Source: a virus. From it: a stretch of DNA of 64,000 bases. The position numbers and the translations under genes were made by a program. Below are positions 1 through 64,000 of the stretch, one piece after another. Position 1 is the first letter of the stretch. Every line of letters starts with the position of its first letter. The stretch is taken from the IMG/VR virus record IMGVR_UViG_3300034272_002196, positions 1-64,000 of that record. The stretch is one strand, 5' to 3'. Below the pieces are notes generated by a model, which ran no database searches, was not told the DNA's origin, and saw only the letters and a list, made by a program, of their open reading frames with translations.

Positions 1-533
1 ACACGTTCTGTCATTGCGCTATAAAATAATCCGATACTATGCGGATATTTTTGATTCCAAAGTTTAGTATACTTTGCAACACCGTTGACATATTCTGCTG
101 CCCATATACTAATAGTATCCCATTCGCCAATAGCATCAATTACAACTACTGTAGCGCGATCAAATGGACTGGTTTGAAACCCTGCGGCGGCATGACATTT
201 GTGATGACTAAAGCAACTTATGTTAGAGCCAGGATAACGTGAAAATTTTTTTCCAATTTGATCTACTAGAATTTGTTTAGTCGTTAATTTTCGCCATTCA
301 ATGCCTTGGCCGCTGTACAGTTGCCGTGATTGCTTTAACCATGGTATTTCATAGTATGCAACTTGTTGAATATTTAAATGCGTGATTTCTCTGAGTAAAC
401 CCGGACTTAAATTTGGATCATTTTTTATTTTAGAATAACGTTCGCTGTGGCCGGCAAAAATTATATCACCGTGATAATCAATAACTGATATAGCAGCATC
501 ATGAAACCCTGCAGATATACCTAGTATATTCAT
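1..533 (-). CDS. Carbamoyltransferase, NodU/CmcH family (3' end cut by window edge)
   Basis: Only the first 177 residues are in the window. The family transfers a carbamoyl group from carbamoyl phosphate to a hydroxyl, usually on a sugar or antibiotic. The N-terminal half visible here is the Kae1-like domain. It shows GISAGFHDAAIS at residues 5-16, the HSERYSKIKND stretch at 29-39, the metal-ligand-like HHKCHAAAG at 110-118 and VVVIDAIGEWD at 129-139, all in the order usual for the family. The ATG lies inside the stop codon of a tiny upstream gene (ATGA overlap), so translation is probably coupled. It is the most distal visible gene of the minus-strand modification operon. Family is clear from the motifs; the acceptor is unknown. 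Confidence 0.85.
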   Translation of the reverse strand, partial: MNILGISAGFHDAAISVIDYHGDIIFAGHSERYSKIKNDPNLSPGLLREITHLNIQQVAYYEIPWLKQSRQLYSGQGIEWRKLTTKQILVDQIGKKFSRYPGSNISCFSHHKCHAAAGFQTSPFDRATVVVIDAIGEWDTISIWAAEYVNGVAKYTKLWNQKYPHSIGLFYSAMTER

Positions 534-631
534 TTGTAAATAAACGGATCTTTTTTTCTTAGTTCTTTAAGTTTTTTTCGATATCGGATTTCTAGAACTA
601 TTCGATAATATAAATTTTTAAGCCATTTCAT
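530..631 (-). CDS. 33-residue basic small protein
   Basis: A 34-codon frame starts at ATG 631, 4 nt after the stop of the upstream 355-residue gene, and ends in a TGA that overlaps the carbamoyltransferase ATG (ATGA). The peptide begins MKWLKNLYYRIVLEIRYR and ends DPFIYK. It is rich in Lys and Arg with an amphipathic, probably helical N-terminal half. The fit between two genes with no spare bases argues that it is translated. It could be a membrane- or RNA-binding peptide, or mainly serve translational coupling. I do not recognise a function. Confidence 0.6.
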   Translation of the reverse strand: MKWLKNLYYRIVLEIRYRKKLKELRKKDPFIYK

Positions 632-635
632 ATTT

Positions 636-1703
636 TTATTTATTGAGCAAACTACTGCTATAATCGTAACCTGGTTTTAATCTCAAAATCTGCTGATCAT
701 AATAGTCTTTATCGGCCCAGGAATAATCGAATTCAGCTGATACATCGCCTGCTTCAATTTTAAATATGTCCAAATGCTTACTAAGCGCAGACCATTCAGA
801 TTCAGGATCTTGCAAGTTTATTATCTTGCCCACTTCATGGTATCCAAAATTGTATTCTGAATTACTATGATCAAAACCATTTTTTGTTAACCATTCAGAA
901 AACTGATCCATTCTGATTTTATGCCAAGGATAATCGCCTGCATAGGTAACATCCCTTGACCATTCTATGTCAAATTCTCCGCTGTAATAACGCAAATGGG
1001 TAATAGCTTCGCAAACTGATTGATCTATATCTCGGCCTTGCTCGTCAATGAAAACTTCAAACAGTGTTTTTCCTATTTGTGTCCAGTGTAAGTAAACATA
1101 TCCAAATTTTCTATCGTAGCAAGATTTATCAAATGTTTTTTTCAGGTTTGTAGGAAATTCAAATCTCGGACTATTCAAAAATGTAGTAATTTGACTGGGT
1201 CTGATCCACTGCGGAGCTTCTATTTTCTTTTTTTGACTTAACATCAAACTTTCAGCTTCGTGACACAGATTGTTTAGTTGCCGTATGGCAAATTTTGTAG
1301 TATAGTCTGCACGTTTATACCAATCACTCAATCCCCATACTGTGCCTTGCAGAACTTCAAAATGATTGTGTAGTTTATTCATCAAATCTTGATTTGGGTT
1401 TATATTATCTAATAGCAAATCTCCCGGGAAATAATTTTCTTCAATTTCATACTCACCTCGAAAAAATTGATTTATTTCATTTTTAGCCCACCGCAATTCT
1501 CCACAGATATATTCTAAATCTCGCGGGCTGTCGGGAAAACCTAAAAAGCAAAAGTTTTTTTCTAGATATTTTTGTTCCCGTAAAAGGTTTTGCAGTGCAG
1601 CGAACCAATTATTTGCTAGTTCATTGTCAAATACTTCTAAAGTATAATCAATGGTTTGATATTTTTCCAATGGGTTTCTATAAACAATTTTAACTTTATT
1701 CAT
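636..1703 (-). CDS. Conserved-looking phage protein of unknown function (355 aa)
   Basis: Soluble 355-residue protein, rich in aromatic residues, with no signal peptide or membrane segment. The middle part (about residues 105-160) looks helical (LHNHFEVLQGTVWGLSDWY, then AIRQLNNLCHEAESLML). The C-terminal half has many Trp, Tyr and Asp residues (YLHWTQIGKTLFEVF, YAGDYPWHKIRMDQF). No catalytic motif is recognised. It starts 8 nt inside the end of the radical SAM gene at 1696-2988 and is followed after 4 nt by a tiny gene, so it belongs to the same operon. A partner or substrate-presenting role for the neighbouring enzymes is possible but is inference only. Confidence 0.75.
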   Translation of the reverse strand: MNKVKIVYRNPLEKYQTIDYTLEVFDNELANNWFAALQNLLREQKYLEKNFCFLGFPDSPRDLEYICGELRWAKNEINQFFRGEYEIEENYFPGDLLLDNINPNQDLMNKLHNHFEVLQGTVWGLSDWYKRADYTTKFAIRQLNNLCHEAESLMLSQKKKIEAPQWIRPSQITTFLNSPRFEFPTNLKKTFDKSCYDRKFGYVYLHWTQIGKTLFEVFIDEQGRDIDQSVCEAITHLRYYSGEFDIEWSRDVTYAGDYPWHKIRMDQFSEWLTKNGFDHSNSEYNFGYHEVGKIINLQDPESEWSALSKHLDIFKIEAGDVSAEFDYSWADKDYYDQQILRLKPGYDYSSSLLNK

Positions 1704-2988
1704 TGATACTGTCCCACCATTTTAGTACTTGTGGTCTATTAGACAAAATGTCTCGCATTGTAAATTTGTCCTGTCTGATATTTTCTAATTGTAGCATACG
1801 AAACTTACCCTTTGCAATGGCCGATTGATATTGATCGGGCCACTGTTCTTGAAATGTAGGTCTAGTTTTTAGCTGGACAAGGATATCCTTTAAAGCGCCG
1901 CCTACTGCGGGTATGATTTCATCTATCCAAGGATCTAGTAGATTCCTGGGAAGAGATAAAGGTGACATAACTATGTCCGGGCTAAAACTAAAAATTACTT
2001 TCGCGAGAATATCGACTTTTTCTTCTTCTGCAAGTCGCTGGATATTAGTAACTTCGAACATGCCGGGCAAAGTGAGCGTAAAGTCAATTCGCATCTGACG
2101 TCTGTGACTAGCGATTGCAACTCCTTGACGGAAATTTTTAAGCCATCCATCGTAGTCAAGGCCTGTTCTAATGTATTCACCAATTTTACCCGTGCCATCG
2201 ATACTTGCACAAATCTGCCAATCACGAAGCCCAGTGAGAATATCATTGTAAAGATTAATGCCCTTATAATTAATTCTTGATAAGTTTGTATTGTATCTAG
2301 CATAAACATTTGGACCGTCTCCTAGTTCTATTATCCTCTGCATGTATCTCCAATGTTGTTCATACATGAGAGGTTCACCGCCTACCCAATATACTTCCTC
2401 TACGCGGTGTTCTTCAACGGCTTGACTGAACTCTGCCTCAATTTGTGTGTCTTGGAATTGTTCAATTTGTTTTTTAACTTCAGGCTGCATCCAGTTATTT
2501 TTTGGATCATGCCAATTGATCATGTTGTGCTGTCGTTGCTCGCTTTCCCAAGCACTGCTTAACATGTCTCCACACATGCGGCATTTGAAATTACAAAGAT
2601 TACTGAATCTGTAATCCCAACTCACAGGCTTCATATCAGTTGAACCGTCAGGCTGTGTCTTTTCCATTGCCTCATTGTACTTATGGCCAAACAATTGATT
2701 AAAATAACTACGGTAAACAGATGTGTTCAACAACTTATCGTTGCATACTTCACACTCTGGTAGGATTTCCCCACGCATCATACGCAGGCGCACAGACTTC
2801 ATATGCTCGCTATTCCAATGCTCGTCCAGTGTGATAGGTATATATTTTCCAGATCCGTTAGTAGTATCAATATACTGTTTAAAATTCTGTGCGGGCTCAC
2901 GACTGGCGCAGCACATTCTGCGTTCAGTTTGTGGACTCAGATATGTATGTGTCCATGGTGCAAGACAAAGAGTAATCGGCTTATTCAT
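1696..2988 (-). CDS. Radical SAM enzyme with N-terminal SPASM/twitch-like Cys domain (rSAM-1)
   Basis: 430 residues. The radical SAM CxxxCxxC motif is at C132, C136, C139 (CNFKCRMCG); it binds the [4Fe-4S] cluster that cleaves S-adenosylmethionine. It is followed by the GGEP SAM-binding motif (VYWVGGEPLMYEQHW) and RYNTNLSRI. Ahead of the core is a second cysteine module: C8 with APW, the pair C26 C27, then C79 and C82, as in SPASM/twitch auxiliary-cluster domains but at the N-terminus. Such enzymes usually modify peptides or sugars; the substrate here is unknown. It overlaps the neighbouring genes on both sides by 8 nt. Family is certain, reaction is not. Confidence 0.92.
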   Translation of the reverse strand: MNKPITLCLAPWTHTYLSPQTERRMCCASREPAQNFKQYIDTTNGSGKYIPITLDEHWNSEHMKSVRLRMMRGEILPECEVCNDKLLNTSVYRSYFNQLFGHKYNEAMEKTQPDGSTDMKPVSWDYRFSNLCNFKCRMCGDMLSSAWESEQRQHNMINWHDPKNNWMQPEVKKQIEQFQDTQIEAEFSQAVEEHRVEEVYWVGGEPLMYEQHWRYMQRIIELGDGPNVYARYNTNLSRINYKGINLYNDILTGLRDWQICASIDGTGKIGEYIRTGLDYDGWLKNFRQGVAIASHRRQMRIDFTLTLPGMFEVTNIQRLAEEEKVDILAKVIFSFSPDIVMSPLSLPRNLLDPWIDEIIPAVGGALKDILVQLKTRPTFQEQWPDQYQSAIAKGKFRMLQLENIRQDKFTMRDILSNRPQVLKWWDSINE

Positions 2989-3730
2989 GAATTATGTTAA
3001 TTAATCTGTCTGCCCATTGTTCATGGCATTGAGTACTGTGATGTGATTTATCAAAAGCATTACTATCTAAGTCCCAAATTGAATTACATGAATCATTGAA
3101 ATGCATTTCAATTTTATTATTAATTAAAATTTCTTGTATTTCTTTTGAATACGTATCCGCTTTTTGGAAATGTATATTATAACATGGAATGTTTAAAAGT
3201 CTGAGAATAGTATTAGCTTCAATTATTGAAGACACCCAAGATTCTAATAGATTGTTTTCAGACAATTTTATTGCATGATGAATTAAGCACTGCGACGGAG
3301 AGTGTACTAATTCAAAATGTGCAACATTTTTTTCATATACAAACATCCTATGGGGATTGGGCCATTGTGCTACCACAAATTTTGGAGCTTTTTGAATATT
3401 GTTAACCCAAGAAAAAATATTCTTTTTTACAAACATCGCACCAGATGATGCTACGCCCAAATTAATCACTTGCAATTCTAGTCGACGACTTAACTGATTA
3501 CTATACACAAATTCATATGGGAGGCCTACTCCCTCAGTATGACTGCACCCAATGGCTATTGCATAACTATCCGATATAGTATCAAATTCTTCTGTTCGAT
3601 AACCTTGACTATTATACACATATTCCACCGTATCTTTGGATACATGTTGAATACTTGTCTTTTTATTTGCCCTGGCTAGTTTTATAACTGGTGAAGCAAA
3701 ACTATCTAGTAGAGTAAATTGTTCATTCAT
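2981..3730 (-). CDS. SGNH/GDSL-hydrolase-like protein
   Basis: 249 residues. The block IAIGCSHTEGVGLP (residues 59-71, candidate nucleophile S63) and the preceding NSQGYRTEEFD (40-50) are typical of SGNH-type hydrolases found with glycan biosynthesis genes. The C-terminal FDKSHHSTQCHEQWADRL could supply the Asp-x-x-His of the catalytic dyad. A second conserved-looking stretch, VVAQWPNPHRMFVYE, sits where substrate-site residues are expected. There is no signal peptide, so it should act in the cytoplasm, for example as an esterase or acyltransferase on a glycan. It sits between two radical SAM genes and overlaps both by 8 nt. The fold assignment is moderately sure and the substrate is unknown. 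Confidence 0.65.
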   Translation of the reverse strand: MNEQFTLLDSFASPVIKLARANKKTSIQHVSKDTVEYVYNSQGYRTEEFDTISDSYAIAIGCSHTEGVGLPYEFVYSNQLSRRLELQVINLGVASSGAMFVKKNIFSWVNNIQKAPKFVVAQWPNPHRMFVYEKNVAHFELVHSPSQCLIHHAIKLSENNLLESWVSSIIEANTILRLLNIPCYNIHFQKADTYSKEIQEILINNKIEMHFNDSCNSIWDLDSNAFDKSHHSTQCHEQWADRLINIIHE

Positions 3731-4970
3731 ATCCCATAGCCTTTGCTATCTCTGAATGTGTATTCATAAAATTTTGTTTACGGTATTCATCTGTTCGTTT
3801 CATTTTTTTAAGAAATTCTTTACCGTCACTGCCTGTGCCGTTTTCTATAAATTTAATAACATTATCAATTTCTTGTTGATATCTATTAGATATCCAAAAT
3901 GTAGTTTTTAATTTATTTAATACCAAGTCTTTTGCAATAGGTGTTAGATTCTGTATGCTCATATGACTAGGACTGTGTAACATATTAAAATATACACTAT
4001 CAAAAGATTTAGTGTCTGCCCAAGCTAGAAGTTCATCTAAGTAATAGACATTTTGAATATTAATGGTGAAACAAAGTTGAGTAGTGATATTAGGTGTATC
4101 TACATTTTTAGCAAAATGTATTCCGTCGATTATTTCATTAGCGTCTTCCCACTTAGCTCCGTATCGTTCATATTCGAACCTATCACCAACATTGTCGACA
4201 CTAAAAGCAATATCAACACGACCAAAATGATTCCATAACGCAGATTTTTCTACGCCCAAGGAATTAACTGTGGCATTGGTATTGTAGTGTATATCAATAT
4301 GTTTACTATCGCCGGTGTTTACTGCGTGGCGTAATAATTCCCAGTGTTCTTCGATTAGCCAAGGCTCACCGCCAGTAAATTCAAAATACTTTATTTGTGG
4401 CAATAGTGTTTTTAAGTTTTCCCAGAAAGCAGAACTTTCTTCGGGCCATTTTCCTTGTTTCAGCCATTGGTATGCAATATGTGTCTTTTTATTAACTTCT
4501 GGCGGCAAGTAATCCATTTCTTCAGCAGCCCATTTACTACTAGACCAGCTGCCGCATATACGACATTTAAGATTACAAATATTTCCCAATTTTAAGTCAA
4601 TGAACCAAAGTTGATCGGGTGTGTCATTTTGCCAATCTATTAGAGTGTTTAACTCATCGATGGTTTTAGTTTTGGTAAATTCTTTAAATCTTATTTGACT
4701 GTGAATACGCTTGCTATCTCGGCCAGCATTTTCTTCCTCCCAACATCTGTTGCAAGTTTCAGGTTTTTCGCCGCGGCGAAATTGCTGACGTAATGTTTGC
4801 ATATACTTACTTTTATAAATGTCAGTCAATGTTACTTCAGTTAACTGAAATTTATTGCCGGTGTCATCTGTTATTTCTTCTTGTGCGAGACAGCAAGGTC
4901 TTGCAGTGCCCATTGGACTAGTTTCAATGCTGATCCATGGCAGCATACAGATTGTGTTAGGAAGTTCCAT
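3723..4970 (-). CDS. Radical SAM enzyme with N-terminal SPASM/twitch-like Cys domain (rSAM-2)
   Basis: 415 residues. CxxxCxxC is at C132, C136, C139 (CNLKCRICG), at the same residue numbers as in rSAM-1. GGEP occurs in YFEFTGGEPWLIEEHW, followed by HYNTNATVNSLG and a (beta/alpha) barrel strand IAFSVDN. The N-terminal cysteine module is C8 (MLPW), C26 C27 and the pair C73/C76 (CNRCWEEE). It shares subfamily features with rSAM-1, -3, -6 and -8 (CxxPW N-terminus). It overlaps its neighbours by 8 and 14 nt. Likely a cytoplasmic SAM-dependent radical modifier; no substrate is evident. Confidence 0.92.
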   Translation of the reverse strand: MELPNTICMLPWISIETSPMGTARPCCLAQEEITDDTGNKFQLTEVTLTDIYKSKYMQTLRQQFRRGEKPETCNRCWEEENAGRDSKRIHSQIRFKEFTKTKTIDELNTLIDWQNDTPDQLWFIDLKLGNICNLKCRICGSWSSSKWAAEEMDYLPPEVNKKTHIAYQWLKQGKWPEESSAFWENLKTLLPQIKYFEFTGGEPWLIEEHWELLRHAVNTGDSKHIDIHYNTNATVNSLGVEKSALWNHFGRVDIAFSVDNVGDRFEYERYGAKWEDANEIIDGIHFAKNVDTPNITTQLCFTINIQNVYYLDELLAWADTKSFDSVYFNMLHSPSHMSIQNLTPIAKDLVLNKLKTTFWISNRYQQEIDNVIKFIENGTGSDGKEFLKKMKRTDEYRKQNFMNTHSEIAKAMGYE

Positions 4971-6273
4971 ATTTCTTCAAGTCTGTTAGTTCAGGAAATA
5001 CTTTGAAAAAGTCTTCTTTGCGAACATCGTCTATTAGATTGTTGTATTTGAAAAATTCTGGGATCAAATAAGTGCTGTCTTGTTGCATCATAAAGTTGAT
5101 AACGCCCTCATATCCACTGGTTGCACGTTGTAGAGAATCAAGTGGTCTCAACCACTCGAGATGTTCTTCAATCTTTGCTTTAGCTTGTTCTTTAAGATGC
5201 TGTGGCAAAACATCAACTCGATATCGATGTGGATGCTGCAAAATGTTAATATTCCAATCCATTGGGCGTAGTAGACCTAAGTCTGCCCATTCACGGTGAA
5301 AGTCTGTTATATGTAAAACGTTCATCATACTGACTGTGCTACTAACATAAAAATCCACATTAGGACAAACTTCGATCATACGTTCACGATTCTCAACAGT
5401 TTGTTTCCAATCCTGCCCTTTACGAATATATTCACCCCGAGCATAATTACCGTCAAGACTTGCGCCAATACTAACACAATCAAACAGCTTCCACATTTCA
5501 AACACTTCTCGACTCTTGAATTTCATCTCTGAGAAGTTTGTGTTATATATTAAACGAACATGGAACATTTCGCGTTTCACAAGTTCATCAAGAACTTTCC
5601 AGTGTTCTTTCATAATCAAAGGCTCACCCCCGGCCCAATAAATTTGCTCTAAATGAGGGATATGTTCTTGCATCTGTTCCCACATATCATCCTCGTTGCG
5701 GCCTGCATACATAATTACTGGGTGTTGTGGATCCCAACCTGCTTTTTTCTCGTCGGCATACCAATTGGAAGAAAATATACTACCGCAGGTCCTGCAAGCA
5801 AAATTACAAAGATTGCTAAAACGTATGTCGTAGTACCGTAGTTTAAAGTCTTCAAATGTTCCGTCGGTTTTAGTTTGATCGACTAAGCCGATATGATGCC
5901 CAAAATTCTTATTGGAACTCTCACGCATACTAAAAAGCTTTGACTGTTCTTGTTCATAACATTTTGTGCATTCTTTGCAAGATTTTTCTTCAAGCATGTT
6001 CTTTCGCATGTCACGAAGAGGCTGATCATTCCAAATTTCCTTCATGCTAGTATGATTCAAACTACCAATTGGATGTTGAGGTTCACTTAAGCAACAAGGG
6101 TAAGCACGACCGTCGGGAAAGGCATGCATATGGATCCATGGGATAATGCAGAACACATCGCTTTTGATTAGTTTATCAAGTTGATCTGTACGCAGATCTT
6201 CCTCTTTGATGTAGATGGGTTTACGACCACCGTAGTTATAGTTTTTGTAATAATCGTTTAAATCGTCTGCCAT
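4957..6273 (-). CDS. Radical SAM enzyme with N-terminal SPASM/twitch-like Cys domain (rSAM-3)
   Basis: 438 residues. CxxxCxxC is at C156, C160, C163 (CNFACRTCG). GGEP occurs in IYWAGGEPLIMKEHW, then LIYNTNFSEM and VSIGASLDG. The N-terminal Cys module is C42 (CIIPW), C60 C61, and C99, C102, C105 (SCKECTKCYEQE). An extra charged leader of about 35 residues, absent from rSAM-1 and -2, precedes C42. The ATG overlaps the stop of rSAM-4 as TAATG, a classic coupled arrangement. Family is certain; the substrate is unknown. Confidence 0.92.
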   Translation of the reverse strand: MADDLNDYYKNYNYGGRKPIYIKEEDLRTDQLDKLIKSDVFCIIPWIHMHAFPDGRAYPCCLSEPQHPIGSLNHTSMKEIWNDQPLRDMRKNMLEEKSCKECTKCYEQEQSKLFSMRESSNKNFGHHIGLVDQTKTDGTFEDFKLRYYDIRFSNLCNFACRTCGSIFSSNWYADEKKAGWDPQHPVIMYAGRNEDDMWEQMQEHIPHLEQIYWAGGEPLIMKEHWKVLDELVKREMFHVRLIYNTNFSEMKFKSREVFEMWKLFDCVSIGASLDGNYARGEYIRKGQDWKQTVENRERMIEVCPNVDFYVSSTVSMMNVLHITDFHREWADLGLLRPMDWNINILQHPHRYRVDVLPQHLKEQAKAKIEEHLEWLRPLDSLQRATSGYEGVINFMMQQDSTYLIPEFFKYNNLIDDVRKEDFFKVFPELTDLKKYGTS

Positions 6274-7622
6274 TATAATGCCTTATACCAATCTGCCAAA
6301 GCAGGAAATGTCTTGCAGAAATCTTTGCCTCTGCGTTGATCATATTGTGTGTAAAATTGTTTGAAATCGTTGCGTAATTTGGACAGTTCAAATGCATCAC
6401 TGTGCGGAGTTTTTACAACATCCAAATAGTCCACTAGGCGCTGTAAATGATTTATTTCATGTTCATGTAAATAGTTATACCCTTTATGTCGAACAATAAA
6501 ATTAACCAGCTGATCTTTGTATTTTGATTTAATATTATCAGGCAACACCAATGGGCTTTGAAAACTAGGGAAACGTAAAATGTTTAAAGTAAAGTTGGGA
6601 TAGTCTCGGCCAAATTCTTTCTTTAAATCTACTAGAGTATCTAAGAAATCAGGTAATGTGTCAAGACATAATGCGTTAATTGTACACATTACATGTAGTC
6701 CTCGAAACTTTTTACTGTTTGCAAGTTTCATGACATTTTCCAGCCACAGAGTATAATTTAACCCATCTCGTATATATTCAGCTTGGTCGTGATCGCTTTC
6801 ATTGCTAGTATATAAATCTATTTCTAACCCATCTACACTGTCAATCAATCTATCAATATCAACTTGATAACCTAAATTGCTGTTAATTGCCAATCTAGTT
6901 TTACTTCTTCCTTTATTTGTTTTAAACCAATCGATCAATTTCCAAGTCTCTGCACTCATCAAAGGTTCACCGCCGGTGATACGTAATTCTTTCAATGTTC
7001 TATGTAAGTCGCTTTCCCACCATTTGTGAAATGCTTCCGCATAAGGATTAGATTCACCGAATTTATACAATTGACTGCTGTCATGAGTATGAGTAAAATG
7101 ATTTCTGCCGTCGCTGATAAGATTAGTATATGGCCCGTTGCGCTTAATATCATTTACCCAGGTGCTGCTGAACGCAGGATTACAGTAACTACAAGCAAAC
7201 TGACAAGTACGATCAAAAGCAATTTCAAGAGTTTGCAAGTCAATGTCAGTGCTTGCCGGAGTTGCATATGCATAGTTCAAATCCTTGTCGTCATAGATAA
7301 CTGTTTTATACACTCGGTCACTGACTGCATCTTTGCCCATGTCTTCAATCTTCCAACAGTATTCGCAGCCCGAAGGTCTTTCCCCTTTCTGCATCTGTTC
7401 CCGTTCCATTTTCTTTTTCTGTGTATTATGCAGTGCTTTAGGGTTTCGTTGGACATCGTCAATTTCTACCTTGTGCGGTAAGGGGTGATGACAACTTGTA
7501 GTCTGACCACTACCCAACCAGATAGTAGCATTATACCATTTGGCTCCGCAAAAGCTATTCGATTTAATATCAATAACTCTACGTTTATATTCTAAGTCTG
7601 TTTCATTGTTTATTCTTGGCAT
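6273..7622 (-). CDS. Radical SAM enzyme, KW/C-HHP subfamily (rSAM-4)
   Basis: 449 residues. CxxxCxxC is at C140, C144, C147 (CQFACSYCNPAFSSTW). GGEP is in LRITGGEPLMSAETW, followed by LAINSNLGYQ. The N-terminal cysteine module differs from rSAM-1 to -3: C25 with GAKW, then C44 followed by HHP, then C86/C89 (CEYCWKIED). rSAM-5 shares this variant, so the two form a second subfamily whose auxiliary metal site may use His. The C-terminal 70 residues (RRGKDFCKTFPALADW) also resemble the end of rSAM-5. The ATG lies 20 nt inside the upstream glycosyltransferase-like gene. Family is certain; substrate unknown. Confidence 0.92.
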   Translation of the reverse strand: MPRINNETDLEYKRRVIDIKSNSFCGAKWYNATIWLGSGQTTSCHHPLPHKVEIDDVQRNPKALHNTQKKKMEREQMQKGERPSGCEYCWKIEDMGKDAVSDRVYKTVIYDDKDLNYAYATPASTDIDLQTLEIAFDRTCQFACSYCNPAFSSTWVNDIKRNGPYTNLISDGRNHFTHTHDSSQLYKFGESNPYAEAFHKWWESDLHRTLKELRITGGEPLMSAETWKLIDWFKTNKGRSKTRLAINSNLGYQVDIDRLIDSVDGLEIDLYTSNESDHDQAEYIRDGLNYTLWLENVMKLANSKKFRGLHVMCTINALCLDTLPDFLDTLVDLKKEFGRDYPNFTLNILRFPSFQSPLVLPDNIKSKYKDQLVNFIVRHKGYNYLHEHEINHLQRLVDYLDVVKTPHSDAFELSKLRNDFKQFYTQYDQRRGKDFCKTFPALADWYKAL

Positions 7623-8640
7623 GTTGTTCGAATTTCATTAAAAATTTATTTACTAGATCAAAGTCTTCGTTGGGAGTTTTTGTCGACATCAATAATTCCC
7701 TATTATGTCGACAATTTTGTTCGGCTGCTGATAAAAATTCTTCTAAGTTAGATTTACACAAATCTTCAACTACGTCTGCAATTCGAGTTAGTCTATCATC
7801 GTTATTATCTATCAAATCAAAAGATTCATCAATTAAATGATTAAAAGTTTTAAATCCAAGGCTATGCAAATCTCTGTAGAATCCATAATTTGCAACTGCA
7901 ACAAAAGGATGTCCTACTTTAATAGGCTTGTAAATTTTTTCTGTCCTAAAACTATAAGGTAGATAAAAATTAGTTTCTGTGACTACACTAAAGTAACTGT
8001 CTTCGAATAAATTTGAAAAAAGTTGTCCGTCAGGCCAATCATCAAAAATATATTTTCCGTTGACTACAGTATCTTTATTAACTTGGTAGCAATAGTCGTC
8101 GGGCAAAAATTTGTTGTCATATAGAGCTGACCACAAGCTTTTTTCTAATAGACTTTTTTTGTTTAATTTTTCAATCAGAGAAGATCTCTGTGGCCTGTTA
8201 ACACCGTTAAGAAAATTAAATAAAAAAGGCTTATTTCTTCTTTCAAAAACATTTTCACATATCCCCGAGTCGCGTTCATGCAACACATCAGTGGTATTTC
8301 CTAATATAAATTTAAATATGTCTACATTGAAATGATCTACATCACTGTGTAAATCTCCTGAAGATAATATAAATGGCCATGTTGTTTGGTTTGACCAGTT
8401 ATAGCCGTGTAAAGTATCTACTACCGTATTTGTTCCTTCTTGTAACATACTTAATATAAAAATTTTGTTACAATCGGGTATACCGTATTTTTTTAGAATA
8501 TTTTTAGTTAAAAGAATCGCACCGTCCGATGATAGCAAATCATCGTATGATGTGTATTCAGTGATATCAAAATTAGTAGGGTACCAACTAAAGAAATTTA
8601 AATCTTCTCCTTGCAGTGAATTAATTTTGATTTTTTGCAT
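7603..8640 (-). CDS. Glycosyltransferase-like protein (GT-B/fucosyltransferase-like C-terminus)
   Basis: 345 residues. The segment TETNFYLPYSFRTEKIYKPI, then KVGHPFVAVANYGFYRDL (residues about 221-258), resembles the nucleotide-sugar-binding end of GT10-type and related glycosyltransferases, in which a conserved Glu-Lys (here E234 K235) precedes a Pro-hydrophobic strand. FLNGVNRPQRSSLIEKL at about 143-159 matches the middle segment often seen in these proteins. The C-terminus is helical and charged. It overlaps rSAM-5 upstream by 20 nt and rSAM-4 downstream by 20 nt. A sugar-transfer role fits the carbamoyltransferase and SGNH neighbours. The assignment rests on motif pattern only. Confidence 0.55.
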   Translation of the reverse strand: MQKIKINSLQGEDLNFFSWYPTNFDITEYTSYDDLLSSDGAILLTKNILKKYGIPDCNKIFILSMLQEGTNTVVDTLHGYNWSNQTTWPFILSSGDLHSDVDHFNVDIFKFILGNTTDVLHERDSGICENVFERRNKPFLFNFLNGVNRPQRSSLIEKLNKKSLLEKSLWSALYDNKFLPDDYCYQVNKDTVVNGKYIFDDWPDGQLFSNLFEDSYFSVVTETNFYLPYSFRTEKIYKPIKVGHPFVAVANYGFYRDLHSLGFKTFNHLIDESFDLIDNNDDRLTRIADVVEDLCKSNLEEFLSAAEQNCRHNRELLMSTKTPNEDFDLVNKFLMKFEQHAKNKQ

Positions 8641-10015
8641 GGTATTGACAATCTTTCCAAAACTCCGACATTTCTGGAAATGTTAGCTGGAAATTAGTAT
8701 TTCTTCTTCGATCGTGTTCGTTAAAAAATTTGTAAAAATTTGACTTTTGTATTTTAACATAAGACGGATCTAATTTGCTACCTTCCTTCATCCAATCTAT
8801 CACTCTTTGTAATCGTTGTAGTTCATAGTCTTTAAAACCTTTAAATGGATGCTCGGGAGTTTCTATTTTCTTCAACATAAAACTCCATGCCAGTTCTAAT
8901 TCATCAGTATAGCTTTCTGGCAGCAACTGTAAACTTTGCCATTCGGGTTTCCTAAGTATAGGTGTGTCAAACCACACACGTTGATATGTTTTACTGTAAA
9001 TTTCTCGAAGTCCATGCACAGACGTCATCAATTGCCTAAAACTAGTGACACTGAGATTATTCATCGTAATAATAAATGTTAAACTACTACGATTAGGAAC
9101 TTCATTTAAAAATCTATTTACGTTTTCCCAAAGCATTGTAAAATCAAGTCCGTGTCTGATATACTCAGCTTTATGGAATAGTGCATCCAAACTGACATAC
9201 TGCATAAAATGTTCTATTTTAATTTGATCATTATCGCATAATCGTTTAACATAATCTAGATATTTCTCAAACAGCTTAGGCTCTACACTAAAATTACTGG
9301 TAACATTCAAATGCAATTTGGGACTAGGATTTTCCAATACATAATCAAATACTCGATATGTGTTCTTATCCATGAGCGGCTCTCCGCCAGTCATTCGAAA
9401 ATGTTCTAGTTCAGGATACAATTTTGGCCACCAAGACCAAAAAGCATCCACATAGGGATTATCTTCTCTTGCAGGAATAACTTTTCTTTCTCCGGTAAAA
9501 TGGCTGGGATCATTGTGCGGAGGATTAGTAGGAAAAGCGCCATGGCGTTCTACGTCAGTGGCCCACGTACTAGAGTACTGAGGACTGCAATAACTACAAG
9601 CAAGATTACAAGCATTGTTAAAATTAACTTCCACGTAAGAGGGAAGAACGTCTTCCTCCCCAGAAGAACTAGCTATTGATTCAAAATCTTTTGCTGCCCA
9701 CGGTTCACCACTGCGATAATGTCGATCACTTAAATTGCCTAAGTCTTCCTGAGTCCAACAGTAACTACATTCTTGTGGGCGTTCATTACGCAACATAATC
9801 TTACGCTGCTCTTTTTTATAAGGTGTATTATGTAATGCACTGGGATTATCTTTTAACAACGCCGCATCAATTTTATGTAACGGTGGGTGGTAACAACTGT
9901 TGTTAAGTCCTGTGGGTAAATGTAAGCTAACTTGTTTCCACTTAGCCAAACACAGTGCGGGACCTAATTTAGATTTTGCTTCTTCTGCAGAATTTAAAAA
10001 TACGCTTTTAGTCAT
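8621..10015 (-). CDS. Radical SAM enzyme, KW/C-HP subfamily (rSAM-5)
   Basis: 464 residues from the ATG at 10015, chosen over an in-frame TTG 6 nt upstream because it forms a TAATG overlap with the preceding stop. CxxxCxxC is at C136, C140, C143 (CNLACSYCSPQYSSTW). GGEP is in FRMTGGEPLMDKNTY, then LNVTSNFSVE. The N-terminal module is C22 (LCLAKW), then C41 followed by YHP, then the pair C83/C86 (CSYCWTQED), closely parallel to rSAM-4. The C-terminal part (RRRNTNFQLTFPEMSEFW) also matches rSAM-4, pointing to duplication. Substrate unknown. Confidence 0.92.
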   Translation of the reverse strand: MTKSVFLNSAEEAKSKLGPALCLAKWKQVSLHLPTGLNNSCYHPPLHKIDAALLKDNPSALHNTPYKKEQRKIMLRNERPQECSYCWTQEDLGNLSDRHYRSGEPWAAKDFESIASSSGEEDVLPSYVEVNFNNACNLACSYCSPQYSSTWATDVERHGAFPTNPPHNDPSHFTGERKVIPAREDNPYVDAFWSWWPKLYPELEHFRMTGGEPLMDKNTYRVFDYVLENPSPKLHLNVTSNFSVEPKLFEKYLDYVKRLCDNDQIKIEHFMQYVSLDALFHKAEYIRHGLDFTMLWENVNRFLNEVPNRSSLTFIITMNNLSVTSFRQLMTSVHGLREIYSKTYQRVWFDTPILRKPEWQSLQLLPESYTDELELAWSFMLKKIETPEHPFKGFKDYELQRLQRVIDWMKEGSKLDPSYVKIQKSNFYKFFNEHDRRRNTNFQLTFPEMSEFWKDCQYHAKNQN

Positions 10016-10941
10016 TACCAACCTTCGACTCTTCGAATTACATCTAGTTCTGTCATCGTTGTTCCCATATTACGATGCACTGCTTTATAATGATGTTTAA
10101 AAAATGCACTTTGATCTGCATTCATGTCTACTATCGGCAAACCTAGTCGTGAACGTAAAGTTTGTCCGACATTTTCACAGGCAGATTCTTCGTCTTTACT
10201 AAAAGAGTTCCAAAGATATGCAAGATGATCAAAATCCTGTACTTGCCGATAATCCCATTCTCTGAGCATGGTCATATAAGTTCCCAATCGGGCCCCATAT
10301 ATAGCCCACCGACCATTTTCTACATCTTGCCCAACGCTTTGCCAAATGCATAAATGATCATAATTGCGGGCATGAACTTTTTGCTCAAACTCTTGCAAGC
10401 TGGGTTTCTTTCCTCGATCTAAGCACATCTTAACACCTTCGCGGAACCCTGCTCGCCAAGCTTGAAAAGGTGTTGAATTGGGAAATGTAGTGCTATAGCA
10501 ATCATGCATGGGAATATACTTGGGATCAAAACAAAATTCTATTAGAGTTTCGTCTCTGCCGTCTGTGGCTTCATGTGTTCGCATATTATTAACGAACTCT
10601 TTGGTCCAACAACTTATTCCACCATTGCCATACATCAACCCGTTAACATGATTACGAGCTTTCCACCTAAACACACAGTCATGATTACTGTCGTCCAACT
10701 TAAGTTGAAGATTAAAAAATTCAGCGTCTGGTATATTGTCACCATCGATTAACACAAATCTTTCAGTGTCACTGGTCGCGGCTGCTGCTTTATGTGCAGC
10801 ATCGCTGCCTTTTATTCCATCAACCCGTTTAGCCCATGGAATTAAATTTTGAATCTTAATCCAAAACTCTTCTTTTCTTGGCTCATCGTAGGTCAAGAAT
10901 ATGCAATCAAGATCTGCGATATCAATGATTTTTGTAGTCAT
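10015..10941 (-). CDS. Glycosyltransferase-like protein, GT-A type (DGDN motif)
   Basis: 308 residues. The N-terminus follows a GT-A Rossmann pattern: a strand CIFLTYDEP at 13-21, WAKRVDGIKG at 36-45, AAHKAAAATSDTERFVLID and then DGDN at 66-69, a DxD-like motif that would hold the metal and the nucleotide-sugar. VFRWKARNHVNGLMYGNGGISCW follows in the acceptor region (about 90-112). The C-terminus is Trp/Tyr-rich and helical. It overlaps the 141-residue gene upstream by 20 nt and rSAM-5 by the TAATG arrangement. The sugar and acceptor are unknown, and activity is inferred from the motif only. Confidence 0.6.
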   Translation of the reverse strand: MTTKIIDIADLDCIFLTYDEPRKEEFWIKIQNLIPWAKRVDGIKGSDAAHKAAAATSDTERFVLIDGDNIPDAEFFNLQLKLDDSNHDCVFRWKARNHVNGLMYGNGGISCWTKEFVNNMRTHEATDGRDETLIEFCFDPKYIPMHDCYSTTFPNSTPFQAWRAGFREGVKMCLDRGKKPSLQEFEQKVHARNYDHLCIWQSVGQDVENGRWAIYGARLGTYMTMLREWDYRQVQDFDHLAYLWNSFSKDEESACENVGQTLRSRLGLPIVDMNADQSAFFKHHYKAVHRNMGTTMTELDVIRRVEGW

Positions 10942-11347
10942 AGTGTTCTACATCTTTATAAGTTTCATTGTCTTCTAATATTAGACCGGGATTATTTGCC
11001 ACTGTTTTAAACCCTGTTTGACTTTTTTCAAGTTGCGGCGTTTGCGCGGCATTGTCTTTTCTAATTGTAGTTTTATTATTACGGACAATGTACTTGTGTA
11101 ATTCTGCAACTACACTTTTATAAGTATCCTCATCTACTATGATATAATTGCCGGTAAATCCATACATCTCTGCATCTTTTACAGTAGGAGATGTGGCTGT
11201 GATATTGCCAGACTCGTCATAATATATCCGATATTCGTATTCAATTGGCGTAGGTTTATCTATTAAACCCAACTCGTCTAATTGTCTAATTATTTCTTCC
11301 AGCGTGGTATCTTCATTAACTGTTATAGTAGGTTCGTTCATATTCAT
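10922..11347 (-). CDS. Hypothetical acidic protein (141 aa)
   Basis: 141 residues, acidic, no membrane segment. The N-terminal 30 residues look like a short helix-rich domain (DTTLEEIIRQLDELGLID). The middle is beta-rich (YEYRIYYDESGNITA, GNYIIVDEDTYKSVV). The end is polar and probably disordered, finishing HYDYKNH. It overlaps the next gene upstream by 32 nt and downstream by 20 nt, so it lies fully within the operon. ATG 11347 was taken as start; a second ATG two codons later is equally possible. I do not recognise a family. It could be a carrier or substrate for the neighbouring enzymes, with no direct evidence. Confidence 0.65.
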   Translation of the reverse strand: MNMNEPTITVNEDTTLEEIIRQLDELGLIDKPTPIEYEYRIYYDESGNITATSPTVKDAEMYGFTGNYIIVDEDTYKSVVAELHKYIVRNNKTTIRKDNAAQTPQLEKSQTGFKTVANNPGLILEDNETYKDVEHYDYKNH

Positions 11348-12164
11348 TTATTAATTCCTCTGTTACATAAGATTTATCATAGTAATGCACTGGACTATAT
11401 TGATTTAGATTATGAATATTAATCATATGATTATCTCTATAATGCAGCACTATGTCTTGCCAAGATTGATCTGTATTACCCCATCCGTTGATGCCAGGTT
11501 TTAAATGCACAAAATTAATGAAATCCATAGTAGGTATGGTACACAGTTCAATTCCTATAGTTTTTGCTGTTAAAGCATATAGTACGTCAGTGCTGGGCGT
11601 GTCTTCTCGACAATTTTTTAAAACATTGTCCCTAAAATAGTCCCAATTTCTTAAAATTCGTTGAGCTGTTAAAAAGAAGTCACTGGCCACTTTGCTATAC
11701 CTAAAATACATCAAACCATTGTAAATGTCTGGTAACTCGTTGTCATCAAAAAATTTTCTATAAAGTCTCGATGTAGATAATTCTTGTCGATAAGTTCTAC
11801 AACCTGTACTTAATACGACGTCTCGCAGTCTGAATGCATTCCACCAATGATCGATATTTCTGGTGAATAACAAATCGCTTTCTAGTTTAATAGTTTCTTT
11901 AAACGGACTCAGTGAAAAAACTTGATATTCATTAGATAGTTTCCATGTACTATCTTTGTTATTTTCGTCATAGGGAATTTCAATTATATGATCGAATACT
12001 TTTTTATGTTTATCTGTGATTTGATCAATGGTATTTTTATCGCAGATCACTGCATACTTGGCAGTTGGATGCAGGCTTTTTACATTCATTGCTTGACAGT
12101 ACGCCAGTGATAGATAATCCACCTTATCTGTATTTTGTGCAAATGTTAGAAACCCTTTAGTCAT
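11316..12164 (-). CDS. Glycosyltransferase-like protein (GT8-like, ESD motif)
   Basis: 282 residues with a GT-A pattern. An N-terminal strand KGFLTFAQNTDKVDYLSLAY is followed by KYAVICDKNT, then the WKLSNEYQVFSLSPFKETIK block leading into LESD at 94-97, in the place where GT8-like enzymes have DxD. YNGLMYFRYSKVASDFF and the D in STDVLYALT correspond to acceptor-side elements. It is clearly related to the next gene upstream (12157-12996), which has the same layout with DTD in place of ESD. The changed metal motif could mean altered chemistry or loss of activity. It overlaps both neighbours. Confidence 0.65.
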   Translation of the reverse strand: MTKGFLTFAQNTDKVDYLSLAYCQAMNVKSLHPTAKYAVICDKNTIDQITDKHKKVFDHIIEIPYDENNKDSTWKLSNEYQVFSLSPFKETIKLESDLLFTRNIDHWWNAFRLRDVVLSTGCRTYRQELSTSRLYRKFFDDNELPDIYNGLMYFRYSKVASDFFLTAQRILRNWDYFRDNVLKNCREDTPSTDVLYALTAKTIGIELCTIPTMDFINFVHLKPGINGWGNTDQSWQDIVLHYRDNHMINIHNLNQYSPVHYYDKSYVTEELINEYERTYYNS

Positions 12165-12996
12165 TGCAGATCCTTTCTACAAAATTTTTGAATTGATCCG
12201 ACAACAGATAATTCTTATCCATGATATGTAAATTTTGTCTGCTTATCACATCTGCTCGGCTATCATACTTGACCGTTAAAAATTTATTTTTAAGATCAAT
12301 TGCCTCGATGTTATCTTCTATAGTTAACATTGGCCATGGTATACTTTGTTCGGGAGTAAGGGTGTGCCCATTTAAAATAATATTGGCCATACTAAATGCA
12401 AAATCATTTCTATAGTTTGTTTCTCTAATAGAAAATAAACTTCTATAATACCCATAGTTTCTTTGTATGCGTCCTACTAAATCAAAAAATAATTTGGCTC
12501 TTAGAGTTTTTCGAAATAACACAACTGTGGCCCACACCATAGGCAAACTTGCAGGTCCCATTTCATCTATGTTAAGTGCTTGAGGAGTCTGCATGTTATA
12601 CATTAACCTATAATCAAAAGGTTGATCTAACAATTTTAACAAGCTAGTGTCCAGCATCAAATAATCTGTGTCTATTAGAATAGTTTCATCATAGGGGCTG
12701 AAGTCGAATGCTCGATATCTGTCAAAATTTTTCCATTCGTATACTTGTTGATCCTTAGAAAATCTAACATTGCCAGTTTTACTGTCAACACGAATTATTT
12801 GATCATAATCAAATTTTAATTCAGCATCTACGTCAGTGACAATAGTCACGGGAAGTCCCGATGTACGATTGACCAATCTGCTAGTTTGATCTGCAATTTC
12901 GGTGTACTTAACTTTTTGACTATTAAAAGCAAATACCAGTACACCTTTAGATTTTTCTAATTCGCTTGAGCTCTTCATGTTGTTGATGCCATTCAT
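12157..12996 (-). CDS. Glycosyltransferase-like protein (GT8-like, DTD motif)
   Basis: 279 residues, paralogue of the gene just downstream. KGVLVFAFNSQKVKYTEIA starts the Rossmann core, LPVTIVTDVD follows, and FDRYRAFDFSPYDETILIDT runs into the D109-T110-D111 motif that should bind metal and nucleotide-sugar. FLDLVGRIQRNYGYYRSLF-like helices follow. The start at 12996 overlaps the first operon gene by 50 nt; an in-frame ATG at 12978 would trim six residues and reduce the overlap to 32 nt. Neither has a clear Shine-Dalgarno. The sugar and acceptor are unknown. Confidence 0.65.
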   Translation of the reverse strand: MNGINNMKSSSELEKSKGVLVFAFNSQKVKYTEIADQTSRLVNRTSGLPVTIVTDVDAELKFDYDQIIRVDSKTGNVRFSKDQQVYEWKNFDRYRAFDFSPYDETILIDTDYLMLDTSLLKLLDQPFDYRLMYNMQTPQALNIDEMGPASLPMVWATVVLFRKTLRAKLFFDLVGRIQRNYGYYRSLFSIRETNYRNDFAFSMANIILNGHTLTPEQSIPWPMLTIEDNIEAIDLKNKFLTVKYDSRADVISRQNLHIMDKNYLLSDQFKNFVERICND

Positions 12997-13264
12997 TCAT
13001 TACACTTTGATAGTGTTGTCGAGCCTTTGTTAAAAACGATTGTTTATCTAATTTAATCGGATTCAAATAGATATCTTCTATGTACAAGATATCATCGGGC
13101 CACGTTGCCACAAATGCCAATAACTCTGGATTTATTTTGAACAATCCGTTTTCATAGGGCATGTGTAGGTCTGTTAAAATACGTTCCCTTAGCAATCGTT
13201 TGTTAATTTGATAATCTGTGGCCAACTTTACTTGATTTACAATTTCTTCTACGGGTGTTGTCAT
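12947..13264 (-). CDS. Hypothetical protein, first gene of the modification operon (105 aa)
   Basis: 105 residues. The sequence runs NKRLLRERILTDLHMPYENG, LFKINPELLAFVATWPDD, then ILYIEDIYLNPIKLDK, ending in a strongly charged helix (YQSVMNEWHQQHEELKRI). Short proteins of this pattern are familiar from T4-like phages, but I know no function. It is the first gene after the sigma70-type promoter at 13291-13320, with a leader of only about 20 nt and no Shine-Dalgarno. The charged tail is coded in the region that overlaps the next gene. Confidence 0.7.
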   Translation of the reverse strand: MTTPVEEIVNQVKLATDYQINKRLLRERILTDLHMPYENGLFKINPELLAFVATWPDDILYIEDIYLNPIKLDKQSFLTKARQHYQSVMNEWHQQHEELKRIRKI

Positions 13265-13276
13265 AATGAATAAAAT

Positions 13277-13309
13277 AATAGGTATATACTATTATAATAT
13301 ATACCTATT
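13277..13309. promoter_or_regulatory. Perfect 12-bp inverted repeat over the -10 region (candidate operator)
   Basis: AATAGGTATATA at 13277-13288 is exactly inverted as TATATACCTATT at 13298-13309, with a 9-nt centre. The centre and inner arms cover the -10 box (13291-13296) and the predicted start of the minus-strand operon transcript. That position suits a repressor operator. It could instead form a weak RNA hairpin or act as a terminator for the incoming tail operon, because the minus-strand sequence after it reads ATTTTATT. Confidence 0.5.
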
Positions 13310-13320
13310 CTACTTGTCAA
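13291..13320 (-). promoter_or_regulatory. Sigma70-type promoter for the radical SAM/glycosyl operon
   Basis: On the minus strand TTGACA (13320-13315) and TATAAT (13296-13291) both match the sigma70 consensus at all six positions, with an 18-nt spacer. The predicted start lies near 13284, about 20 nt before the first ATG. Such a strong host-type promoter suggests early expression, in contrast to the TAAATA-type late promoters before virion genes. Confidence 0.8.
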
Positions 13321-13337
13321 TTGATTTGATTCAGAAA

Positions 13338-14267
13338 TTAAGAAATAGTCACTGAGCCCCAAGAATTGGTTAAGTTAGTTGTTTCTGGAAACGTGGCTGT
13401 TAACAACATGGTCAAAAGGATGTTAATACTGTCTGCCGGCTGAGTGGATCCTGTGGTTGCAGAAGTTGCTGTCACTGTAATAGTAAGGACGTTGCCGTTT
13501 GCACCATAAGATCCGGTTGTGCCATTGGTTGCATAGAATACTTGAAAGGTATCGCCTGTATAATAACTGGTGCTGTTAACTCGGAATCTTTCCGTACTTG
13601 CGCCTAGTGCATAATACCCGCCTGTGGTAGTGTCTGTGACTAAGGTCCCACCTGAGCCAGTTCTGGCACTGTAACTTGCAGCATTAAGCCTTTTTGATGC
13701 AAAATTAGTTTGGGCCATGGTTTGAATACTAGTCCCACGAGCTGTTCCACCAGTATTAGTAAAAGCACTATATGATAAATTTAAGGATCCGCCGGCATTA
13801 AAGAAATAGCGTGCCTGATCGACTGATGCGAAAGTAACAGTAAAAGTAATAGTGCCAGTCACCGCAGAACTAGCAGCGGCAGACATTGTTACAGATTTAC
13901 CAAGTGATGTTGTTGTTCCAGTAGTAGCTGCACTAAGTCTGTTAGTGGCTGCTGTGGAAACTGCTGATGTCAATGTGGATAAAAACGCTATTGTGGTTCC
14001 AGCAGTTGGAGCACTTATACCAGATCCGCTGCCGCTTTGATGAATCCTGGCTGAATTTAATGTATTAACTAAACTTGCCCAGTTAGTTGCTGCCACTGTG
14101 CCGCTGACAGACACGTTACTGACTGCGGTTTGGCCGTAGCCATAATTTCCCTGACCAGTTGACCAAACAGGATTAAGTTGAGTTCCACCGCCTTGAGTTC
14201 CTGCCGAGGCCCCTACTAAATTGTTGAAATCACTTGCTTGTATTAATCCACCAGATGCGTATGTCAT
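13338..14267 (-). CDS. Virion/tail fibre-like protein (309 aa)
   Basis: 309 residues, very rich in Ser, Thr, Gly and Ala, with almost no charged residues: a typical phage adhesin or fibre composition. The N-terminus (TYASGGLIQASDFNNLVG) resembles a docking segment. The middle has a helical stretch (SLVNTLNSARIHQS and on to residue about 110), and the rest is beta-rich with FTVTFASVDQARYFFNAGG and RFRVNSTSYYTGDTFQVFY. It is the last gene of the minus-strand tail operon, 12 nt after the 540-residue fibre protein. Probably a distal fibre or decoration protein. No enzymatic motif is seen. Confidence 0.65.
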   Translation of the reverse strand: MTYASGGLIQASDFNNLVGASAGTQGGGTQLNPVWSTGQGNYGYGQTAVSNVSVSGTVAATNWASLVNTLNSARIHQSGSGSGISAPTAGTTIAFLSTLTSAVSTAATNRLSAATTGTTTSLGKSVTMSAAASSAVTGTITFTVTFASVDQARYFFNAGGSLNLSYSAFTNTGGTARGTSIQTMAQTNFASKRLNAASYSARTGSGGTLVTDTTTGGYYALGASTERFRVNSTSYYTGDTFQVFYATNGTTGSYGANGNVLTITVTATSATTGSTQPADSINILLTMLLTATFPETTNLTNSWGSVTIS

Positions 14268-14279
14268 ATTTTGTTCCGT

Positions 14280-15902
14280 TTAACTATTTAATGTTACGAT
14301 GGCGTATATTGTTCCTTCACCGTCGTCTGCCTTGTTTTCTAGTGCTCGACCAATTACATTAAATGGTGTAATTTCTTCTTTATTTGCAGCGCGAGCCAAT
14401 CCTCGGCCTGCACTGACCAATCTTTGGCCTTTCTTAATAGAGCCAACTACTTTAACAGGAACACGGCCACTGACTGCTACCGGAGGATGAGTTTCATTGG
14501 TCCCAGCTTGACTGTTCATCAAATAAGCTGCACGAGTACTAACAACTCCGAATACGTCCTCACTTAATTCTTCAGTTGCAATTGTAACTTCTGCAGCACC
14601 GCCCATGGTCAAAACTGTACCTGGTTCATAGTGTGCGTCTGCTTCGAATCTTTCTGCCAAGTCAGCGTATAACGCATTGATAGCCACACCATTAAAATAT
14701 GCGCCATTGATATTACCAGCGGCAAAGATTGCTCCACCTAAGCTCATTCCGCCGCTAATTCGCAGTGCCCCAGTTACGTTACTGGTAGCAGCATCACTGT
14801 TTGAAATAATAAGATACCCGCTGGTAGAAATATTACCCGTTGCGCGAGCTTCTCTACTTACGACAACGTTGCCTAATGCAACAAAGCTATTAGATGTAAA
14901 CACATTTCCATTTACACCAACTCCACCATTAGTTACTCTAACAGCACCTGTCACATTGCTAGTTGCTTGGTCTGCACTAGTTGTAGCAATATAACCGCTG
15001 GTGTTAAAAGCACCAGATGTAATTAAGTTAGCAATAGTAGTAGACCCGTCGGATCCGTTTACTGTTAGTGCTGTAACAATTCCGCTACCGATGTTAGCAC
15101 GAATTACCAAATTCGCATTTTGTATGTTATTAGTTAACTGTGTGACATTTCCACTTACCCCAACAGTAAAATTATTTCCTGTACCAACAGTTAACCCGCT
15201 GTTATTATTAACAGAAATAGTGTTGGCAAAAGTAGTGGCAATATCTGTTCTAGCATAATTAGTCGAACTAATACTGCCTAGTGCGTCCGAATTTGTAGCA
15301 GTGCCCACATACTTAATATTAGCAATTGCTGTACTTAAATTAAATCCTGGCCTGATTGTGCTAAATCCAGAAATAACAGTTTGCGGAGTATACTCGCTGT
15401 CTTTACTGACAATGGCTACTAAAGTGTTAGAAACATATACGTTAACCGCCACGTGGCTGGTTAACCCTGAATCTGTGATAGTTCCAACAATTGTTCCAGA
15501 CTGGCCGGTGTTACTAGTAAAAGCTGGGCCGATTAAGACCCATGAAGCACCATTGTATATATTGAGCTGCTGATTAAATGTATCCCACCAAGCATTGCCA
15601 GTAACAGATCCCGTAGGTGCGCTGTTACTAGCTGTCATTGTACCCAAAGTTCTAAATGTAGAACCTGTATAAACTTTTAAATTGCCTGCACTATCCCACC
15701 AAAGTTGCCCAATTAATGGGGTTGTTGGCGGTGTAGTACTTGCAGAGTTTTCAAGAACATGAACTAAGTCTGTATTCAAAAAAGTACCATAACCTGCATA
15801 GTTTTTACCCACTAAGGTAAGACTACAGGCCGTACTGTTAACTGTACCGTCCGCTATGGTCGTTAAAATTGTACCATTTGTTAAATTAATCGTATAGGCC
15901 AT
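14280..15902 (-). CDS. Tail fibre protein (540 aa)
   Basis: The N-terminal 60 residues (MAYTINLTNGTILTTIADGT and on to YGTFLNTDLVHVLENSA) are of the kind found at the start of fibre proteins in T4-like marine phages. Two short related segments follow (PLIGQLWWDSAGNLKVYTGS and GNAWWDTFNQQLNIYNGAS), with the WWD-x-x-x-xLxxYxG pattern of fibre repeats. The middle is a beta-rich shaft with repeated TSNVTGAxRxxxGG elements. The C-terminus (LYADLAERFEADAHYEPGTV, GVVSTRAAYLMNSQAG, then VPVKVVGSIKKGQ) is a compact domain common at fibre ends. A late promoter with the exact TATAAATA sequence lies 22 nt upstream. Confidence 0.8.
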   Translation of the reverse strand: MAYTINLTNGTILTTIADGTVNSTACSLTLVGKNYAGYGTFLNTDLVHVLENSASTTPPTTPLIGQLWWDSAGNLKVYTGSTFRTLGTMTASNSAPTGSVTGNAWWDTFNQQLNIYNGASWVLIGPAFTSNTGQSGTIVGTITDSGLTSHVAVNVYVSNTLVAIVSKDSEYTPQTVISGFSTIRPGFNLSTAIANIKYVGTATNSDALGSISSTNYARTDIATTFANTISVNNNSGLTVGTGNNFTVGVSGNVTQLTNNIQNANLVIRANIGSGIVTALTVNGSDGSTTIANLITSGAFNTSGYIATTSADQATSNVTGAVRVTNGGVGVNGNVFTSNSFVALGNVVVSREARATGNISTSGYLIISNSDAATSNVTGALRISGGMSLGGAIFAAGNINGAYFNGVAINALYADLAERFEADAHYEPGTVLTMGGAAEVTIATEELSEDVFGVVSTRAAYLMNSQAGTNETHPPVAVSGRVPVKVVGSIKKGQRLVSAGRGLARAANKEEITPFNVIGRALENKADDGEGTIYAIVTLNS

Positions 15903-15923
15903 TATTCATATATCCGTTTAGTA

Positions 15924-15931
15924 TATTTATA
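15924..15931 (-). promoter_or_regulatory. T4-like late promoter TATAAATA
   Basis: On the minus strand this is the exact T4 late consensus TATAAATA, about 22 nt before the fibre gene start at 15902. It would be read by the gp55-bearing RNA polymerase encoded at 41572. Confidence 0.7.
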
Positions 15932-15943
15932 TTCTTTTTCCAG

Positions 15944-16537
15944 TTACAAATTACTACTCAAATTTGTCAAAGTTTGAATTCTAATTGTGTAATCAATTTG
16001 AATTAATCTGTTTAAAGCTTTTTGAACTGGATGGAAAACTACGTGAGTTAAAAGTTTTTCACTTTCGCTTAGTAATCCCAGTTCATCAAACACGTAAGTC
16101 CCTGTCATTGTAGCACTGTTATCAAAAGCTTGTTGTCCGGCAGGTTCAGTATAGTCTAGCAAACAACTTACAAAAAGATCTGTGTAGATCAATCCTGGTG
16201 TGTGTCTTACTTCTATATAATTTCTACTGGGGTCTGTGTTTAATGCACTAGTGTTATCTACTACTTTACTGTAAGTTTGGTTGTATAAACTTGCATTTTG
16301 TCCGTATGTATTTGTAGGAAGATAGGTAATTACCCCAGTACTGTCAACTGCGGTGGCACCGTTTCCAAAAGCCATACTTTGGATAAATCCTGTGCCTTTG
16401 TTAGCCAAACTCTGGGCCAAAGCTTCACTCATGTTTTCATAATGGATTGCATTAGATTTATCACTGAGAATTTCACCGGTGCAAGGACACCAAATTTTTA
16501 TGTGTCCTTGAATCATCGTATTGGTTTTATCAAACAT
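15944..16537 (-). CDS. Virion structural protein (197 aa)
   Basis: Start set at ATG 16537; an in-frame TTG at 16543 would add two residues. The N-terminus reads GHIKIWCPCTGEILSDKSNA, followed by IHYENMSEALAQSLANKGTG, then a beta-rich body (FIQSMAFGNGATAVDSTGVI and onward) and FDELGLLSESEKLLTHVVFH near the end. This looks like a small virion or baseplate-periphery protein, set among fibre genes. The first segment (IKIWCPCTGEIL) aligns by eye with the C-terminus of the 51-residue protein just upstream, suggesting duplication. No function can be assigned beyond virion location. Confidence 0.65.
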   Translation of the reverse strand: MFDKTNTMIQGHIKIWCPCTGEILSDKSNAIHYENMSEALAQSLANKGTGFIQSMAFGNGATAVDSTGVITYLPTNTYGQNASLYNQTYSKVVDNTSALNTDPSRNYIEVRHTPGLIYTDLFVSCLLDYTEPAGQQAFDNSATMTGTYVFDELGLLSESEKLLTHVVFHPVQKALNRLIQIDYTIRIQTLTNLSSNL

Positions 16538-16547
16538 AATCAATCCA

Positions 16548-16703
16548 TTATTTTGCTGTTTCTACTAGAACTTTTCCAGTTTCGGGATCTGTGATTCTTA
16601 CAAAACCACGAACATATATACCTGTAGATTCGTTGGGTTTTTGCGGAACATCATCCTTTTTGTCTAACTCATTATTTCTATTTATCTGGTCTTTTTCTTG
16701 CAT
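16548..16703 (-). CDS. 51-residue protein with a segment like the start of the next gene
   Basis: ATG at 16703, stop at 16548-16550, between two structural genes with 8-10 nt gaps. The first 25 residues are charged and probably disordered (MQEKDQINRNNELDKKDDVP). The rest reads GIYVRGFVRITDPETGKVLV and then ETAK. The FVRITDPETGKVL part matches the HIKIWCPCTGEIL segment of the next protein. It could be a free copy of a small docking element. Gap-free packing on both sides supports a real gene. Confidence 0.6.
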   Translation of the reverse strand: MQEKDQINRNNELDKKDDVPQKPNESTGIYVRGFVRITDPETGKVLVETAK

Positions 16704-16711
16704 TTTGTATA

Positions 16712-17578
16712 TTAACTCAGTATTACATTACCATAAGATGAAAGCACTATCCAATCTTGTAATGCTGACTGCCACGACAACGTGATTGAAGATGTATTTC
16801 CTGTAAACATAATGTTGCCTGATCCCAATTTCCAACTCGGAGCTGCTATATTTACAGTAAACGTCGAAGATCCCATACTAGAAATAACTTTTATTTGCCC
16901 CACGACTCCGTTGGCCAATGTTGCAGTCCCGACATTAGAAATAGTACTTGGATTATATACACTATATGTTGCCCCTAAATCAATGACACTGCTGTTGGCT
17001 GTAATTACTTGACTAGTTGAATTAAAAGGACGAAGTACAGTATTGTTTTCACTTAGTGTAATACTTGTACCAGCGTTGGTTGTTAAATAATTAAAGCTGT
17101 AAACTCCAGGAGTAGGTGCAGTAAAAACTCGGGTACTAGGATTATACCCAGTGATTCCATTTGCATTGGTCGTAACATCAATGGGATTAATAATGTTGTG
17201 CGTGGTGCTAATTACGTTTATACCTAAAGTAATTTCTCTAACATTTCCAGTTGTTGGCCAATTTATAAATGCCAAAGTAACGTTTCCGTTAGTGACAAGA
17301 GTCTGAAATTGGCTAGCAGAAGCATCAATTACTGTAGATCCACTTACAGTTCCCAAACTTAATCTTGGACTAGTACATGTACTAAATTTTACATCTGTAG
17401 CTGTGATGTTACCTGTTGCGTCAAAATCCCCGTTTTCGATATAAGTTTTTAATGTAGTGGTTCGAACTTTATACGTGTCCAAAATGGGGCTGTCCGCTGT
17501 TATTGGTATCACACTAACAGAAGAACTTATAAGATTAGCCGAATTTATTTCGGGCAGTTCAGATATTTTAATAGCCAT
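16712..17578 (-). CDS. Tail fibre-like virion protein (288 aa)
   Basis: 288 residues, low in charge and rich in Asn, Ser, Thr and Val. The N-terminus MAIKISELPEINSANLISSS resembles fibre-docking sequences of T4-like phages (xKISELPE). Residues about 55-130 hold DATGNITATDVKF and a beta-sandwich-like LVTNGNVTLAFINWPTTGNV. The C-terminus repeats NIMFTGNTSSITLSWQSALQ with DWIVLSSYGNVILS, a motif seen in other phage fibre ends. A late promoter (AATAAATA) lies 18 nt upstream. It follows the giant protein gene by 31 nt. Confidence 0.7.
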   Translation of the reverse strand: MAIKISELPEINSANLISSSVSVIPITADSPILDTYKVRTTTLKTYIENGDFDATGNITATDVKFSTCTSPRLSLGTVSGSTVIDASASQFQTLVTNGNVTLAFINWPTTGNVREITLGINVISTTHNIINPIDVTTNANGITGYNPSTRVFTAPTPGVYSFNYLTTNAGTSITLSENNTVLRPFNSTSQVITANSSVIDLGATYSVYNPSTISNVGTATLANGVVGQIKVISSMGSSTFTVNIAAPSWKLGSGNIMFTGNTSSITLSWQSALQDWIVLSSYGNVILS

Positions 17579-17595
17579 TTTAAACCTTTATCCTG

Positions 17596-17603
17596 TATTT
17601 ATT
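17596..17603 (-). promoter_or_regulatory. T4-like late promoter AATAAATA
   Basis: Minus strand AATAAATA, 18 nt before the ATG of the 288-residue virion gene; it matches the late core TAAATA with the usual spacing. Confidence 0.6.
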
Positions 17604-17609
17604 ATATTT

Positions 17610-20600
17610 TTATCCCACTTGGCCTTGTCTCAAGAACTGAGATTGAATGGTAGTTGCATTGTATAAACCAGTGCCATCAGTGGCAGTATCATCTTGTCCA
17701 GTCCCATCAATGTCCATTGGTCTAGAACTTTCTGTAGTGATTACATTAGCAAATTCTGTTGATATTGGAGTTCCGCCAGATGAATACCATAAATTACTTC
17801 TAATGTACCCAGTATTAGAATAAAACGTATACGCTACATTTGCTCCTGTGGTCAGTGTGACATCAGCAGCATAATCGTAACTAACACCAGTGGCGTTAAA
17901 TCTCGGAGTTGTAGACACTGTGGCCAGTGTATTGCTACTAATACTAGAAACCACTCCAATATATCTACCATCAGCTGCAAAAATATTGCCTCCGATTGTT
18001 AAATTTGATAAGAAATAAGTGTTAGTTCCATTAATAGTAGTTGAGTTCACTGAAATATTAATTGACCCAGGGCCTGTGTTGCCTGCATACCAAATTCTAT
18101 TAGAGCTATAAGGAACGTACTGACTTTGTCCTCCGTCGACTACACTATCACCCAATAGATGTTTTTTAATTCCGGTGCCATTAGTTCCTCTTCGTAACTG
18201 CCCAAGTCTGTTATTGGCGCTGTCTTTTGTGTAGTAAGTAATGCGTTCACCATTGATGAACACTACGCCCGGTTCGCCACCTGAACCGGCCGGTTCAGGT
18301 AATACTGATGCATTTGTTACATTAATTTCAGTGTCGGTTATTTCTAGATTTGCTGCCAACGTAGTAATAGCAGATCCGTCTATTCTTATGTAAGTATAGT
18401 TATCCACCATATCTTTAAACACACGATAGCTTAACTTAGCATAAGGATTTGCAGAACTTGGTGCGTTGCTTATTTTCATCACAGCACTGGCAATAATTGG
18501 AGTGGTATTAGACCCAGTAATTATTACATTTGGAGTAGTATGATATCCTGCTCCCCCGTTCAATATTTGAAATCCATAAGCTGTGCCATTTGCATCTAAT
18601 AGAACCTGTGCTACAGCTTGAGTAATATATCCGCCGCCCTCTAGTACAACTCCAGTAGTTCCAGGATTATAGCCAGACCCACCGTTGGCTACGGCAATCG
18701 AGTCGACATAAATTCCTTGGAAGTACGACCAATTTTGATACGAAGTCGATAGCGGATCTACTGCAAGAGTACTAACCCTCAAATCTAATGTGTCATATAC
18801 CCTGCCAGGCACAAGTTCTTCTGGTGCATGACTAGCATAAGGCCCTATATTATAGGTGGTAAAGTTGTTGGCACTAAAAGATGTGCTTGAAGTAAAGGGT
18901 TGTACAGTATACCAAATTTGATTATTGTAACTTACTAAATCTCCTTTATCGTAGAATGTATTTTGTCTCCATTCTGTATATTTGTCGTACACATAAGGAC
19001 CGCCGTCTACAATTATATCTTCAGGTTTAGTACCTAGTGTTGTATCGGTATAGTCACTGGTGATAACTGTGTCAAGTATTACGTCACTGATTACATAGGT
19101 GCCATCACTGTCTATGGTCAACGGGTCAAATGGTGTACTGTCAAAAGCCGCAACATCAAAGCCGCCGCTTTCATCAAAATCTGGGCCTTTAACTTTCACT
19201 CCAGGGTAATCAATACCTGACTGTAGTAGTGCAAAATCTTTGCCCGGCAATCCAATTTCTGGATTGTAATACGCTTGTATTCTGTCGTTGGCATTGTCAA
19301 TTTTAGTAACAGGATACACTGTTAAATTAGTTAAACTAAAATTATTTCCGGAAGTAAAAGATGTATTAACTACATATGCTACACTATTATAGGTTATTAT
19401 TTGACCTTGTGTAAAAACAGTGTTAGGAGTCCAATTTACAATTGTACTGCCATATGTATATCGATCATAGACTAATTTAGCTGTAATCGACCTTACTTTA
19501 TCATTCTTTAAGACTGCTCTTGCTGATGCCTTTGTTCCGTTTCCACCAACTATAGAAATTATAGGAGTAGTGATATAATCGCTGCCTGCATACACTAAAA
19601 TTATTTTTGTAACAACGCCATTGGTAATTAATGCTCTTGCCACAGCATCATTTCCGTTATTACTACCGGTAATTACCACTGTTGGCGGGAAAGTGTAGCC
19701 AGTTCCACCGTTGATTATTTCAATTGATTCGATATTGTAAGAATAATTAGATAACCAATCAGCATATTGCGGTTGCTGTAAAGCTCTAATGTCTTCGATG
19801 AATTCTCCGCTAGGACTCCTGTTTATTTTTAATACCGGGTCATAGTATGGGGGTACATCAAAATCTGTTACATATCCTGTATAGTTGTCGTCGCCTTGAT
19901 AATCAACTACATATTCTCTCACTGTAGTCTTATAAGGTTTTACTTCATTGATATAATCTAAGTATATGTCAATATTTTCTCTGCTGTATATAGGAGGTTG
20001 ATTTAATCCTTTGATTTGTTGTAGTACATTGATAAAACTGGTTTTAAATACCCAATCAACATTTTTTTGCTCGTACAGTACATAATTTACAAAAACAAAG
20101 AATAATTTTAAAAATTCAATGTCAAGATTGTTAATAAAGATATTATTCTTAATAATATCAACGATTGATCTGATTTCGATGCTTGGGTTTTGGTCGAATC
20201 TGTTTATATCAAAGTTATCACTGTCAAATCCCATACCATATGCAGGCAATTCATATAAATTATCTTTTAATTGTATAGTACCATCCTGAATTGCAACAGT
20301 ATTAACTATGTTAGGAAAAACTTGAATAATAAACCATTTGCCCTGTCCATTGTTTAATATCTTAACAATATCCTGTGCTTTTAAATTTAAATTCCCCAAT
20401 TCTGCGGTTGTTTGAATTGTATAATTTGGCTTTACAGTTTGGTCGTAGTTAGGTGCGTACCAATCAACAAATTCCCAATAGTCATTGTTATTATAAGCTT
20501 GTACCCTATCTAATACCCATTCATTTCTGACATTATAAATTTCAATATCGTCAGTGAAAGTAAAAGTTGCTCCGCTGGTAAAATTATTTTTTACATAGTA

Positions 20601-23600
20601 AGCAATTTGATTATTAAGAATATATTGCCCACGTTTGTAATTTGTATTAGGTTGCCATGTTAACACCGACCGGTCTTTAACATAAATGGTCCACAAATTA
20701 CCAATTAAACTATTAGTTTGCACTAAAACTTTATAGCCAATTGGACGTATTTGAATATTCACGTAACTTAGTTCTTCTAAGTTAGTCACGGTCAAATCAT
20801 ATGCCCCAGAATTAGATGTTGGTATTGGTTCTCCAAGAGACAGCCCCGATATGTCGTAACCTTGGCTGATTAAATTCTTTTCTAATATTTTATTTGTATA
20901 AAGAACAAATTCTCGCATGGCTTCGTCTTTGTCTATTACCATGCTCTGTCTTGGTCTAAAATCTATACCGTATCTATTTTGAACTTGTAACGTAGGATCA
21001 GGTACTGGATTTCCAAAAACGTCTGCTCCACTGATACTATCTACCATTTTGTTATAGATATTCTGTGGTATTTCATCAGACTTGCTAGTTGTGTCGTTTA
21101 ATAAAGCAAATTCATTATGAATAATATTGCTGTTGATTTGTGTAACATAGTCTAAATGAAAAATAGTGTTTCTTCCTGTGGTCTCATTTTCCATGTTATA
21201 AATGGCCACACTGTCGTCTTTAAGAGCAGCAAAATATTTTATTCCAGTGTTCTTAGGGTCACGTATAAAACTAGCTATCGTTGCAACAGGGATACTACGG
21301 CCAAATTGATTTACTGACAATGTTGTCTTATCTTTAACCCAGAAGTAATACTTAACAGTAGCGTAGTTTGTCAGTGGGTCGATGTATGTTAAAGAAGTAT
21401 AAGCATTATCACTTGGATATTTAGGTGTTCCGCTGCCTCCATTGGCCACATACTGGCTTGGCGGATAAATGCTTTCTACCCATTCGTAAACATCTACACT
21501 GCTATTAGGAAAAGCTCTTCCCCAATTTGAATTTCTATACTTAATTGACCCTTGCTCGTAATCTATGTATCTGATTACACTTAGATCCCACCATACTTGA
21601 CCAACTTGCTGATTAGTCCAGAATAAATTATTATCTTTGGCCACAGTACTCAATGAAGTATTGTTATAAACAGCAGGATCGTAGTCTATTTTGTATGTGA
21701 TTTCTTGCTCGGCTAAACCTAATATTTTTCCTTTTGCTGGATCAATATAATCTAAATTGTATTGTATAGATTGACTTTGTGCATCGTAGATGTAAGCTTT
21801 TGTTATTCCATTAATGTCCACTCTAGGTTCTTGGCTTCGTAGCTTGTCCCATCCTAACAAATTATTTTGATTATTAAATTGGAATACTTTACCTGCATTA
21901 AAATTAAATTGATTAAAATTCAAAGATCCTATCAACATTTGATATTCTGTTATAGAAACTCCGCTACCGAATCTGTCATTGGTTTTAAGAGAACCCTCGG
22001 CAGAGGTAGGTGTCAATTGTTGTATAAACGCAAATTTTCCTGCGTTGGCAATAGAATTTACATTGCTTGGCAAATAGCTATAAATCCAAACAGAACCGCT
22101 GTCGTCAACCGGTTCTTTAAATCCTGTTGATCCTGTATCGAATGTTGTAACCCTTGAAGTTAAATCAAATGTTGTTGTGACAAGAGTGGCAGCTGAGTCG
22201 CTGGCCACAACTAAAATATTACTATTATTGTTAATTTGAACAACTTTTCCAAAATAATCATAGGATTTGTTGCTATAATTGTTTATGAGTTCGACTTCTG
22301 TGAATACTTCCAAGCCAAGATCATTGATTGCTGAACCTATTCCCGGTAGGATACGTAATTTATCTGCAAGGACTAGACTATTACTATCAATTTTTAAATA
22401 ACCATTTACTGCTGATGCAGTTACTCCTGGTATGTTAGCGTTATTGATTGCTGTCACAACATCACCCAAGTTGGTGTTGTTGAAAGTTACCACAAAGTTA
22501 TTAATTCGTAAAGAGTCACCACTGTTTACTGTAGGATTCTGAATTGTACCTGTGATTGTCCCGTACACTCTTCCTTGATTTAAGAAGCGATAAACTGCCC
22601 CACTAAGCAAATTAGTTTGACTTTGATAAGGTGCGCCAACAAAAAGACTACAGTTATTTGTACATATATCTACACTATATCCAAACTGTTGATCTGTATA
22701 TGGTGTTTGAGGATATATTGATTGAATTTCATGCAAAATATTAGACTCTACTGTAACAATTTGTCCTAATTTGGGAGTAGATGAAAACAGAACCCAGTTT
22801 ACATTAAATGGCACCCAATCTATACCCAGCGTTTGTAAAGTTCCATCTAAGTAAACTTTTGTAAATTCACTTATCGCACTAATACCACTGAATAAATTTT
22901 CACTGCCTTTAGCTATATAATTTTCTATAGATCTATTCCAAATATCAACAGATCCGCTATTAGTGTAAGTAACGTTGCCAACAGTAACATTTGCCTGTGG
23001 AGATCCAATTACTACTTGTGCTCCTTCTATAGTAGAAGAAACACTGTAGCCAAATTTTTCTGCCGCATTGCCTGCAATAGTTGCGTACAATGAATACCCG
23101 ACCTCCTGAACTACACTTATAGTACCAGCTGGCGGTGGAGATACAAAGTTAATTGTGGAACCAGATATTGTATAATCGTAATTAGGAACATACGTTCTAC
23201 TGGCACTTCTTACTAAAACTGCCTCACTGTCATAAGGAGTAAATGAAAGGACAAAAGAATTTACATTGCCATTGGCCGTAACAGAGCTGTTGCCGCTTTC
23301 CATTAAATTGTTAAGTGCATACACAAATACTGTGCCTGCCTCAGGAGCACCGACATATAACCATTGATCGTCTTTGCTAACACTGATACTATAACCAAAA
23401 TTTGCAGCTGAATTAACATTTGGGCATAACAGTTGCGATTCAGTTAACGATCCAAATGCGCCCCTCTTGTATGTGTAAATCCACCCTCGGCCAGATCCGC
23501 TTAATGGTGCGCTTGCAATTACTCGATCAGTTCCACTATCAATCACTGATCCTAGCCCAATAGTTCCCACTGCTTTGCCGTCTAGTGTAACATCCTCTAC

Positions 23601-26600
23601 TAACTCATTATTGAAGTTCAGAATGTAATTAGATATAGCGCCAGCATTGGCTAATAAACTGCCTGAATACCCAGGAATACCCACTACTGCAAATTTATTA
23701 TTGTTACTTAAACTAACAGAACTGCCGTACTGTCTAGAATTAGATAAAGTGCCCGAAGGTAAACTTCTAGTCATTGACCATGGTTCAGTCTTGTTGTATA
23801 CTGCCCACTCTTGTTGAGTGTTAGAATTATCAACCCAAACTTTATCATTTGGCATCCAGTTAGTCACTGAGGGAATAGAAATTATGTCCGACGGGTCAGT
23901 GACTCTCATACTGATCAATTTGAACAAGCTGCCAGACTGGGTTGCCGAGCTAAAGCCTCGTAACGAGACTTCTACTTCGATGGTAAATGAAGTAAGAGAT
24001 TCAACTGTTATTACTCTATAGAACCCATTAAATTTATCGGTATTTGTAATTAAAATTGGATCATTTTTAGACAGATTGTGAAACTTATCCGTTACTATAG
24101 ATACCCTGTTATTTAAAGCATTAATAGAATTAACAATTTTGGTATCTGTATCTACTACTCTGAACACATTCCATTTTTGATTGTAATCTTTAGCTACCCA
24201 AATACCAGCATTCAACGACGTAATATTTCTTAGGTCAAACAATGTAAAATCAACATCTTCAATGTTTACAAACCCTGCAGTTAAAATGTCATCACTGTAA
24301 TCGCTGTTAATGGTCCGGTTTAATAAAAATGGACTAGACCACGGAGAGACCGCAGTTTTATACAATCCAAGATTATCGTTATATAAAGATCCAAATACTA
24401 CAGAATTATTAGATAAAACTTCAACACTGGTAGGGTTATTAAGAGTGTATGCTTCATCTAATACCAACTCAACAAATTGATTTGTGCCAACACTTCCGTA
24501 TCCGCCTACTCTGAATGCCCAATCTTCACTGACACTGACATCACTTGGTCGACCACTAAAACTCACTTGACCCAATGCATTGATAGAATTTCTAGTCCCT
24601 TTTTCTTTAATATATCCTTGATAAAATTTAACTTGACTAGCATCATCTAGTCCTAATTCATTTAAGTAGGATCTATTTCTATACCCAATTAGTCCCAATG
24701 CAAACTGATCGTACTGGCTTTCTAAATTTACTTGGTCAACATCGTAAAAAGTTTCTGGTAACTGAGCGTTGCGAGCAAAATTAGATAACAATCCTGTTTT
24801 AATTTTATTTTTATCAACCGGTAACCAGTCTGAGAAATTAAAACTAGTCGCGCCTGGTAATTTTTTATTTGCCGCATAGTAAAAGTTTTTATACTCTACT
24901 AGATCGCCTTTAAGATAATCTTTATTCATTCTCCAGGCTTGTACTCCTGGTTGATTGTAAATAAAACCTTGTGCTGCTAAAGTTCCTGTCCATCCGCCAG
25001 TTTTTTGTCCAACAATTTTTAATCTGTACTGTCGCTGCCCCATGACACTGTCATAGATAATATCGTTAAACTGTGTTTTGTTATTAAATATTAAAACATG
25101 TTCATACTGGACTAAGTTTAATTCTGCATATCCTATTAGGTCCACACTGTTAGTCAACGCTAAATCAAATTGATTATTGTCTCTGGTAACAGAGTACCCA
25201 TCAGAATTTAATACGCTAAAGTTTTGATTTACGACTTTTGTACCAAAGAAAGAATTACTGATAACATCCACTGTGGCAGATGTGTTGGTCAATTTGAGTG
25301 TATCAGCCACAGGACTTAATGTAATTACACTGCCGACTCCCCACCCTTGTTGTACCCAGAACAACAGTTCCCTAACACTTAGTTCCCAGTTTCTGATTTG
25401 TCCCAGTCTTTCATCAAAATATCCAAATTTAAATCCTTGTAAAGTTAAAAATCTTTCTATTCCAGAAAGCAAATTAGATAATTGCTGAAGGTTAGTAAAT
25501 TCAGTGCCGTAGGGCACGTTTATTCTATAATTTGTATACTCAGTGTAATACTCCACTGTTCTGTCAAGAACTCTAACGATTTTTTTGGTTCCAGTAGTAA
25601 CAGGAGGAACAACAGTAAAATAAGGTCTAGCCAAATCATATCCAGAAACTTTAAATCCTGAATTTGTTTTTTCTATTATCACTCCACTGTATCTTACATT
25701 TAAAACAGGAGTTGATTTACTCAGAACTAAATCATAATCGCTGTCTGGTATAATGATAGTTTCATTGGTGCTTTCAGGGCTGTTTTGTTCTGCTAAAATT
25801 TTGAGATATTGCTTGCCACTGAATCCTGCCATCCTGTAACTTAATTGAATATTATAATTTCTGACAAAATCCAACAGTGGTTGTTTATCTGTTACACCTT
25901 TACTTGTTTGATAGTCAGTAATCCAATTTAAGTAGCCAGAAGCTCTACTAATAGAACCATTGCTGTTAGTATATCCGTTAACATCAACATCATCAGGAAC
26001 AATCCTATAGTTTGTTCCTGTTATTACATATTGATCTAAATCTGTATTATATCTATATTTGTTTGTGTTTAGCCCATATGCAAAATATTTTGCAGGTTTC
26101 ATCATTGCTATTGCGTATTGAACAGCAAATGGATAGTCACTGCTATTTCTCCAGGCTGTTTCTGTAGGACTAAATTGTCCCATGACCCAAGATCGATTAA
26201 ATCCGGTACTGTCATATGACGTAGTAATTAATCCGATTGGCGGCAATAACTCACCATTTTCGTTTACAGGTATGAAGTCTAGTAGTCCAGGGCGCTTGAA
26301 CCTATTATCTATGCCCTGTCTACTGCCTTGTGCAATCAGCCCATTTTGTAAATCAGTCCACAAAATTTTGTTACCTGATGTATATGGAGATGGACCGTAT
26401 TCATTTTCCCACCAGTCGGGTTGTTCGCTGAAACCTAACATCTCCCATGGAGATAAATGTGGAGTCTGGCAATCGTAAAAATATTCATAACAGGCACGCC
26501 AGCTTCCTGGTAAGTTTGCATCATTAATCTTATCTTTGGCCGAAGAATAATTGTAACTAAACGGAGAATCGTTTACATACGTACTATTTGTCACGTAATC

Positions 26601-29600
26601 TAAATTATTCACTCCTGTCCATTGCAAATAGTGTCGTGCAATAAGATTATTGTACTGTGCCAAAGTAAACCCTGTATCTCTGAATTTGCCAGGAATGCTG
26701 TCATAGATGTTTACTAGTTTTTCACTGTATACAACTTTAATATTGTTATAAATTCTTTTTTCTAATTCTAATATTAATTGATCTCTGAAGTCTCCAAAAG
26801 TTACAGTTAAACTTCCATCGTGTCCTTTAATAAAAGTCTGCGGTGTTGTGTAAGTATAATCTGTAAATATTTCAGGCGTAAATTTTGGATATAATCCTAG
26901 TTTAGTAGGAGTTTCTGGAATCCAGTTTCCATCAGTATCATAATATTCTACTATAGTGATAGTATCGTCGATATTTAATTCAACAGTGTCTAATATTCTA
27001 ACTCCAGGACCAGTAACTAAGAATGTATAATCTATTCCATATATTAATTGAGTAGAATTTAAGTATAGTAGAATTGCTTTGCTGCCAACTGTTTCATTAC
27101 TAAAAATTTCTGTTATTTCGTAATTTCGTTGATTAGGATTAAACACTGAATAAGTGATTGTTTTTTTGTTATCCCCATATGGTACCATATCACTATAATA
27201 CCAAGGAAATGTTTTATCCTTAATAATGTTAATTTGTTTTAAAATATAATCAACACCAGTAACAGGATTTGTCGGATCAATTTGATTAGACTTGCCGGCC
27301 AAAGTTAAAAATTTATTTTTAAATTTTGTATATTCTTGCTGAGCATTTAATAACGAGCTGACAAAATTAAATTCTTCATCACTTAAGAACATGCCAGCAT
27401 AGCTAATAGGAGCACTTTGCTGCAACATGGTGCCAGCAAAATTTTCAATGTATAAGTCTCTAAGGTTACTAACTCCTGGATATGAACCCGTAAATAGTAA
27501 ATTATTTTGACTTAATTCTCCTATATGATTTCTTAATTCTCCTAATGTGGGATATTTTAATAAAGCATTTTGTGGATTATAATTTAAATTGTCAGGAAAA
27601 GTATAAAAACCTATCTGGCTTGATTCGGTGCTATTATATACCAAAATGTCAATTCTATCACCCTGTTCTATTTTTAACGGATTAATAACTAACATTAAAT
27701 TGTTATCAGGCAAAGGATATGCATTTATATCCGATACCGGTAATCGTTTAGCATTTACGTAAACTATAATATTGGGTTCCGTGGTCGACAAGTCTGGTAT
27801 AATATCAATGTTAAACCTATTTGTGATTCCATCGTAAGTAAATGCAAGATCTTGCATTTGTCTTGACGGTGTATTTACATTAGTCCAAGTATTAATTTTA
27901 CTAAATGTACCGTTTGCATTATTTTTATGCAAGAATCCTGAATTAACATTTTTTATTACTGTTGTATTATTTTCCCCAAAAGAAAATGTGTCTGTTTCAA
28001 AAAAGTTTTCAAATTCTATGTCCCCAACATTGTTGAAGTTCTTATAAGACAATGGAAAACCTAATACAGGATCTGCTGAGCCTTCACCTAATTTATAACC
28101 AAAAATCTTATTTCCTTGAAACCTAGTTTGGTTGTTTACAATAGGGTATTTGCTAATGTCATTAAAACTTATTCCTTCGTTGTCGAATACATCAAATAAC
28201 GGAGCTTGATTGACAGTTAACTTTTGTTGACTTTCTAACCATTCTGTACCAGTATACCAAAAACTTTTGCCGTTGTTTGTTATTCCGTTAAACACGCTGA
28301 CAGTTTCATCTGCCAAAACTGTGCTGTCGGTTGCTGGAACTAAATGAATAATTTCAGGTTGTGTTGGATCATCGTATATGTTTACAAAAGTAACAACCCA
28401 GATTTTAGCTTTAGAATTAGGATCTTGATCTGCGCCAAAAATTATTCGCATGCCTTCGACTAACTCTATACCATCAACAAATATTCCTGTTACACCCTCA
28501 ACTGTTGTAAATGGAGTCTCGATTCTGGTGTCAAAAATGTCCACTGGTTGTTTAGCAGTTTTTCCAAAATTATATAATTGAAGATCGCTGTCAAATTCAA
28601 TGATAGGACGTTTTGCTCTGTTTTCCGAATCGACGATTTGTTCGATATTTGTATAAATTGTAGTCAACTCTAATACATTCTTGTGAAACCATCGATTTCT
28701 TCGAGTCCACGGATTCAAATCTTTACTGGCTCTACTGATTATTAAATAATCCGGAGTTGCCAAGCTGGTATTCGTATCGATTGCGGTACTACCATAGAAT
28801 GCAGATCCCACTATGTAAGGGTATACCGGTTGATTATTTGAATTTTGAGTAACAAAATATGCATACGTTCCGTTGGGAAATTCTGGAGTTACACAGAATC
28901 GTCCGTTGTATTGATCTAATGTGCCTGTATTTTCGTCAAATGTATAATCTTCGATGAATGCACCTGGTAAAAACTCAAAAGTTAAACTAGTTCCAGCCAG
29001 CACAGTAACATTGGTGTTTAACTGAATCTGACTAATTGTCCCATTAAAGTTTGGCAGTCCTTGAGCAGTTTTTAAACCATTGTTAACTACCCATACAGTG
29101 CCTTCTGATATACCGCCATTATTAAGCGTTACACGCATACCCGGATTTATTCCATTAGTAGTCGATACTGCAATAAAATTCGTGCTCGTAGCATCTGCTG
29201 TAACTGTAACCGTCTGAGCCGGAGGCCTATACAACCCATCAGAGGATGCGGTATAAGAACTTACCATTCTGATAATACCACTTGCATCATCTATAGGATT
29301 ATCGTAGCCAAACGGACCATATATTGGATATCCGTCTTTGGCAAATCCAATTAATTTACTATGCCCTGTTGTTAAATCGGTGTACCCTTGAACAAAGCTG
29401 GTTACATTGCCCCATGCGTTTGCTGTTATAAAATTGCTATTGGTATATACATATCTTCCATTATCTAAGGTATATCCGCCGTAGGCATCTTGTCCGTTTA
29501 TAAGAACTTGATTTATATCATAATGCCAAGTGGTATTGTTTTGTCCGGGAACCGTTGCGCCATTACTAACACCGTTGATAACTATACCAGGAAGAGTTAC

Positions 29601-31271
29601 ACCTATGTTATCAGCCGAGAATAATAAATTTTCATGTTCCCCTGGCAAGTTCTGTCCAGCTCGGTAAGGATACCTGAATTCAATATTCTGCTCAACTATG
29701 TAGTTGCTGTTTATAGTATTAGGAAACTGACCCACTGCAACATTTGTTCCATCTGGATTATCTGTGGTTGTTACAGTCAATTGATCTGCGGCTGCATTAA
29801 GTTTAGCCGATGCGTATACTACAAAATTCTGTGACGGCTGATAATTGTTCTTGGCTTGAGCAGCATTGATAATCAAATCGCTGACTGCCACTAACACGAT
29901 CCCTGATCCAACACCGTCTACATAGTATTCTTTATTTTGGTATGCTTCGGGTGTCACGCTATCATCAAACACAATTTTTAATCCATTGGTAAATGTTACA
30001 CCGTTGGGACTAACATAACCTTTTTTTCCTAGGATTTCAGAATCAACGTTGATTATGTTATTAGAAGCTTCAACTATTTTAATTACACCGTACTGACTTG
30101 GATCTGAACTATCTTGATAATACAATTCTGTCAACGGAGCAGTAATCACTGGAATAATTTGTAATCTATCTTGACTAGTTGTATACCATTCTGTATTACC
30201 ATATTCCAAACCAGACATAATAATTACTTTGTTATTTTCTGGTATTGGAAGATAATACACTAAGGTAAAGATATAGTCTAAGCCCACTGGGTTCAGAATA
30301 ATTTTCCAAATTCCGTAACGTTGACTTTCGGGCACCGTGACAGAGCTGGCTGTCCAGTCAGCAGCGTTCGCACTGTAATTTTCAAATATTAAATATTTTC
30401 CATTTAAATTTGCATTTTGTCCGTCAATGCCGCCGTATTGAGATTTTATTTCTGACAACAATTTGCCTTGTAAATCTGCATAACTAACTGTGCTTACTAA
30501 GTCTACTTCCTGCACCACTGGCATAGACGTATAAAAATCCTGATCTGTAGCTGATGGTACATTAAATGAAATTGTGCCAACATCAGTTCCGTTATTGGTC
30601 ACTCCCAGTATCTGTCTGGTGCTTTGATTTGTCCTATTGCTTATACCAGATATTCCTGGTTGTGTTTGAATATAAAAAGATTTTCCAGGTTGATTAACTA
30701 TAAATTTATAATTGCCGCCACGTGCAAAAACAAGGTCAGGATTGGGTACAGTACCAAATCCACTAAGATTATAAACATTTAACCCTGCATCAGGGTATAC
30801 ATAAAATGTTCGCTCTAAATCTGCGGTGCCCGCATACACATCAACTGGAGTAGGTCCATTGGGCAACCAGTAATACTGTCCAAAGTTAATAAATGCATCT
30901 GCATTAATTCTGGAATTATAGCTATAAAAATCACTGGACCAAAGAGTATCTTGATTATCAGTATTACCCCCATAAAAATCTAACTTTTGTAATATTTCAG
31001 GATATGTAGTTTGAAATTCAACATTGTTGGTGTTTTGATTTTTAACAACAATGCTGGGCTCAAGTTGATAGTCTGCACGATCTGCTGTGGGTTCTAATAC
31101 ATAAGAATTAATGCTATTGAATCCTGGAGCAAATTTTCTTCCCACATAACCATTAATGGGAATTAAATTTGGCTCTGTCATCAATTGATCCAGAGTAGCA
31201 TTTAAAAACTTTCTGTTTGTGTCAGACTGAAATATTCCAGGTAGGAAATTTATAGTTTTTGTAATAGGCAT
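17610..31271 (-). CDS. Giant virion-associated mosaic protein (4553 aa)
   Basis: An uninterrupted 13.66-kb gene just after baseplate gp6 (10-nt gap), where T4 carries gp7 and gp8. The N-terminus (ITKTINFLPGIFQSDTNRKF, then LNATLDQLMTEPN) is of a type I associate with large structural proteins of T4-like phages of alphaproteobacteria. Domains seen in order: a YHYH-like region at about 575-670 (WHYDINQVLIN, GFAKDGYPIYGPFGYD); a Trp/Tyr-rich middle; a CBM5/12-like segment near 2112; about seven FG-GAP-like blades at 2513-3135 (FGYSVSxxxxxxxLxVGAP); further CBM5/12-like segments near 3537, 3946 and 4100; and GGxGY-type beta repeats near 3856, 3894, 4194 and 4239. No signal peptide or protease motif was seen. 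Probably a baseplate-linked adhesin or wedge-extending protein. The functional role is inferred from position and composition. Confidence 0.8.
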   Translation of the reverse strand: MPITKTINFLPGIFQSDTNRKFLNATLDQLMTEPNLIPINGYVGRKFAPGFNSINSYVLEPTADRADYQLEPSIVVKNQNTNNVEFQTTYPEILQKLDFYGGNTDNQDTLWSSDFYSYNSRINADAFINFGQYYWLPNGPTPVDVYAGTADLERTFYVYPDAGLNVYNLSGFGTVPNPDLVFARGGNYKFIVNQPGKSFYIQTQPGISGISNRTNQSTRQILGVTNNGTDVGTISFNVPSATDQDFYTSMPVVQEVDLVSTVSYADLQGKLLSEIKSQYGGIDGQNANLNGKYLIFENYSANAADWTASSVTVPESQRYGIWKIILNPVGLDYIFTLVYYLPIPENNKVIIMSGLEYGNTEWYTTSQDRLQIIPVITAPLTELYYQDSSDPSQYGVIKIVEASNNIINVDSEILGKKGYVSPNGVTFTNGLKIVFDDSVTPEAYQNKEYYVDGVGSGIVLVAVSDLIINAAQAKNNYQPSQNFVVYASAKLNAAADQLTVTTTDNPDGTNVAVGQFPNTINSNYIVEQNIEFRYPYRAGQNLPGEHENLLFSADNIGVTLPGIVINGVSNGATVPGQNNTTWHYDINQVLINGQDAYGGYTLDNGRYVYTNSNFITANAWGNVTSFVQGYTDLTTGHSKLIGFAKDGYPIYGPFGYDNPIDDASGIIRMVSSYTASSDGLYRPPAQTVTVTADATSTNFIAVSTTNGINPGMRVTLNNGGISEGTVWVVNNGLKTAQGLPNFNGTISQIQLNTNVTVLAGTSLTFEFLPGAFIEDYTFDENTGTLDQYNGRFCVTPEFPNGTYAYFVTQNSNNQPVYPYIVGSAFYGSTAIDTNTSLATPDYLIISRASKDLNPWTRRNRWFHKNVLELTTIYTNIEQIVDSENRAKRPIIEFDSDLQLYNFGKTAKQPVDIFDTRIETPFTTVEGVTGIFVDGIELVEGMRIIFGADQDPNSKAKIWVVTFVNIYDDPTQPEIIHLVPATDSTVLADETVSVFNGITNNGKSFWYTGTEWLESQQKLTVNQAPLFDVFDNEGISFNDISKYPIVNNQTRFQGNKIFGYKLGEGSADPVLGFPLSYKNFNNVGDIEFENFFETDTFSFGENNTTVIKNVNSGFLHKNNANGTFSKINTWTNVNTPSRQMQDLAFTYDGITNRFNIDIIPDLSTTEPNIIVYVNAKRLPVSDINAYPLPDNNLMLVINPLKIEQGDRIDILVYNSTESSQIGFYTFPDNLNYNPQNALLKYPTLGELRNHIGELSQNNLLFTGSYPGVSNLRDLYIENFAGTMLQQSAPISYAGMFLSDEEFNFVSSLLNAQQEYTKFKNKFLTLAGKSNQIDPTNPVTGVDYILKQINIIKDKTFPWYYSDMVPYGDNKKTITYSVFNPNQRNYEITEIFSNETVGSKAILLYLNSTQLIYGIDYTFLVTGPGVRILDTVELNIDDTITIVEYYDTDGNWIPETPTKLGLYPKFTPEIFTDYTYTTPQTFIKGHDGSLTVTFGDFRDQLILELEKRIYNNIKVVYSEKLVNIYDSIPGKFRDTGFTLAQYNNLIARHYLQWTGVNNLDYVTNSTYVNDSPFSYNYSSAKDKINDANLPGSWRACYEYFYDCQTPHLSPWEMLGFSEQPDWWENEYGPSPYTSGNKILWTDLQNGLIAQGSRQGIDNRFKRPGLLDFIPVNENGELLPPIGLITTSYDSTGFNRSWVMGQFSPTETAWRNSSDYPFAVQYAIAMMKPAKYFAYGLNTNKYRYNTDLDQYVITGTNYRIVPDDVDVNGYTNSNGSISRASGYLNWITDYQTSKGVTDKQPLLDFVRNYNIQLSYRMAGFSGKQYLKILAEQNSPESTNETIIIPDSDYDLVLSKSTPVLNVRYSGVIIEKTNSGFKVSGYDLARPYFTVVPPVTTGTKKIVRVLDRTVEYYTEYTNYRINVPYGTEFTNLQQLSNLLSGIERFLTLQGFKFGYFDERLGQIRNWELSVRELLFWVQQGWGVGSVITLSPVADTLKLTNTSATVDVISNSFFGTKVVNQNFSVLNSDGYSVTRDNNQFDLALTNSVDLIGYAELNLVQYEHVLIFNNKTQFNDIIYDSVMGQRQYRLKIVGQKTGGWTGTLAAQGFIYNQPGVQAWRMNKDYLKGDLVEYKNFYYAANKKLPGATSFNFSDWLPVDKNKIKTGLLSNFARNAQLPETFYDVDQVNLESQYDQFALGLIGYRNRSYLNELGLDDASQVKFYQGYIKEKGTRNSINALGQVSFSGRPSDVSVSEDWAFRVGGYGSVGTNQFVELVLDEAYTLNNPTSVEVLSNNSVVFGSLYNDNLGLYKTAVSPWSSPFLLNRTINSDYSDDILTAGFVNIEDVDFTLFDLRNITSLNAGIWVAKDYNQKWNVFRVVDTDTKIVNSINALNNRVSIVTDKFHNLSKNDPILITNTDKFNGFYRVITVESLTSFTIEVEVSLRGFSSATQSGSLFKLISMRVTDPSDIISIPSVTNWMPNDKVWVDNSNTQQEWAVYNKTEPWSMTRSLPSGTLSNSRQYGSSVSLSNNNKFAVVGIPGYSGSLLANAGAISNYILNFNNELVEDVTLDGKAVGTIGLGSVIDSGTDRVIASAPLSGSGRGWIYTYKRGAFGSLTESQLLCPNVNSAANFGYSISVSKDDQWLYVGAPEAGTVFVYALNNLMESGNSSVTANGNVNSFVLSFTPYDSEAVLVRSASRTYVPNYDYTISGSTINFVSPPPAGTISVVQEVGYSLYATIAGNAAEKFGYSVSSTIEGAQVVIGSPQANVTVGNVTYTNSGSVDIWNRSIENYIAKGSENLFSGISAISEFTKVYLDGTLQTLGIDWVPFNVNWVLFSSTPKLGQIVTVESNILHEIQSIYPQTPYTDQQFGYSVDICTNNCSLFVGAPYQSQTNLLSGAVYRFLNQGRVYGTITGTIQNPTVNSGDSLRINNFVVTFNNTNLGDVVTAINNANIPGVTASAVNGYLKIDSNSLVLADKLRILPGIGSAINDLGLEVFTEVELINNYSNKSYDYFGKVVQINNNSNILVVASDSAATLVTTTFDLTSRVTTFDTGSTGFKEPVDDSGSVWIYSYLPSNVNSIANAGKFAFIQQLTPTSAEGSLKTNDRFGSGVSITEYQMLIGSLNFNQFNFNAGKVFQFNNQNNLLGWDKLRSQEPRVDINGITKAYIYDAQSQSIQYNLDYIDPAKGKILGLAEQEITYKIDYDPAVYNNTSLSTVAKDNNLFWTNQQVGQVWWDLSVIRYIDYEQGSIKYRNSNWGRAFPNSSVDVYEWVESIYPPSQYVANGGSGTPKYPSDNAYTSLTYIDPLTNYATVKYYFWVKDKTTLSVNQFGRSIPVATIASFIRDPKNTGIKYFAALKDDSVAIYNMENETTGRNTIFHLDYVTQINSNIIHNEFALLNDTTSKSDEIPQNIYNKMVDSISGADVFGNPVPDPTLQVQNRYGIDFRPRQSMVIDKDEAMREFVLYTNKILEKNLISQGYDISGLSLGEPIPTSNSGAYDLTVTNLEELSYVNIQIRPIGYKVLVQTNSLIGNLWTIYVKDRSVLTWQPNTNYKRGQYILNNQIAYYVKNNFTSGATFTFTDDIEIYNVRNEWVLDRVQAYNNNDYWEFVDWYAPNYDQTVKPNYTIQTTAELGNLNLKAQDIVKILNNGQGKWFIIQVFPNIVNTVAIQDGTIQLKDNLYELPAYGMGFDSDNFDINRFDQNPSIEIRSIVDIIKNNIFINNLDIEFLKLFFVFVNYVLYEQKNVDWVFKTSFINVLQQIKGLNQPPIYSRENIDIYLDYINEVKPYKTTVREYVVDYQGDDNYTGYVTDFDVPPYYDPVLKINRSPSGEFIEDIRALQQPQYADWLSNYSYNIESIEIINGGTGYTFPPTVVITGSNNGNDAVARALITNGVVTKIILVYAGSDYITTPIISIVGGNGTKASARAVLKNDKVRSITAKLVYDRYTYGSTIVNWTPNTVFTQGQIITYNSVAYVVNTSFTSGNNFSLTNLTVYPVTKIDNANDRIQAYYNPEIGLPGKDFALLQSGIDYPGVKVKGPDFDESGGFDVAAFDSTPFDPLTIDSDGTYVISDVILDTVITSDYTDTTLGTKPEDIIVDGGPYVYDKYTEWRQNTFYDKGDLVSYNNQIWYTVQPFTSSTSFSANNFTTYNIGPYASHAPEELVPGRVYDTLDLRVSTLAVDPLSTSYQNWSYFQGIYVDSIAVANGGSGYNPGTTGVVLEGGGYITQAVAQVLLDANGTAYGFQILNGGAGYHTTPNVIITGSNTTPIIASAVMKISNAPSSANPYAKLSYRVFKDMVDNYTYIRIDGSAITTLAANLEITDTEINVTNASVLPEPAGSGGEPGVVFINGERITYYTKDSANNRLGQLRRGTNGTGIKKHLLGDSVVDGGQSQYVPYSSNRIWYAGNTGPGSINISVNSTTINGTNTYFLSNLTIGGNIFAADGRYIGVVSSISSNTLATVSTTPRFNATGVSYDYAADVTLTTGANVAYTFYSNTGYIRSNLWYSSGGTPISTEFANVITTESSRPMDIDGTGQDDTATDGTGLYNATTIQSQFLRQGQVG

Positions 31272-31281
31272 GAAATTTTCA

Positions 31282-34200
31282 TCAGTTAATTATTGTATTT
31301 ACCGCTAAATTTTGTACGTTTAAATGAGCTGCTGTTATTGCGGTTATAATTTCAATATTTTGCACAGTTGCACAACTTATTAAAATCTCATTGGGGTCGC
31401 TGCTAATTTGTTGTAAAGATCCATAGGTTTGACTTGTGCTGTTGGGCACAATGATTATACTACTGATATTTGGTGCCAGACTTTGTTGGATATAAGTGGC
31501 CAGCTCAGTAAAATAAAAAGTTTCTCCAAAATCCCAGTTTCCTACTGCGAAAAAAGAATTTATTAATGCCAGGACCTGACTTCTTATTTCACTGTCTGTC
31601 AGATTAACATTGGAATTTTTGATAACTTTAAAAGTTGCCTGTAGTTCTGGTCTAGCTTTATTTCCAAACAAAGGTTTAAATTTTGCCGAGTTGTAAATTA
31701 TTGCGTCGCTGACTGACTTATAGTTTTCTAAACCACTCAATGAAAGATTTAAAGATTCCCCGGTGGGTTTAGATGGTTCAGAGATTGTACCTGTAGTATC
31801 CAATGCCCAGGCTCTATAGTTAGTTTCATATTCTTTTGTCAAAATATACAAATCTATTAAATTACTTGGGCTAGGGTCAACTCTTCTGCTACCAGGTGCA
31901 TTGTGTCTATATTGAAAATATAAAGTTGGCCGTCCTATCCTAGCTAGATAATCATTGCTTTCGACCAACGAGCGAACACCGTTGACAACATTCAATATGT
32001 AGAATTTTTCATCTGCATATGTATAGAAAATCTGGCCTTCGGGATAGTTATTGATGTTACCGACAATGCTAATTTCATTGGGAAACTCTGAATTAACTGT
32101 GCCAACAGTTACAGGCTCAAAACTTACAAAACTACTATACCCGTAAGTTTTTATAAAAAATACAAATTTATTGTACTGAGTTGAAGATTCTAATTGTAAA
32201 CTTCTAACGTTATTAGAAGAAACTATTCTATAATAAGAGTTGTTGTCAGAAGTATAAAACACTTGTCCTAAAGGATATACATTTATAAAAGGAATAATTT
32301 CATTTGTGTTTTCAAATGTGTCTACAATAGGTTGTACAACTGAATTAAAAATATCCGGATCGTCGGGTACGCCATCATTGTTAATGTCACTGTAAGTTAC
32401 TAAAATTTTGCTGGCATCTACATAACCATCAGATTCTGCAATTTGATTATAGATATAAAATAATACGTTTTCAGTCAGCGGGAACCCTGTGTCAGGATTT
32501 CCATTTACTTTTAATACGTTAATACTGTCATTGACAGTAAATCCAGTGACCGGATCAAATATTTTTACCCTATCATCAAAATAAAATTTAGTTTCGGATA
32601 CACTTTCAAAAATATAACTCAATCCCCTGAGTTGTACAGTATACGTACTGCTACTCAGAGTGAATGCTAACACCCAACTTGAATCTAAGTTTAGTCCATT
32701 TGAAGCACCTTGATATTGCTGACTAAATGCATTTTCAATATCTAGATCTTCGCTGTTAACAATTACCCAGTCTTGACTTTCTTGGCTATATCTAATTCCA
32801 AATTCTGAATAATTGCTGATTAAAGTAATTAATTGCGAGATAAAAGATGTACTAAAACTATTGCTAAATCCTGGAATCGCCACCAAGGCTTGGGCATTGG
32901 ACGGAATGTTCATACTTAAAGCCACTGGACCTTGTCCATTGACTAAGTTTCCCTGATTACCATTACCTATTAATTGTGTAATACTGGCATATATCAATGG
33001 CTGGCCGTTTTGCGGTACTTGACCACTGCTGGGCAAAGGCACAATCTCATTGGCACTGTTAAAATAGTTATTTTGTCCAGGGCTGAATATTATTATACTG
33101 CCTTCAGCCATATATTTGTTATTACCCACTACCCCTGGGCCAATGCCTATTTTATTTGTTTGATTGTCAACAAAGTAACCAGAACTAGACCCTGACCCAA
33201 CTACACTTCTACTCCAAAATAAATTAGACAATGAATATCTATTAAAATATTCATAATAAAAATGTTGCAGTGTTTTGTTACGAACAGCAGGCAGGACCTG
33301 ATTTTGAATTATTCTATTGATGTCGGACGTAGTGTTGAAAGTAAAATTAAAACTGCTGTCTGCATCTTCCTTGTAAACAATGCCGTCTTCTGCAAAGATA
33401 TTCGTGCTACTATATCTACCAGTTACATCAAAAACATCTAAATATCGGCTTATACCGCTACTGGTTCTATTAACCGCTTTAAGTTTACTAATTGTGCTAT
33501 AATTGCTGTAAGGAAAAGTATTGTAGTCTTCTCCTGTGACCATTCTATTTTGTGTATAGTACAATTGCGGAGCTTTAGTCTTTATTTCTGCTAGACTTTC
33601 TCTTGGCAGTGCATTGGCCACTGTGTACTTTAAACTGGCAATGATCGTTAAGTTTTCTAATCTGCCACTTCTACTGATATAAGGTATCACAAATCGAATA
33701 TTAGTCATCTCGTCAGGTGTAATGGTATAACTTAGACCTGCACTTACCCTAAAATAAGTTCTGAATGATCCTTGCGGAATAGCCGCAAAAGTACCGTCGC
33801 CAAAAACTAAGTCAATTTGATCCGAACCCCTAGTGGATACTTGAAAACTTTTCTTTGCTGCGTTGTTATTATAGATAATGTTAACGCCAGTCACTGACGG
33901 TATCTGTTCCCACTGAGTACCTAATCCCCCTAAACTGTTAACTTCATACAACCATGTATCTGTGTTATTGATGTTATCTGTGTTAATACTAACTAAATTA
34001 TTAGGGATACTTTCTGCAAAACTAAAACTTTGATTTTGCAAGGTTCCTTGTTTAAAGTAAAAAAAGAAACCAGTATTATTACTGCTATTGCCTAAATTAT
34101 CATTTTTATAAATGATGTTTAGTGGTTTTCCAGGGGACGGGGAAGACTCATAGATATAATTTTGGCCAACACTGGTACCACTGACAATCTCAAAATTTAG

Positions 34201-34827
34201 TGTAGCATTTTCTACTTGTGTGCTGTATCCAAATACCGGTAAAGTACCGGGTGGTAAATTTACGTTGTATTCGCTGTTAGTAACACCACTTATCAGTTGA
34301 GTATTAGCAGGACGACCAATCTGCTGATTCGATGGCAGTGCTGAGTTTAACACTGTTACGAATTGCTCATACCAATTAATATTACTGCTGTCGTTCCATT
34401 TTACAATTAAATTAGTTAGGTCAATGCCGTTACTATCTTGTAATTGTTCAGACGATTGAACACTTTCAAATTTTAAAAATCCGTTAGCAGTTTGATTTCT
34501 CTTGGGAATATAGCTTATAAGTTTGGCTAATTTTAAAACACTGTCACGACGCTCGGCTGTATCGATAAAGTTTTCCCTTGCGTTTAGGTCAGACCTAAAC
34601 GCCAAACTTTGACCAAGGAATGCAATTAAATCAATTAATGCAATATATTCGCTTGATTCGATGAAGTCGTTAAAACTTTCTGGATAATAGATTCTTAGAT
34701 AGTCGATCATCGACTTTCGTAGTGTCTGAAAATCATATGCTTGAAAGTCTGCGTTCCTGAAACTTTCGTATAGTTTAGTCCAGTCCTGATTGACTAACAG
34801 ACTAGTTTGACGTGTAGTGATGGCCAT
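31282..34827 (-). CDS. gp6: Baseplate wedge protein gp6-like (baseplate J family), enlarged
   Basis: 1181 residues, well above T4 gp6 (about 660). The N-terminus is diagnostic: SFRNADFQAYDFQTLRKSMI, DYLRIYYPESFNDFIESSEY, then IALIDLIAFLGQSLAFRSDL and ARENFIDTAERRDSVLKLAK, the conserved start of gp6 in T4-like phages. SYIPKRNQTANGFLKFESV follows. The region around 380-560 holds the baseplate-J core (SRSGRLENLTIIASLKYTVA, RESLAEIKTKAPQLYYTQNR, MVTGEDYNTFPYSNYSTISK). The C-terminus (SDAIIYNSAKFKPLFGNKAR through FAVGNWDFGETFYFTELATY) is also typical. gp6 forms the inner wedge ring that drives sheath contraction. A late promoter sits 17 nt upstream. Confidence 0.9.
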   Translation of the reverse strand: MAITTRQTSLLVNQDWTKLYESFRNADFQAYDFQTLRKSMIDYLRIYYPESFNDFIESSEYIALIDLIAFLGQSLAFRSDLNARENFIDTAERRDSVLKLAKLISYIPKRNQTANGFLKFESVQSSEQLQDSNGIDLTNLIVKWNDSSNINWYEQFVTVLNSALPSNQQIGRPANTQLISGVTNSEYNVNLPPGTLPVFGYSTQVENATLNFEIVSGTSVGQNYIYESSPSPGKPLNIIYKNDNLGNSSNNTGFFFYFKQGTLQNQSFSFAESIPNNLVSINTDNINNTDTWLYEVNSLGGLGTQWEQIPSVTGVNIIYNNNAAKKSFQVSTRGSDQIDLVFGDGTFAAIPQGSFRTYFRVSAGLSYTITPDEMTNIRFVIPYISRSGRLENLTIIASLKYTVANALPRESLAEIKTKAPQLYYTQNRMVTGEDYNTFPYSNYSTISKLKAVNRTSSGISRYLDVFDVTGRYSSTNIFAEDGIVYKEDADSSFNFTFNTTSDINRIIQNQVLPAVRNKTLQHFYYEYFNRYSLSNLFWSRSVVGSGSSSGYFVDNQTNKIGIGPGVVGNNKYMAEGSIIIFSPGQNNYFNSANEIVPLPSSGQVPQNGQPLIYASITQLIGNGNQGNLVNGQGPVALSMNIPSNAQALVAIPGFSNSFSTSFISQLITLISNYSEFGIRYSQESQDWVIVNSEDLDIENAFSQQYQGASNGLNLDSSWVLAFTLSSSTYTVQLRGLSYIFESVSETKFYFDDRVKIFDPVTGFTVNDSINVLKVNGNPDTGFPLTENVLFYIYNQIAESDGYVDASKILVTYSDINNDGVPDDPDIFNSVVQPIVDTFENTNEIIPFINVYPLGQVFYTSDNNSYYRIVSSNNVRSLQLESSTQYNKFVFFIKTYGYSSFVSFEPVTVGTVNSEFPNEISIVGNINNYPEGQIFYTYADEKFYILNVVNGVRSLVESNDYLARIGRPTLYFQYRHNAPGSRRVDPSPSNLIDLYILTKEYETNYRAWALDTTGTISEPSKPTGESLNLSLSGLENYKSVSDAIIYNSAKFKPLFGNKARPELQATFKVIKNSNVNLTDSEIRSQVLALINSFFAVGNWDFGETFYFTELATYIQQSLAPNISSIIIVPNSTSQTYGSLQQISSDPNEILISCATVQNIEIITAITAAHLNVQNLAVNTIIN
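31296..31303 (-). promoter_or_regulatory. T4-like late promoter GGTAAATA before the giant gene
   Basis: Minus strand GGTAAATA about 24 nt before the ATG at 31271, lying inside the 3' end of gp6. It keeps the TAAATA core and matches the variants before the portal gene and the 74-residue gene. Confidence 0.5.
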
Positions 34828-34844
34828 AGTGTCCCCGTTTTATG

Positions 34845-34852
34845 TATTTATT
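34845..34852 (-). promoter_or_regulatory. T4-like late promoter AATAAATA before gp6
   Basis: Minus strand AATAAATA 17 nt before the gp6 ATG, in the 44-nt gap between gp25 and gp6. Confidence 0.6.
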
Positions 34853-34871
34853 GAGAACTAAATATGGTATT

Positions 34872-35249
34872 TTAAAGAATTGTATTAGATTTTTGACTTT
34901 GCTGGTCAAACTGGATAGCTAATTTATCAACTTGATTAGTTGATATATAGATTATTTCTAATTCAATTTGCAGGCCCCGGTCGAATTGAGTCACTATCAC
35001 ATTTTGTACAGCGATTCTTGGATCATTGGCCACAATTTTTTTGATGTCCTGAATAATTGCATTTTTAGTATCTTCATTTAACGGCTCAAACAGCATGTCC
35101 CAAATGATAGTGCCAAATTCAGGATTCATTAATTTTTCGCCTTTTCTAATAGCAAAATGATTTTGTAAATCCTGCTTTACTAATTCAAAGTCAGTTAATT
35201 TAAATTTTTTGCTACTGCTTAAAGTGCTGAATCCGTTATAAAGTGCCAT
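34872..35249 (-). CDS. gp25: Baseplate wedge protein gp25 (GPW/gp25 family)
   Basis: 125 residues, close to T4 gp25 (132). Family features: KKFKLTDFELVKQDLQNHFA, IRKGEKLMNPEFGTIIWDML then FEPLNEDTKNAIIQDIKKIV, where the EP dipeptide belongs to the hallmark wedge-clip motif, then DPRIAVQNVIVTQFDRGLQI with LEIIYISTN. The protein is part of the core wedge bundle that joins baseplate to sheath. It is non-enzymatic despite its historic lysozyme-like label. It lies 8 nt after gp5 and 44 nt before gp6. Confidence 0.92.
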   Translation of the reverse strand: MALYNGFSTLSSSKKFKLTDFELVKQDLQNHFAIRKGEKLMNPEFGTIIWDMLFEPLNEDTKNAIIQDIKKIVANDPRIAVQNVIVTQFDRGLQIELEIIYISTNQVDKLAIQFDQQSQKSNTIL

Positions 35250-35254
35250 GTTAA

Positions 35255-35262
35255 TATTTATC
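35255..35262 (-). promoter_or_regulatory. T4-like late promoter GATAAATA before gp25
   Basis: Minus strand GATAAATA just 5 nt before the gp25 ATG. The motif is good but the spacing would give an almost leaderless transcript, so its use is uncertain. Confidence 0.4.
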
Positions 35263-37408
35263 CGGGTTTACTAGCATTGCTTGCGGTAATAACAGGCACT
35301 TGAGTTTGACTATAAATTCCTCTATTATAATAAGAAGCCGCAGATGTACCATTGGCATCTTGAACTACTCCACCTGTTTTATACCAAGTTGCAGCACCAC
35401 CAGCACCTACCAGATGTGCTGCGCTTAACAATCCGGCGGCCTGATCTGCGGTAGTGGTTGCCGAAATTACCCCTTGTCTTTCCAAAGTTGCATAGTTTTG
35501 ACGACTGTAATTATACATGGCAGTTTCTTGAACTGTTTGATTGTTTTTGAAAGCGTCTGAGCTAACCATTCCGTCTTTACCAGTCCAGTTATTGGGATTA
35601 TTTAACGCTTCTGTGGTCTGCGGTGTACCTGCTTTAACGTAGCCCAAATCTTGAAGGGCAGCTGATCCAAGCTGATATTTTCCTTGATACCCAAATTGAT
35701 TCTGTGCTGCATAATCCCCACTGCTTTCAGAGTATCCAGTCTGTGCCATAAAAGCCCGTAATTGATCTTGGTTAAGTATTCCCATTCCAGCTTGAGGTAT
35801 TGGTTGTGATATAAACACTCCTGCAGGAGCCTGCGAAGTCAATGCTTGATTTAAGGCAGATTCTGGTCCCCGGGGAGTAATGCCCACCGGGGGACTTATT
35901 GGGTTTCCGTCTATGTCAAATGCCAAACTGTTAAGAAGTTGTACTTGATTTTCTGCCACAGCTCGTGTATTTCCTCTGATATACGGTTCATGAGTAGGAA
36001 CCTTATAGTTCGTCGATCTGAGGGCATTGGGTTGTACAAACCAGTTGTATCCATCATACTGAGCTTCGTCTAAATTATAGACGCCAATTTTTTGTGGGGG
36101 TGCAACTTCTCCTCCACCCCCTCCACCATTTAAAGCGATTGCAGATCCATTGATACTAATGGGGCCGGAGGCTTTAATAGACATACCGCCTCCTGATATA
36201 ATGCCCATTACTGACTGACTCTTTAACTGTGCTTGCTTTCCGTAGAAATTTAATGCAGTATCTGCATTGGCTTGCACTACTTGGCCCTGTAATTTTACAC
36301 TTGCACCTGCTACCATATTAATATTTTGTCTTGCAAAAAAACTAATGGAATTATCACTGTGCATCATTAAATTGCCGCGTGTTCTAATAGATAAATCTTT
36401 TCCGCTATATATTAGTACATCTCCTGTTTTTGTTAACTCAACCCATGCTGTGCCAGAACTATTACTAATGTAAATTAATCCTTCACTGTCATTCATTAAT
36501 ATTTGATGACCATTGGCAGAACGTAATCTTACTAAGTTATTTTTTCCATATAGATCACCGTCGTCCATGACAAGACTGTGCCCGCCCACTCGAGTAGTAA
36601 CTTTAAAGTCATCAGGATTAAATCTACCTGTGGTCAGTTTTTCATTTAAGTTTGAATCATTGGCAGGATCTTGACGTCCCCATGGTCTGCCCGGAGTACT
36701 AAATCCAAATACACTGCTAATAGGATCTCTTTGAGAGCTACTGGTAATTGCACCCCTAATAGGATCTCCATCCAACCCTTGTCTAATCAATATAACTGTT
36801 TGAGGTATGTGAATTGGTTTTTTAATATTGTTTAAGTTTCCGCCGGCTGAATTGTAGATTGCATCTAAGTTATCCAGTGCTTCTGCCGCAGGATAGCTGT
36901 AATCAACTCTGAGGTATGGTTCCAGTCCTGCTTCGCGAACACTTGCCTCTTCGATGTTTGAATAAGGCACACATCCGATTGCAGGTATCATATTGCGAGT
37001 TAAATTACTGTTAATGCAAGCAAACCAATATCCCTCATTGCTACCAGGAATAAAACAACACAATACTTCACTGCCCACGTCGGGCGGAGTCATAAAAAAT
37101 CCGTAACTTTGAGTGCTTTTTGCAAAAGTATTATCAGCCAAACTTAGAGGTCTGCCCAATTCTCCATAAGCGCCTAGAGTTTTTCCCATGAAAGGGCTGG
37201 CATAAGACACTAGTCGCCAGTCTTCTTGACCATCTGGGTCAGGGCCGCCGAATTGTGGAATATAAACCCATACCCTGCCGCTACGAGTATTTGTATCTAT
37301 TTGTTTAACTACCCCAATATAGATACCTGAATCCATGGGTAATTCAGAATTATTTTGATTAATGTAACTAGGTTGTTTAGTACCTAAATAAGATTTATTA
37401 AATGACAT
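35258..37408 (-). CDS. gp5: Baseplate spike/lysozyme protein gp5-like
   Basis: 716 residues. The N-terminal OB-fold is at about 25-145 (SGIYIGVVKQIDTNTRSGRV, WVYIPQFGG, FFMTPPDVGSEVLCCFIPGS). A middle beta-helix spike is at about 275-425 (GHSLVMDDGDLYGKNNLVRL, HQILMNDSEGLIYISNS, then SIRTRGNLMMHSDNSISFFA), followed by a Gly-rich linker. The C-terminal 170 residues hold a lysozyme/transglycosylase-like domain (MAQTGYSESSGDYAAQNQFG, YQGKYQLGSAALQDLGYV, AAGLLSAAHLVGAGG) with a plausible catalytic Glu in SESSGDY. In T4 gp5 the lysozyme lies between the OB-fold and the spike; here it is at the end. The protein punctures the outer membrane and cuts peptidoglycan during injection. Confidence 0.88.
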   Translation of the reverse strand: MSFNKSYLGTKQPSYINQNNSELPMDSGIYIGVVKQIDTNTRSGRVWVYIPQFGGPDPDGQEDWRLVSYASPFMGKTLGAYGELGRPLSLADNTFAKSTQSYGFFMTPPDVGSEVLCCFIPGSNEGYWFACINSNLTRNMIPAIGCVPYSNIEEASVREAGLEPYLRVDYSYPAAEALDNLDAIYNSAGGNLNNIKKPIHIPQTVILIRQGLDGDPIRGAITSSSQRDPISSVFGFSTPGRPWGRQDPANDSNLNEKLTTGRFNPDDFKVTTRVGGHSLVMDDGDLYGKNNLVRLRSANGHQILMNDSEGLIYISNSSGTAWVELTKTGDVLIYSGKDLSIRTRGNLMMHSDNSISFFARQNINMVAGASVKLQGQVVQANADTALNFYGKQAQLKSQSVMGIISGGGMSIKASGPISINGSAIALNGGGGGGEVAPPQKIGVYNLDEAQYDGYNWFVQPNALRSTNYKVPTHEPYIRGNTRAVAENQVQLLNSLAFDIDGNPISPPVGITPRGPESALNQALTSQAPAGVFISQPIPQAGMGILNQDQLRAFMAQTGYSESSGDYAAQNQFGYQGKYQLGSAALQDLGYVKAGTPQTTEALNNPNNWTGKDGMVSSDAFKNNQTVQETAMYNYSRQNYATLERQGVISATTTADQAAGLLSAAHLVGAGGAATWYKTGGVVQDANGTSAASYYNRGIYSQTQVPVITASNASKPG

Positions 37409-37420
37409 AGTGTAATTTAT

Positions 37421-40252
37421 TTAAAAAAAGGCTCCATAATCGATAAAATCTAAATCTTCAAGAGCTGCTAATATTTCTATATTATCCGCAGCCGTCCCAA
37501 TCGCACCAAGCTCGATAGAAGTATCCAAATTAAATTCTAGTCCTAAGCCGTCACTGCCGTCGATTCCCCAAGTTAGGTCTCCAGTGACTGCTCCTGTTGG
37601 GGCTTCTCCGAACGCACCGTATTGAAGTTCTGAGGCCCTAAATGCTTCATAATCTGCTGGTCTGGTGCTAAAAGTAGGAGTATCAAACACAGATTTGACT
37701 GCTTTTATACCGGCATCTATTCCTTGTTGTGTTAATCTACCAACAACTGTTCCAACGACCTGCGTCGCAATACTAGTACCCAATGAAGCCAACGTTGAAG
37801 CTGTGCCCTGCGGATTCTGTATGGCCGCTAACGCTAAGGCTGCGGCACTACCCGGAGTTGCCAATGCAGCCAAATTAATCCGCGGACCCACAAATCTAAC
37901 AGGTATTGAACTACTCGGTTGTAGATTGTTAATTGCAGTTTCTATTCGCTGGCTTGCACTCGGAATAGGATTTCCTGCTTGATCGTATAATAATTTTGCT
38001 AAATTTAAACTTTGTTCAAATTTTCCATTCCTAAAAATGTTGTCCACTTTTACTATTTTATAAACACCACTGAATTCACTGTACCTATATTTGTTGGCTA
38101 CACTGTTAACCGGTGCTATTCCCAGTGATTCGTCATAATCAACAGGACTTTCAAAATTTATAAAAACATAAAGTTCGCCACCGTCCATCCATAAGCTTTG
38201 AAATACATCATTTTGAATAAACTGTTGTTGTATAGTATTCAAGTTCTGTCCAGCAAATACATCATCTTGTTTAATAAAATGCGGATCACCTATTATTCGC
38301 ATGTCGATGTTAATCATGTCTCCCCGGGCGCCAGGAGTAATCGATCTGGCCAAATCACCTGCTTTAGTGGACAGCGGAGTTTCACCACCGGGTCTAATAA
38401 AAGTTGCATTATTGTCAGCCACAACCCCGGTTTGCACAAGAAAAGCATTTTGACCAACAGGTTCCTCGGGATTTAATGCAGGAGACGATTCTTTTGATTC
38501 ACCGTCTATATTTTTCCCCACAGACAATGCCGAAGCAGTTTGTGTAGTCCTGGATTTTGATTGAGCCGCAGTTAATTCTACCAAATATAGTGTATTAAAA
38601 TCCAGCTGAACATCAATGACATCGTTGTTTTTTCCTGTAAAAATATAATCATATTTTTTAACGAACCCCGGCACACGGCCTTTGGGTGCATACGGATATT
38701 TTGCACTAAGTTTGTAAGGTTTAACATAAAATGTTATGGCCAATGCATAACGATTTTGTAATGGGTCAAAAGTTAAGACTCGTATTTTAGGAACTATTTT
38801 ATACCAATTTATCCAAGTTCTTGCGATTCCAGTGGGATCTGCGCCGTTTCTGATTTTAGTAGCAACAGAATCGTCGAATATTTGATCCCCTATATATCTA
38901 CTATTCCTAACGGCCCAGTCTATTAATCTATCTATAGTTGTTCCTGCAGGAATATTAATAGTTGCACCATCAAATACTATTTGACCTTTGTTTCTTGCTG
39001 CCGTATTACTAGCTGCTTGTAGATCATTCTTTTTTGCAGTTGTACTACTTCCACTGGCTGGTGTTGACGCTACATTTGTTGGGGCGGATGTGGGAAAAAG
39101 TTTTCCGTTTTGTGCAATTTCCTGATCAAATATTACCTGTACTGCGCTTACTTGCCCTATTATTCCTTGCTTTTTTTGATCTTGAAACCAAGCATTGATT
39201 GCATCACAGTACCCAGTTATTCCAAAAGTTGCAAATTCATTTTGAATACGCTCTTGTGCTGCTGATAATCTTGTCATCAATGCCTGTGCTTCTTCGTCAG
39301 TGATTGCTGTAGAATTCGCTCGTTGTCTTAGTTCTCTTGCTTCCCTAGACACTGCTTGATATTCTGTATTTTTTTGAATAAAATTCAAATCTATATTGTT
39401 ATCCTCAAAACTTCCGCCAAATATATCTAATACAGTTTTACCTGTTACTGTTGTATTATGGGGAAGAGAAACGTACAATTGATTAAAGGCTTGATGGTTG
39501 AACGGAACTGCATTAATTTGATACTCTGTGCCCCGTTGACTAACTTTACTTTTAACTGACGTTAACCTGACAGGAATAGTTTTTGTCATTCCTTTGATAG
39601 GGCCCGATGTTAATGTATTATCTAAATTTATTTGTTCGCCATTTTTTGTACCAAAAAAATCTATCTGTAGTATATATGGCATGTGTATATAGCTACCAGG
39701 TCTATTACCGTTTATTTCAGCTGCTGTGGCCAACAATCTGTTTACGAGAGTAAATCCTAGAGGTTCTATTAGAGTAAAATCTATTTCTATTAGATTACTG
39801 TTTCTGTTACGAGCAGTAGGGTTTATCACTGTTTTTATTTTTAATTCTTCAAAATAAAAATCTTCTCGCCAATTGGAATTTCTAACAAATGATGCACCAT
39901 AACGGCCTGCACTACTTACCAGCACGTTTTTAGGAGTATATACAGGATTGTCTTGTCCAATCAATGAATTATAATCAGTGGGATCCAACATGTGTAAACT
40001 TATACAATAGGTATAAGATTCATAATCATGCAGAGGGTTGGCAATCGGTTGTTGCACTGATTGTCCTGTAATAAACCCAGTGCTTGGAGTATATCCAATA
40101 TCAGCAAAAGATCTGATATCAGCTGCACTAACAGTTTCTCCCGATGTAACTTCACTGCGTGTCGTTTGTGCAGTAGCAGAAGCAGAACCTGTTACTGCGG
40201 CTACAGCAACAACTGACTGACCATCTGTTCCGGGTATTGAAGCAATAGACAT
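37421..40252 (-). CDS. Baseplate hub protein (gp27-like by position and pattern)
   Basis: 943 residues, next to gp5 as T4 gp27 would be, but more than twice its length. The N-terminal 80 residues are Thr/Ala/Ser-rich. A structured region follows: AGRYGASFVRNSNWREDFYF, IEIDFTLIEPLGFTLVNRLL, SYIHMPYILQIDFFG, then the hub-type strand set KTIPVRLTSVKSKVSQRGTE and YQINAVPFNHQAFNQLYVSL. Later RVLTFDPLQNRYALAITFYV and near the end YSEFSGVYKIVKVDNIFRNG with KFEQSLNLAKLLYDQAG resemble the terminal domain of hub proteins of the gpD/gp44 type. The C-terminal 150 residues are low complexity. It should form the ring that carries the spike. Confidence 0.65.
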   Translation of the reverse strand: MSIASIPGTDGQSVVAVAAVTGSASATAQTTRSEVTSGETVSAADIRSFADIGYTPSTGFITGQSVQQPIANPLHDYESYTYCISLHMLDPTDYNSLIGQDNPVYTPKNVLVSSAGRYGASFVRNSNWREDFYFEELKIKTVINPTARNRNSNLIEIDFTLIEPLGFTLVNRLLATAAEINGNRPGSYIHMPYILQIDFFGTKNGEQINLDNTLTSGPIKGMTKTIPVRLTSVKSKVSQRGTEYQINAVPFNHQAFNQLYVSLPHNTTVTGKTVLDIFGGSFEDNNIDLNFIQKNTEYQAVSREARELRQRANSTAITDEEAQALMTRLSAAQERIQNEFATFGITGYCDAINAWFQDQKKQGIIGQVSAVQVIFDQEIAQNGKLFPTSAPTNVASTPASGSSTTAKKNDLQAASNTAARNKGQIVFDGATINIPAGTTIDRLIDWAVRNSRYIGDQIFDDSVATKIRNGADPTGIARTWINWYKIVPKIRVLTFDPLQNRYALAITFYVKPYKLSAKYPYAPKGRVPGFVKKYDYIFTGKNNDVIDVQLDFNTLYLVELTAAQSKSRTTQTASALSVGKNIDGESKESSPALNPEEPVGQNAFLVQTGVVADNNATFIRPGGETPLSTKAGDLARSITPGARGDMINIDMRIIGDPHFIKQDDVFAGQNLNTIQQQFIQNDVFQSLWMDGGELYVFINFESPVDYDESLGIAPVNSVANKYRYSEFSGVYKIVKVDNIFRNGKFEQSLNLAKLLYDQAGNPIPSASQRIETAINNLQPSSSIPVRFVGPRINLAALATPGSAAALALAAIQNPQGTASTLASLGTSIATQVVGTVVGRLTQQGIDAGIKAVKSVFDTPTFSTRPADYEAFRASELQYGAFGEAPTGAVTGDLTWGIDGSDGLGLEFNLDTSIELGAIGTAADNIEILAALEDLDFIDYGAFF

Positions 40253-40255
40253 ATA

Positions 40256-40555
40256 TTAGCCAATGATACCTATTAGATCAGTTTTTTTAGGCAAATAAAT
40301 TTTGTTGCCCACAGTCATATCAAACAAAGGATCTCTGATAGTATTCGGGTTTCGTAGTGCAAACACCCACCATAAGTTAGTATCACCGTACAAATCGTAG
40401 GCCAATAAATCAGGTCTATATTGATATGTTTTGTTAATAGTGAATACTACATCATCTGCATTTCTGGGAATTCTTGGAAAATTTGCAAAATCTAAAAAAT
40501 TTCCATAAAATGGTGTGGTTGCATAAAGACTAGATTTAGAATAGGGCGTAGCCAT
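40256..40555 (-). CDS. gp53: Baseplate wedge protein gp53-like
   Basis: 99 residues against about 196 in T4. The core pattern is retained: KTYQYRPDLLAYDLYGDTNL, WWVFALRNPNTIRDPLFDM and then VGNKIYLPKKTDL, the wedge and LysM-like strand (a G-x-x-I-x-x-P style) by which gp53-type proteins are recognised. It sits between the hub gene (3-nt gap) and the tube-cap-like gene (1-nt overlap). A short gp53 is common outside T4 itself. It would help join wedges into the dome. Confidence 0.75.
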   Translation of the reverse strand: MATPYSKSSLYATTPFYGNFLDFANFPRIPRNADDVVFTINKTYQYRPDLLAYDLYGDTNLWWVFALRNPNTIRDPLFDMTVGNKIYLPKKTDLIGIIG

Positions 40556-41463
40556 TATAGGAATCCTCCTGTAGTTGATGTGCCATTTCTCACTAATGCA
40601 CCTTTGGCAAACTTGTCAAGAGTAAAATTATTGAATATGTTAGATCTACTGTAAATTGGCTGTAACGTTAGATTTACAGTACTAGATGTAGGCAATCTAA
40701 CTGGGCCGCCTAACATATCATTGGTTGGTAATTGAACACCTGATGTGCTTAATGGTGCTCCCACTGGCACTTGAACATAGTCAACCTCTGCTGGCATTGT
40801 GTGAGTGAATTGTGTTACTACACAGGGCACATGCGGAAGGTATGTGGGTCCGTATCCGTCCAAGAAAACAATGGGAGGAGGACTACCTGCATTAGTGTCT
40901 GCACCAAAAAACATTTTAGTCACTGATCGAAAAAACTGAATTACAGCCATTAAATACTGGCCTTCAACCACGTTTTGTACAGTAAATTCTCCAGCAATGC
41001 TTATGCTTGGTACTTCACTGCCGTCATAAAAATAACTATTATAATTACTGTGTGTTAAACTTTGTGGAGTATATCTGGCGCTGTGAGTTATTGTTATAGC
41101 AGGAGTATAAGGAAAAATTACACCCGACGTGCCCAAAACACTGTTTAACGGGGTCATAATAGGATTAGCAGGGTTATCATAAAACAAACTGGCTGCATAT
41201 TTGGCCATGCTCACTCTGACACGCCAGTCGTATTCAGGTCTAATTGCTTGTCCGTCCACCCCCATGAATGTTACATTGTTAAATATAGTACCAGCAAGGT
41301 CCGATAAAAGGCCGTTGGCCCCAGGAGTAAGGCCGGCACCCGCAAGTCTAAGTCCACTGGCATCTGCAGGATTTAACGCACCGCCGGTGTTTTGCCCAGC
41401 AGATAACGAATTTGTCACTGAACCGCCTGATTGGAAACCTGTAGTATTATACGACGCTGGCAT
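40555..41463 (-). CDS. Baseplate tail-tube cap/initiator protein (gp48/gp54-like)
   Basis: 302 residues, near T4 gp54 (320). The first 60 residues are Gly/Ala/Ser-rich. A core follows: DWRVRVSMAKYAASLFYDN, VIFPYTPAITITHSARYTPQ then SLTHSNYNSYFYDGSEVPSI, SIAGEFTVQNVVEGQYLMAV, IQFFRSVTKMFFGADTNAGS and PPPIVFLDGYGPTYLPHVP. This block is characteristic of the baseplate tube-cap proteins of T4-like cyanophages and relatives. It is the first gene of the minus-strand tail operon, behind a late promoter 18 nt upstream. Whether it is gp48 or gp54 cannot be decided by eye. Confidence 0.7.
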   Translation of the reverse strand: MPASYNTTGFQSGGSVTNSLSAGQNTGGALNPADASGLRLAGAGLTPGANGLLSDLAGTIFNNVTFMGVDGQAIRPEYDWRVRVSMAKYAASLFYDNPANPIMTPLNSVLGTSGVIFPYTPAITITHSARYTPQSLTHSNYNSYFYDGSEVPSISIAGEFTVQNVVEGQYLMAVIQFFRSVTKMFFGADTNAGSPPPIVFLDGYGPTYLPHVPCVVTQFTHTMPAEVDYVQVPVGAPLSTSGVQLPTNDMLGGPVRLPTSSTVNLTLQPIYSRSNIFNNFTLDKFAKGALVRNGTSTTGGFL

Positions 41464-41480
41464 TTTTTACCTATTTTAGA

Positions 41481-41488
41481 TATTTATC
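41481..41488 (-). promoter_or_regulatory. T4-like late promoter GATAAATA (start of tail operon)
   Basis: Minus strand GATAAATA 18 nt before the ATG at 41463. It lies in the 108-nt divergent region opposite the plus-strand gp55 promoter. Confidence 0.6.
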
Positions 41489-41518
41489 GATTTAAATAAC
41501 TGGTATTTTTATGATAGG

Positions 41519-41548
41519 TTGACACATCGATTTAAAACATGTTAGTAT
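41519..41548 (+). promoter_or_regulatory. Sigma70-type promoter for gp55
   Basis: TTGACA at 41519-41524, an 18-nt spacer, then TAGTAT at 41543-41548 (one mismatch to TATAAT). The predicted start near 41555 leaves a leader of under 20 nt before the gp55 start codon. The architecture matches the promoter at 13291-13320. Confidence 0.7.
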
Positions 41549-41559
41549 ACGTTAACCCC

Positions 41560-41565
41560 AAGGAG
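41560..41565 (+). promoter_or_regulatory. Shine-Dalgarno AAGGAG that fixes an AUU start for gp55
   Basis: AAGGAG followed by six bases and then ATT at 41572-41574. An in-frame TAA ends at 41568, so no earlier start is possible. No ATG, GTG or TTG occurs in frame before 41689, although the sequence between is clearly gp55-like. Confidence 0.75.
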
Positions 41566-41571
41566 TAAAAA

Positions 41572-42453
41572 ATTAAACATAATTATCTCAATAATAAGGA
41601 TATCCTTAAAGAAATACATAAAAGCAAAAATACTTATTGTTCATATACAGGACCAGACGTTGCAGACTACGATTTAATTGTAAGCAGTGTGGCTCAAGTC
41701 AATAAGAAAAATATTCTTGCCGCTCGAAAAGCAAGAGCAGAAAGATTGAGTAAATTAGCTCACGAAACTGCTGTAGCCGAAACGGGCGAAAAACAAAAAG
41801 CAGATCAATTTGAAATCAAATATACAAAAATCCCACTGACTGATGTAGTCTTTAGGGTAATGACATGGGAACATATCCCCATCGACAACGTAAAAACTAA
41901 AAAAGCCAAAGATGCTGCTAAAGAATTATTTGATGACGAAGACAATACTGCTTATACAGAATATGACGAAGACGACCCGAAGCATAACAAGTATGTTAAA
42001 GTTAACTTTCCACCATTTTTTCATTACAAAGTTGATGAAGACGGTAACCCTGTATTAGTGGGCAAGAGTCATTGGCGAGGGGATTTAACTGATGGAGTCT
42101 TTAGCAAAGATCACGGATCGATGACTAACAAACTTGCCCATATGTTCATGAAGTTGTGTGAACGGTATGCTACTCGAAGTAACTGGCGTGGTTATACATA
42201 CAATGATGAAATGCGTAGTCAAGCGTTATTACAATTAAGTCAAATTGGTCTACAATTCGATGAATCCAAGAGTCAAAATCCGTTTGCATACTATACCGCT
42301 GCCATCACTAATAGTTTTACTCGTGTTCTTAACATCGAAAAACGAAACCAGAATCTCAGAGATGACATCTTAGAAATGAACAATTTAAATCCTAGTTACA
42401 CACGACAAGGAATGAGTTCTGGTGGAGGCGGCTCTAGCTTTTATGATGAATAA
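41572..42453 (+). CDS. gp55: Late transcription sigma factor gp55, apparent AUU start
   Basis: 293 residues if ATT at 41572 is the start. The N-terminus reads KHNYLNNKDILKEIHKSK, matching the conserved T4 gp55 start (KYNYVNNKELL). Using the GTG at 41689 would remove this region. The sigma core lies near the C-terminus: KLAHMFMKLCERYATRSNWR, GYTYNDEMRSQALLQLSQIG, then FDESKSQNPFAYYTAAITNS with FTRVLNIEKRNQ, equivalent to sigma region 2. Residues about 40-165 are an extra charged segment, making it longer than T4 gp55 (185). The very end, Gly-rich and then SSFYDE, resembles a sliding-clamp-binding tail. It directs polymerase to the TAAATA late promoters. It is followed 17 nt later by gp47. Confidence 0.9.
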   Translation: MKHNYLNNKDILKEIHKSKNTYCSYTGPDVADYDLIVSSVAQVNKKNILAARKARAERLSKLAHETAVAETGEKQKADQFEIKYTKIPLTDVVFRVMTWEHIPIDNVKTKKAKDAAKELFDDEDNTAYTEYDEDDPKHNKYVKVNFPPFFHYKVDEDGNPVLVGKSHWRGDLTDGVFSKDHGSMTNKLAHMFMKLCERYATRSNWRGYTYNDEMRSQALLQLSQIGLQFDESKSQNPFAYYTAAITNSFTRVLNIEKRNQNLRDDILEMNNLNPSYTRQGMSSGGGGSSFYDE

Positions 42454-42470
42454 TGTGTTATACTAGGTAG

Positions 42471-43487
42471 ATGAGTAATTTATTTAAAAAAGCTGCTGTT
42501 TTTACAGATATCCATTTCGGACTTAAGTCTAATAGCCAACTTCATAACGAAGATTGTCTTAACTTTGTTAAATGGGCCACTGCCAAAGCAAAGGAAGAAG
42601 GCTGTGAAACTGCCATGTTCCTAGGTGATTGGCACAATAACCGAGCCAGTCTTAACATCGTTACCCTGAACTATAGCCTTAAAGCGTTGGAGCACTTAAA
42701 TGCCAATTTTGAACGTGTTTATTTTATTCCTGGTAACCATGACCTCTATTATCGAGATAAGAGAGACATACAAAGTGTGGAATGGGCCCGACATCTTCCT
42801 AATGTAGAAATTTGCAATGATTGGTTTAGTAGCGGGGATGTAGTTTTTGCTCCGTGGCTTGTTGGAGATGATCACAAGCGTATTTCTAAATTAAAAGGCA
42901 AATACATGTTTGGACATTTCGAATTGCCCCATTTCTACATGAATGCCATGGTACAGATGCCTGATCACGGTGAAATAAAAAATGAGCACTTTGGAAATTT
43001 CGAACAAGTCTTCACTGGACATTTCCATAAGCGTCAGCAACGGAAGAATATTACATACATCGGAAATTGTTTCCCGCATAATTATGCCGATGCAGGCGAC
43101 GACGAAAGAGGATTAATGATATTAGAATGGGATAAAGAACCTGAATATCATGCTTGGCCTGATCAACCCCGATATCGCGTTTTGGGTCTAGGCGCTATTT
43201 TAAATAATGCAGATGCTGTGCTGGGTACAGGTATGCACGTTCGTGTAAATATCGACATCGACATTAGCTACGAAGAAGCCACTTTCATCAAAGAAACATT
43301 CTTAGAATCTCATAAACTACGAGAGATTACATTAATTCCACAAAAAAATGCAAACTTAAATGAATTTGCTATTCAAGGAAATGTGGAGTTTGAAAGTGTT
43401 GATCAAATTGTCACCAATCAATTGACAGCTATCACCAGCGATCACTACGACAACAATTTATTACTAGACATTTATCGAAATCTATGA
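42471..43487 (+). CDS. gp47: Recombination nuclease subunit gp47 (Mre11/SbcD family)
   Basis: 338 residues, as T4 gp47 (339). Phosphodiesterase motifs in order: D13-I-H15 (FTDIHFG), GDWHNNR with D53 and N56, GNHD at 88-91, GHF at 148-150 and GHFH at 183-186, which hold the two metals. With gp46 it forms the Mre11-Rad50-like complex that resects DNA ends for phage recombination-dependent replication. The ATG follows AGGTAG closely. Its last codons overlap the SDR-like gene (ATGA). Confidence 0.95.
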   Translation: MSNLFKKAAVFTDIHFGLKSNSQLHNEDCLNFVKWATAKAKEEGCETAMFLGDWHNNRASLNIVTLNYSLKALEHLNANFERVYFIPGNHDLYYRDKRDIQSVEWARHLPNVEICNDWFSSGDVVFAPWLVGDDHKRISKLKGKYMFGHFELPHFYMNAMVQMPDHGEIKNEHFGNFEQVFTGHFHKRQQRKNITYIGNCFPHNYADAGDDERGLMILEWDKEPEYHAWPDQPRYRVLGLGAILNNADAVLGTGMHVRVNIDIDISYEEATFIKETFLESHKLREITLIPQKNANLNEFAIQGNVEFESVDQIVTNQLTAITSDHYDNNLLLDIYRNL

Positions 43488-43945
43488 TTAAAATTGCTAT
43501 AACTGGGCACACGGCAGGACTGGGTAAAAGTTTTTACGATTTATGTCTTAGTAAAAATTATATAGTTAAAGGATTTAGCCGATCAAATGGATATGACCTT
43601 CGGAATTATTCTTGTGTTACTGACATGCTTAACGAAATAAAAGAGTTCGATTTTTTTATAAACAATGCCAAACCAGACTATGCCCAAGCACAAATATTGT
43701 ATCGGTTAGTTAGGCAATGGAATAAAGGAACAGTTATTAGCATAGGTAGTGCAGTTCTTAATAAGATGCCACAGTGGGATGATACATTTCTATTAGAATA
43801 TGTAACTCAAAAACATGCGTTAGATCATGCACATCGGGTACTGACTCCGGTTACTAATTGTAAATTAATTTTAGTAAATCCATCACACCTCGGCGATATC
43901 ACCGACGAATACGCAAAACAATGTTTAGAAAGCGTAGGCATATGA
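43484..43945 (+). CDS. Short SDR-like Rossmann protein (153 aa)
   Basis: 153 residues, against about 250 for normal short-chain dehydrogenases. TGHTAGLGKSFYD at 7-19 is the TGxxxGxG cofactor motif. NNAKPDYAQA at about 59-68 replaces NNAG. The conserved Ser lies in ISIGSAV, and YVTQKHALDHAH carries the YxxxK catalytic pair. It stops shortly after NPSHLGDITDE, so the substrate-binding C-terminal part is mostly missing. It overlaps gp47 before it and a radical SAM gene after it by 4 nt each. It could be a minimal nucleotide-sugar reductase or epimerase. The fold is fairly sure; the reaction is unknown. Confidence 0.75.
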   Translation: MIKIAITGHTAGLGKSFYDLCLSKNYIVKGFSRSNGYDLRNYSCVTDMLNEIKEFDFFINNAKPDYAQAQILYRLVRQWNKGTVISIGSAVLNKMPQWDDTFLLEYVTQKHALDHAHRVLTPVTNCKLILVNPSHLGDITDEYAKQCLESVGI

Positions 43946-45093
43946 CGCCAAAAGAATTTATACTGCATCCTACATTATGTACTGTTCCGTGGTCCGGAGT
44001 ATATATGTCTCCAAACGGGGACGTAATGAACTGTTCTATTAGTCGATCTAAGTTGGGAAATATAGAAAACGATAAAATTGAAAATATTTTAAACTCTGAA
44101 AAAAATACCGTCATTAAACAAGACTTATTAAATTCGGTTAAAACTGAATCATGCAGTAGTTGTTGGGACACTGAGTCTCTGCAAAATAGTGTTCTTGGAA
44201 CTAGTAATAGAGCACATTTTAAAAAAATAATAGGGAAAGTCATCCCATTAACGGATTTTAATTCTGCAGATACCTTTAACTTAAGGCAAATCGATATGCG
44301 CTGGCGCAACACCTGTAATCTTGCCTGTGTGTATTGCGGCAGCGATCTAAGCAGCACATGGGCCAAGGAATTAAATATAGAAACTACTGTCAATGAAGTT
44401 GAATTAGAGCGTACAAAAAAATACATATTCGATAATATCGACAACTTAAAATATGTGTATTTGTGCGGCGGAGAGCCGTTGTTGATGAAGGAAAATTTAG
44501 AGCTTATAAATTTAATACAAGAAAAGAATCCCAACATCTATATTAGAGTCAACACAAACTTAACAAACGTCAATTCTCCAATTTATAAATTACTGTTAAA
44601 CTGTAAAAATGTACACTGGATTCTTAGTGTAGATAGCACAAAAGAAATATTTGAATATGTTCGATTCGGCGCAACATGGGAAAGTTGGGTTGCAAATTTA
44701 CTTCAACTAAAGCAAGATATCGAAAACACCGAGCATAAAATTACGTTTAATATGGTGTGGTGTTCTCTGACATCATTGGCCATATTTGATGCTATAGATT
44801 TGTTTCAGTCATTTGGATTTAGCTCTAATTCTTTTATCATACAAGTAATCCGGGGCCCGGATGCGTTTAAAATACAATATATAAATCAGACAACTAAAGA
44901 ATTAATCAAATCAATGCTTGTATCAAGAATGGCAGACCTACCAAGTAGTTGGTTAAAAACTGGATATGGTATGATGTTAAAAGAGTTAGAAATTGAATAT
45001 ACAGGAACTAACGACCCGTTAAAAAATATTATCAATGAGTTAGATCATCGACGTAATCTGAATGGCAAATCTTTATTTGCTAATTTGTTTTAA
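43942..45093 (+). CDS. Radical SAM enzyme with N-terminal SPASM/twitch-like Cys domain (rSAM-6)
   Basis: 383 residues from the ATG that forms an ATGA overlap with the SDR-like gene; an upstream ATG at 43921 would add seven residues with no other support. CxxxCxxC is at C125, C129, C132 (CNLACVYCG). GGEP is in YVYLCGGEPLLMKEN, then IRVNTNLTNV. The N-terminal module is C13 (CTVPW), C31 and C71/C74 (CSSCWDTES). It lies between gp47 and gp46, which are adjacent or nearly so in most T4-like phages. Substrate unknown. Confidence 0.92.
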   Translation: MTPKEFILHPTLCTVPWSGVYMSPNGDVMNCSISRSKLGNIENDKIENILNSEKNTVIKQDLLNSVKTESCSSCWDTESLQNSVLGTSNRAHFKKIIGKVIPLTDFNSADTFNLRQIDMRWRNTCNLACVYCGSDLSSTWAKELNIETTVNEVELERTKKYIFDNIDNLKYVYLCGGEPLLMKENLELINLIQEKNPNIYIRVNTNLTNVNSPIYKLLLNCKNVHWILSVDSTKEIFEYVRFGATWESWVANLLQLKQDIENTEHKITFNMVWCSLTSLAIFDAIDLFQSFGFSSNSFIIQVIRGPDAFKIQYINQTTKELIKSMLVSRMADLPSSWLKTGYGMMLKELEIEYTGTNDPLKNIINELDHRRNLNGKSLFANLF

Positions 45094-45110
45094 AGAGTAT
45101 AGTATTAATT

Positions 45111-46883
45111 ATGTTTAAAATAAAAGCACTGTCAGTTAAAAATTTTATGAGTGTAGGTAATGCTACACAGGGTATCGACTTTGATCGTAACGACTTAACG
45201 CTGGTATTAGGTGAAAATTTAGACTTAGGCGGCGATGACAGTGGTGCTAGGAATGGCACCGGCAAAACTACTATTATCAATGCATTGAGTTACAGCTTAT
45301 TCGGCCAAGCGTTGACTAATATTAAAAAAGACAACCTGATTAATAAAACTAACAGCAAAAACATGTTAGTCACTGTGGACTTCGACGTCGAAGGTTGCCA
45401 TTATAGAATTGAGCGTGGTCGTAAACCAAATGTACTTAAGTTCTATATCGACGATGAAGAACTACAAACAAAAGACGACAATAGTCAAGGCGACAGTAGA
45501 GAGACTCAAGCAGAAATTGAAAGACTGTTAAACATGAGCCATGATATGTTCAGACATATTGTAGCCCTGAACACGTACACTGAGCCGTTTTTAAGTTTAA
45601 AAGCCAACGAACAACGAACAATTATTGAACAACTTTTAGGCATTACACTGTTAAGTGAAAAAGCTGAAGCATTAAAACAACAAAACAAAGATACTAAAGA
45701 TGCCATACAAAGCGAAGAATTTAGAATCAAAGCCGTGCAAGATGCCAATAAACGAATTCAAGATCAAATTGATGCATTAATTCGACGTCAGACTTTATGG
45801 AGTAAAAAACATGAGGACGATGTTGCTGCTCTACAAACTGCTTACGATCAACTGGCAGAATTAGATATAGAATCAGAATTGGATGCACACAAACGATTAT
45901 CTGATTATTCTTCTAAAGAGAAAATAATTAACGATTTAAAAGCATGGATTAAACGATGCGAACAAGACGAAGTAAGGGAAACCCGTGAAATTGAAAAGCT
46001 CAGAAATGAAATCCAAACGTTGGAGAATCATACTTGTCACTCGTGCGGGCAAGCGTTCCACGACTCCAAACAAGAAACCCTATTAGAAGAGAAAAAGAAA
46101 ACACTACAAGAATCTGCACTGCAGGCCCTTGCCACTAACACACAATACATGGAACACACTGATGCACTTACAGCATTGGGAGAACTAGGAACCAAGCCTA
46201 CAACTTTTTATAAAAATGAAAGCGATGCGTTCGAACATCGAAGTAGTATGGCCAGTGTATTAACTCAGTTAACTGCAAAGCAACAAGAAACTGATCCTTA
46301 TGCAGATCAAATTGTAGAAATGCGCGAACAAGCGTTACAGGAAATCAATTATGATATTCTTAATGGTCTCACACGAATTAAAGATCATCAAGATTTTCTA
46401 GTTAAACTATTAACTAATAAAGACAGTTTTATTCGTAAAAAGATTATTGATCAAAACTTAAATCACTTAAATGCAAGACTCAGTTATTACTTAGATAAAA
46501 TTGGATTACCGCACACTGTGAAATTCAACAATGATTTAACTGTTAGTATTGAAGAACTGGGTCGTGAATTAGATTTTGACAATCTCAGCAGAGGAGAGCG
46601 TAATCGATTAATTCTTTCTTTGTCTTGGTCTTTTAGAGACGTATGGGAAAGTTTGTATCAGCCTATTAATCTATTGTTTATCGACGAGCTAGTAGACAGT
46701 GGCATGGATGCCAGTGGGGTAGAAAATAGTTTGGCCATTTTAAAGAAAATGAGTAGAGAAAGTGATCGCAGTGTTTGGCTAGTCAGCCACAAGGACGAGT
46801 TAGCAGGACGAGTCAATAATATACTAACTGTTGTAAAAGAAAACGGTTTTACTAGTTATACAACTGATGTTGAAGTTATTTAA
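45111..46883 (+). CDS. gp46: Recombination nuclease subunit gp46 (Rad50/SbcC family)
   Basis: 590 residues, near T4 gp46 (560). The Walker A region spans residues 34-54 with a Gly/Asp-rich insert and ends NGTGKTT. A long coiled coil runs on both sides of the zinc hook CHSC (C309, C312). The ABC signature LSRGERNRL starts at 492, Walker B is LLFIDELVDSGMD near 520-530, and the switch His is in WLVSHKD. The protein is the ATPase partner of gp47. Its 3' end overlaps rSAM-7 by 17 nt. Confidence 0.95.
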   Translation: MFKIKALSVKNFMSVGNATQGIDFDRNDLTLVLGENLDLGGDDSGARNGTGKTTIINALSYSLFGQALTNIKKDNLINKTNSKNMLVTVDFDVEGCHYRIERGRKPNVLKFYIDDEELQTKDDNSQGDSRETQAEIERLLNMSHDMFRHIVALNTYTEPFLSLKANEQRTIIEQLLGITLLSEKAEALKQQNKDTKDAIQSEEFRIKAVQDANKRIQDQIDALIRRQTLWSKKHEDDVAALQTAYDQLAELDIESELDAHKRLSDYSSKEKIINDLKAWIKRCEQDEVRETREIEKLRNEIQTLENHTCHSCGQAFHDSKQETLLEEKKKTLQESALQALATNTQYMEHTDALTALGELGTKPTTFYKNESDAFEHRSSMASVLTQLTAKQQETDPYADQIVEMREQALQEINYDILNGLTRIKDHQDFLVKLLTNKDSFIRKKIIDQNLNHLNARLSYYLDKIGLPHTVKFNNDLTVSIEELGRELDFDNLSRGERNRLILSLSWSFRDVWESLYQPINLLFIDELVDSGMDASGVENSLAILKKMSRESDRSVWLVSHKDELAGRVNNILTVVKENGFTSYTTDVEVI

Positions 46884-47835
46884 CACCAACGAACTTCATA
46901 TAGAAATCAGCAGCAAGTGCATGTTAAAATGCCCTCGCTGCCCTAGGACTGAGCTAAAACCTGATGTTCTGAATCAGGAATTTACTTTAGAAGAATTTAA
47001 AACTGCTTTTCCGCCAAGTATATTAAACAGCGTTAAAAAGATAATTTTTTGCGGTGACATCGGCGATCCAATTTATGCCACCGAATTCTTAGAAATTGTT
47101 GAATATGTCAAAAAGTTTAAAATTCAGTTAGTCGTTGTTACCAATGGTAGCTATAAAAAAGATCCGTGGTGGGTAAAATTTGGTAGTCTACTAGATTATC
47201 ACGACGTGGTTCAATTTAGTATTGATGGGTGGGATAATGACAGTAATAACATGTATAGAATAAACAGTGATTACGACAGTATTATCAACGGCATTAAAGT
47301 TTTACGAGAAAATAGCAGTTGCACTATTAACTGGAGTTCTATATACTTTAACTTCAACGAAGATCATATGGATCTTATTAAAGCTCAAGCAACGAACGCA
47401 GGCGTAGATCAATGGCAGGCAGTAAGAAGTACAAAATTTGATGGAAGATACTCGATCAATGGTCAAGATCCGTTAAAACCTAAGAATTATGAAAATCAGA
47501 ATTTTGGCACTGTGTATGCAAAAAACATAACAAAAATATCTAATAGAAAAAAAGCCATTGAAATCAAATACTTTACTGATAATCATAGTTGGGCAAAATG
47601 CTTAAACTGGAAAAAAGAATTGTTTATTAATGTAGGGGGTTTAGTTTTTCCTTGCCCGTGGTTTAATAGTGGATATCAATTCAATGACTTTGTACAAAAA
47701 TATAAAACAAAATTAAATGTAAGGACAAGACCCTTGGACGAGATCTTAAATGACAATCTATGGGAAGAATTTATTGTGCGATTAGAAACTATGCCTTTGG
47801 AAATTTGTAAAATAAAGTGCAAAAATGATAGATAA
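46867..47835 (+). CDS. Radical SAM enzyme with C-terminal SPASM-like Cys residues (rSAM-7)
   Basis: 322 residues. CxxxCxxC is very near the N-terminus (C18, C22, C25; KCMLKCPRCPR), so the N-terminal Cys module of the other seven is absent. IIFCGDIGDPIYATEF stands in for the GGEP strand, then VVTNGSYKKD and VQFSIDGWDN. The C-terminal half carries C-x-n-C residues (WAKCLNWKKELFINVGGLVF, PCPWFNSG, then LEICKIKC), as in classical SPASM enzymes. It overlaps gp46 by 17 nt and rSAM-8 by 11 nt. Substrate unknown, and probably different from that of the others. Confidence 0.9.
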   Translation: MLKLFNTNELHIEISSKCMLKCPRCPRTELKPDVLNQEFTLEEFKTAFPPSILNSVKKIIFCGDIGDPIYATEFLEIVEYVKKFKIQLVVVTNGSYKKDPWWVKFGSLLDYHDVVQFSIDGWDNDSNNMYRINSDYDSIINGIKVLRENSSCTINWSSIYFNFNEDHMDLIKAQATNAGVDQWQAVRSTKFDGRYSINGQDPLKPKNYENQNFGTVYAKNITKISNRKKAIEIKYFTDNHSWAKCLNWKKELFINVGGLVFPCPWFNSGYQFNDFVQKYKTKLNVRTRPLDEILNDNLWEEFIVRLETMPLEICKIKCKNDR

Positions 47836-49057
47836 AATATTTTGCACCGTGCCTTGGTATGAAGTGCATATTAACGCCGACGGCACTTATCATTCTTGCG
47901 GTGCTCAGCCCAATAGAATTAGCGGGACTCCTGACGCAAAAAAATATAATGTACATTCGATGACCATTGACGAATGGGTTGCCGGGCAGCATCAAGAATT
48001 TGCAAGGCATGGCAAACTAAATGGGGTTCGTGAACCTTTATGCGGCATGTGCTATCACGAAGAATCAATTGGGTCTGTTAGTAAGCGTGTCAGAGAAAAC
48101 CTCAGAAGTAATATCGAGCCTTTGCGTTTTTATGAAACGTTTGATAAAGATTATTTTCAAAGTTTAAAACCAAATATCAATAGCTATCATATAAGTCTGG
48201 GCAATGAATGTAATCTTGCTTGCAGAATTTGCGGGCCTACCGCCAGCAGTAAAATTGCTGTAGCGGAAATCAAAGCAGGAACTTATAGTGGGCCTGCCAG
48301 GATGAACTGGACCGAAGACGAATCTGCATGGAATCACGTAGTTTCAACTATTTGTAATACTCCAGATTTAAAATTTGTTCATTTGATAGGCGGTGAAACT
48401 TTATTAAATCCAAAATTTGAAAATCTAATAGATCAACTGCTCGAGGCAAATAAAACTGACATTTATCTAGGCTTTACTACCAATGGTACTATTTTTAATC
48501 AACAGTTAATGGAAAAGCTTAATGCATTCAGGCATGTAGACGTTGGCATTAGTATAGAATGTACAGGTCCGTTGAACGATATGATTAGGCAAGGCTCTCA
48601 CACTGAAGAAGTATTAGACAATATCGATTTATATTTAAAACATCGAAAAGAAGGCCATGTTTACATCACAGTCAGACCTGTTCCCAGCGCATTAAGTATA
48701 CACGAACTAGATGACTTGTATAAGTGGTGTGTAAGCAGAAAACTAGATGTAATGACTAATATTTTAACTAGGCCAGATTATCTGCAAATTGCACAACTGC
48801 CTCCCGACGTTAAAGAACGTTTAGTTAAACAATATAGTAAATGGGATTATAGCGAACCTGCTCCGGCGAACAGTGATCCCAGAGACCCAACTTGGTTTAA
48901 ACAACACATAGACAACGAAATAAAATCAATCATCACGGCACTATCACAACCAAACGATCCATCATTGACTCAAAAACTTTATCAAAAACTTTCATTATGG
49001 GGCTGGTTAGATCAACCAAATATAGCAAAATATTTTAAAACAAACTTTAAGGCATAA
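47825..49057 (+). CDS. Radical SAM enzyme with N-terminal SPASM/twitch-like Cys domain (rSAM-8)
   Basis: 410 residues. CxxxCxxC is at C129, C133, C136 (CNLACRICG). The strand normally ending GGEP reads HLIGGETLLNPKF, a Pro-to-Thr change. GFTTNGTIFN and VGISIECTGPLNDMIRQGS follow. The N-terminal module is C7 (CTVPW), C25 and C73/C76 (CGMCYHEES). It resembles rSAM-6 most in its single mid-module cysteine. It overlaps rSAM-7 and is followed 12 nt later by a GIY-YIG-like nuclease gene. Substrate unknown. Confidence 0.92.
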   Translation: MIDKIFCTVPWYEVHINADGTYHSCGAQPNRISGTPDAKKYNVHSMTIDEWVAGQHQEFARHGKLNGVREPLCGMCYHEESIGSVSKRVRENLRSNIEPLRFYETFDKDYFQSLKPNINSYHISLGNECNLACRICGPTASSKIAVAEIKAGTYSGPARMNWTEDESAWNHVVSTICNTPDLKFVHLIGGETLLNPKFENLIDQLLEANKTDIYLGFTTNGTIFNQQLMEKLNAFRHVDVGISIECTGPLNDMIRQGSHTEEVLDNIDLYLKHRKEGHVYITVRPVPSALSIHELDDLYKWCVSRKLDVMTNILTRPDYLQIAQLPPDVKERLVKQYSKWDYSEPAPANSDPRDPTWFKQHIDNEIKSIITALSQPNDPSLTQKLYQKLSLWGWLDQPNIAKYFKTNFKA

Positions 49058-49069
49058 CTAGTATGTACA

Positions 49070-49504
49070 ATGACATGGCTTTATCAAACAACTCTAATAG
49101 AATCTTTACCCGAAGATTGTGTCGGATTCGTTTACATTATCACAAATAACATCACAGACAAAAAATACATAGGTAAAAAACTAGCTAAATTCGCAAAAAC
49201 TACTCAAAAAACAATAAAATTAAAAAACGGCACAAAAAAGAAAAAGAAAATTCGCTCAAAAGTCGACAGTGACTGGAGAGATTATTATGGCTCAAGTCCT
49301 GAATTAAAAAAAGACATAGAACAATTAGGCGCTGACAATTTTACTAGAGAAATACTTTACTATTGTAAGTCAAAAGCAGAATGTAGTTATGTCGAGGCCC
49401 GAGAACAATTTACCAGGCGTGTATTAGAATCAGATGATTATTATAACGGCATAATTAATTGCCGTATCCATGGCTCCCATATAAAAAACAAACTAAGCAT
49501 TTAA
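49070..49504 (+). CDS. GIY-YIG-like small endonuclease
   Basis: 144 residues. GFVYIITNNITDKKYIGKKL (about residues 18-37) is a GIY-YIG core (FVY and YIG with the usual spacing), followed by a very Lys-rich stretch and then DSDWRDYYGSSPELKKDIEQ with FTREILYYCKSKAECSYVEA, where the Glu would be the metal ligand. YYNGIINCRIHGSHI ends the protein. Small freestanding nucleases of this pattern occur in many T4-like phages and may act in DNA repair or packaging rather than homing. It ends the plus-strand gp55-gp46 operon. Confidence 0.75.
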   Translation: MTWLYQTTLIESLPEDCVGFVYIITNNITDKKYIGKKLAKFAKTTQKTIKLKNGTKKKKKIRSKVDSDWRDYYGSSPELKKDIEQLGADNFTREILYYCKSKAECSYVEAREQFTRRVLESDDYYNGIINCRIHGSHIKNKLSI

Positions 49505-49875
49505 GACTCGCACAGGTCAATTTCATGTGCCCTATACCTGGATCTCGGATCGCAGGGATGGAAGACTCACCGTGCTAGTGAGCACTCAACCACTGCCCGA
49601 AAGGATGAAGATTGCCAATGCCGCAATTTGGTTGTTTGAATAGGAATAAAGGCTGAAAAGACGTCACAGTGATGTGACAAGGTTTATATGTATGTTAGCG
49701 TATAGATATAAACCTGCCGTTGGGATAAGACACAACTCGAGGTACAGGCCAACCGCCTCTGTAATGTTGTAACGCTAAGTGACTGTGCTACTCGGATGAA
49801 GCTCATTCATTTCTTTGCCCTGTGCGGGCAAAGTGTGACCGATTAATCTGGATGAAACTTATATCGCTTCGCTCT
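49505..49875 (+). ncRNA. Candidate structured non-coding RNA, class unknown
   Basis: About 370 nt with no convincing reading frame, right after the nuclease stop. Plus-strand hairpins seen by eye: GTGCT/AGCAC (49572-49585), ATTGC/GCAAT (49611-49627), GTCACA-GTGA-TGTGAC with a GNRA loop (49663-49678), AGGTTTATAT/ATATAAACCT (49680-49715) and CTTTGCCC/GGGCAAAG (49813-49833). The sequence GGATGRAR recurs near 49557, 49603, 49794 and 49850. The GNRA loop occurs only on the plus strand, which suggests the sense strand. I could not match it to RNase P RNA, tmRNA, a group I or II intron core, or a tRNA. The stretch may be part of a mobile element with the nearby homing endonuclease. Confidence 0.45.
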
Positions 49876-49913
49876 AAAAAAACAATATATCACTGAGCGA
49901 CAGCGAAAGTGAT
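49876..49913 (-). terminator. Probable terminator for the homing endonuclease transcript
   Basis: Minus strand ATCACT, a 13-nt loop, AGTGAT, then ATATTG and seven T (49882-49876). The stem is short, so strength is uncertain. A separate perfect 8-bp hairpin (AGATGTGC-TAC-GCACATCT, 49914-49932) lies just before it. Confidence 0.45.
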
Positions 49914-49931
49914 AGATGTGCTACGCACATC

Positions 49932-50574
49932 TTAAAAGAATAATAATTTCTTCTTTGCTTTAGCAGTCAATATTGCTTGTATATGTTCTGGTGATTTGGG
50001 TTTACGCATTTTAGCTTTAGTTTCTTCTGATTTGGGTTTACGCATTTTAGCTTTAGTTTCTTCTGAACGAGTACCATTCGATTTACCAGTAAAATATTCT
50101 GATAATTTTTGTTTATGACTTTCTGACTTTTGTTTGCCTTTATGTGTATTTGATATTTTTTTAGCTATTTCTAATTTCTGTTCGTCAGTATAGTTTGTTG
50201 GCTTTTTTCCTTTTTGTGCTTGGCTCATTCGTAATTTTTGTTCAAGTGTTCTTTTTTTACCTATATTTTTAGAAATTCTTTTTTTGTATTGTTTCCTGAG
50301 TATCTATCCTTCCAGATACACCTTCACCGCCGTCAGTCATATTGCGTAAGATTCCTGTACCAAGATCTTTGCGACCGTACTGTGCTATCAGTTTGCATTC
50401 CAAATTGAAAGCTTCGTTTTCGTTTAAATTATCTTGTATGATTTGTATCAAGGATGAATCTTTTGGTTTAGGTATAGATCTACCATTCAGATAAGCACGG
50501 CGTCCTTTACCTTTACCAATATAATATGGTGTTTTGTCTTCTCTAAGATACGCATAAACATAAAAAATATTCAT
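49932..50574 (-). pseudogene. GIY-YIG homing endonuclease with NUMOD3-like tail, frameshifted
   Basis: The first frame starts at ATG 50574 and runs to a stop at 50269 (101 residues). It carries the GIY-YIG core [25 protein letters not shown] and the Glu-bearing [20 protein letters not shown], then [11 protein letters not shown]. The rest is in another frame: from about 50280 it reads [34 protein letters not shown] and further NUMOD3-like DNA-binding repeats to the stop at 49932. The frames join at a run of seven A on the minus strand (50276-50282). One A less would fuse them. It may be a decayed gene, a slippage site or a sequencing error. It is a free-standing homing gene after the gp51-like gene. 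Confidence 0.75.
49993..50064. repeat. Exact 36-bp tandem duplication in the homing endonuclease tail
   Basis: Two identical 36-bp copies (49993-50028 and 50029-50064) on the plus strand, each beginning GATTTGGGTTTACGC. On the minus strand each codes for SEETKAKMRKPK, one NUMOD3-like repeat. Perfect identity means a recent duplication. Confidence 0.9.
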
Positions 50575-50602
50575 AAAAATATTTATGTGGATTGCCGTTT
50601 TT

Positions 50603-50821
50603 TTAGAAAAAGGGCAGCCCTGTTTCCTTTGTGGTATTAATATTATCTTCGACAATACTATTAATAATTTCTCTTTCTTGAAAACTTATTTCCATAGCTT
50701 CGCTGTAAGTTATTCCACCTCTCATGTGCCAACAAATTTTTAATATATTCTTTTTAAGGGCTTTTGAATCCTTGTCGAAATCATTGATCATTTCAACAAT
50801 TGATTCATTGTCTAAACTCAA
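50603..50821 (-). CDS. Small baseplate-hub assembly protein (gp51-like by position)
   Basis: 72 residues. The pattern [42 protein letters not shown] and the terminal LPFF is familiar from short proteins next to gp26 in T4-like marine phages. It is mostly helical and has no enzymatic motif. It begins 5 nt after the gp26-like gene stop. In T4, gp26, gp51, gp28 and gp29 cooperate in building the baseplate hub, and the gp29-like gene lies just across the divergent region. The name rests on position and pattern only. Confidence 0.6.
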
Positions 50822-50826
50822 AAGCC

Positions 50827-51669
50827 TTATGCGAAAAAACTTGATTGCTCAAAAACTAATGGAGTTTCATAGGGTTTATTGCAGTCTTCATGCTCACATG
50901 TTATAGGAAGTTTTTTAAGTGGGCTTTGTTCCCCAAAGCTTTCTAATTTTACTTTAACCGAGTCCCACACGGTTTTATTGCAATTTTGAAAGAATTCATG
51001 AATCTGCACTGGATCTTCTACTACAACACCTTCTTCTGTTTTAATTCCAGCCACACTTTTACTGATTTGTTCTACTGTAAGAGTTAACAATCTTTGAAAA
51101 ACAACATTGAATTTTGCTAATTTTTCTTCTTCACTCAAAGAATCATCTCCTGCTACAGATAATAATCGTTGATGTTCATAGTTTTCTAAACTGGCTTTGT
51201 TAAATTGCTGGTACGTATGAGGTTTGATGTAAATTTCAAGTCCTTCTACTTTTATAATAGAATCAAAATCAGGACAGGTTATCTGCGAAGATAACACGCT
51301 TAGATCCGCAGTGTTTTCATTTTTCCTTTTACAGTGGGGGCAAACACTGACAAACTCCATGCCTGGACCGTATGTTGCATGGCGTATAGCTATTAGTACT
51401 GCATCTAAGTCGATGGCAGGCATTTTCCATGCATCCTTGATGGCAGGCACACAACTTTGTATAACGTCCACAGTGCTTTGTCCATTCAACAGTGCATCGG
51501 GAGTTTTTAATATTAATTCATCTTTGGCAGTCATTGGGTAAACTGGTAATTCTCCAGTAACTGGCAGCTCGAGACTTCCAGCTGGATACCAGCGTCCATT
51601 GCTGGGCAATTTTAGATATAATTGAGGCTGTCTAAAATGTTTAGCCAGCGGATTTGAGTTATTAACCAT
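50827..51669 (-). CDS. gp26: Baseplate hub assembly protein gp26-like (zinc-binding)
   Basis: 280 residues. LKLPSNGRWYPAGSLELPVT, ELPVYPMTAKDELILKTPDA then LLNGQSTVDVIQSCVPAIKD and LIAIRHATYGPGMEFVSVCP are conserved features of gp26-type hub proteins in T4-like phages. Two Cys pairs, CPHC at about 110 and CEHEDC near the end, probably bind zinc. VEDPVQIHEFFQNC precedes the last helix. It is divergently arranged with the gp29-like tape-measure gene. It acts in hub assembly before tail tube growth. Confidence 0.75.
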   Translation of the reverse strand: MVNNSNPLAKHFRQPQLYLKLPSNGRWYPAGSLELPVTGELPVYPMTAKDELILKTPDALLNGQSTVDVIQSCVPAIKDAWKMPAIDLDAVLIAIRHATYGPGMEFVSVCPHCKRKNENTADLSVLSSQITCPDFDSIIKVEGLEIYIKPHTYQQFNKASLENYEHQRLLSVAGDDSLSEEEKLAKFNVVFQRLLTLTVEQISKSVAGIKTEEGVVVEDPVQIHEFFQNCNKTVWDSVKVKLESFGEQSPLKKLPITCEHEDCNKPYETPLVFEQSSFFA

Positions 51670-51679
51670 ATTTTAATCC

Positions 51680-51687
51680 AATAAATA
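51680..51687 (+). promoter_or_regulatory. T4-like late promoter AATAAATA before the tape-measure gene
   Basis: AATAAATA about 40 nt before the ATG at 51727, in the divergent region with the gp26-like gene. Confidence 0.5.
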
Positions 51688-51726
51688 TATTAATACTTAT
51701 CTTGGTAAATTTACAAAAAATAGATT

Positions 51727-53811
51727 ATGGATGAAAGAACACAACAACTGCTGGAAAGACTTGGGTTAACAACCAGAGATACCACCGGCGCAATGCAGCA
51801 GTTACTCTCGGCATTAAGTAGAACTACAGGGGCCAGCAACAATCAAACTAATGCAGCAACAGTGGCCGCACAATCCTTACAACAATTGCAGGGTAGTTCT
51901 AATAGACTTGCAACAGGTTTAAGCAGTGCTTTAAGTGTAGGCACTGGCTTTGTATCCGGTTTAACAAGTTTAACAGCCAGTATTTACGGTGCAGACAAAG
52001 CTTTTACCAGTGTTATACCTACTTTAAGTTTCATTACTAATACTTTTACTAAAAGCGTTACAGCAGCTGGCACAGCATTGAGTGGTTTATCTGTTAAAGG
52101 TTTTAGCTTTGGTAGAGCCAGTGAAGCAGCAGCCGCAGGTGTAACAGCCACATTTGAAGTTTTGTCGGACGTTATTAAATTTCAAATTGAAAGTGCTCAA
52201 AAAGTATCTGATCAATTCCAAGAACTGACCAAAGTTGGTGCAACTTTTGGTGGCAGCATAGGAACAATGGGCGCAGTTGCAAAAGAGTTACGTATACCTT
52301 TGTTACAGTTTGGCAGAGTCATTACTAGTAACGTTGAATCGTTGAGTAAATTAGGAGTTGGGATAACTGATGCAGGAGCCAGAGTAGTTTCTTTTGGCAT
52401 GGATCTTTACGACAAAGAGGACTCTTTACTGGCCTTATACGGTAGCATAGAAAATATCAGTGAAGGGGTAGCAGATTTCATGGCTTTGCAAGCTGGTCTA
52501 GGTAAAGCTCAAACCACTGATTATTATGCACAGCGGAACTCAATTAAAGAGTATTTGATTAGACAAAAAGAATTAACAGCAATAACTGGACAAAGTGCAG
52601 ATGCTCTTAAAAAAGCAGAAGAAGAACGCAGAAAAGATCTAGCTTATCAATTAAAAGTTAGCAGGATGAGTCCCATAGCTCAAGAAAATATTAAAGAAGG
52701 ATTTGCGATCGCTCAGGCTAAGTTTGGTGACGAAGCTGCTCAATACTTAAAAGAATATGTTAGAACACAGGGAAAAATAACAGATCCTGCAATGATAGCA
52801 TATGCTAACGGTAATCAAGAAGTCGCTAGGACCATGCAGATGTTTGCTGAAAATGTGAATTTATCAAGAGATGATTTTAGAAGAAATTATGCAGGATTTA
52901 TAAAAGAAAATGCAGGCGCTTATAGAGGATTTGCCGAAAGCATCGAAGATTTAGCAGAATTGCCACCTCAGTTGATGAATCCTTTTGTTCAATCTATGAC
53001 TAAACAGGGCGCTTCACTGATTGCAAATATGGGATTTTTTGAAGATTTGCCGGCTACTGTAGAAAGAATGATAGCTGAAGGAACAAAGTTACGTGATGTG
53101 TTAACCGACCCTGCTACTAAAGCATTTGTTGATGCTGAAAGAGACCGAGCTAGAATTCAAAGAGAAATTGATACAACCGTACTAACTAATATGCAAAATA
53201 TTGGAGGTACTATAAGATTTTTAAATGAAATGACTCTGTCTATAGTAAAAACACAGGGAAACATTAGTGAGCTTTTGGAAAAGCTTAAACAAATGCCAAT
53301 GGAAGCACAAAAATTTAACGACGCCGTTGGGGCTATGGTGGATAATATTTTTAAAAGAATGGGGTTTGACCTTCCTCCTAATAGATCAGAGCGTGGATCG
53401 GGATCAGATGTTCTCTCAATACTGCGAGAAATTTTTTCAGGAAATCGAACTCTCCCAGTGTCAGTGAATCCAGGCCAATCACCAATTCCTGTGGCCATAG
53501 TTTCTAATACAGCCACAGCAAGCCCTTCATCGCCAGCTGTTCCAACAAGTACAGTACTGTCTCAAGCATCTGTTGTTACTGCTATGACTGATACAAAAGT
53601 GGCATCAGAATCGGCTAAGGACGATTCTCGTAACTTATCAGCTGAAGTTAGCAGATTACAAACTCAATTGGCAGCAGTAACTAACAACAACACTACTGCT
53701 ACACAACTGGTCACAGCACTAACTGATCAGAACAGCCTAATGAAAGGGCTGAATGATAAAATGGATCGGATGGTAGATTCCAATGGCAGGATATTTGAAG
53801 CATTGGCTTAA
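51727..53811 (+). CDS. gp29: Tail tape-measure/hub protein (gp29-like)
   Basis: 694 residues (T4 gp29 has 590). The composition is that of a tape measure: long Ala/Ser/Thr/Gly-rich helices, a hydrophobic stretch at about 60-150 (LSSALSVGTGFVSGLTSLTA, then FTKSVTAAGTALSG), then heptad-rich segments (KKAEEERRKDLAYQLKVSRM) and a C-terminal coiled coil (LSAEVSRLQTQLAAVTNNN). No enzymatic motif is visible. Tape-measure length sets tail length. It starts behind a late promoter and is followed 34 nt later by the portal gene. Confidence 0.75.
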   Translation: MDERTQQLLERLGLTTRDTTGAMQQLLSALSRTTGASNNQTNAATVAAQSLQQLQGSSNRLATGLSSALSVGTGFVSGLTSLTASIYGADKAFTSVIPTLSFITNTFTKSVTAAGTALSGLSVKGFSFGRASEAAAAGVTATFEVLSDVIKFQIESAQKVSDQFQELTKVGATFGGSIGTMGAVAKELRIPLLQFGRVITSNVESLSKLGVGITDAGARVVSFGMDLYDKEDSLLALYGSIENISEGVADFMALQAGLGKAQTTDYYAQRNSIKEYLIRQKELTAITGQSADALKKAEEERRKDLAYQLKVSRMSPIAQENIKEGFAIAQAKFGDEAAQYLKEYVRTQGKITDPAMIAYANGNQEVARTMQMFAENVNLSRDDFRRNYAGFIKENAGAYRGFAESIEDLAELPPQLMNPFVQSMTKQGASLIANMGFFEDLPATVERMIAEGTKLRDVLTDPATKAFVDAERDRARIQREIDTTVLTNMQNIGGTIRFLNEMTLSIVKTQGNISELLEKLKQMPMEAQKFNDAVGAMVDNIFKRMGFDLPPNRSERGSGSDVLSILREIFSGNRTLPVSVNPGQSPIPVAIVSNTATASPSSPAVPTSTVLSQASVVTAMTDTKVASESAKDDSRNLSAEVSRLQTQLAAVTNNNTTATQLVTALTDQNSLMKGLNDKMDRMVDSNGRIFEALA

Positions 53812-53817
53812 TTTTTA

Positions 53818-53825
53818 GGTAAATA
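53818..53825 (+). promoter_or_regulatory. T4-like late promoter GGTAAATA before the portal gene
   Basis: GGTAAATA 20 nt before the portal ATG, with CGGAG between as a likely ribosome-binding site. Confidence 0.5.
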
Positions 53826-53845
53826 TCTAACCGGAGATTAATTTA

Positions 53846-55561
53846 ATGGCATGGAAAAAATATTTTAAGGTAGCCAACGTTGCGGGTGCAGTTAGCCCGA
53901 TTAATGGGTCACAGGGTCGAGATGTTACTTATAGAAACTATCAAAGCAATCTGCCAGAAGTTTATATTGGGCATCCAAATCGTATTGAGCGATATAATCA
54001 GTATGAACAAATGGACATGGACAGCGAAGTCAACGCGGCATTGGATATTCTAAGTGAATTTAGTACTCAATCAAACGAAGAAAACGGTACAGCCTTTAAA
54101 TTTTATTGGAAAGAAAAACCCACGGATAACGAAGTTAAAATTATCAGTGAGCAGCTTACACAATGGGTAAGTTTAAATGAATTAAACAAACGTATCTTTA
54201 AGATGTTTCGAAACACTATAAAATACGGAGATCAAGTGTTCATAAGAGATCCAGAGAATTTTAAATTATTCTGGGTTGAAATGAGCAAAGTAGTAAAAGT
54301 TATCGTAAATGAATCTGAAGGTAAAAAACCTGAACAATATATAGTTAAAGATATTGCACCTAATTTTCAAAATTTAACAGCGACTACCATTAATACCAGT
54401 GACGTAAATGTGAATCATCCTCAGGTTGGTGGCGGCAGCGGAGCATATATACAACCAAAAAATCCATATGGCGGCGGCAGCAGATTTAGTCATGCTCAGA
54501 ATGAAGTTGCAGTGAATGCTGAACATATTGTACATTTGACACTGACAGAAGGTTTGGATTTTAGTTGGCCGTTTGGTAACAGTGTACTAGAAAATGTGTT
54601 TAAAGTATTCAAGCAAAAAGAATTGCTGGAAGATGCTATCATTATCTATCGTGTACAACGAGCACCAGAGCGTAGAATTTTCTATATCGATGTAGGTAAT
54701 ATGCCCAGTCACTTGGCCATGGCCTTTGTTGAACGAGTTAAAAATGAAGTTCATCAGCGCCGAATACCCACACAGACTGGTGGCGGCCAAAACATGATGG
54801 ATGCAACTTATAATCCATTGAGCACAAATGAAGACTATTTCTTTCCTCAAACAGCAGAAGGACGTGGTAGTAAAGTAGACACTCTTCCTGGCGGTAGTAA
54901 TTTAGGGGAGATAACAGATCTGCATTTCTTTACTAATAAGTTGTTTAGAGGTCTGCGTATTCCTGCCAGTTATTTGCCCAGTGGACTAGATGATGGGACC
55001 AGTAATCCTAATTCTTTTAGTGACGGCCGAGTCGGTACAGCATTGATACAAGAATGGAGATTCAATCAGTATTGTATGCGATTACAGCGTATGATCTGTG
55101 AAAAATTAGATCAAGAATTTAAACTTTTCCTTCGTTGGAGGGGTATTAATATTGATAATAACTTGTTTGACCTACAGTTCAATGAGCCTCAGAACTTTGC
55201 TAGCTATAGACAAGCAGAAGTAGATGGTGCAAGAATTGGATCGTTTACTCAACTTGAGCAATATCCATATCTTAGTAAGCGGTTTTTATTGTCGAGATAT
55301 CTTGGTCTAACTGAAGAAGAAATGGTAGAAAATGAACGCATGTGGGCTGAAGAACAAGGTGATTTGGAAAAAGCACCTGCTGATGGTGCAGGACTACGTA
55401 GTGTTGGCATTACCCCAGGCGGATTAGAATCTGATTTAGAAGCTTCGTCCTTGCCACCACCAGGTGAAGGGCAGGAAGTTGGCGCAGCTCCGCCTGGTGG
55501 AGCTGAAATTCCAGGACCTGGGGCCGCAGCAGCCGCCGCCCCTGCTCCGGCCGGAGTCTGA
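53846..55561 (+). CDS. gp20: Portal vertex protein gp20
   Basis: 571 residues (T4 gp20 has 524). Diagnostic blocks: RIERYNQYEQMDMDSEVNAA then LDILSEFSTQSNEENG, the core AEHIVHLTLTEGLDFSWPFG with NSVLENVFKVFKQKELLEDA and IIIYRVQRAPERRIFYIDVG, NMPSHLAMAFVERVKNEVHQ, then TLPGGSNLGEITDLHFFTNK with LFRGLRIPASYLPSG. The last 60 residues are Pro/Ala/Gly-rich and probably disordered. The protein forms the dodecameric ring through which DNA enters and leaves. It starts the head gene module. Confidence 0.95.
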   Translation: MAWKKYFKVANVAGAVSPINGSQGRDVTYRNYQSNLPEVYIGHPNRIERYNQYEQMDMDSEVNAALDILSEFSTQSNEENGTAFKFYWKEKPTDNEVKIISEQLTQWVSLNELNKRIFKMFRNTIKYGDQVFIRDPENFKLFWVEMSKVVKVIVNESEGKKPEQYIVKDIAPNFQNLTATTINTSDVNVNHPQVGGGSGAYIQPKNPYGGGSRFSHAQNEVAVNAEHIVHLTLTEGLDFSWPFGNSVLENVFKVFKQKELLEDAIIIYRVQRAPERRIFYIDVGNMPSHLAMAFVERVKNEVHQRRIPTQTGGGQNMMDATYNPLSTNEDYFFPQTAEGRGSKVDTLPGGSNLGEITDLHFFTNKLFRGLRIPASYLPSGLDDGTSNPNSFSDGRVGTALIQEWRFNQYCMRLQRMICEKLDQEFKLFLRWRGINIDNNLFDLQFNEPQNFASYRQAEVDGARIGSFTQLEQYPYLSKRFLLSRYLGLTEEEMVENERMWAEEQGDLEKAPADGAGLRSVGITPGGLESDLEASSLPPPGEGQEVGAAPPGGAEIPGPGAAAAAAPAPAGV

Positions 55562-55589
55562 TAAATTAGTCACGTTTGGTAAATACAAG

Positions 55590-55814
55590 ATGCAATTATT
55601 AGAACTTTATAATCAGATCCCCGACGGGTACAGAACAGAAAAAGATGACAATTCTGTTATGAAAGTTAATGACACCAGAAAAACTCGGTTGACTCTGGAT
55701 AGACTTAATAAATTGCGTATGATGAATGACATTCGCAAATTAGAACACGAAAAAAAATTAGAAAAAGTAAGTGTTCAATATAAACCTCCTGCAGCCACAC
55801 AAGCAGGTCTGTAA
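55590..55814 (+). CDS. Small head-region protein (74 aa), conserved between gp20 and the prohead core gene
   Basis: 74 residues from ATG 55590. An open frame extends back into the portal gene, but the sequence becomes gene-like only from MQLLELYNQIPDGYRTEKDD. NDTRKTRLTLDRLNKLRMMN and the charged DIRKLEHEKKLEKVSVQY follow. I associate this pattern with the small gene after the portal in T4-like marine phages, in the place where T4 has gp67. Possibly a prohead core or portal-associated protein. GGTAAATA ends 4 nt before the ATG, so that motif may be chance. Confidence 0.65.
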   Translation: MQLLELYNQIPDGYRTEKDDNSVMKVNDTRKTRLTLDRLNKLRMMNDIRKLEHEKKLEKVSVQYKPPAATQAGL

Positions 55815-55871
55815 TTATTATTACAAAATCATTCAAAAAACACCCATTTAACATATAAAATACGTATATTC

Positions 55872-55879
55872 TGTAAATA
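55872..55879 (+). promoter_or_regulatory. Possible late promoter TGTAAATA
   Basis: TGTAAATA about 43 nt before the prohead core gene start at 55923; AAAGGAACC follows as ribosome-binding site. It keeps the TAAATA core with a weaker 5' part. Confidence 0.4.
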
Positions 55880-55922
55880 ACTATATAGAATTCCGACACA
55901 TATTTCATAAAGGAACCAAAAT

Positions 55923-56882
55923 ATGTCTAAATATGAGCAATTAATTGAATACATTATTAATGAAGACGAAGCTAAAGCTCGCGAACTTTTTCATCAAATC
56001 GTTGTTGAAAAATCACGTGAAATTTACGAATCTCTCATTGATGAACAAGACTTAGAAGAAGTTGGTGGTAACCAAGTTGATCAAATGGTTGACGAAATTA
56101 CCACAGACGAAGAAGGCATGGACGAAGCCGAAGAAATGGATATCGAAGTAGATTCCGAAGAAGACGGCGAAGAAGACGAAGATGGCATGGACATGGGCGA
56201 TGACGGCATGGACGCAGGCGACGACGAAATGGACATGGGCGACGATGGCGACATTGAAGGTCGCGTAATGGATCTTGAAGATGCATTAGACGAACTTAAA
56301 GCTGAATTTGATTCATTGATGGGCGATGACGGCATGGACGACGGCATGGACATGGGTGGCGATGACGGCATGGACATGGGTGGCGATGACGGTATGGACA
56401 TGGGTATGGGCGACGAAGGCGACGAAGAAATGCCCGAAGGCCAATACGGCATGATGGAAGCAGCTAAAAAGTCTAAAAAAGAAGAAATGCTTAAAGACAA
56501 AAAAGCAAAAAAGATGACTGAAGCTGAATGGATCCGCGAATACGTGGAAAAAATTGGTGAGCCATTTCCAGGAAAGAATACAGAAACAGGTGAAGTTGGT
56601 GCAGGCGGTACAGCCAGTTTGAATACTAAGTCTGTTGTTGCTGGTAAGAACGATATGGGCGGAACTGCTGCTAATATTGCTAAAGGCGGTGCAGAGTCTG
56701 ATCCAAGCGGAACACCAAACAAAAAACCTAGCGGTCTTTTAAAAGGTGGCCAGGACTTAATTGGTAAAGTACAAAACAGCCCAGGTGCTAACGCTGGCAA
56801 ATCTGCTTATAAAAGCAAAGCTCCTTCGGTGTCAAAGAATGAAGTCGGTGGAATAAACGACAAAAGTCCGTTGGCCAAGTAA
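55923..56882 (+). CDS. Acidic prohead core protein (gp67/gp68-like by position)
   Basis: 319 residues. The N-terminus is helical (SKYEQLIEYIINEDEAKARE, LFHQIVVEKSREIYESLID). Residues about 60-180 are very acidic, with degenerate Gly-Asp-Asp-Gly-Met-Asp-Met repeats interrupted by a helix (RVMDLEDALDELKAEFDSL). A basic patch (KKSKKEEMLKDKKAKK) follows, then EWIREYVEKIGEPFPGKN and a Gly/Lys-rich tail with VAGKNDMGGTAANIAKGG. It lies between the portal and the protease. Acidic core proteins fill the prohead and are degraded by gp21. Assignment is by position and composition. Confidence 0.65.
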   Translation: MSKYEQLIEYIINEDEAKARELFHQIVVEKSREIYESLIDEQDLEEVGGNQVDQMVDEITTDEEGMDEAEEMDIEVDSEEDGEEDEDGMDMGDDGMDAGDDEMDMGDDGDIEGRVMDLEDALDELKAEFDSLMGDDGMDDGMDMGGDDGMDMGGDDGMDMGMGDEGDEEMPEGQYGMMEAAKKSKKEEMLKDKKAKKMTEAEWIREYVEKIGEPFPGKNTETGEVGAGGTASLNTKSVVAGKNDMGGTAANIAKGGAESDPSGTPNKKPSGLLKGGQDLIGKVQNSPGANAGKSAYKSKAPSVSKNEVGGINDKSPLAK

Positions 56883-56892
56883 GGAATAAACT

Positions 56893-57531
56893 GTGAAAAG
56901 TTTAATACAGGAACACTTATCTTTTGATAACGCCAGAATGGAAGTTCTGGCAGAGTCTACTGCTGACGGTCAAGGAAAGAATCTGTATATGAAAGGGATA
57001 TTTGTGCAAGGTGGCGTAAAGAACGCTAACCAGCGTGTGTATCCTGTACAAGAAATAGCTGAAGCAGTTGGCAGTGTTAATAAACAACTCAAGGAAGGTT
57101 ATAGCGTTTTAGGCGAACTAGACCATCCTGACGATTTAAAAATTAATCTAGACCGAGTGAGTCATATGATCACAGAAATGTGGATGGATGGCCCAAATGG
57201 TTTTGGTAAATTAAAAATTCTTCCAACTCCAATGGGCGAACTGGTGAAAGCCATGTTAACCTCGGGAGTGAAGTTAGGCGTGTCTAGTAGAGGTAGCGGC
57301 AACGTTAACGAAAGCTCAGGGCATGTCAGTGACTTTGAAATAGTCACAGTTGATATAGTTGCACAACCGAGTGCTCCTAATGCATATCCTAAGGCCGTTT
57401 ACGAAGGGCTTATGAATATGCGTAACGGGCATAGGGTACTCGAAATGGCAAAAGATGCCGGTGCAAATCAAAAAGTACAGAAGTTTTTAGCTGAGGAAGT
57501 AAAACGCCTCATCAAAGATTTAAAAATATAA
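56893..57531 (+). CDS. gp21: Prohead core protease gp21
   Basis: 212 residues, the same length as T4 gp21. GTG start at 56893, 10 nt after the upstream stop. GELDHPDDLKINLDRVSHMI holds the catalytic His (H78). The nucleophile is in GVSSRGSGNV (S131 or S132), and DFEIVTVDIVAQPSAPNAYP is a typical block of the herpes/T4-type assemblin protease fold. The C-terminus is basic. It cleaves scaffold, core proteins and gp23 after short x-x-Glu sites during head maturation. Confidence 0.93.
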   Translation: MKSLIQEHLSFDNARMEVLAESTADGQGKNLYMKGIFVQGGVKNANQRVYPVQEIAEAVGSVNKQLKEGYSVLGELDHPDDLKINLDRVSHMITEMWMDGPNGFGKLKILPTPMGELVKAMLTSGVKLGVSSRGSGNVNESSGHVSDFEIVTVDIVAQPSAPNAYPKAVYEGLMNMRNGHRVLEMAKDAGANQKVQKFLAEEVKRLIKDLKI

Positions 57532-57546
57532 CAGGAGAAATGATCC

Positions 57547-58644
57547 ATGTTTGATGCTATCAAACCATTAGTAGACAGTGGTATCATTAACGAAGACACC
57601 AAGCAAGCTATCAGCGAAGCTTGGGAAACTAAGTTAAATGAAGCACGCGAACAAATTCGCGCAGAAATTCGCGAAGAGTTTGCAGGCCGCTATGAACACG
57701 ATAAAGGTGTAATGGTCGAATCTCTAGATAAAATGATCACAGAAAATCTTCAAGCAGAAATTCGTGAATTCGCAGAAGAAAAAGAGCAACTAGCAGCAGA
57801 TCGTGTGCGTTTTAACAAACGTATGCAAGAAAGTGCTGGAAAGTTTGATCAATTCTTAGTTGGAAAACTAGCAGAAGAAATCAAAGAACTAAGAGGCGAT
57901 CGCAAAGTTCAAAAAGAGAACGTTGCTCGTTTAGAGAAGTTTGTTATTAAAGCTCTATCAGAAGAAATTCAAGAATTTGCTAAAGATAAACAAGATGTTG
58001 TAGAAACAAAAGTTCAATTGGTACGTGAAGCTAAGTTAAAATTAGCAGAATTACAAAAGAAATTTATTGCACAATCTGCACAACTTGTTAAAGAATCTGT
58101 ATCGTATAAACTAGAGAATGAATTGACTCAACTAAAAGAAGATATCCAAACTGCTCGCGAGAACAATTTTGGACGTCGATTATTTGAAGCGTTTGCTAGC
58201 GAGTTTGCTATTACTCATTTAAATGAGAATACTGAAATTGCTAAGTTAACAAAAGCTTTAGAGCAAAAAGAAGCAGTGATTGCAGAAGCTAAAAAATCTG
58301 CTGCTGAAAAAACTGCACTAGTTGAATCAAGAGACCGAGAAATTCGTATTATTAAAGATTCTCAAGAGCGTCAACAAACGTTAATCGAATTGTTGAAGCC
58401 GTTGAATAAAGAGAAGCAGACTGTAATGGTAAGCTTGCTCGAAAATGTGCAAACTGATAAATTAAAGTCTGCATATGAAAAGTATCTACCCGCAGTTCTT
58501 AACAATTCTGCTGCAACAAAAACTGAAAAAACAGTTTTGGCAGAAAGTCGTAAAGAAGTGACAGGAGATAAATCTGCTAAGGTCGCCGTTGAATTCGATC
58601 ATAATAATGTGGTTGAAATTAAACGTTTAGCAGGGCTTAAATAA
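57547..58644 (+). CDS. gp22: Prohead scaffold protein gp22
   Basis: 365 residues, predominantly a long charged coiled coil (EAREQIRAEIREEFAGRYEH, LQAEIREFAEEKEQLAADRV, VQLVREAKLKLAELQKKFIA), then FGRRLFEAFASEFAITHLNE, a conserved segment of gp22-type scaffolds, and KPLNKEKQTVMVSLLENVQT with LKSAYEKYLPAVLN near the end. Position between gp21 and gp23 fits. SD GGAG precedes ATG 57547. It is removed by gp21 at maturation. Confidence 0.92.
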   Translation: MFDAIKPLVDSGIINEDTKQAISEAWETKLNEAREQIRAEIREEFAGRYEHDKGVMVESLDKMITENLQAEIREFAEEKEQLAADRVRFNKRMQESAGKFDQFLVGKLAEEIKELRGDRKVQKENVARLEKFVIKALSEEIQEFAKDKQDVVETKVQLVREAKLKLAELQKKFIAQSAQLVKESVSYKLENELTQLKEDIQTARENNFGRRLFEAFASEFAITHLNENTEIAKLTKALEQKEAVIAEAKKSAAEKTALVESRDREIRIIKDSQERQQTLIELLKPLNKEKQTVMVSLLENVQTDKLKSAYEKYLPAVLNNSAATKTEKTVLAESRKEVTGDKSAKVAVEFDHNNVVEIKRLAGLK

Positions 58645-58667
58645 ACCCTAATAAGGAAAGAAAAAAA

Positions 58668-59852
58668 ATGACACAAGCACTATTAGAAGGCCGTTGGGGC
58701 GAAACAAAAGACGCCCTGCTAGAAGGTCTTAACGGTTCACGCAGAACCACAATGGGAGTTATCCTTGAGAACACCCGTAAGCATTTGGCTGAAGCTGCAA
58801 CAGCTGGAGCAACAAGCGCAGGTAACGTAGCGACACTTAACCGTGTTATTCTACCAGTTATCCGTCGTGTTATGCCTACAGTTATTGCTAACGAAATCGT
58901 TGGTGTTCAGCCAATGACTGGACCTGTTGCACAGATCCACACATTACGTGTTCGTTATGCAGAAACAACCAACGTAACTGCACCAAGTCCATTTGAAACA
59001 GGCACAACAGCAGGTGACGAAGCACTTAGCCCATTTAAGATTGCTACAGCATATTCTGGTTCTTTGACAACCGGTCGTGCTGCTAGTACATCTTCGTTAG
59101 AAGGTCAACCAGGCCGTAAGATCAACGTACAGATCTTAAAACAAGTTGTTGAAGCCAAAACTCGTAAGTTAAGCGCTCGCTGGACATTCGAGGCTGCACA
59201 AGATGCACAATCTATGCATGGCTTAGACATTGAAGCAGAAATCATGGCTGCTCTAGCACAAGAGATTACAGTTGAGATCGACCAAGAAGTTCTTGGTTCT
59301 CTACGTGCTCTTTCTGCTACAGACTTCGCTTATGATCAAGCTGCTGTATCTGGTACTGCTACATTCGTTGGTGACGAACACGCTGCTTTAGCTGTTCTTA
59401 TCAACCGTGCAGCTAACTTGATCGCTCAGCGTACACGTCGTGGTGCTGGTAATTGGGCTGTTGTAAGTCCAGCTGCATTGACTGTTCTACAGTCTGCAAC
59501 AACCAGTGCTTTCGCTCGTACAACAGAAGGTACATTCGAAGCACCTACAAACACTAAGTTTGTTGGTACACTAAACGGAGCAATGCGTATTTACGTAGAC
59601 AGCTATGCTAGCGATAGCACAGCCGTTCTAGTTGGATACAAAGGTTCTTCAGAGGCTGATGCCGCAGCATTCTACTGCCCATACATTCCTCTAATGAGCT
59701 CTGGAGTTGTTCTAGATCCATCAACATTCGAACCAGTCGTAGGCTTTATGACTCGTTACGGATATGTTGAGTTAACAAATACAGCATCGTCTCTAGGCAA
59801 TGCTGGTGATTACCTAAGCGAAATTAGCGTAGCTAACCTATCGTTCCAGTAA
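58668..59852 (+). CDS. gp23: Major capsid protein gp23
   Basis: 394 residues, shorter than T4 gp23 (521). AGNVATLNRVILPVIRRVMP, TVIANEIVGVQPMTGPVAQI and HTLRVRYAE form the signature block of the family; WTFEAAQDAQSMHGLDIEAE, then EITVEIDQEVLG and NWAVVSPAALTVLQ follow. LAE at residues 40-42 followed by Ala matches the T4 cleavage site (LAE/A), so mature protein would start at residue 43. The leader has LLEG twice. Codon use looks more polished than in neighbours, as usual for a very highly expressed gene. A GC hairpin terminator follows. Confidence 0.95.
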   Translation: MTQALLEGRWGETKDALLEGLNGSRRTTMGVILENTRKHLAEAATAGATSAGNVATLNRVILPVIRRVMPTVIANEIVGVQPMTGPVAQIHTLRVRYAETTNVTAPSPFETGTTAGDEALSPFKIATAYSGSLTTGRAASTSSLEGQPGRKINVQILKQVVEAKTRKLSARWTFEAAQDAQSMHGLDIEAEIMAALAQEITVEIDQEVLGSLRALSATDFAYDQAAVSGTATFVGDEHAALAVLINRAANLIAQRTRRGAGNWAVVSPAALTVLQSATTSAFARTTEGTFEAPTNTKFVGTLNGAMRIYVDSYASDSTAVLVGYKGSSEADAAAFYCPYIPLMSSGVVLDPSTFEPVVGFMTRYGYVELTNTASSLGNAGDYLSEISVANLSFQ

Positions 59853-59890
59853 TCAAGAGTTTACTTACCACTCGGGATGGGAAGACACTA

Positions 59891-59912
59891 AAGGGCCGCA
59901 AGGCCCTTTTTT
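59891..59912 (+). terminator. Intrinsic terminator after gp23
   Basis: AAGGGCC, loop GCAA, GGCCCTT, then further T: a 7-bp stem with a GNRA loop followed by a T run, 39 nt after the capsid stop. Confidence 0.85.
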
Positions 59913-59923
59913 GTTGGTTATAC

Positions 59924-59931
59924 GATAAATA
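59924..59931 (+). promoter_or_regulatory. T4-like late promoter GATAAATA after the gp23 terminator
   Basis: GATAAATA directly after the terminator, 70 nt before the next ATG at 60002. It would restart transcription for the small virion gene. The leader region holds AAAGGAATAAATGAA before the ATG. Confidence 0.6.
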
Positions 59932-60001
59932 TTAGTGTACTATGATTCTCGTGAGAGCCACTCCGGGTAGCCTAGAACGCTAACATAAAGGAATAAATGA
60001 A

Positions 60002-60751
60002 ATGGCAAAATTAAAAATACAACATACAAGAACTGGCGGACCTGGTTATGAAGCCGGTGCTAGCATTGTTACAGACAGCTTTGTAAGTCCAACACAGATC
60101 AATGGCACAAACATTGGTGGCACTGGTGGTGATCTCGATCAAACAGTGCCAACTATTCGTTGCAGTTTTCTTAGAGATAGTGGCGGTGCAGTTGATACAG
60201 GTTATATTATCTTCCAAAAAGGCATGCGTAAATTTGAAGTTAATAATTCTTCAGAAGCAAATACAACTGTTGCTTCGTTAGTAAATGCTATTGCAAGTGA
60301 ATTAACTACTGCAAACACAATGACCATACTAGCAAATGTGGCAACTATTCTTGGGGCTAACACTGCTAACATTGGAACAGGTGGCGGCGCATATACCAAT
60401 AACAGAGCATTTGCCTATGTAACATGGACCGGAGCTAACGTATCTGGTTACAGCACTCCAAGCACAGATCATCAACTTTCTGGTACAGGACTAACTGGAA
60501 ATGTTACTATTGTTGAGGTAAACAGTGCAACTAATGTCACTGTTAGTTGTGCAACGCAAACAGTGAGTACAGCTCAAGGTACAGTAACAGAACAATTCAA
60601 CGTTTCACGAATCAGCAATAAATTTGTTTCGGAATGGGATAATACAAAATGGCGTTACTACCTAGGTACACCATATTCTGATGGTGTAACAGTATTGAAT
60701 TCACAACCAGCATGGCAAGCAGTAACTCTTGTTCGTGTAGATAATGCTTGA
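60002..60751 (+). CDS. Virion structural protein (249 aa), its own transcription unit
   Basis: 249 residues, low charge, beta-rich. The N-terminus MAKLKIQHTRTGGPGYEAGA, then IVTDSFVSPTQINGTN, is followed by a helical stretch (TTVASLVNAIASELTTANTM) and a sandwich-like end (NVTVSCATQTVSTAQGTVTE, FVSEWDNTKWRYYLGTPY). It has its own late promoter and strong terminator, like gp23, which suggests an abundant product such as a head decoration or fibre protein. No family is recognised. Confidence 0.65.
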   Translation: MAKLKIQHTRTGGPGYEAGASIVTDSFVSPTQINGTNIGGTGGDLDQTVPTIRCSFLRDSGGAVDTGYIIFQKGMRKFEVNNSSEANTTVASLVNAIASELTTANTMTILANVATILGANTANIGTGGGAYTNNRAFAYVTWTGANVSGYSTPSTDHQLSGTGLTGNVTIVEVNSATNVTVSCATQTVSTAQGTVTEQFNVSRISNKFVSEWDNTKWRYYLGTPYSDGVTVLNSQPAWQAVTLVRVDNA

Positions 60752-60770
60752 TTAATTTTAAGTTTACTCC

Positions 60771-60801
60771 AAAAATAGGCTGGGAACAGCCTATTTTTTT
60801 C
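60771..60801 (+). terminator. Intrinsic terminator after the 249-residue virion gene
   Basis: AAAATAGGCTG, loop GGAA, CAGCCTATTTT and further T: a long stem (at least 10 bp) with a GNRA loop and T tract, 20 nt after the stop. Confidence 0.9.
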
Positions 60802-60828
60802 TTTGAAAAAGAGTTAATCTTTATTTTG

Positions 60829-60836
60829 AATAAATA
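60829..60836 (+). promoter_or_regulatory. T4-like late promoter AATAAATA before the fibre-like gene cluster
   Basis: AATAAATA 18 nt before ATG 60855, directly after the terminator. The same terminator-plus-late-promoter pairing occurs after gp23. Confidence 0.6.
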
Positions 60837-60854
60837 CTCTAAACGAGACTTAGT

Positions 60855-61379
60855 ATGGCTGCAACTAAAAGAATTAATACCGGTGATTATACCATTACAA
60901 CATTTAAAAATGATGGCAACCCATTGGGCAATGTTGCCATCAACACTAATACTTTATTTGTTGACGGTAATTTAGTAGTAACTGGAATATATTCTAATGT
61001 CCAAGCATTCGACACTATTAATCCAATTTTAACTTTAAATGCCAATTTAACTACCAGCGAAAGTCCTAGGTCGGGAATAAGTGGTATTAAAAACAATAGG
61101 GGTAATCAAGCTAACGTTGGTTTATATTGGGACGAAACTGGCAGTTATGCCGACCAATGGATAGCCAACAATGGTATTACACAAGGTCCCATACTAACTA
61201 GCTATTCTACGAAGATAGAAAAATTAAGCGACCAGCCCGCAGGAGAAACTGGATATGTTGTTATAACAGCCAGTAATGTGGGCGTGGGGGGAAGTGGTGT
61301 TTTTGTTAATGCAGGAGTACAAAGTTCTGAGTTAACTACAAACATCAGCGTAAGAAAATATGGAATAATTTTTGGATAA
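60855..61379 (+). CDS. Fibre-like virion protein (174 aa)
   Basis: 174 residues. INTGDYTITTFKNDGNPLGN, then INTNTLFVDGNLVVTGIYSN and NPILTLNANLTTSESPRSGI with GLYWDETGSYADQW, form a block that occurs in many fibre proteins of T4-like marine phages. The C-terminus (YVVITASNVGVGGSGVFVNA, then LTTNISVRKYGIIFG) is a short beta domain. It is first in a run of five closely spaced plus-strand genes (gaps 1-12 nt). Probably forms or caps a small fibre. Confidence 0.7.
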   Translation: MAATKRINTGDYTITTFKNDGNPLGNVAINTNTLFVDGNLVVTGIYSNVQAFDTINPILTLNANLTTSESPRSGISGIKNNRGNQANVGLYWDETGSYADQWIANNGITQGPILTSYSTKIEKLSDQPAGETGYVVITASNVGVGGSGVFVNAGVQSSELTTNISVRKYGIIFG

Positions 61380-61382
61380 AAT

Positions 61383-61694
61383 ATGTCATTACAAAGCTCA
61401 AACATATCAACAACTACATCAAGCGTCTATTCTAGTTCTGGATCGACCGCAGCATTAACTTTTTATTTTGCGAATTATTCGACAACTACTAATGCTACTT
61501 TCAGCTTATGGGCAGTATCCAGCGGAAACAGTCCGTCGAACATAAATGTTCTTTATAGTAATGTTACAGTTCTTGCAGGAGACACATATGTGGCTGATTC
61601 GGAAAGATTATTTTTAGAAAACGGCGATGAGTTATATGCTCGAGCAAATGCTAATAATGCTATTTCAATGACTTTAACATTTACAACAGTTTAA
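61383..61694 (+). CDS. Small virion protein (103 aa), paralogue of 62998-63330
   Basis: 103 residues, almost uncharged, Ser/Thr/Asn-rich, all-beta. VTVLAGDTYVADSERLFLEN, then GDELYARANANNAISMTLTF corresponds to LVLTAGQSFTANASANAALK with LTLSL in the 110-residue protein downstream. Both look like one small beta-sandwich with the pattern of head- or tail-decoration proteins (a GDxLxAxAxxxxxxxxTLS-type end). It sits between two fibre-like genes. Function unknown. Confidence 0.6.
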   Translation: MSLQSSNISTTTSSVYSSSGSTAALTFYFANYSTTTNATFSLWAVSSGNSPSNINVLYSNVTVLAGDTYVADSERLFLENGDELYARANANNAISMTLTFTTV

Positions 61695-61706
61695 AAGATA
61701 TATTAT

Positions 61707-62990
61707 ATGGGACGATTAGTTAAAAATACAGAAATTGATATTAATCAACTAAATGCTGCTCAAGTTACTTCGGGCGGCAGTCCCGTGTTGACTGTTGCTA
61801 ATAGTACGTTTGACAATGTCTTATATGTAGCCAAAAATGGAAATGATGCCAATGATGGCCGAAGTATGGCCACTCCAAAATTGACCATTGCCGGCGCAAT
61901 GGCCATTGCAACATCTGGTACAGCAGTTAAAGTGGCCAGCGGAACTTACACAGAAGCGATGCCAATTACTATGCCAGCAAACGTTGCTATAGTAGGCGAT
62001 GATGTTCGTAGTGTGTTTATTCAACCATCGGTCACTTCTAGCGACATGTTTTATATGAATAATGGAACATACGTTTGGGGAGTTACTGTAAGGAATTATA
62101 CAGGTAAAGCATTTAGTTTTCCACCAACAGGCGCAGGTGTAGTGACAGTAAGTCCTTACATTCAAAACGTAACAAGTTTTACAACAACTGGCACCACAGT
62201 TTACATAGACGGTAGTTTAAATACAGGTGTATTCAGTACTAGAGCAATGATTTTAGGATTTATTACCAGTATTAACCGCGGCGGCTTTGGTCTAGTAATG
62301 GTGAATAGAGCATATAGTCAATCAGTTAATGTATATACCATTGCCTGCGAAACAGGTGTTAAAGTTGAATCGGGCAGTTTCTTAACATTAAATGGCAGTG
62401 ATTGTGGTATTGGTAATGTAGGTTTATGGTCCGACGGTATCAGTAGTGAATTTACTGGAAATGCATTAGGCAATATACAAGTTGGTGAAACTAGCTGTAA
62501 TATTGCCAATGTATCATCACCGCCAAGAACCAATAATGGACTATTATTTAATGGCGATACTAATATGTACTTTATTACCACTTTCAGTAATGTTACTGCT
62601 TTGTTTGGTAATACATACGGCAACGTATGGAATGTAAATGTTTCGTCTAGATTTAGCACAAATACAGGCAATGTTATATCAAATACTACATCGGTTACAG
62701 GTTATCAAGTCAGTACTATTAGTGCCAGTGCTCATACTATGGAATATGTTGGTGCCGGAACCGATCCAGCAACTGCGTTACCTCAATACGGCGGTATACC
62801 TAAACCAGAAAATGAAGTTCGAGAAACAAATTATGGTAGAGTTAATTGGACCAGTACTGATCAAAAAGGAGATTTTAGAATTGGTCCTGGGCTTACAGTA
62901 GTGCGAGCAACCGGTACTATAGAAGGCGATGATTTTAACAGAAGTTTGTTTGCAGTTATGACTCCATACATTCTATCAATTGAAGGATAA
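61707..62990 (+). CDS. Beta-helix (pectate-lyase-like) virion protein (427 aa)
   Basis: 427 residues. LYVAKNGNDANDGRSMATPK with LTIAGAMAIATSGTAVKVAS, GTYTEAMPITMPANVAIVGD is the classic start of DUF1565-like right-handed beta-helix proteins (xSxxGTDxNxG...P.tIxxAl type). Repeating short strands follow (YVWGVTVRNYTGKAFSF, GVKVESGSFLTLNGSDCGIG). Near the end GRVNWTSTDQKGDFRIGPGL and DFNRSLFAVMTPYILSIEG make a terminal element seen in other phage fibres. No catalytic residues are recognised. Probably a receptor-binding or capsid-decorating spike. Confidence 0.75.
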   Translation: MGRLVKNTEIDINQLNAAQVTSGGSPVLTVANSTFDNVLYVAKNGNDANDGRSMATPKLTIAGAMAIATSGTAVKVASGTYTEAMPITMPANVAIVGDDVRSVFIQPSVTSSDMFYMNNGTYVWGVTVRNYTGKAFSFPPTGAGVVTVSPYIQNVTSFTTTGTTVYIDGSLNTGVFSTRAMILGFITSINRGGFGLVMVNRAYSQSVNVYTIACETGVKVESGSFLTLNGSDCGIGNVGLWSDGISSEFTGNALGNIQVGETSCNIANVSSPPRTNNGLLFNGDTNMYFITTFSNVTALFGNTYGNVWNVNVSSRFSTNTGNVISNTTSVTGYQVSTISASAHTMEYVGAGTDPATALPQYGGIPKPENEVRETNYGRVNWTSTDQKGDFRIGPGLTVVRATGTIEGDDFNRSLFAVMTPYILSIEG

Positions 62991-62997
62991 TTAAAAA

Positions 62998-63330
62998 ATG
63001 GCAACCCCTATTAACACGTTTAGAACTGTAACTGCTAATTTAATAACTGGCGGAAATACAATAATTTACACAGCTCCGCCTATTACGTCTACCATTATAT
63101 TAATGGCACAGGTAACAAATGTGGGTAATACCACAGAAAGAGTAACAGCCAGTCATTATGACGGAACCAGTGTTACTACAGAGTTAGTTAAAAATTTTAG
63201 TGTACCGATCAATGATGCAGTTGGTGTATTAGTAGGTAAACTAGTTTTAACAGCAGGTCAAAGTTTTACAGCAAATGCAAGTGCTAATGCTGCTCTTAAA
63301 TTAACTTTAAGTCTATTAGAAACCAAGTAA
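62998..63330 (+). CDS. Small virion protein (110 aa), paralogue of 61383-61694
   Basis: 110 residues, beta-rich. NTFRTVTANLITGGNTIIYT, ILMAQVTNVGNTTERVTASH then LVLTAGQSFTANASANAALK with LTLSLLETK form a compact beta-sandwich pattern. The C-terminal 30 residues align by eye with the 103-residue protein two genes upstream. It is separated by 7 nt from the beta-helix gene and 1 nt from the repeat-bearing gene. Function unknown. Confidence 0.6.
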   Translation: MATPINTFRTVTANLITGGNTIIYTAPPITSTIILMAQVTNVGNTTERVTASHYDGTSVTTELVKNFSVPINDAVGVLVGKLVLTAGQSFTANASANAALKLTLSLLETK

Positions 63331-63331
63331 T

Positions 63332-64000
63332 ATGTCTAATAAAATCAGTGATAACATTGTAAGCGGTCGAGTTCTAAAAACTCCCAGTGCCAATGCAGAC
63401 CCAGGCAGATATACATACCTGGATCTACAAAATACTGAACCAGACTTAGGTTTACCAGCTGGTAATGCTTATGTATTAACAGGTAACGTCGATGGCGCAC
63501 GTATATGGGCCAACATAGCAGACCTTATCAGTGAAGGTGGCGGCCTATCCGGTAACATTAATGTTAACGGCGGCGGATCATTTGGTGGAAACGTTGAGGC
63601 TAATGGCAGTGGCTTATTCGGGGGAAATGTAGAAGCTAACGGCAGTGGCTTATTCGGGGGAAATGTAGAAGCTAACGGCAGTGGTCTCTTCGGGGGAAAT
63701 GTAGAAGCTAACGGCAGTGGCTTATTCGGTGGAAACGTTGAAGCTAACGGCAGTGGCAATTTCGGCGGTAATCTAAGTGCCAATGGTGATGGAAACTTTG
63801 GTGGCAACTTAAGTGCTAATGGTGACGGAAATTTCGGTGGTAATGTAAGCGCCAACGGCGATGGTAATTTTGGTGGAAATATTAATGCCAACGGAGACGG
63901 TAATTTTGGCGGTAATGTAAACGCCAATGGTGACGGAAATTTCGGTGGTAATGTAAGCGCCAATGGTGACGGAAATTTCGGTGGCAATTTAAATGTAAAC
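63332..64000 (+). CDS. Fibre-like protein with 12-residue tandem repeats (cut by window edge)
   Basis: 223 residues are visible. The first 74 (SNKISDNIVSGRVLKTPSAN through YVLTGNVDGARIWANIADLI) form a head domain typical of fibre-like virion proteins. From residue 75 the chain is twelve full copies and a partial copy of NVxANGxGxFGG, which fits a beta-solenoid shaft in which each 12-mer is a turn. The shift from Ser/Leu (copies 2-5) to Asp/Asn (copies 7-12) makes two homogeneous blocks. It continues past the window, so length and C-terminus are unknown. ATG 63332 is 1 nt after the previous stop. Confidence 0.75.
   Translation, partial: MSNKISDNIVSGRVLKTPSANADPGRYTYLDLQNTEPDLGLPAGNAYVLTGNVDGARIWANIADLISEGGGLSGNINVNGGGSFGGNVEANGSGLFGGNVEANGSGLFGGNVEANGSGLFGGNVEANGSGLFGGNVEANGSGNFGGNLSANGDGNFGGNLSANGDGNFGGNVSANGDGNFGGNINANGDGNFGGNVNANGDGNFGGNVSANGDGNFGGNLNVN
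63554..64000 (+). repeat. 36-bp tandem repeat array inside the fibre-like gene
   Basis: Copies start at 63554, 63590, 63626, 63662, 63698, 63734, 63770, 63806, 63842, 63878, 63914, 63950 and 63986 (partial). Copies 2-5 are nearly identical at DNA level, while later copies vary mainly at third positions, so the protein repeat is older and under selection. All copies stay in frame. Confidence 0.95.

Follow-up and report, generated by a model that had tools for sequence, protein, structure and literature searches.

Only a handful of bacterial genes are known to have a conserved AUU or AUC start codon. 30S complexes that form on any codon but AUG, GUG or UUG are destabilised by initiation factor IF3, and the gene infC, which starts with AUU (AUC in Streptomyces), is subject to IF3 autocontrol (PMC5472188). 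The Streptomyces sigma factor gene sigR starts with GUC (GTC) behind an extended Shine-Dalgarno (SD) sequence, AGGAGGTG, and is repressed by IF3; this repression is essential for its correct behaviour, and changing the start to ATG, GTG or TTG deregulates the regulon (Feeney et al. 2017, PMC5472188). In S. aureus, the conserved AUU start of cvfC1 and the AUA starts of ccpN and citZ, each with an extended SD, lower protein yield (PMC13009471), and the AUU start of E. coli pcnB limits translation, as cited in the same paper.

Here, we describe a phage gene for a gp55-like late sigma factor whose start has the same anatomy as those of sigR and infC, i.e. a disfavoured codon, a strong SD and a regulator as the encoded protein. 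With sigR it further shares that a sigma factor is encoded, that the SD is unusually strong, that gene callers misannotate the non-canonical start and that IF3 sensitivity is predicted. However, sigR encodes a bacterial stress sigma factor with an anti-sigma partner, uses GUC and has demonstrated IF3 repression, whereas gp55 is a phage late sigma factor, uses AUU/AUC and is known from its sequence alone. E. coli infC likewise has an AUU initiator discriminated by IF3, but it encodes IF3 and thus closes a loop, which gp55 does not. The AUU start of pcnB belongs to a host poly(A) polymerase and serves no transcription switch. The three S. aureus genes resemble gp55 in combining a conserved non-canonical start with an extended SD, and their reporters yield less than AUG versions; they differ in being bacterial genes with experimentally mapped start sites. 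Neither an AUU start of gp55 nor any phage example of an AUU/AUC start was found in the open-access literature that we searched. Non-canonical, IF3-sensitive starts as such are already known; their use on a phage late sigma factor, with family-wide conservation, had no counterpart in that literature.

Start site of the gp55-like gene

The window, i.e. the whole stretch of 64,000 nucleotides that we analysed, comes from an IMG/VR virus record of 65.9 kb. The gene and the elements around its start are:

41572..42453, + strand: gp55-like late sigma factor gene, read from AUU; 293 aa; residues 2-279 match PHROG 12791 (E=2e-77); homologs carry the annotation 'sigma factor for late transcription'
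41560..41565, + strand: Shine-Dalgarno sequence AAGGAG, 6 nt before the ATT
41566..41568, + strand: in-frame TAA that closes the frame just upstream of the start, from the sequence of the window and its relatives
41572..41574, + strand: ATT (AUU), almost certainly the start codon; this codon is ATT or ATC in 77 distinct genes
41689..41691, + strand: GTG, the first in-frame ATG/GTG/TTG, 39 codons into the conserved protein and with no SD; not the start
41539..41541, + strand: upstream in-frame ATG, which reads MLVYVNPKE and then TAA and overlaps the extended -10 box; not the gp55 start

As the PHROG 12791 match spans residues 2-279, the homology of the protein reaches residue 2; a second profile, PHROG 234, matched with E=2e-24. 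The profile match thus extends across the whole protein, as in T4-type late sigma factors, and the protein shares a family (PHROG 12791, 234) with T4 gp55 and its counterparts in T4-like and jumbo phages. The N-terminal motif of the NYxNNK(D/E)LL type is present in the window and its relatives, in the form N-Y-L-N-N-K-D-I-L at residues 4-12. Like other gp55-type sigma factors, the protein is predicted to direct core polymerase to late promoters.

The codon AAA (41569-41571) separates the TAA from the ATT, and the ATT (41572-41574) is followed by KHNYLNNKDILKEI; the residues encoded in frame after the ATT are K-H-N-Y-L-N-N-K-D-I-L. The original prediction had placed an AUU start here from the AAGGAG, the TAA at 41566-41568, the ATT at 41572 and a GTG at 41689 after 39 codons. 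Its coordinates and arithmetic are correct, and the AUU start itself is strongly backed by the comparative evidence below, namely a conserved ATT/ATC codon, the SD and a coding N-terminus.

Conservation of the start codon among relatives

To compare start codons across related phages, we read the gp55 start regions of close relatives and found ATT at the aligned codon in nine of them (L002, L003, L004, L005, L006, L008, L021, L025 and L040; 65-97% amino acid identity). These nine and the window carry an AGGAG-like SD 6-7 nt before the ATT and upstream stops at varying distance, and an upstream conventional codon is usually absent. Searching the entire viral collection for an ATH codon placed two codons ahead of NYLNN gave 101 matching contigs, with 65 different IMG datasets among the 80 matches listed. 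A base-call error, which the original prediction had wished to see excluded, is thus ruled out, since nine relatives share the ATT and ATT/ATC recurs across at least 65 datasets. Three of the 101 matches, numbered L091, L103 and L111 after deduplication, show a canonical start preceded by an SD of its own; they were left out of the AUU/AUC count. The deduplicated set comprised 77 genes with 68 ATT, 9 ATC and no ATA starts; this and the following counts treat related sequences as separate, a problem that the tree reduces but does not remove. Classification of 230 deduplicated gp55 N-termini by a single rule, which demanded an SD of at least 4 whatever the class, gave 116 ATG, 67 ATT, 16 GTG, 10 TTG and 10 ATC starts, where one 'ATC' (L257, offset -15) is a misassignment that we ignored, and L089 (SD GGGGGA) was added as ATT. 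All 67 ATT starts share the same codon position, and in 54 of them the SD is exactly 7 nt away.

Unlike the start codon, two nearby conserved Ile positions frequently use ATA, and the internal Ile codons of the 77 genes comprise 566 ATT, 344 ATC and 305 ATA (25% ATA). The naive probability of finding no ATA among 77 starts is 2e-10, ignoring relatedness. In the same set, codons 4-39 show a third-position and synonymous excess equal to that of the rest of the gene; this coding-type change indicates that the stretch before the GTG at 41689 is translated. Across the relatives, the first conventional codon after the start ranges in position from codon 6 to codon 96 and is thus not the conserved start. 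Within the clade, the median SD pairing energy is -8.4 kcal/mol for AUU/AUC starts versus -5.6 kcal/mol for canonical ones, so that the SD compensating for the poorer codon is 2.8 kcal/mol stronger. The gp55 start therefore combines the features of the IF3-discriminated class, i.e. a codon other than ATG/GTG/TTG, conservation among relatives and a strong SD. Judging from these comparisons, AUU/AUC is almost certainly the gp55 start codon, and its conservation appears to span a large group of T4-like giant phages. Four isolate relatives that we inspected (PA5oct, Phosso, Atu_ph07 and PHA46) all start gp55 with ATG, unlike the window, and we found no close isolate phage with an AUU gp55; Pseudomonas phage PA5oct shares the gp55-SbcD(gp47) neighbourhood with the window.

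History of the start codon

In trees built without the start region, AUU/AUC starts fall into two groups, with canonical starts between and within them. The large clade includes the window and contains several switches to ATG, GTG or TTG, while the small one (L089, L121, L144, L153 and L159; SH-aLRT 100) sits among canonical-start relatives. Parsimony required 12 changes versus about 46 for shuffled labels. On the parsimonious reading, AUU/AUC was gained at least twice and also reverted to ATG/GTG; a single gain with many losses is an alternative history that is formally admissible. We also looked for relatives with only ATG at the aligned position, the pattern that would have spoken against an AUU start: ATG, GTG and TTG occur, yet AUU/AUC is conserved across diverse members and apparently has at least two origins. 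AUU is not indispensable, since ATG or GTG takes its place in several close relatives (e.g. L064 with ATG beside L182 with ATT, and L012 with GTG).

Use of AUU in the rest of the genome

Three near-full-length relatives were available for a genome-wide view: G001 (338 kb, ATT), G002 (360 kb, ATT, small clade) and G011 (354 kb, GTG). In the window, an ORF scan revealed no ORF besides gp55 that needs a non-canonical start, and in G001 gp55 is the only credible ATT start among about 397 ORFs. We further asked whether protein conservation extends upstream of a gene's first conventional codon; 39 genes of the window and 193, 98 and 205 of the three relatives, respectively, were testable. In this homology test gp55 was conspicuous, with 39 residues in the window, 58 in G001 and 25 in G002; the other matches are short or weak, and gp55 is the sole convincing case in about 535 testable genes. 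Its start is thus nearly unique in the genome. Phage-wide use of AUU was rejected on both scans, the remaining matches being short or weak alignments, ORFs within tRNA arrays and probably non-coding upstream sequence.

Many main ORFs of the window lack a recognisable SD (at least 4 bases) at their first start, and the gp55 SD is among the strongest; initiation in this phage is, judging from its ORFs, often SD-independent. Large tRNA arrays of the relatives carry initiator-like tRNA-Met(CAT) genes with an A1-A72 or C1-A72 mismatch (L306 7650-7725 in G001, L357 4060-4134 in G011). In the array of G002 (L323 4852-5779), two predicted tRNAs have the anticodon CTA and a further one has TTA; all of these would pair with stop codons.

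Promoter, leader and neighbouring genes

The surroundings of gp55 contain the following elements:

41519..41524, + strand: -35 box TTGACA of the sigma70-type promoter of gp55; 62 of the ATH relatives examined have a TTGACA/TATAAT pair with no more than 3 mismatches
41540..41548, + strand: extended -10 box TGTTAGTAT; predicted transcript start at about 41555, with a short leader that contains the SD
41541..41556, + strand: imperfect inverted repeat GTTAGTATACGTTAAC over the -10 box and start site, perfect in several relatives; possible operator, weak and not universal
41481..41488, - strand: late-promoter-like element GATAAATA, 25 nt upstream of a divergent structural gene (40555-41463)
42471..43487, + strand: gp47/SbcD-like gene (PHROG 100) directly downstream of gp55; the extended -10 box TGTTATACT (42456-42464) ends 6 nt before its ATG, which looks leaderless

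An inverted repeat, GTTAGTATRYRCTAAC, overlaps the gp55 -10 box and start site in a subclade, with examples in the window (41541-41556), L004, L096, L113, L119, L132 and L168. A leader hairpin near the SD reached a shuffle p of at most 0.1 in 29% of leaders versus 10% expected, a hint in some subclades; as it is not universal, we kept it out of the explanation. In one subclade (L104, L105, L133, L140, L154, L155 and L110), the gp55 SD is immediately preceded by short hairpins whose sequences differ and which may be 5' protective stems.

A T4-type late sigma factor is expected to go with late promoters of the TATAAATA type before structural genes. As a raw count, the element NATAAATA lies at most 60 nt upstream of 7 ORFs, in five of them at -25 to -29; late-promoter-like elements at this distance are consistent with gp55 acting as a late sigma factor. 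Among the relatives, the gp47/SbcD-like gene has an extended -10 box 6-8 nt before its ATG in 81 of 124 cases and an SD core in 18, and its mRNA thus looks leaderless.

Discussion

The reading that we prefer, at a probability of about 0.68, is that AUU/AUC is a true, selected, inefficient and IF3-discriminated start, which limits gp55 synthesis and couples the late switch to the initiation machinery. A short mRNA from the sigma70-type promoter would bind 30S subunits through its unusually strong SD, AUU would pair poorly with the initiator tRNA, and host IF3 would reject it as it does codons of this type. The output of gp55 would then be low and sensitive to IF3 and initiator tRNA, less late sigma factor would compete for RNA polymerase early in infection, and the late switch would be coupled to the state of the initiation machinery. 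By analogy with sigR, it is plausible that initiation fidelity, through IF3, controls the late switch, and the AUU/AUC start probably keeps this switch translationally throttled; the timing effect, too, is what we infer from the start site. The stronger SD could also restore gp55 output rather than leave it low. In T4, the late switch is also under the control of gp33, gp45 and the modified polymerase, and control by the start codon may therefore be minor. More tentatively, and less likely than not, host IF3 might itself time the late switch: the phage would shift the ratio of IF3 to 30S subunits and initiator tRNA as infection proceeds, which would release AUU/AUC initiation on gp55 and so start late transcription, with the leaderless-looking gp47 responding likewise.

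An unlikely but serious rival holds that AUU is the real start and only fixes a low, unchanging level of a protein required in few copies, with incidental IF3 discrimination and no timing. A constant low set-point without regulation is allowed by the data equally. That relatives swap AUU/AUC with GUG, UUG and AUG fits the tuning of a rate and not one specific regulator, and the AUU start of E. coli pcnB is described, in the citing paper, as translationally limiting. The search of ATT phage records yielded no IF3 gene: PF00707 was absent from 62 phage records, many of them fragments, while positive controls were detected, and an infC-type loop was thus not seen in them. Some jumbo phages have been reported to encode IF3 (PMC7162821, PMC7824862). 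However, a weak SD with AUG would serve a simple set-point equally well, for which a very strong SD with AUU is odd, and the absence of AUA also speaks against it.

Near-neutral drift would mean that any NUG-like or AUN codon is tolerated behind a strong SD and that AUU is simply inherited; the reversions to ATG/GTG inside the clade speak for it. We regard it as improbable, because AUU/AUC is kept in proteins down to 65% identity with that of the window, has at least two origins by parsimony and has no second convincing gene among those testable, because ATA is missing from the 77 starts though common at internal Ile, and because start codon and SD strength covary.

Still less probable is a private initiation channel, in which a phage-encoded unusual initiator tRNA (e.g. 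with anticodon GAU) reads AUU/AUC. The restriction to AUU and AUC matches reading by a GAU anticodon, G001 has a tRNA-Ile(GAT) as well as a Met tRNA with an A1-A72 mismatch, and G002 also has a tRNA-Ile(GAT). However, positions 1 and 72 are paired in all three GAT tRNAs, which look like elongators, G002 lacks any CAT tRNA although it is an AUU relative, the initiator-like C1-A72 tRNA sits in G011 with its GTG start, and no other gene uses such a channel. Initiator-like phage tRNAs, being present in one ATT and one GTG relative and absent from the other ATT relative, thus do not explain the codon.

Finally, a gp55 start elsewhere (by RNA processing, at the GTG 41689 that callers restricted to ATG/GTG/TTG would choose, or at ATG 41539 with readthrough of the TAA) or a sequencing error is scarcely credible, as ATT/ATC recurs in 101 pattern-matching contigs from at least 65 datasets, the GTG has no SD, is not conserved (the first downstream conventional codon being scattered) and would remove conserved coding sequence, and the ATG overlaps the -10 box and is missing from most relatives, which have no upstream conventional codon and whose upstream stop varies in position.

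For annotation, callers limited to ATG/GTG/TTG would predict these sigma factors too short or with the start in the wrong place. For the phages themselves, an AUU/AUC start on the master late regulator, kept in a deep giant-phage family with what appear to be two or more gains, suggests that initiation fidelity serves them as a control point.
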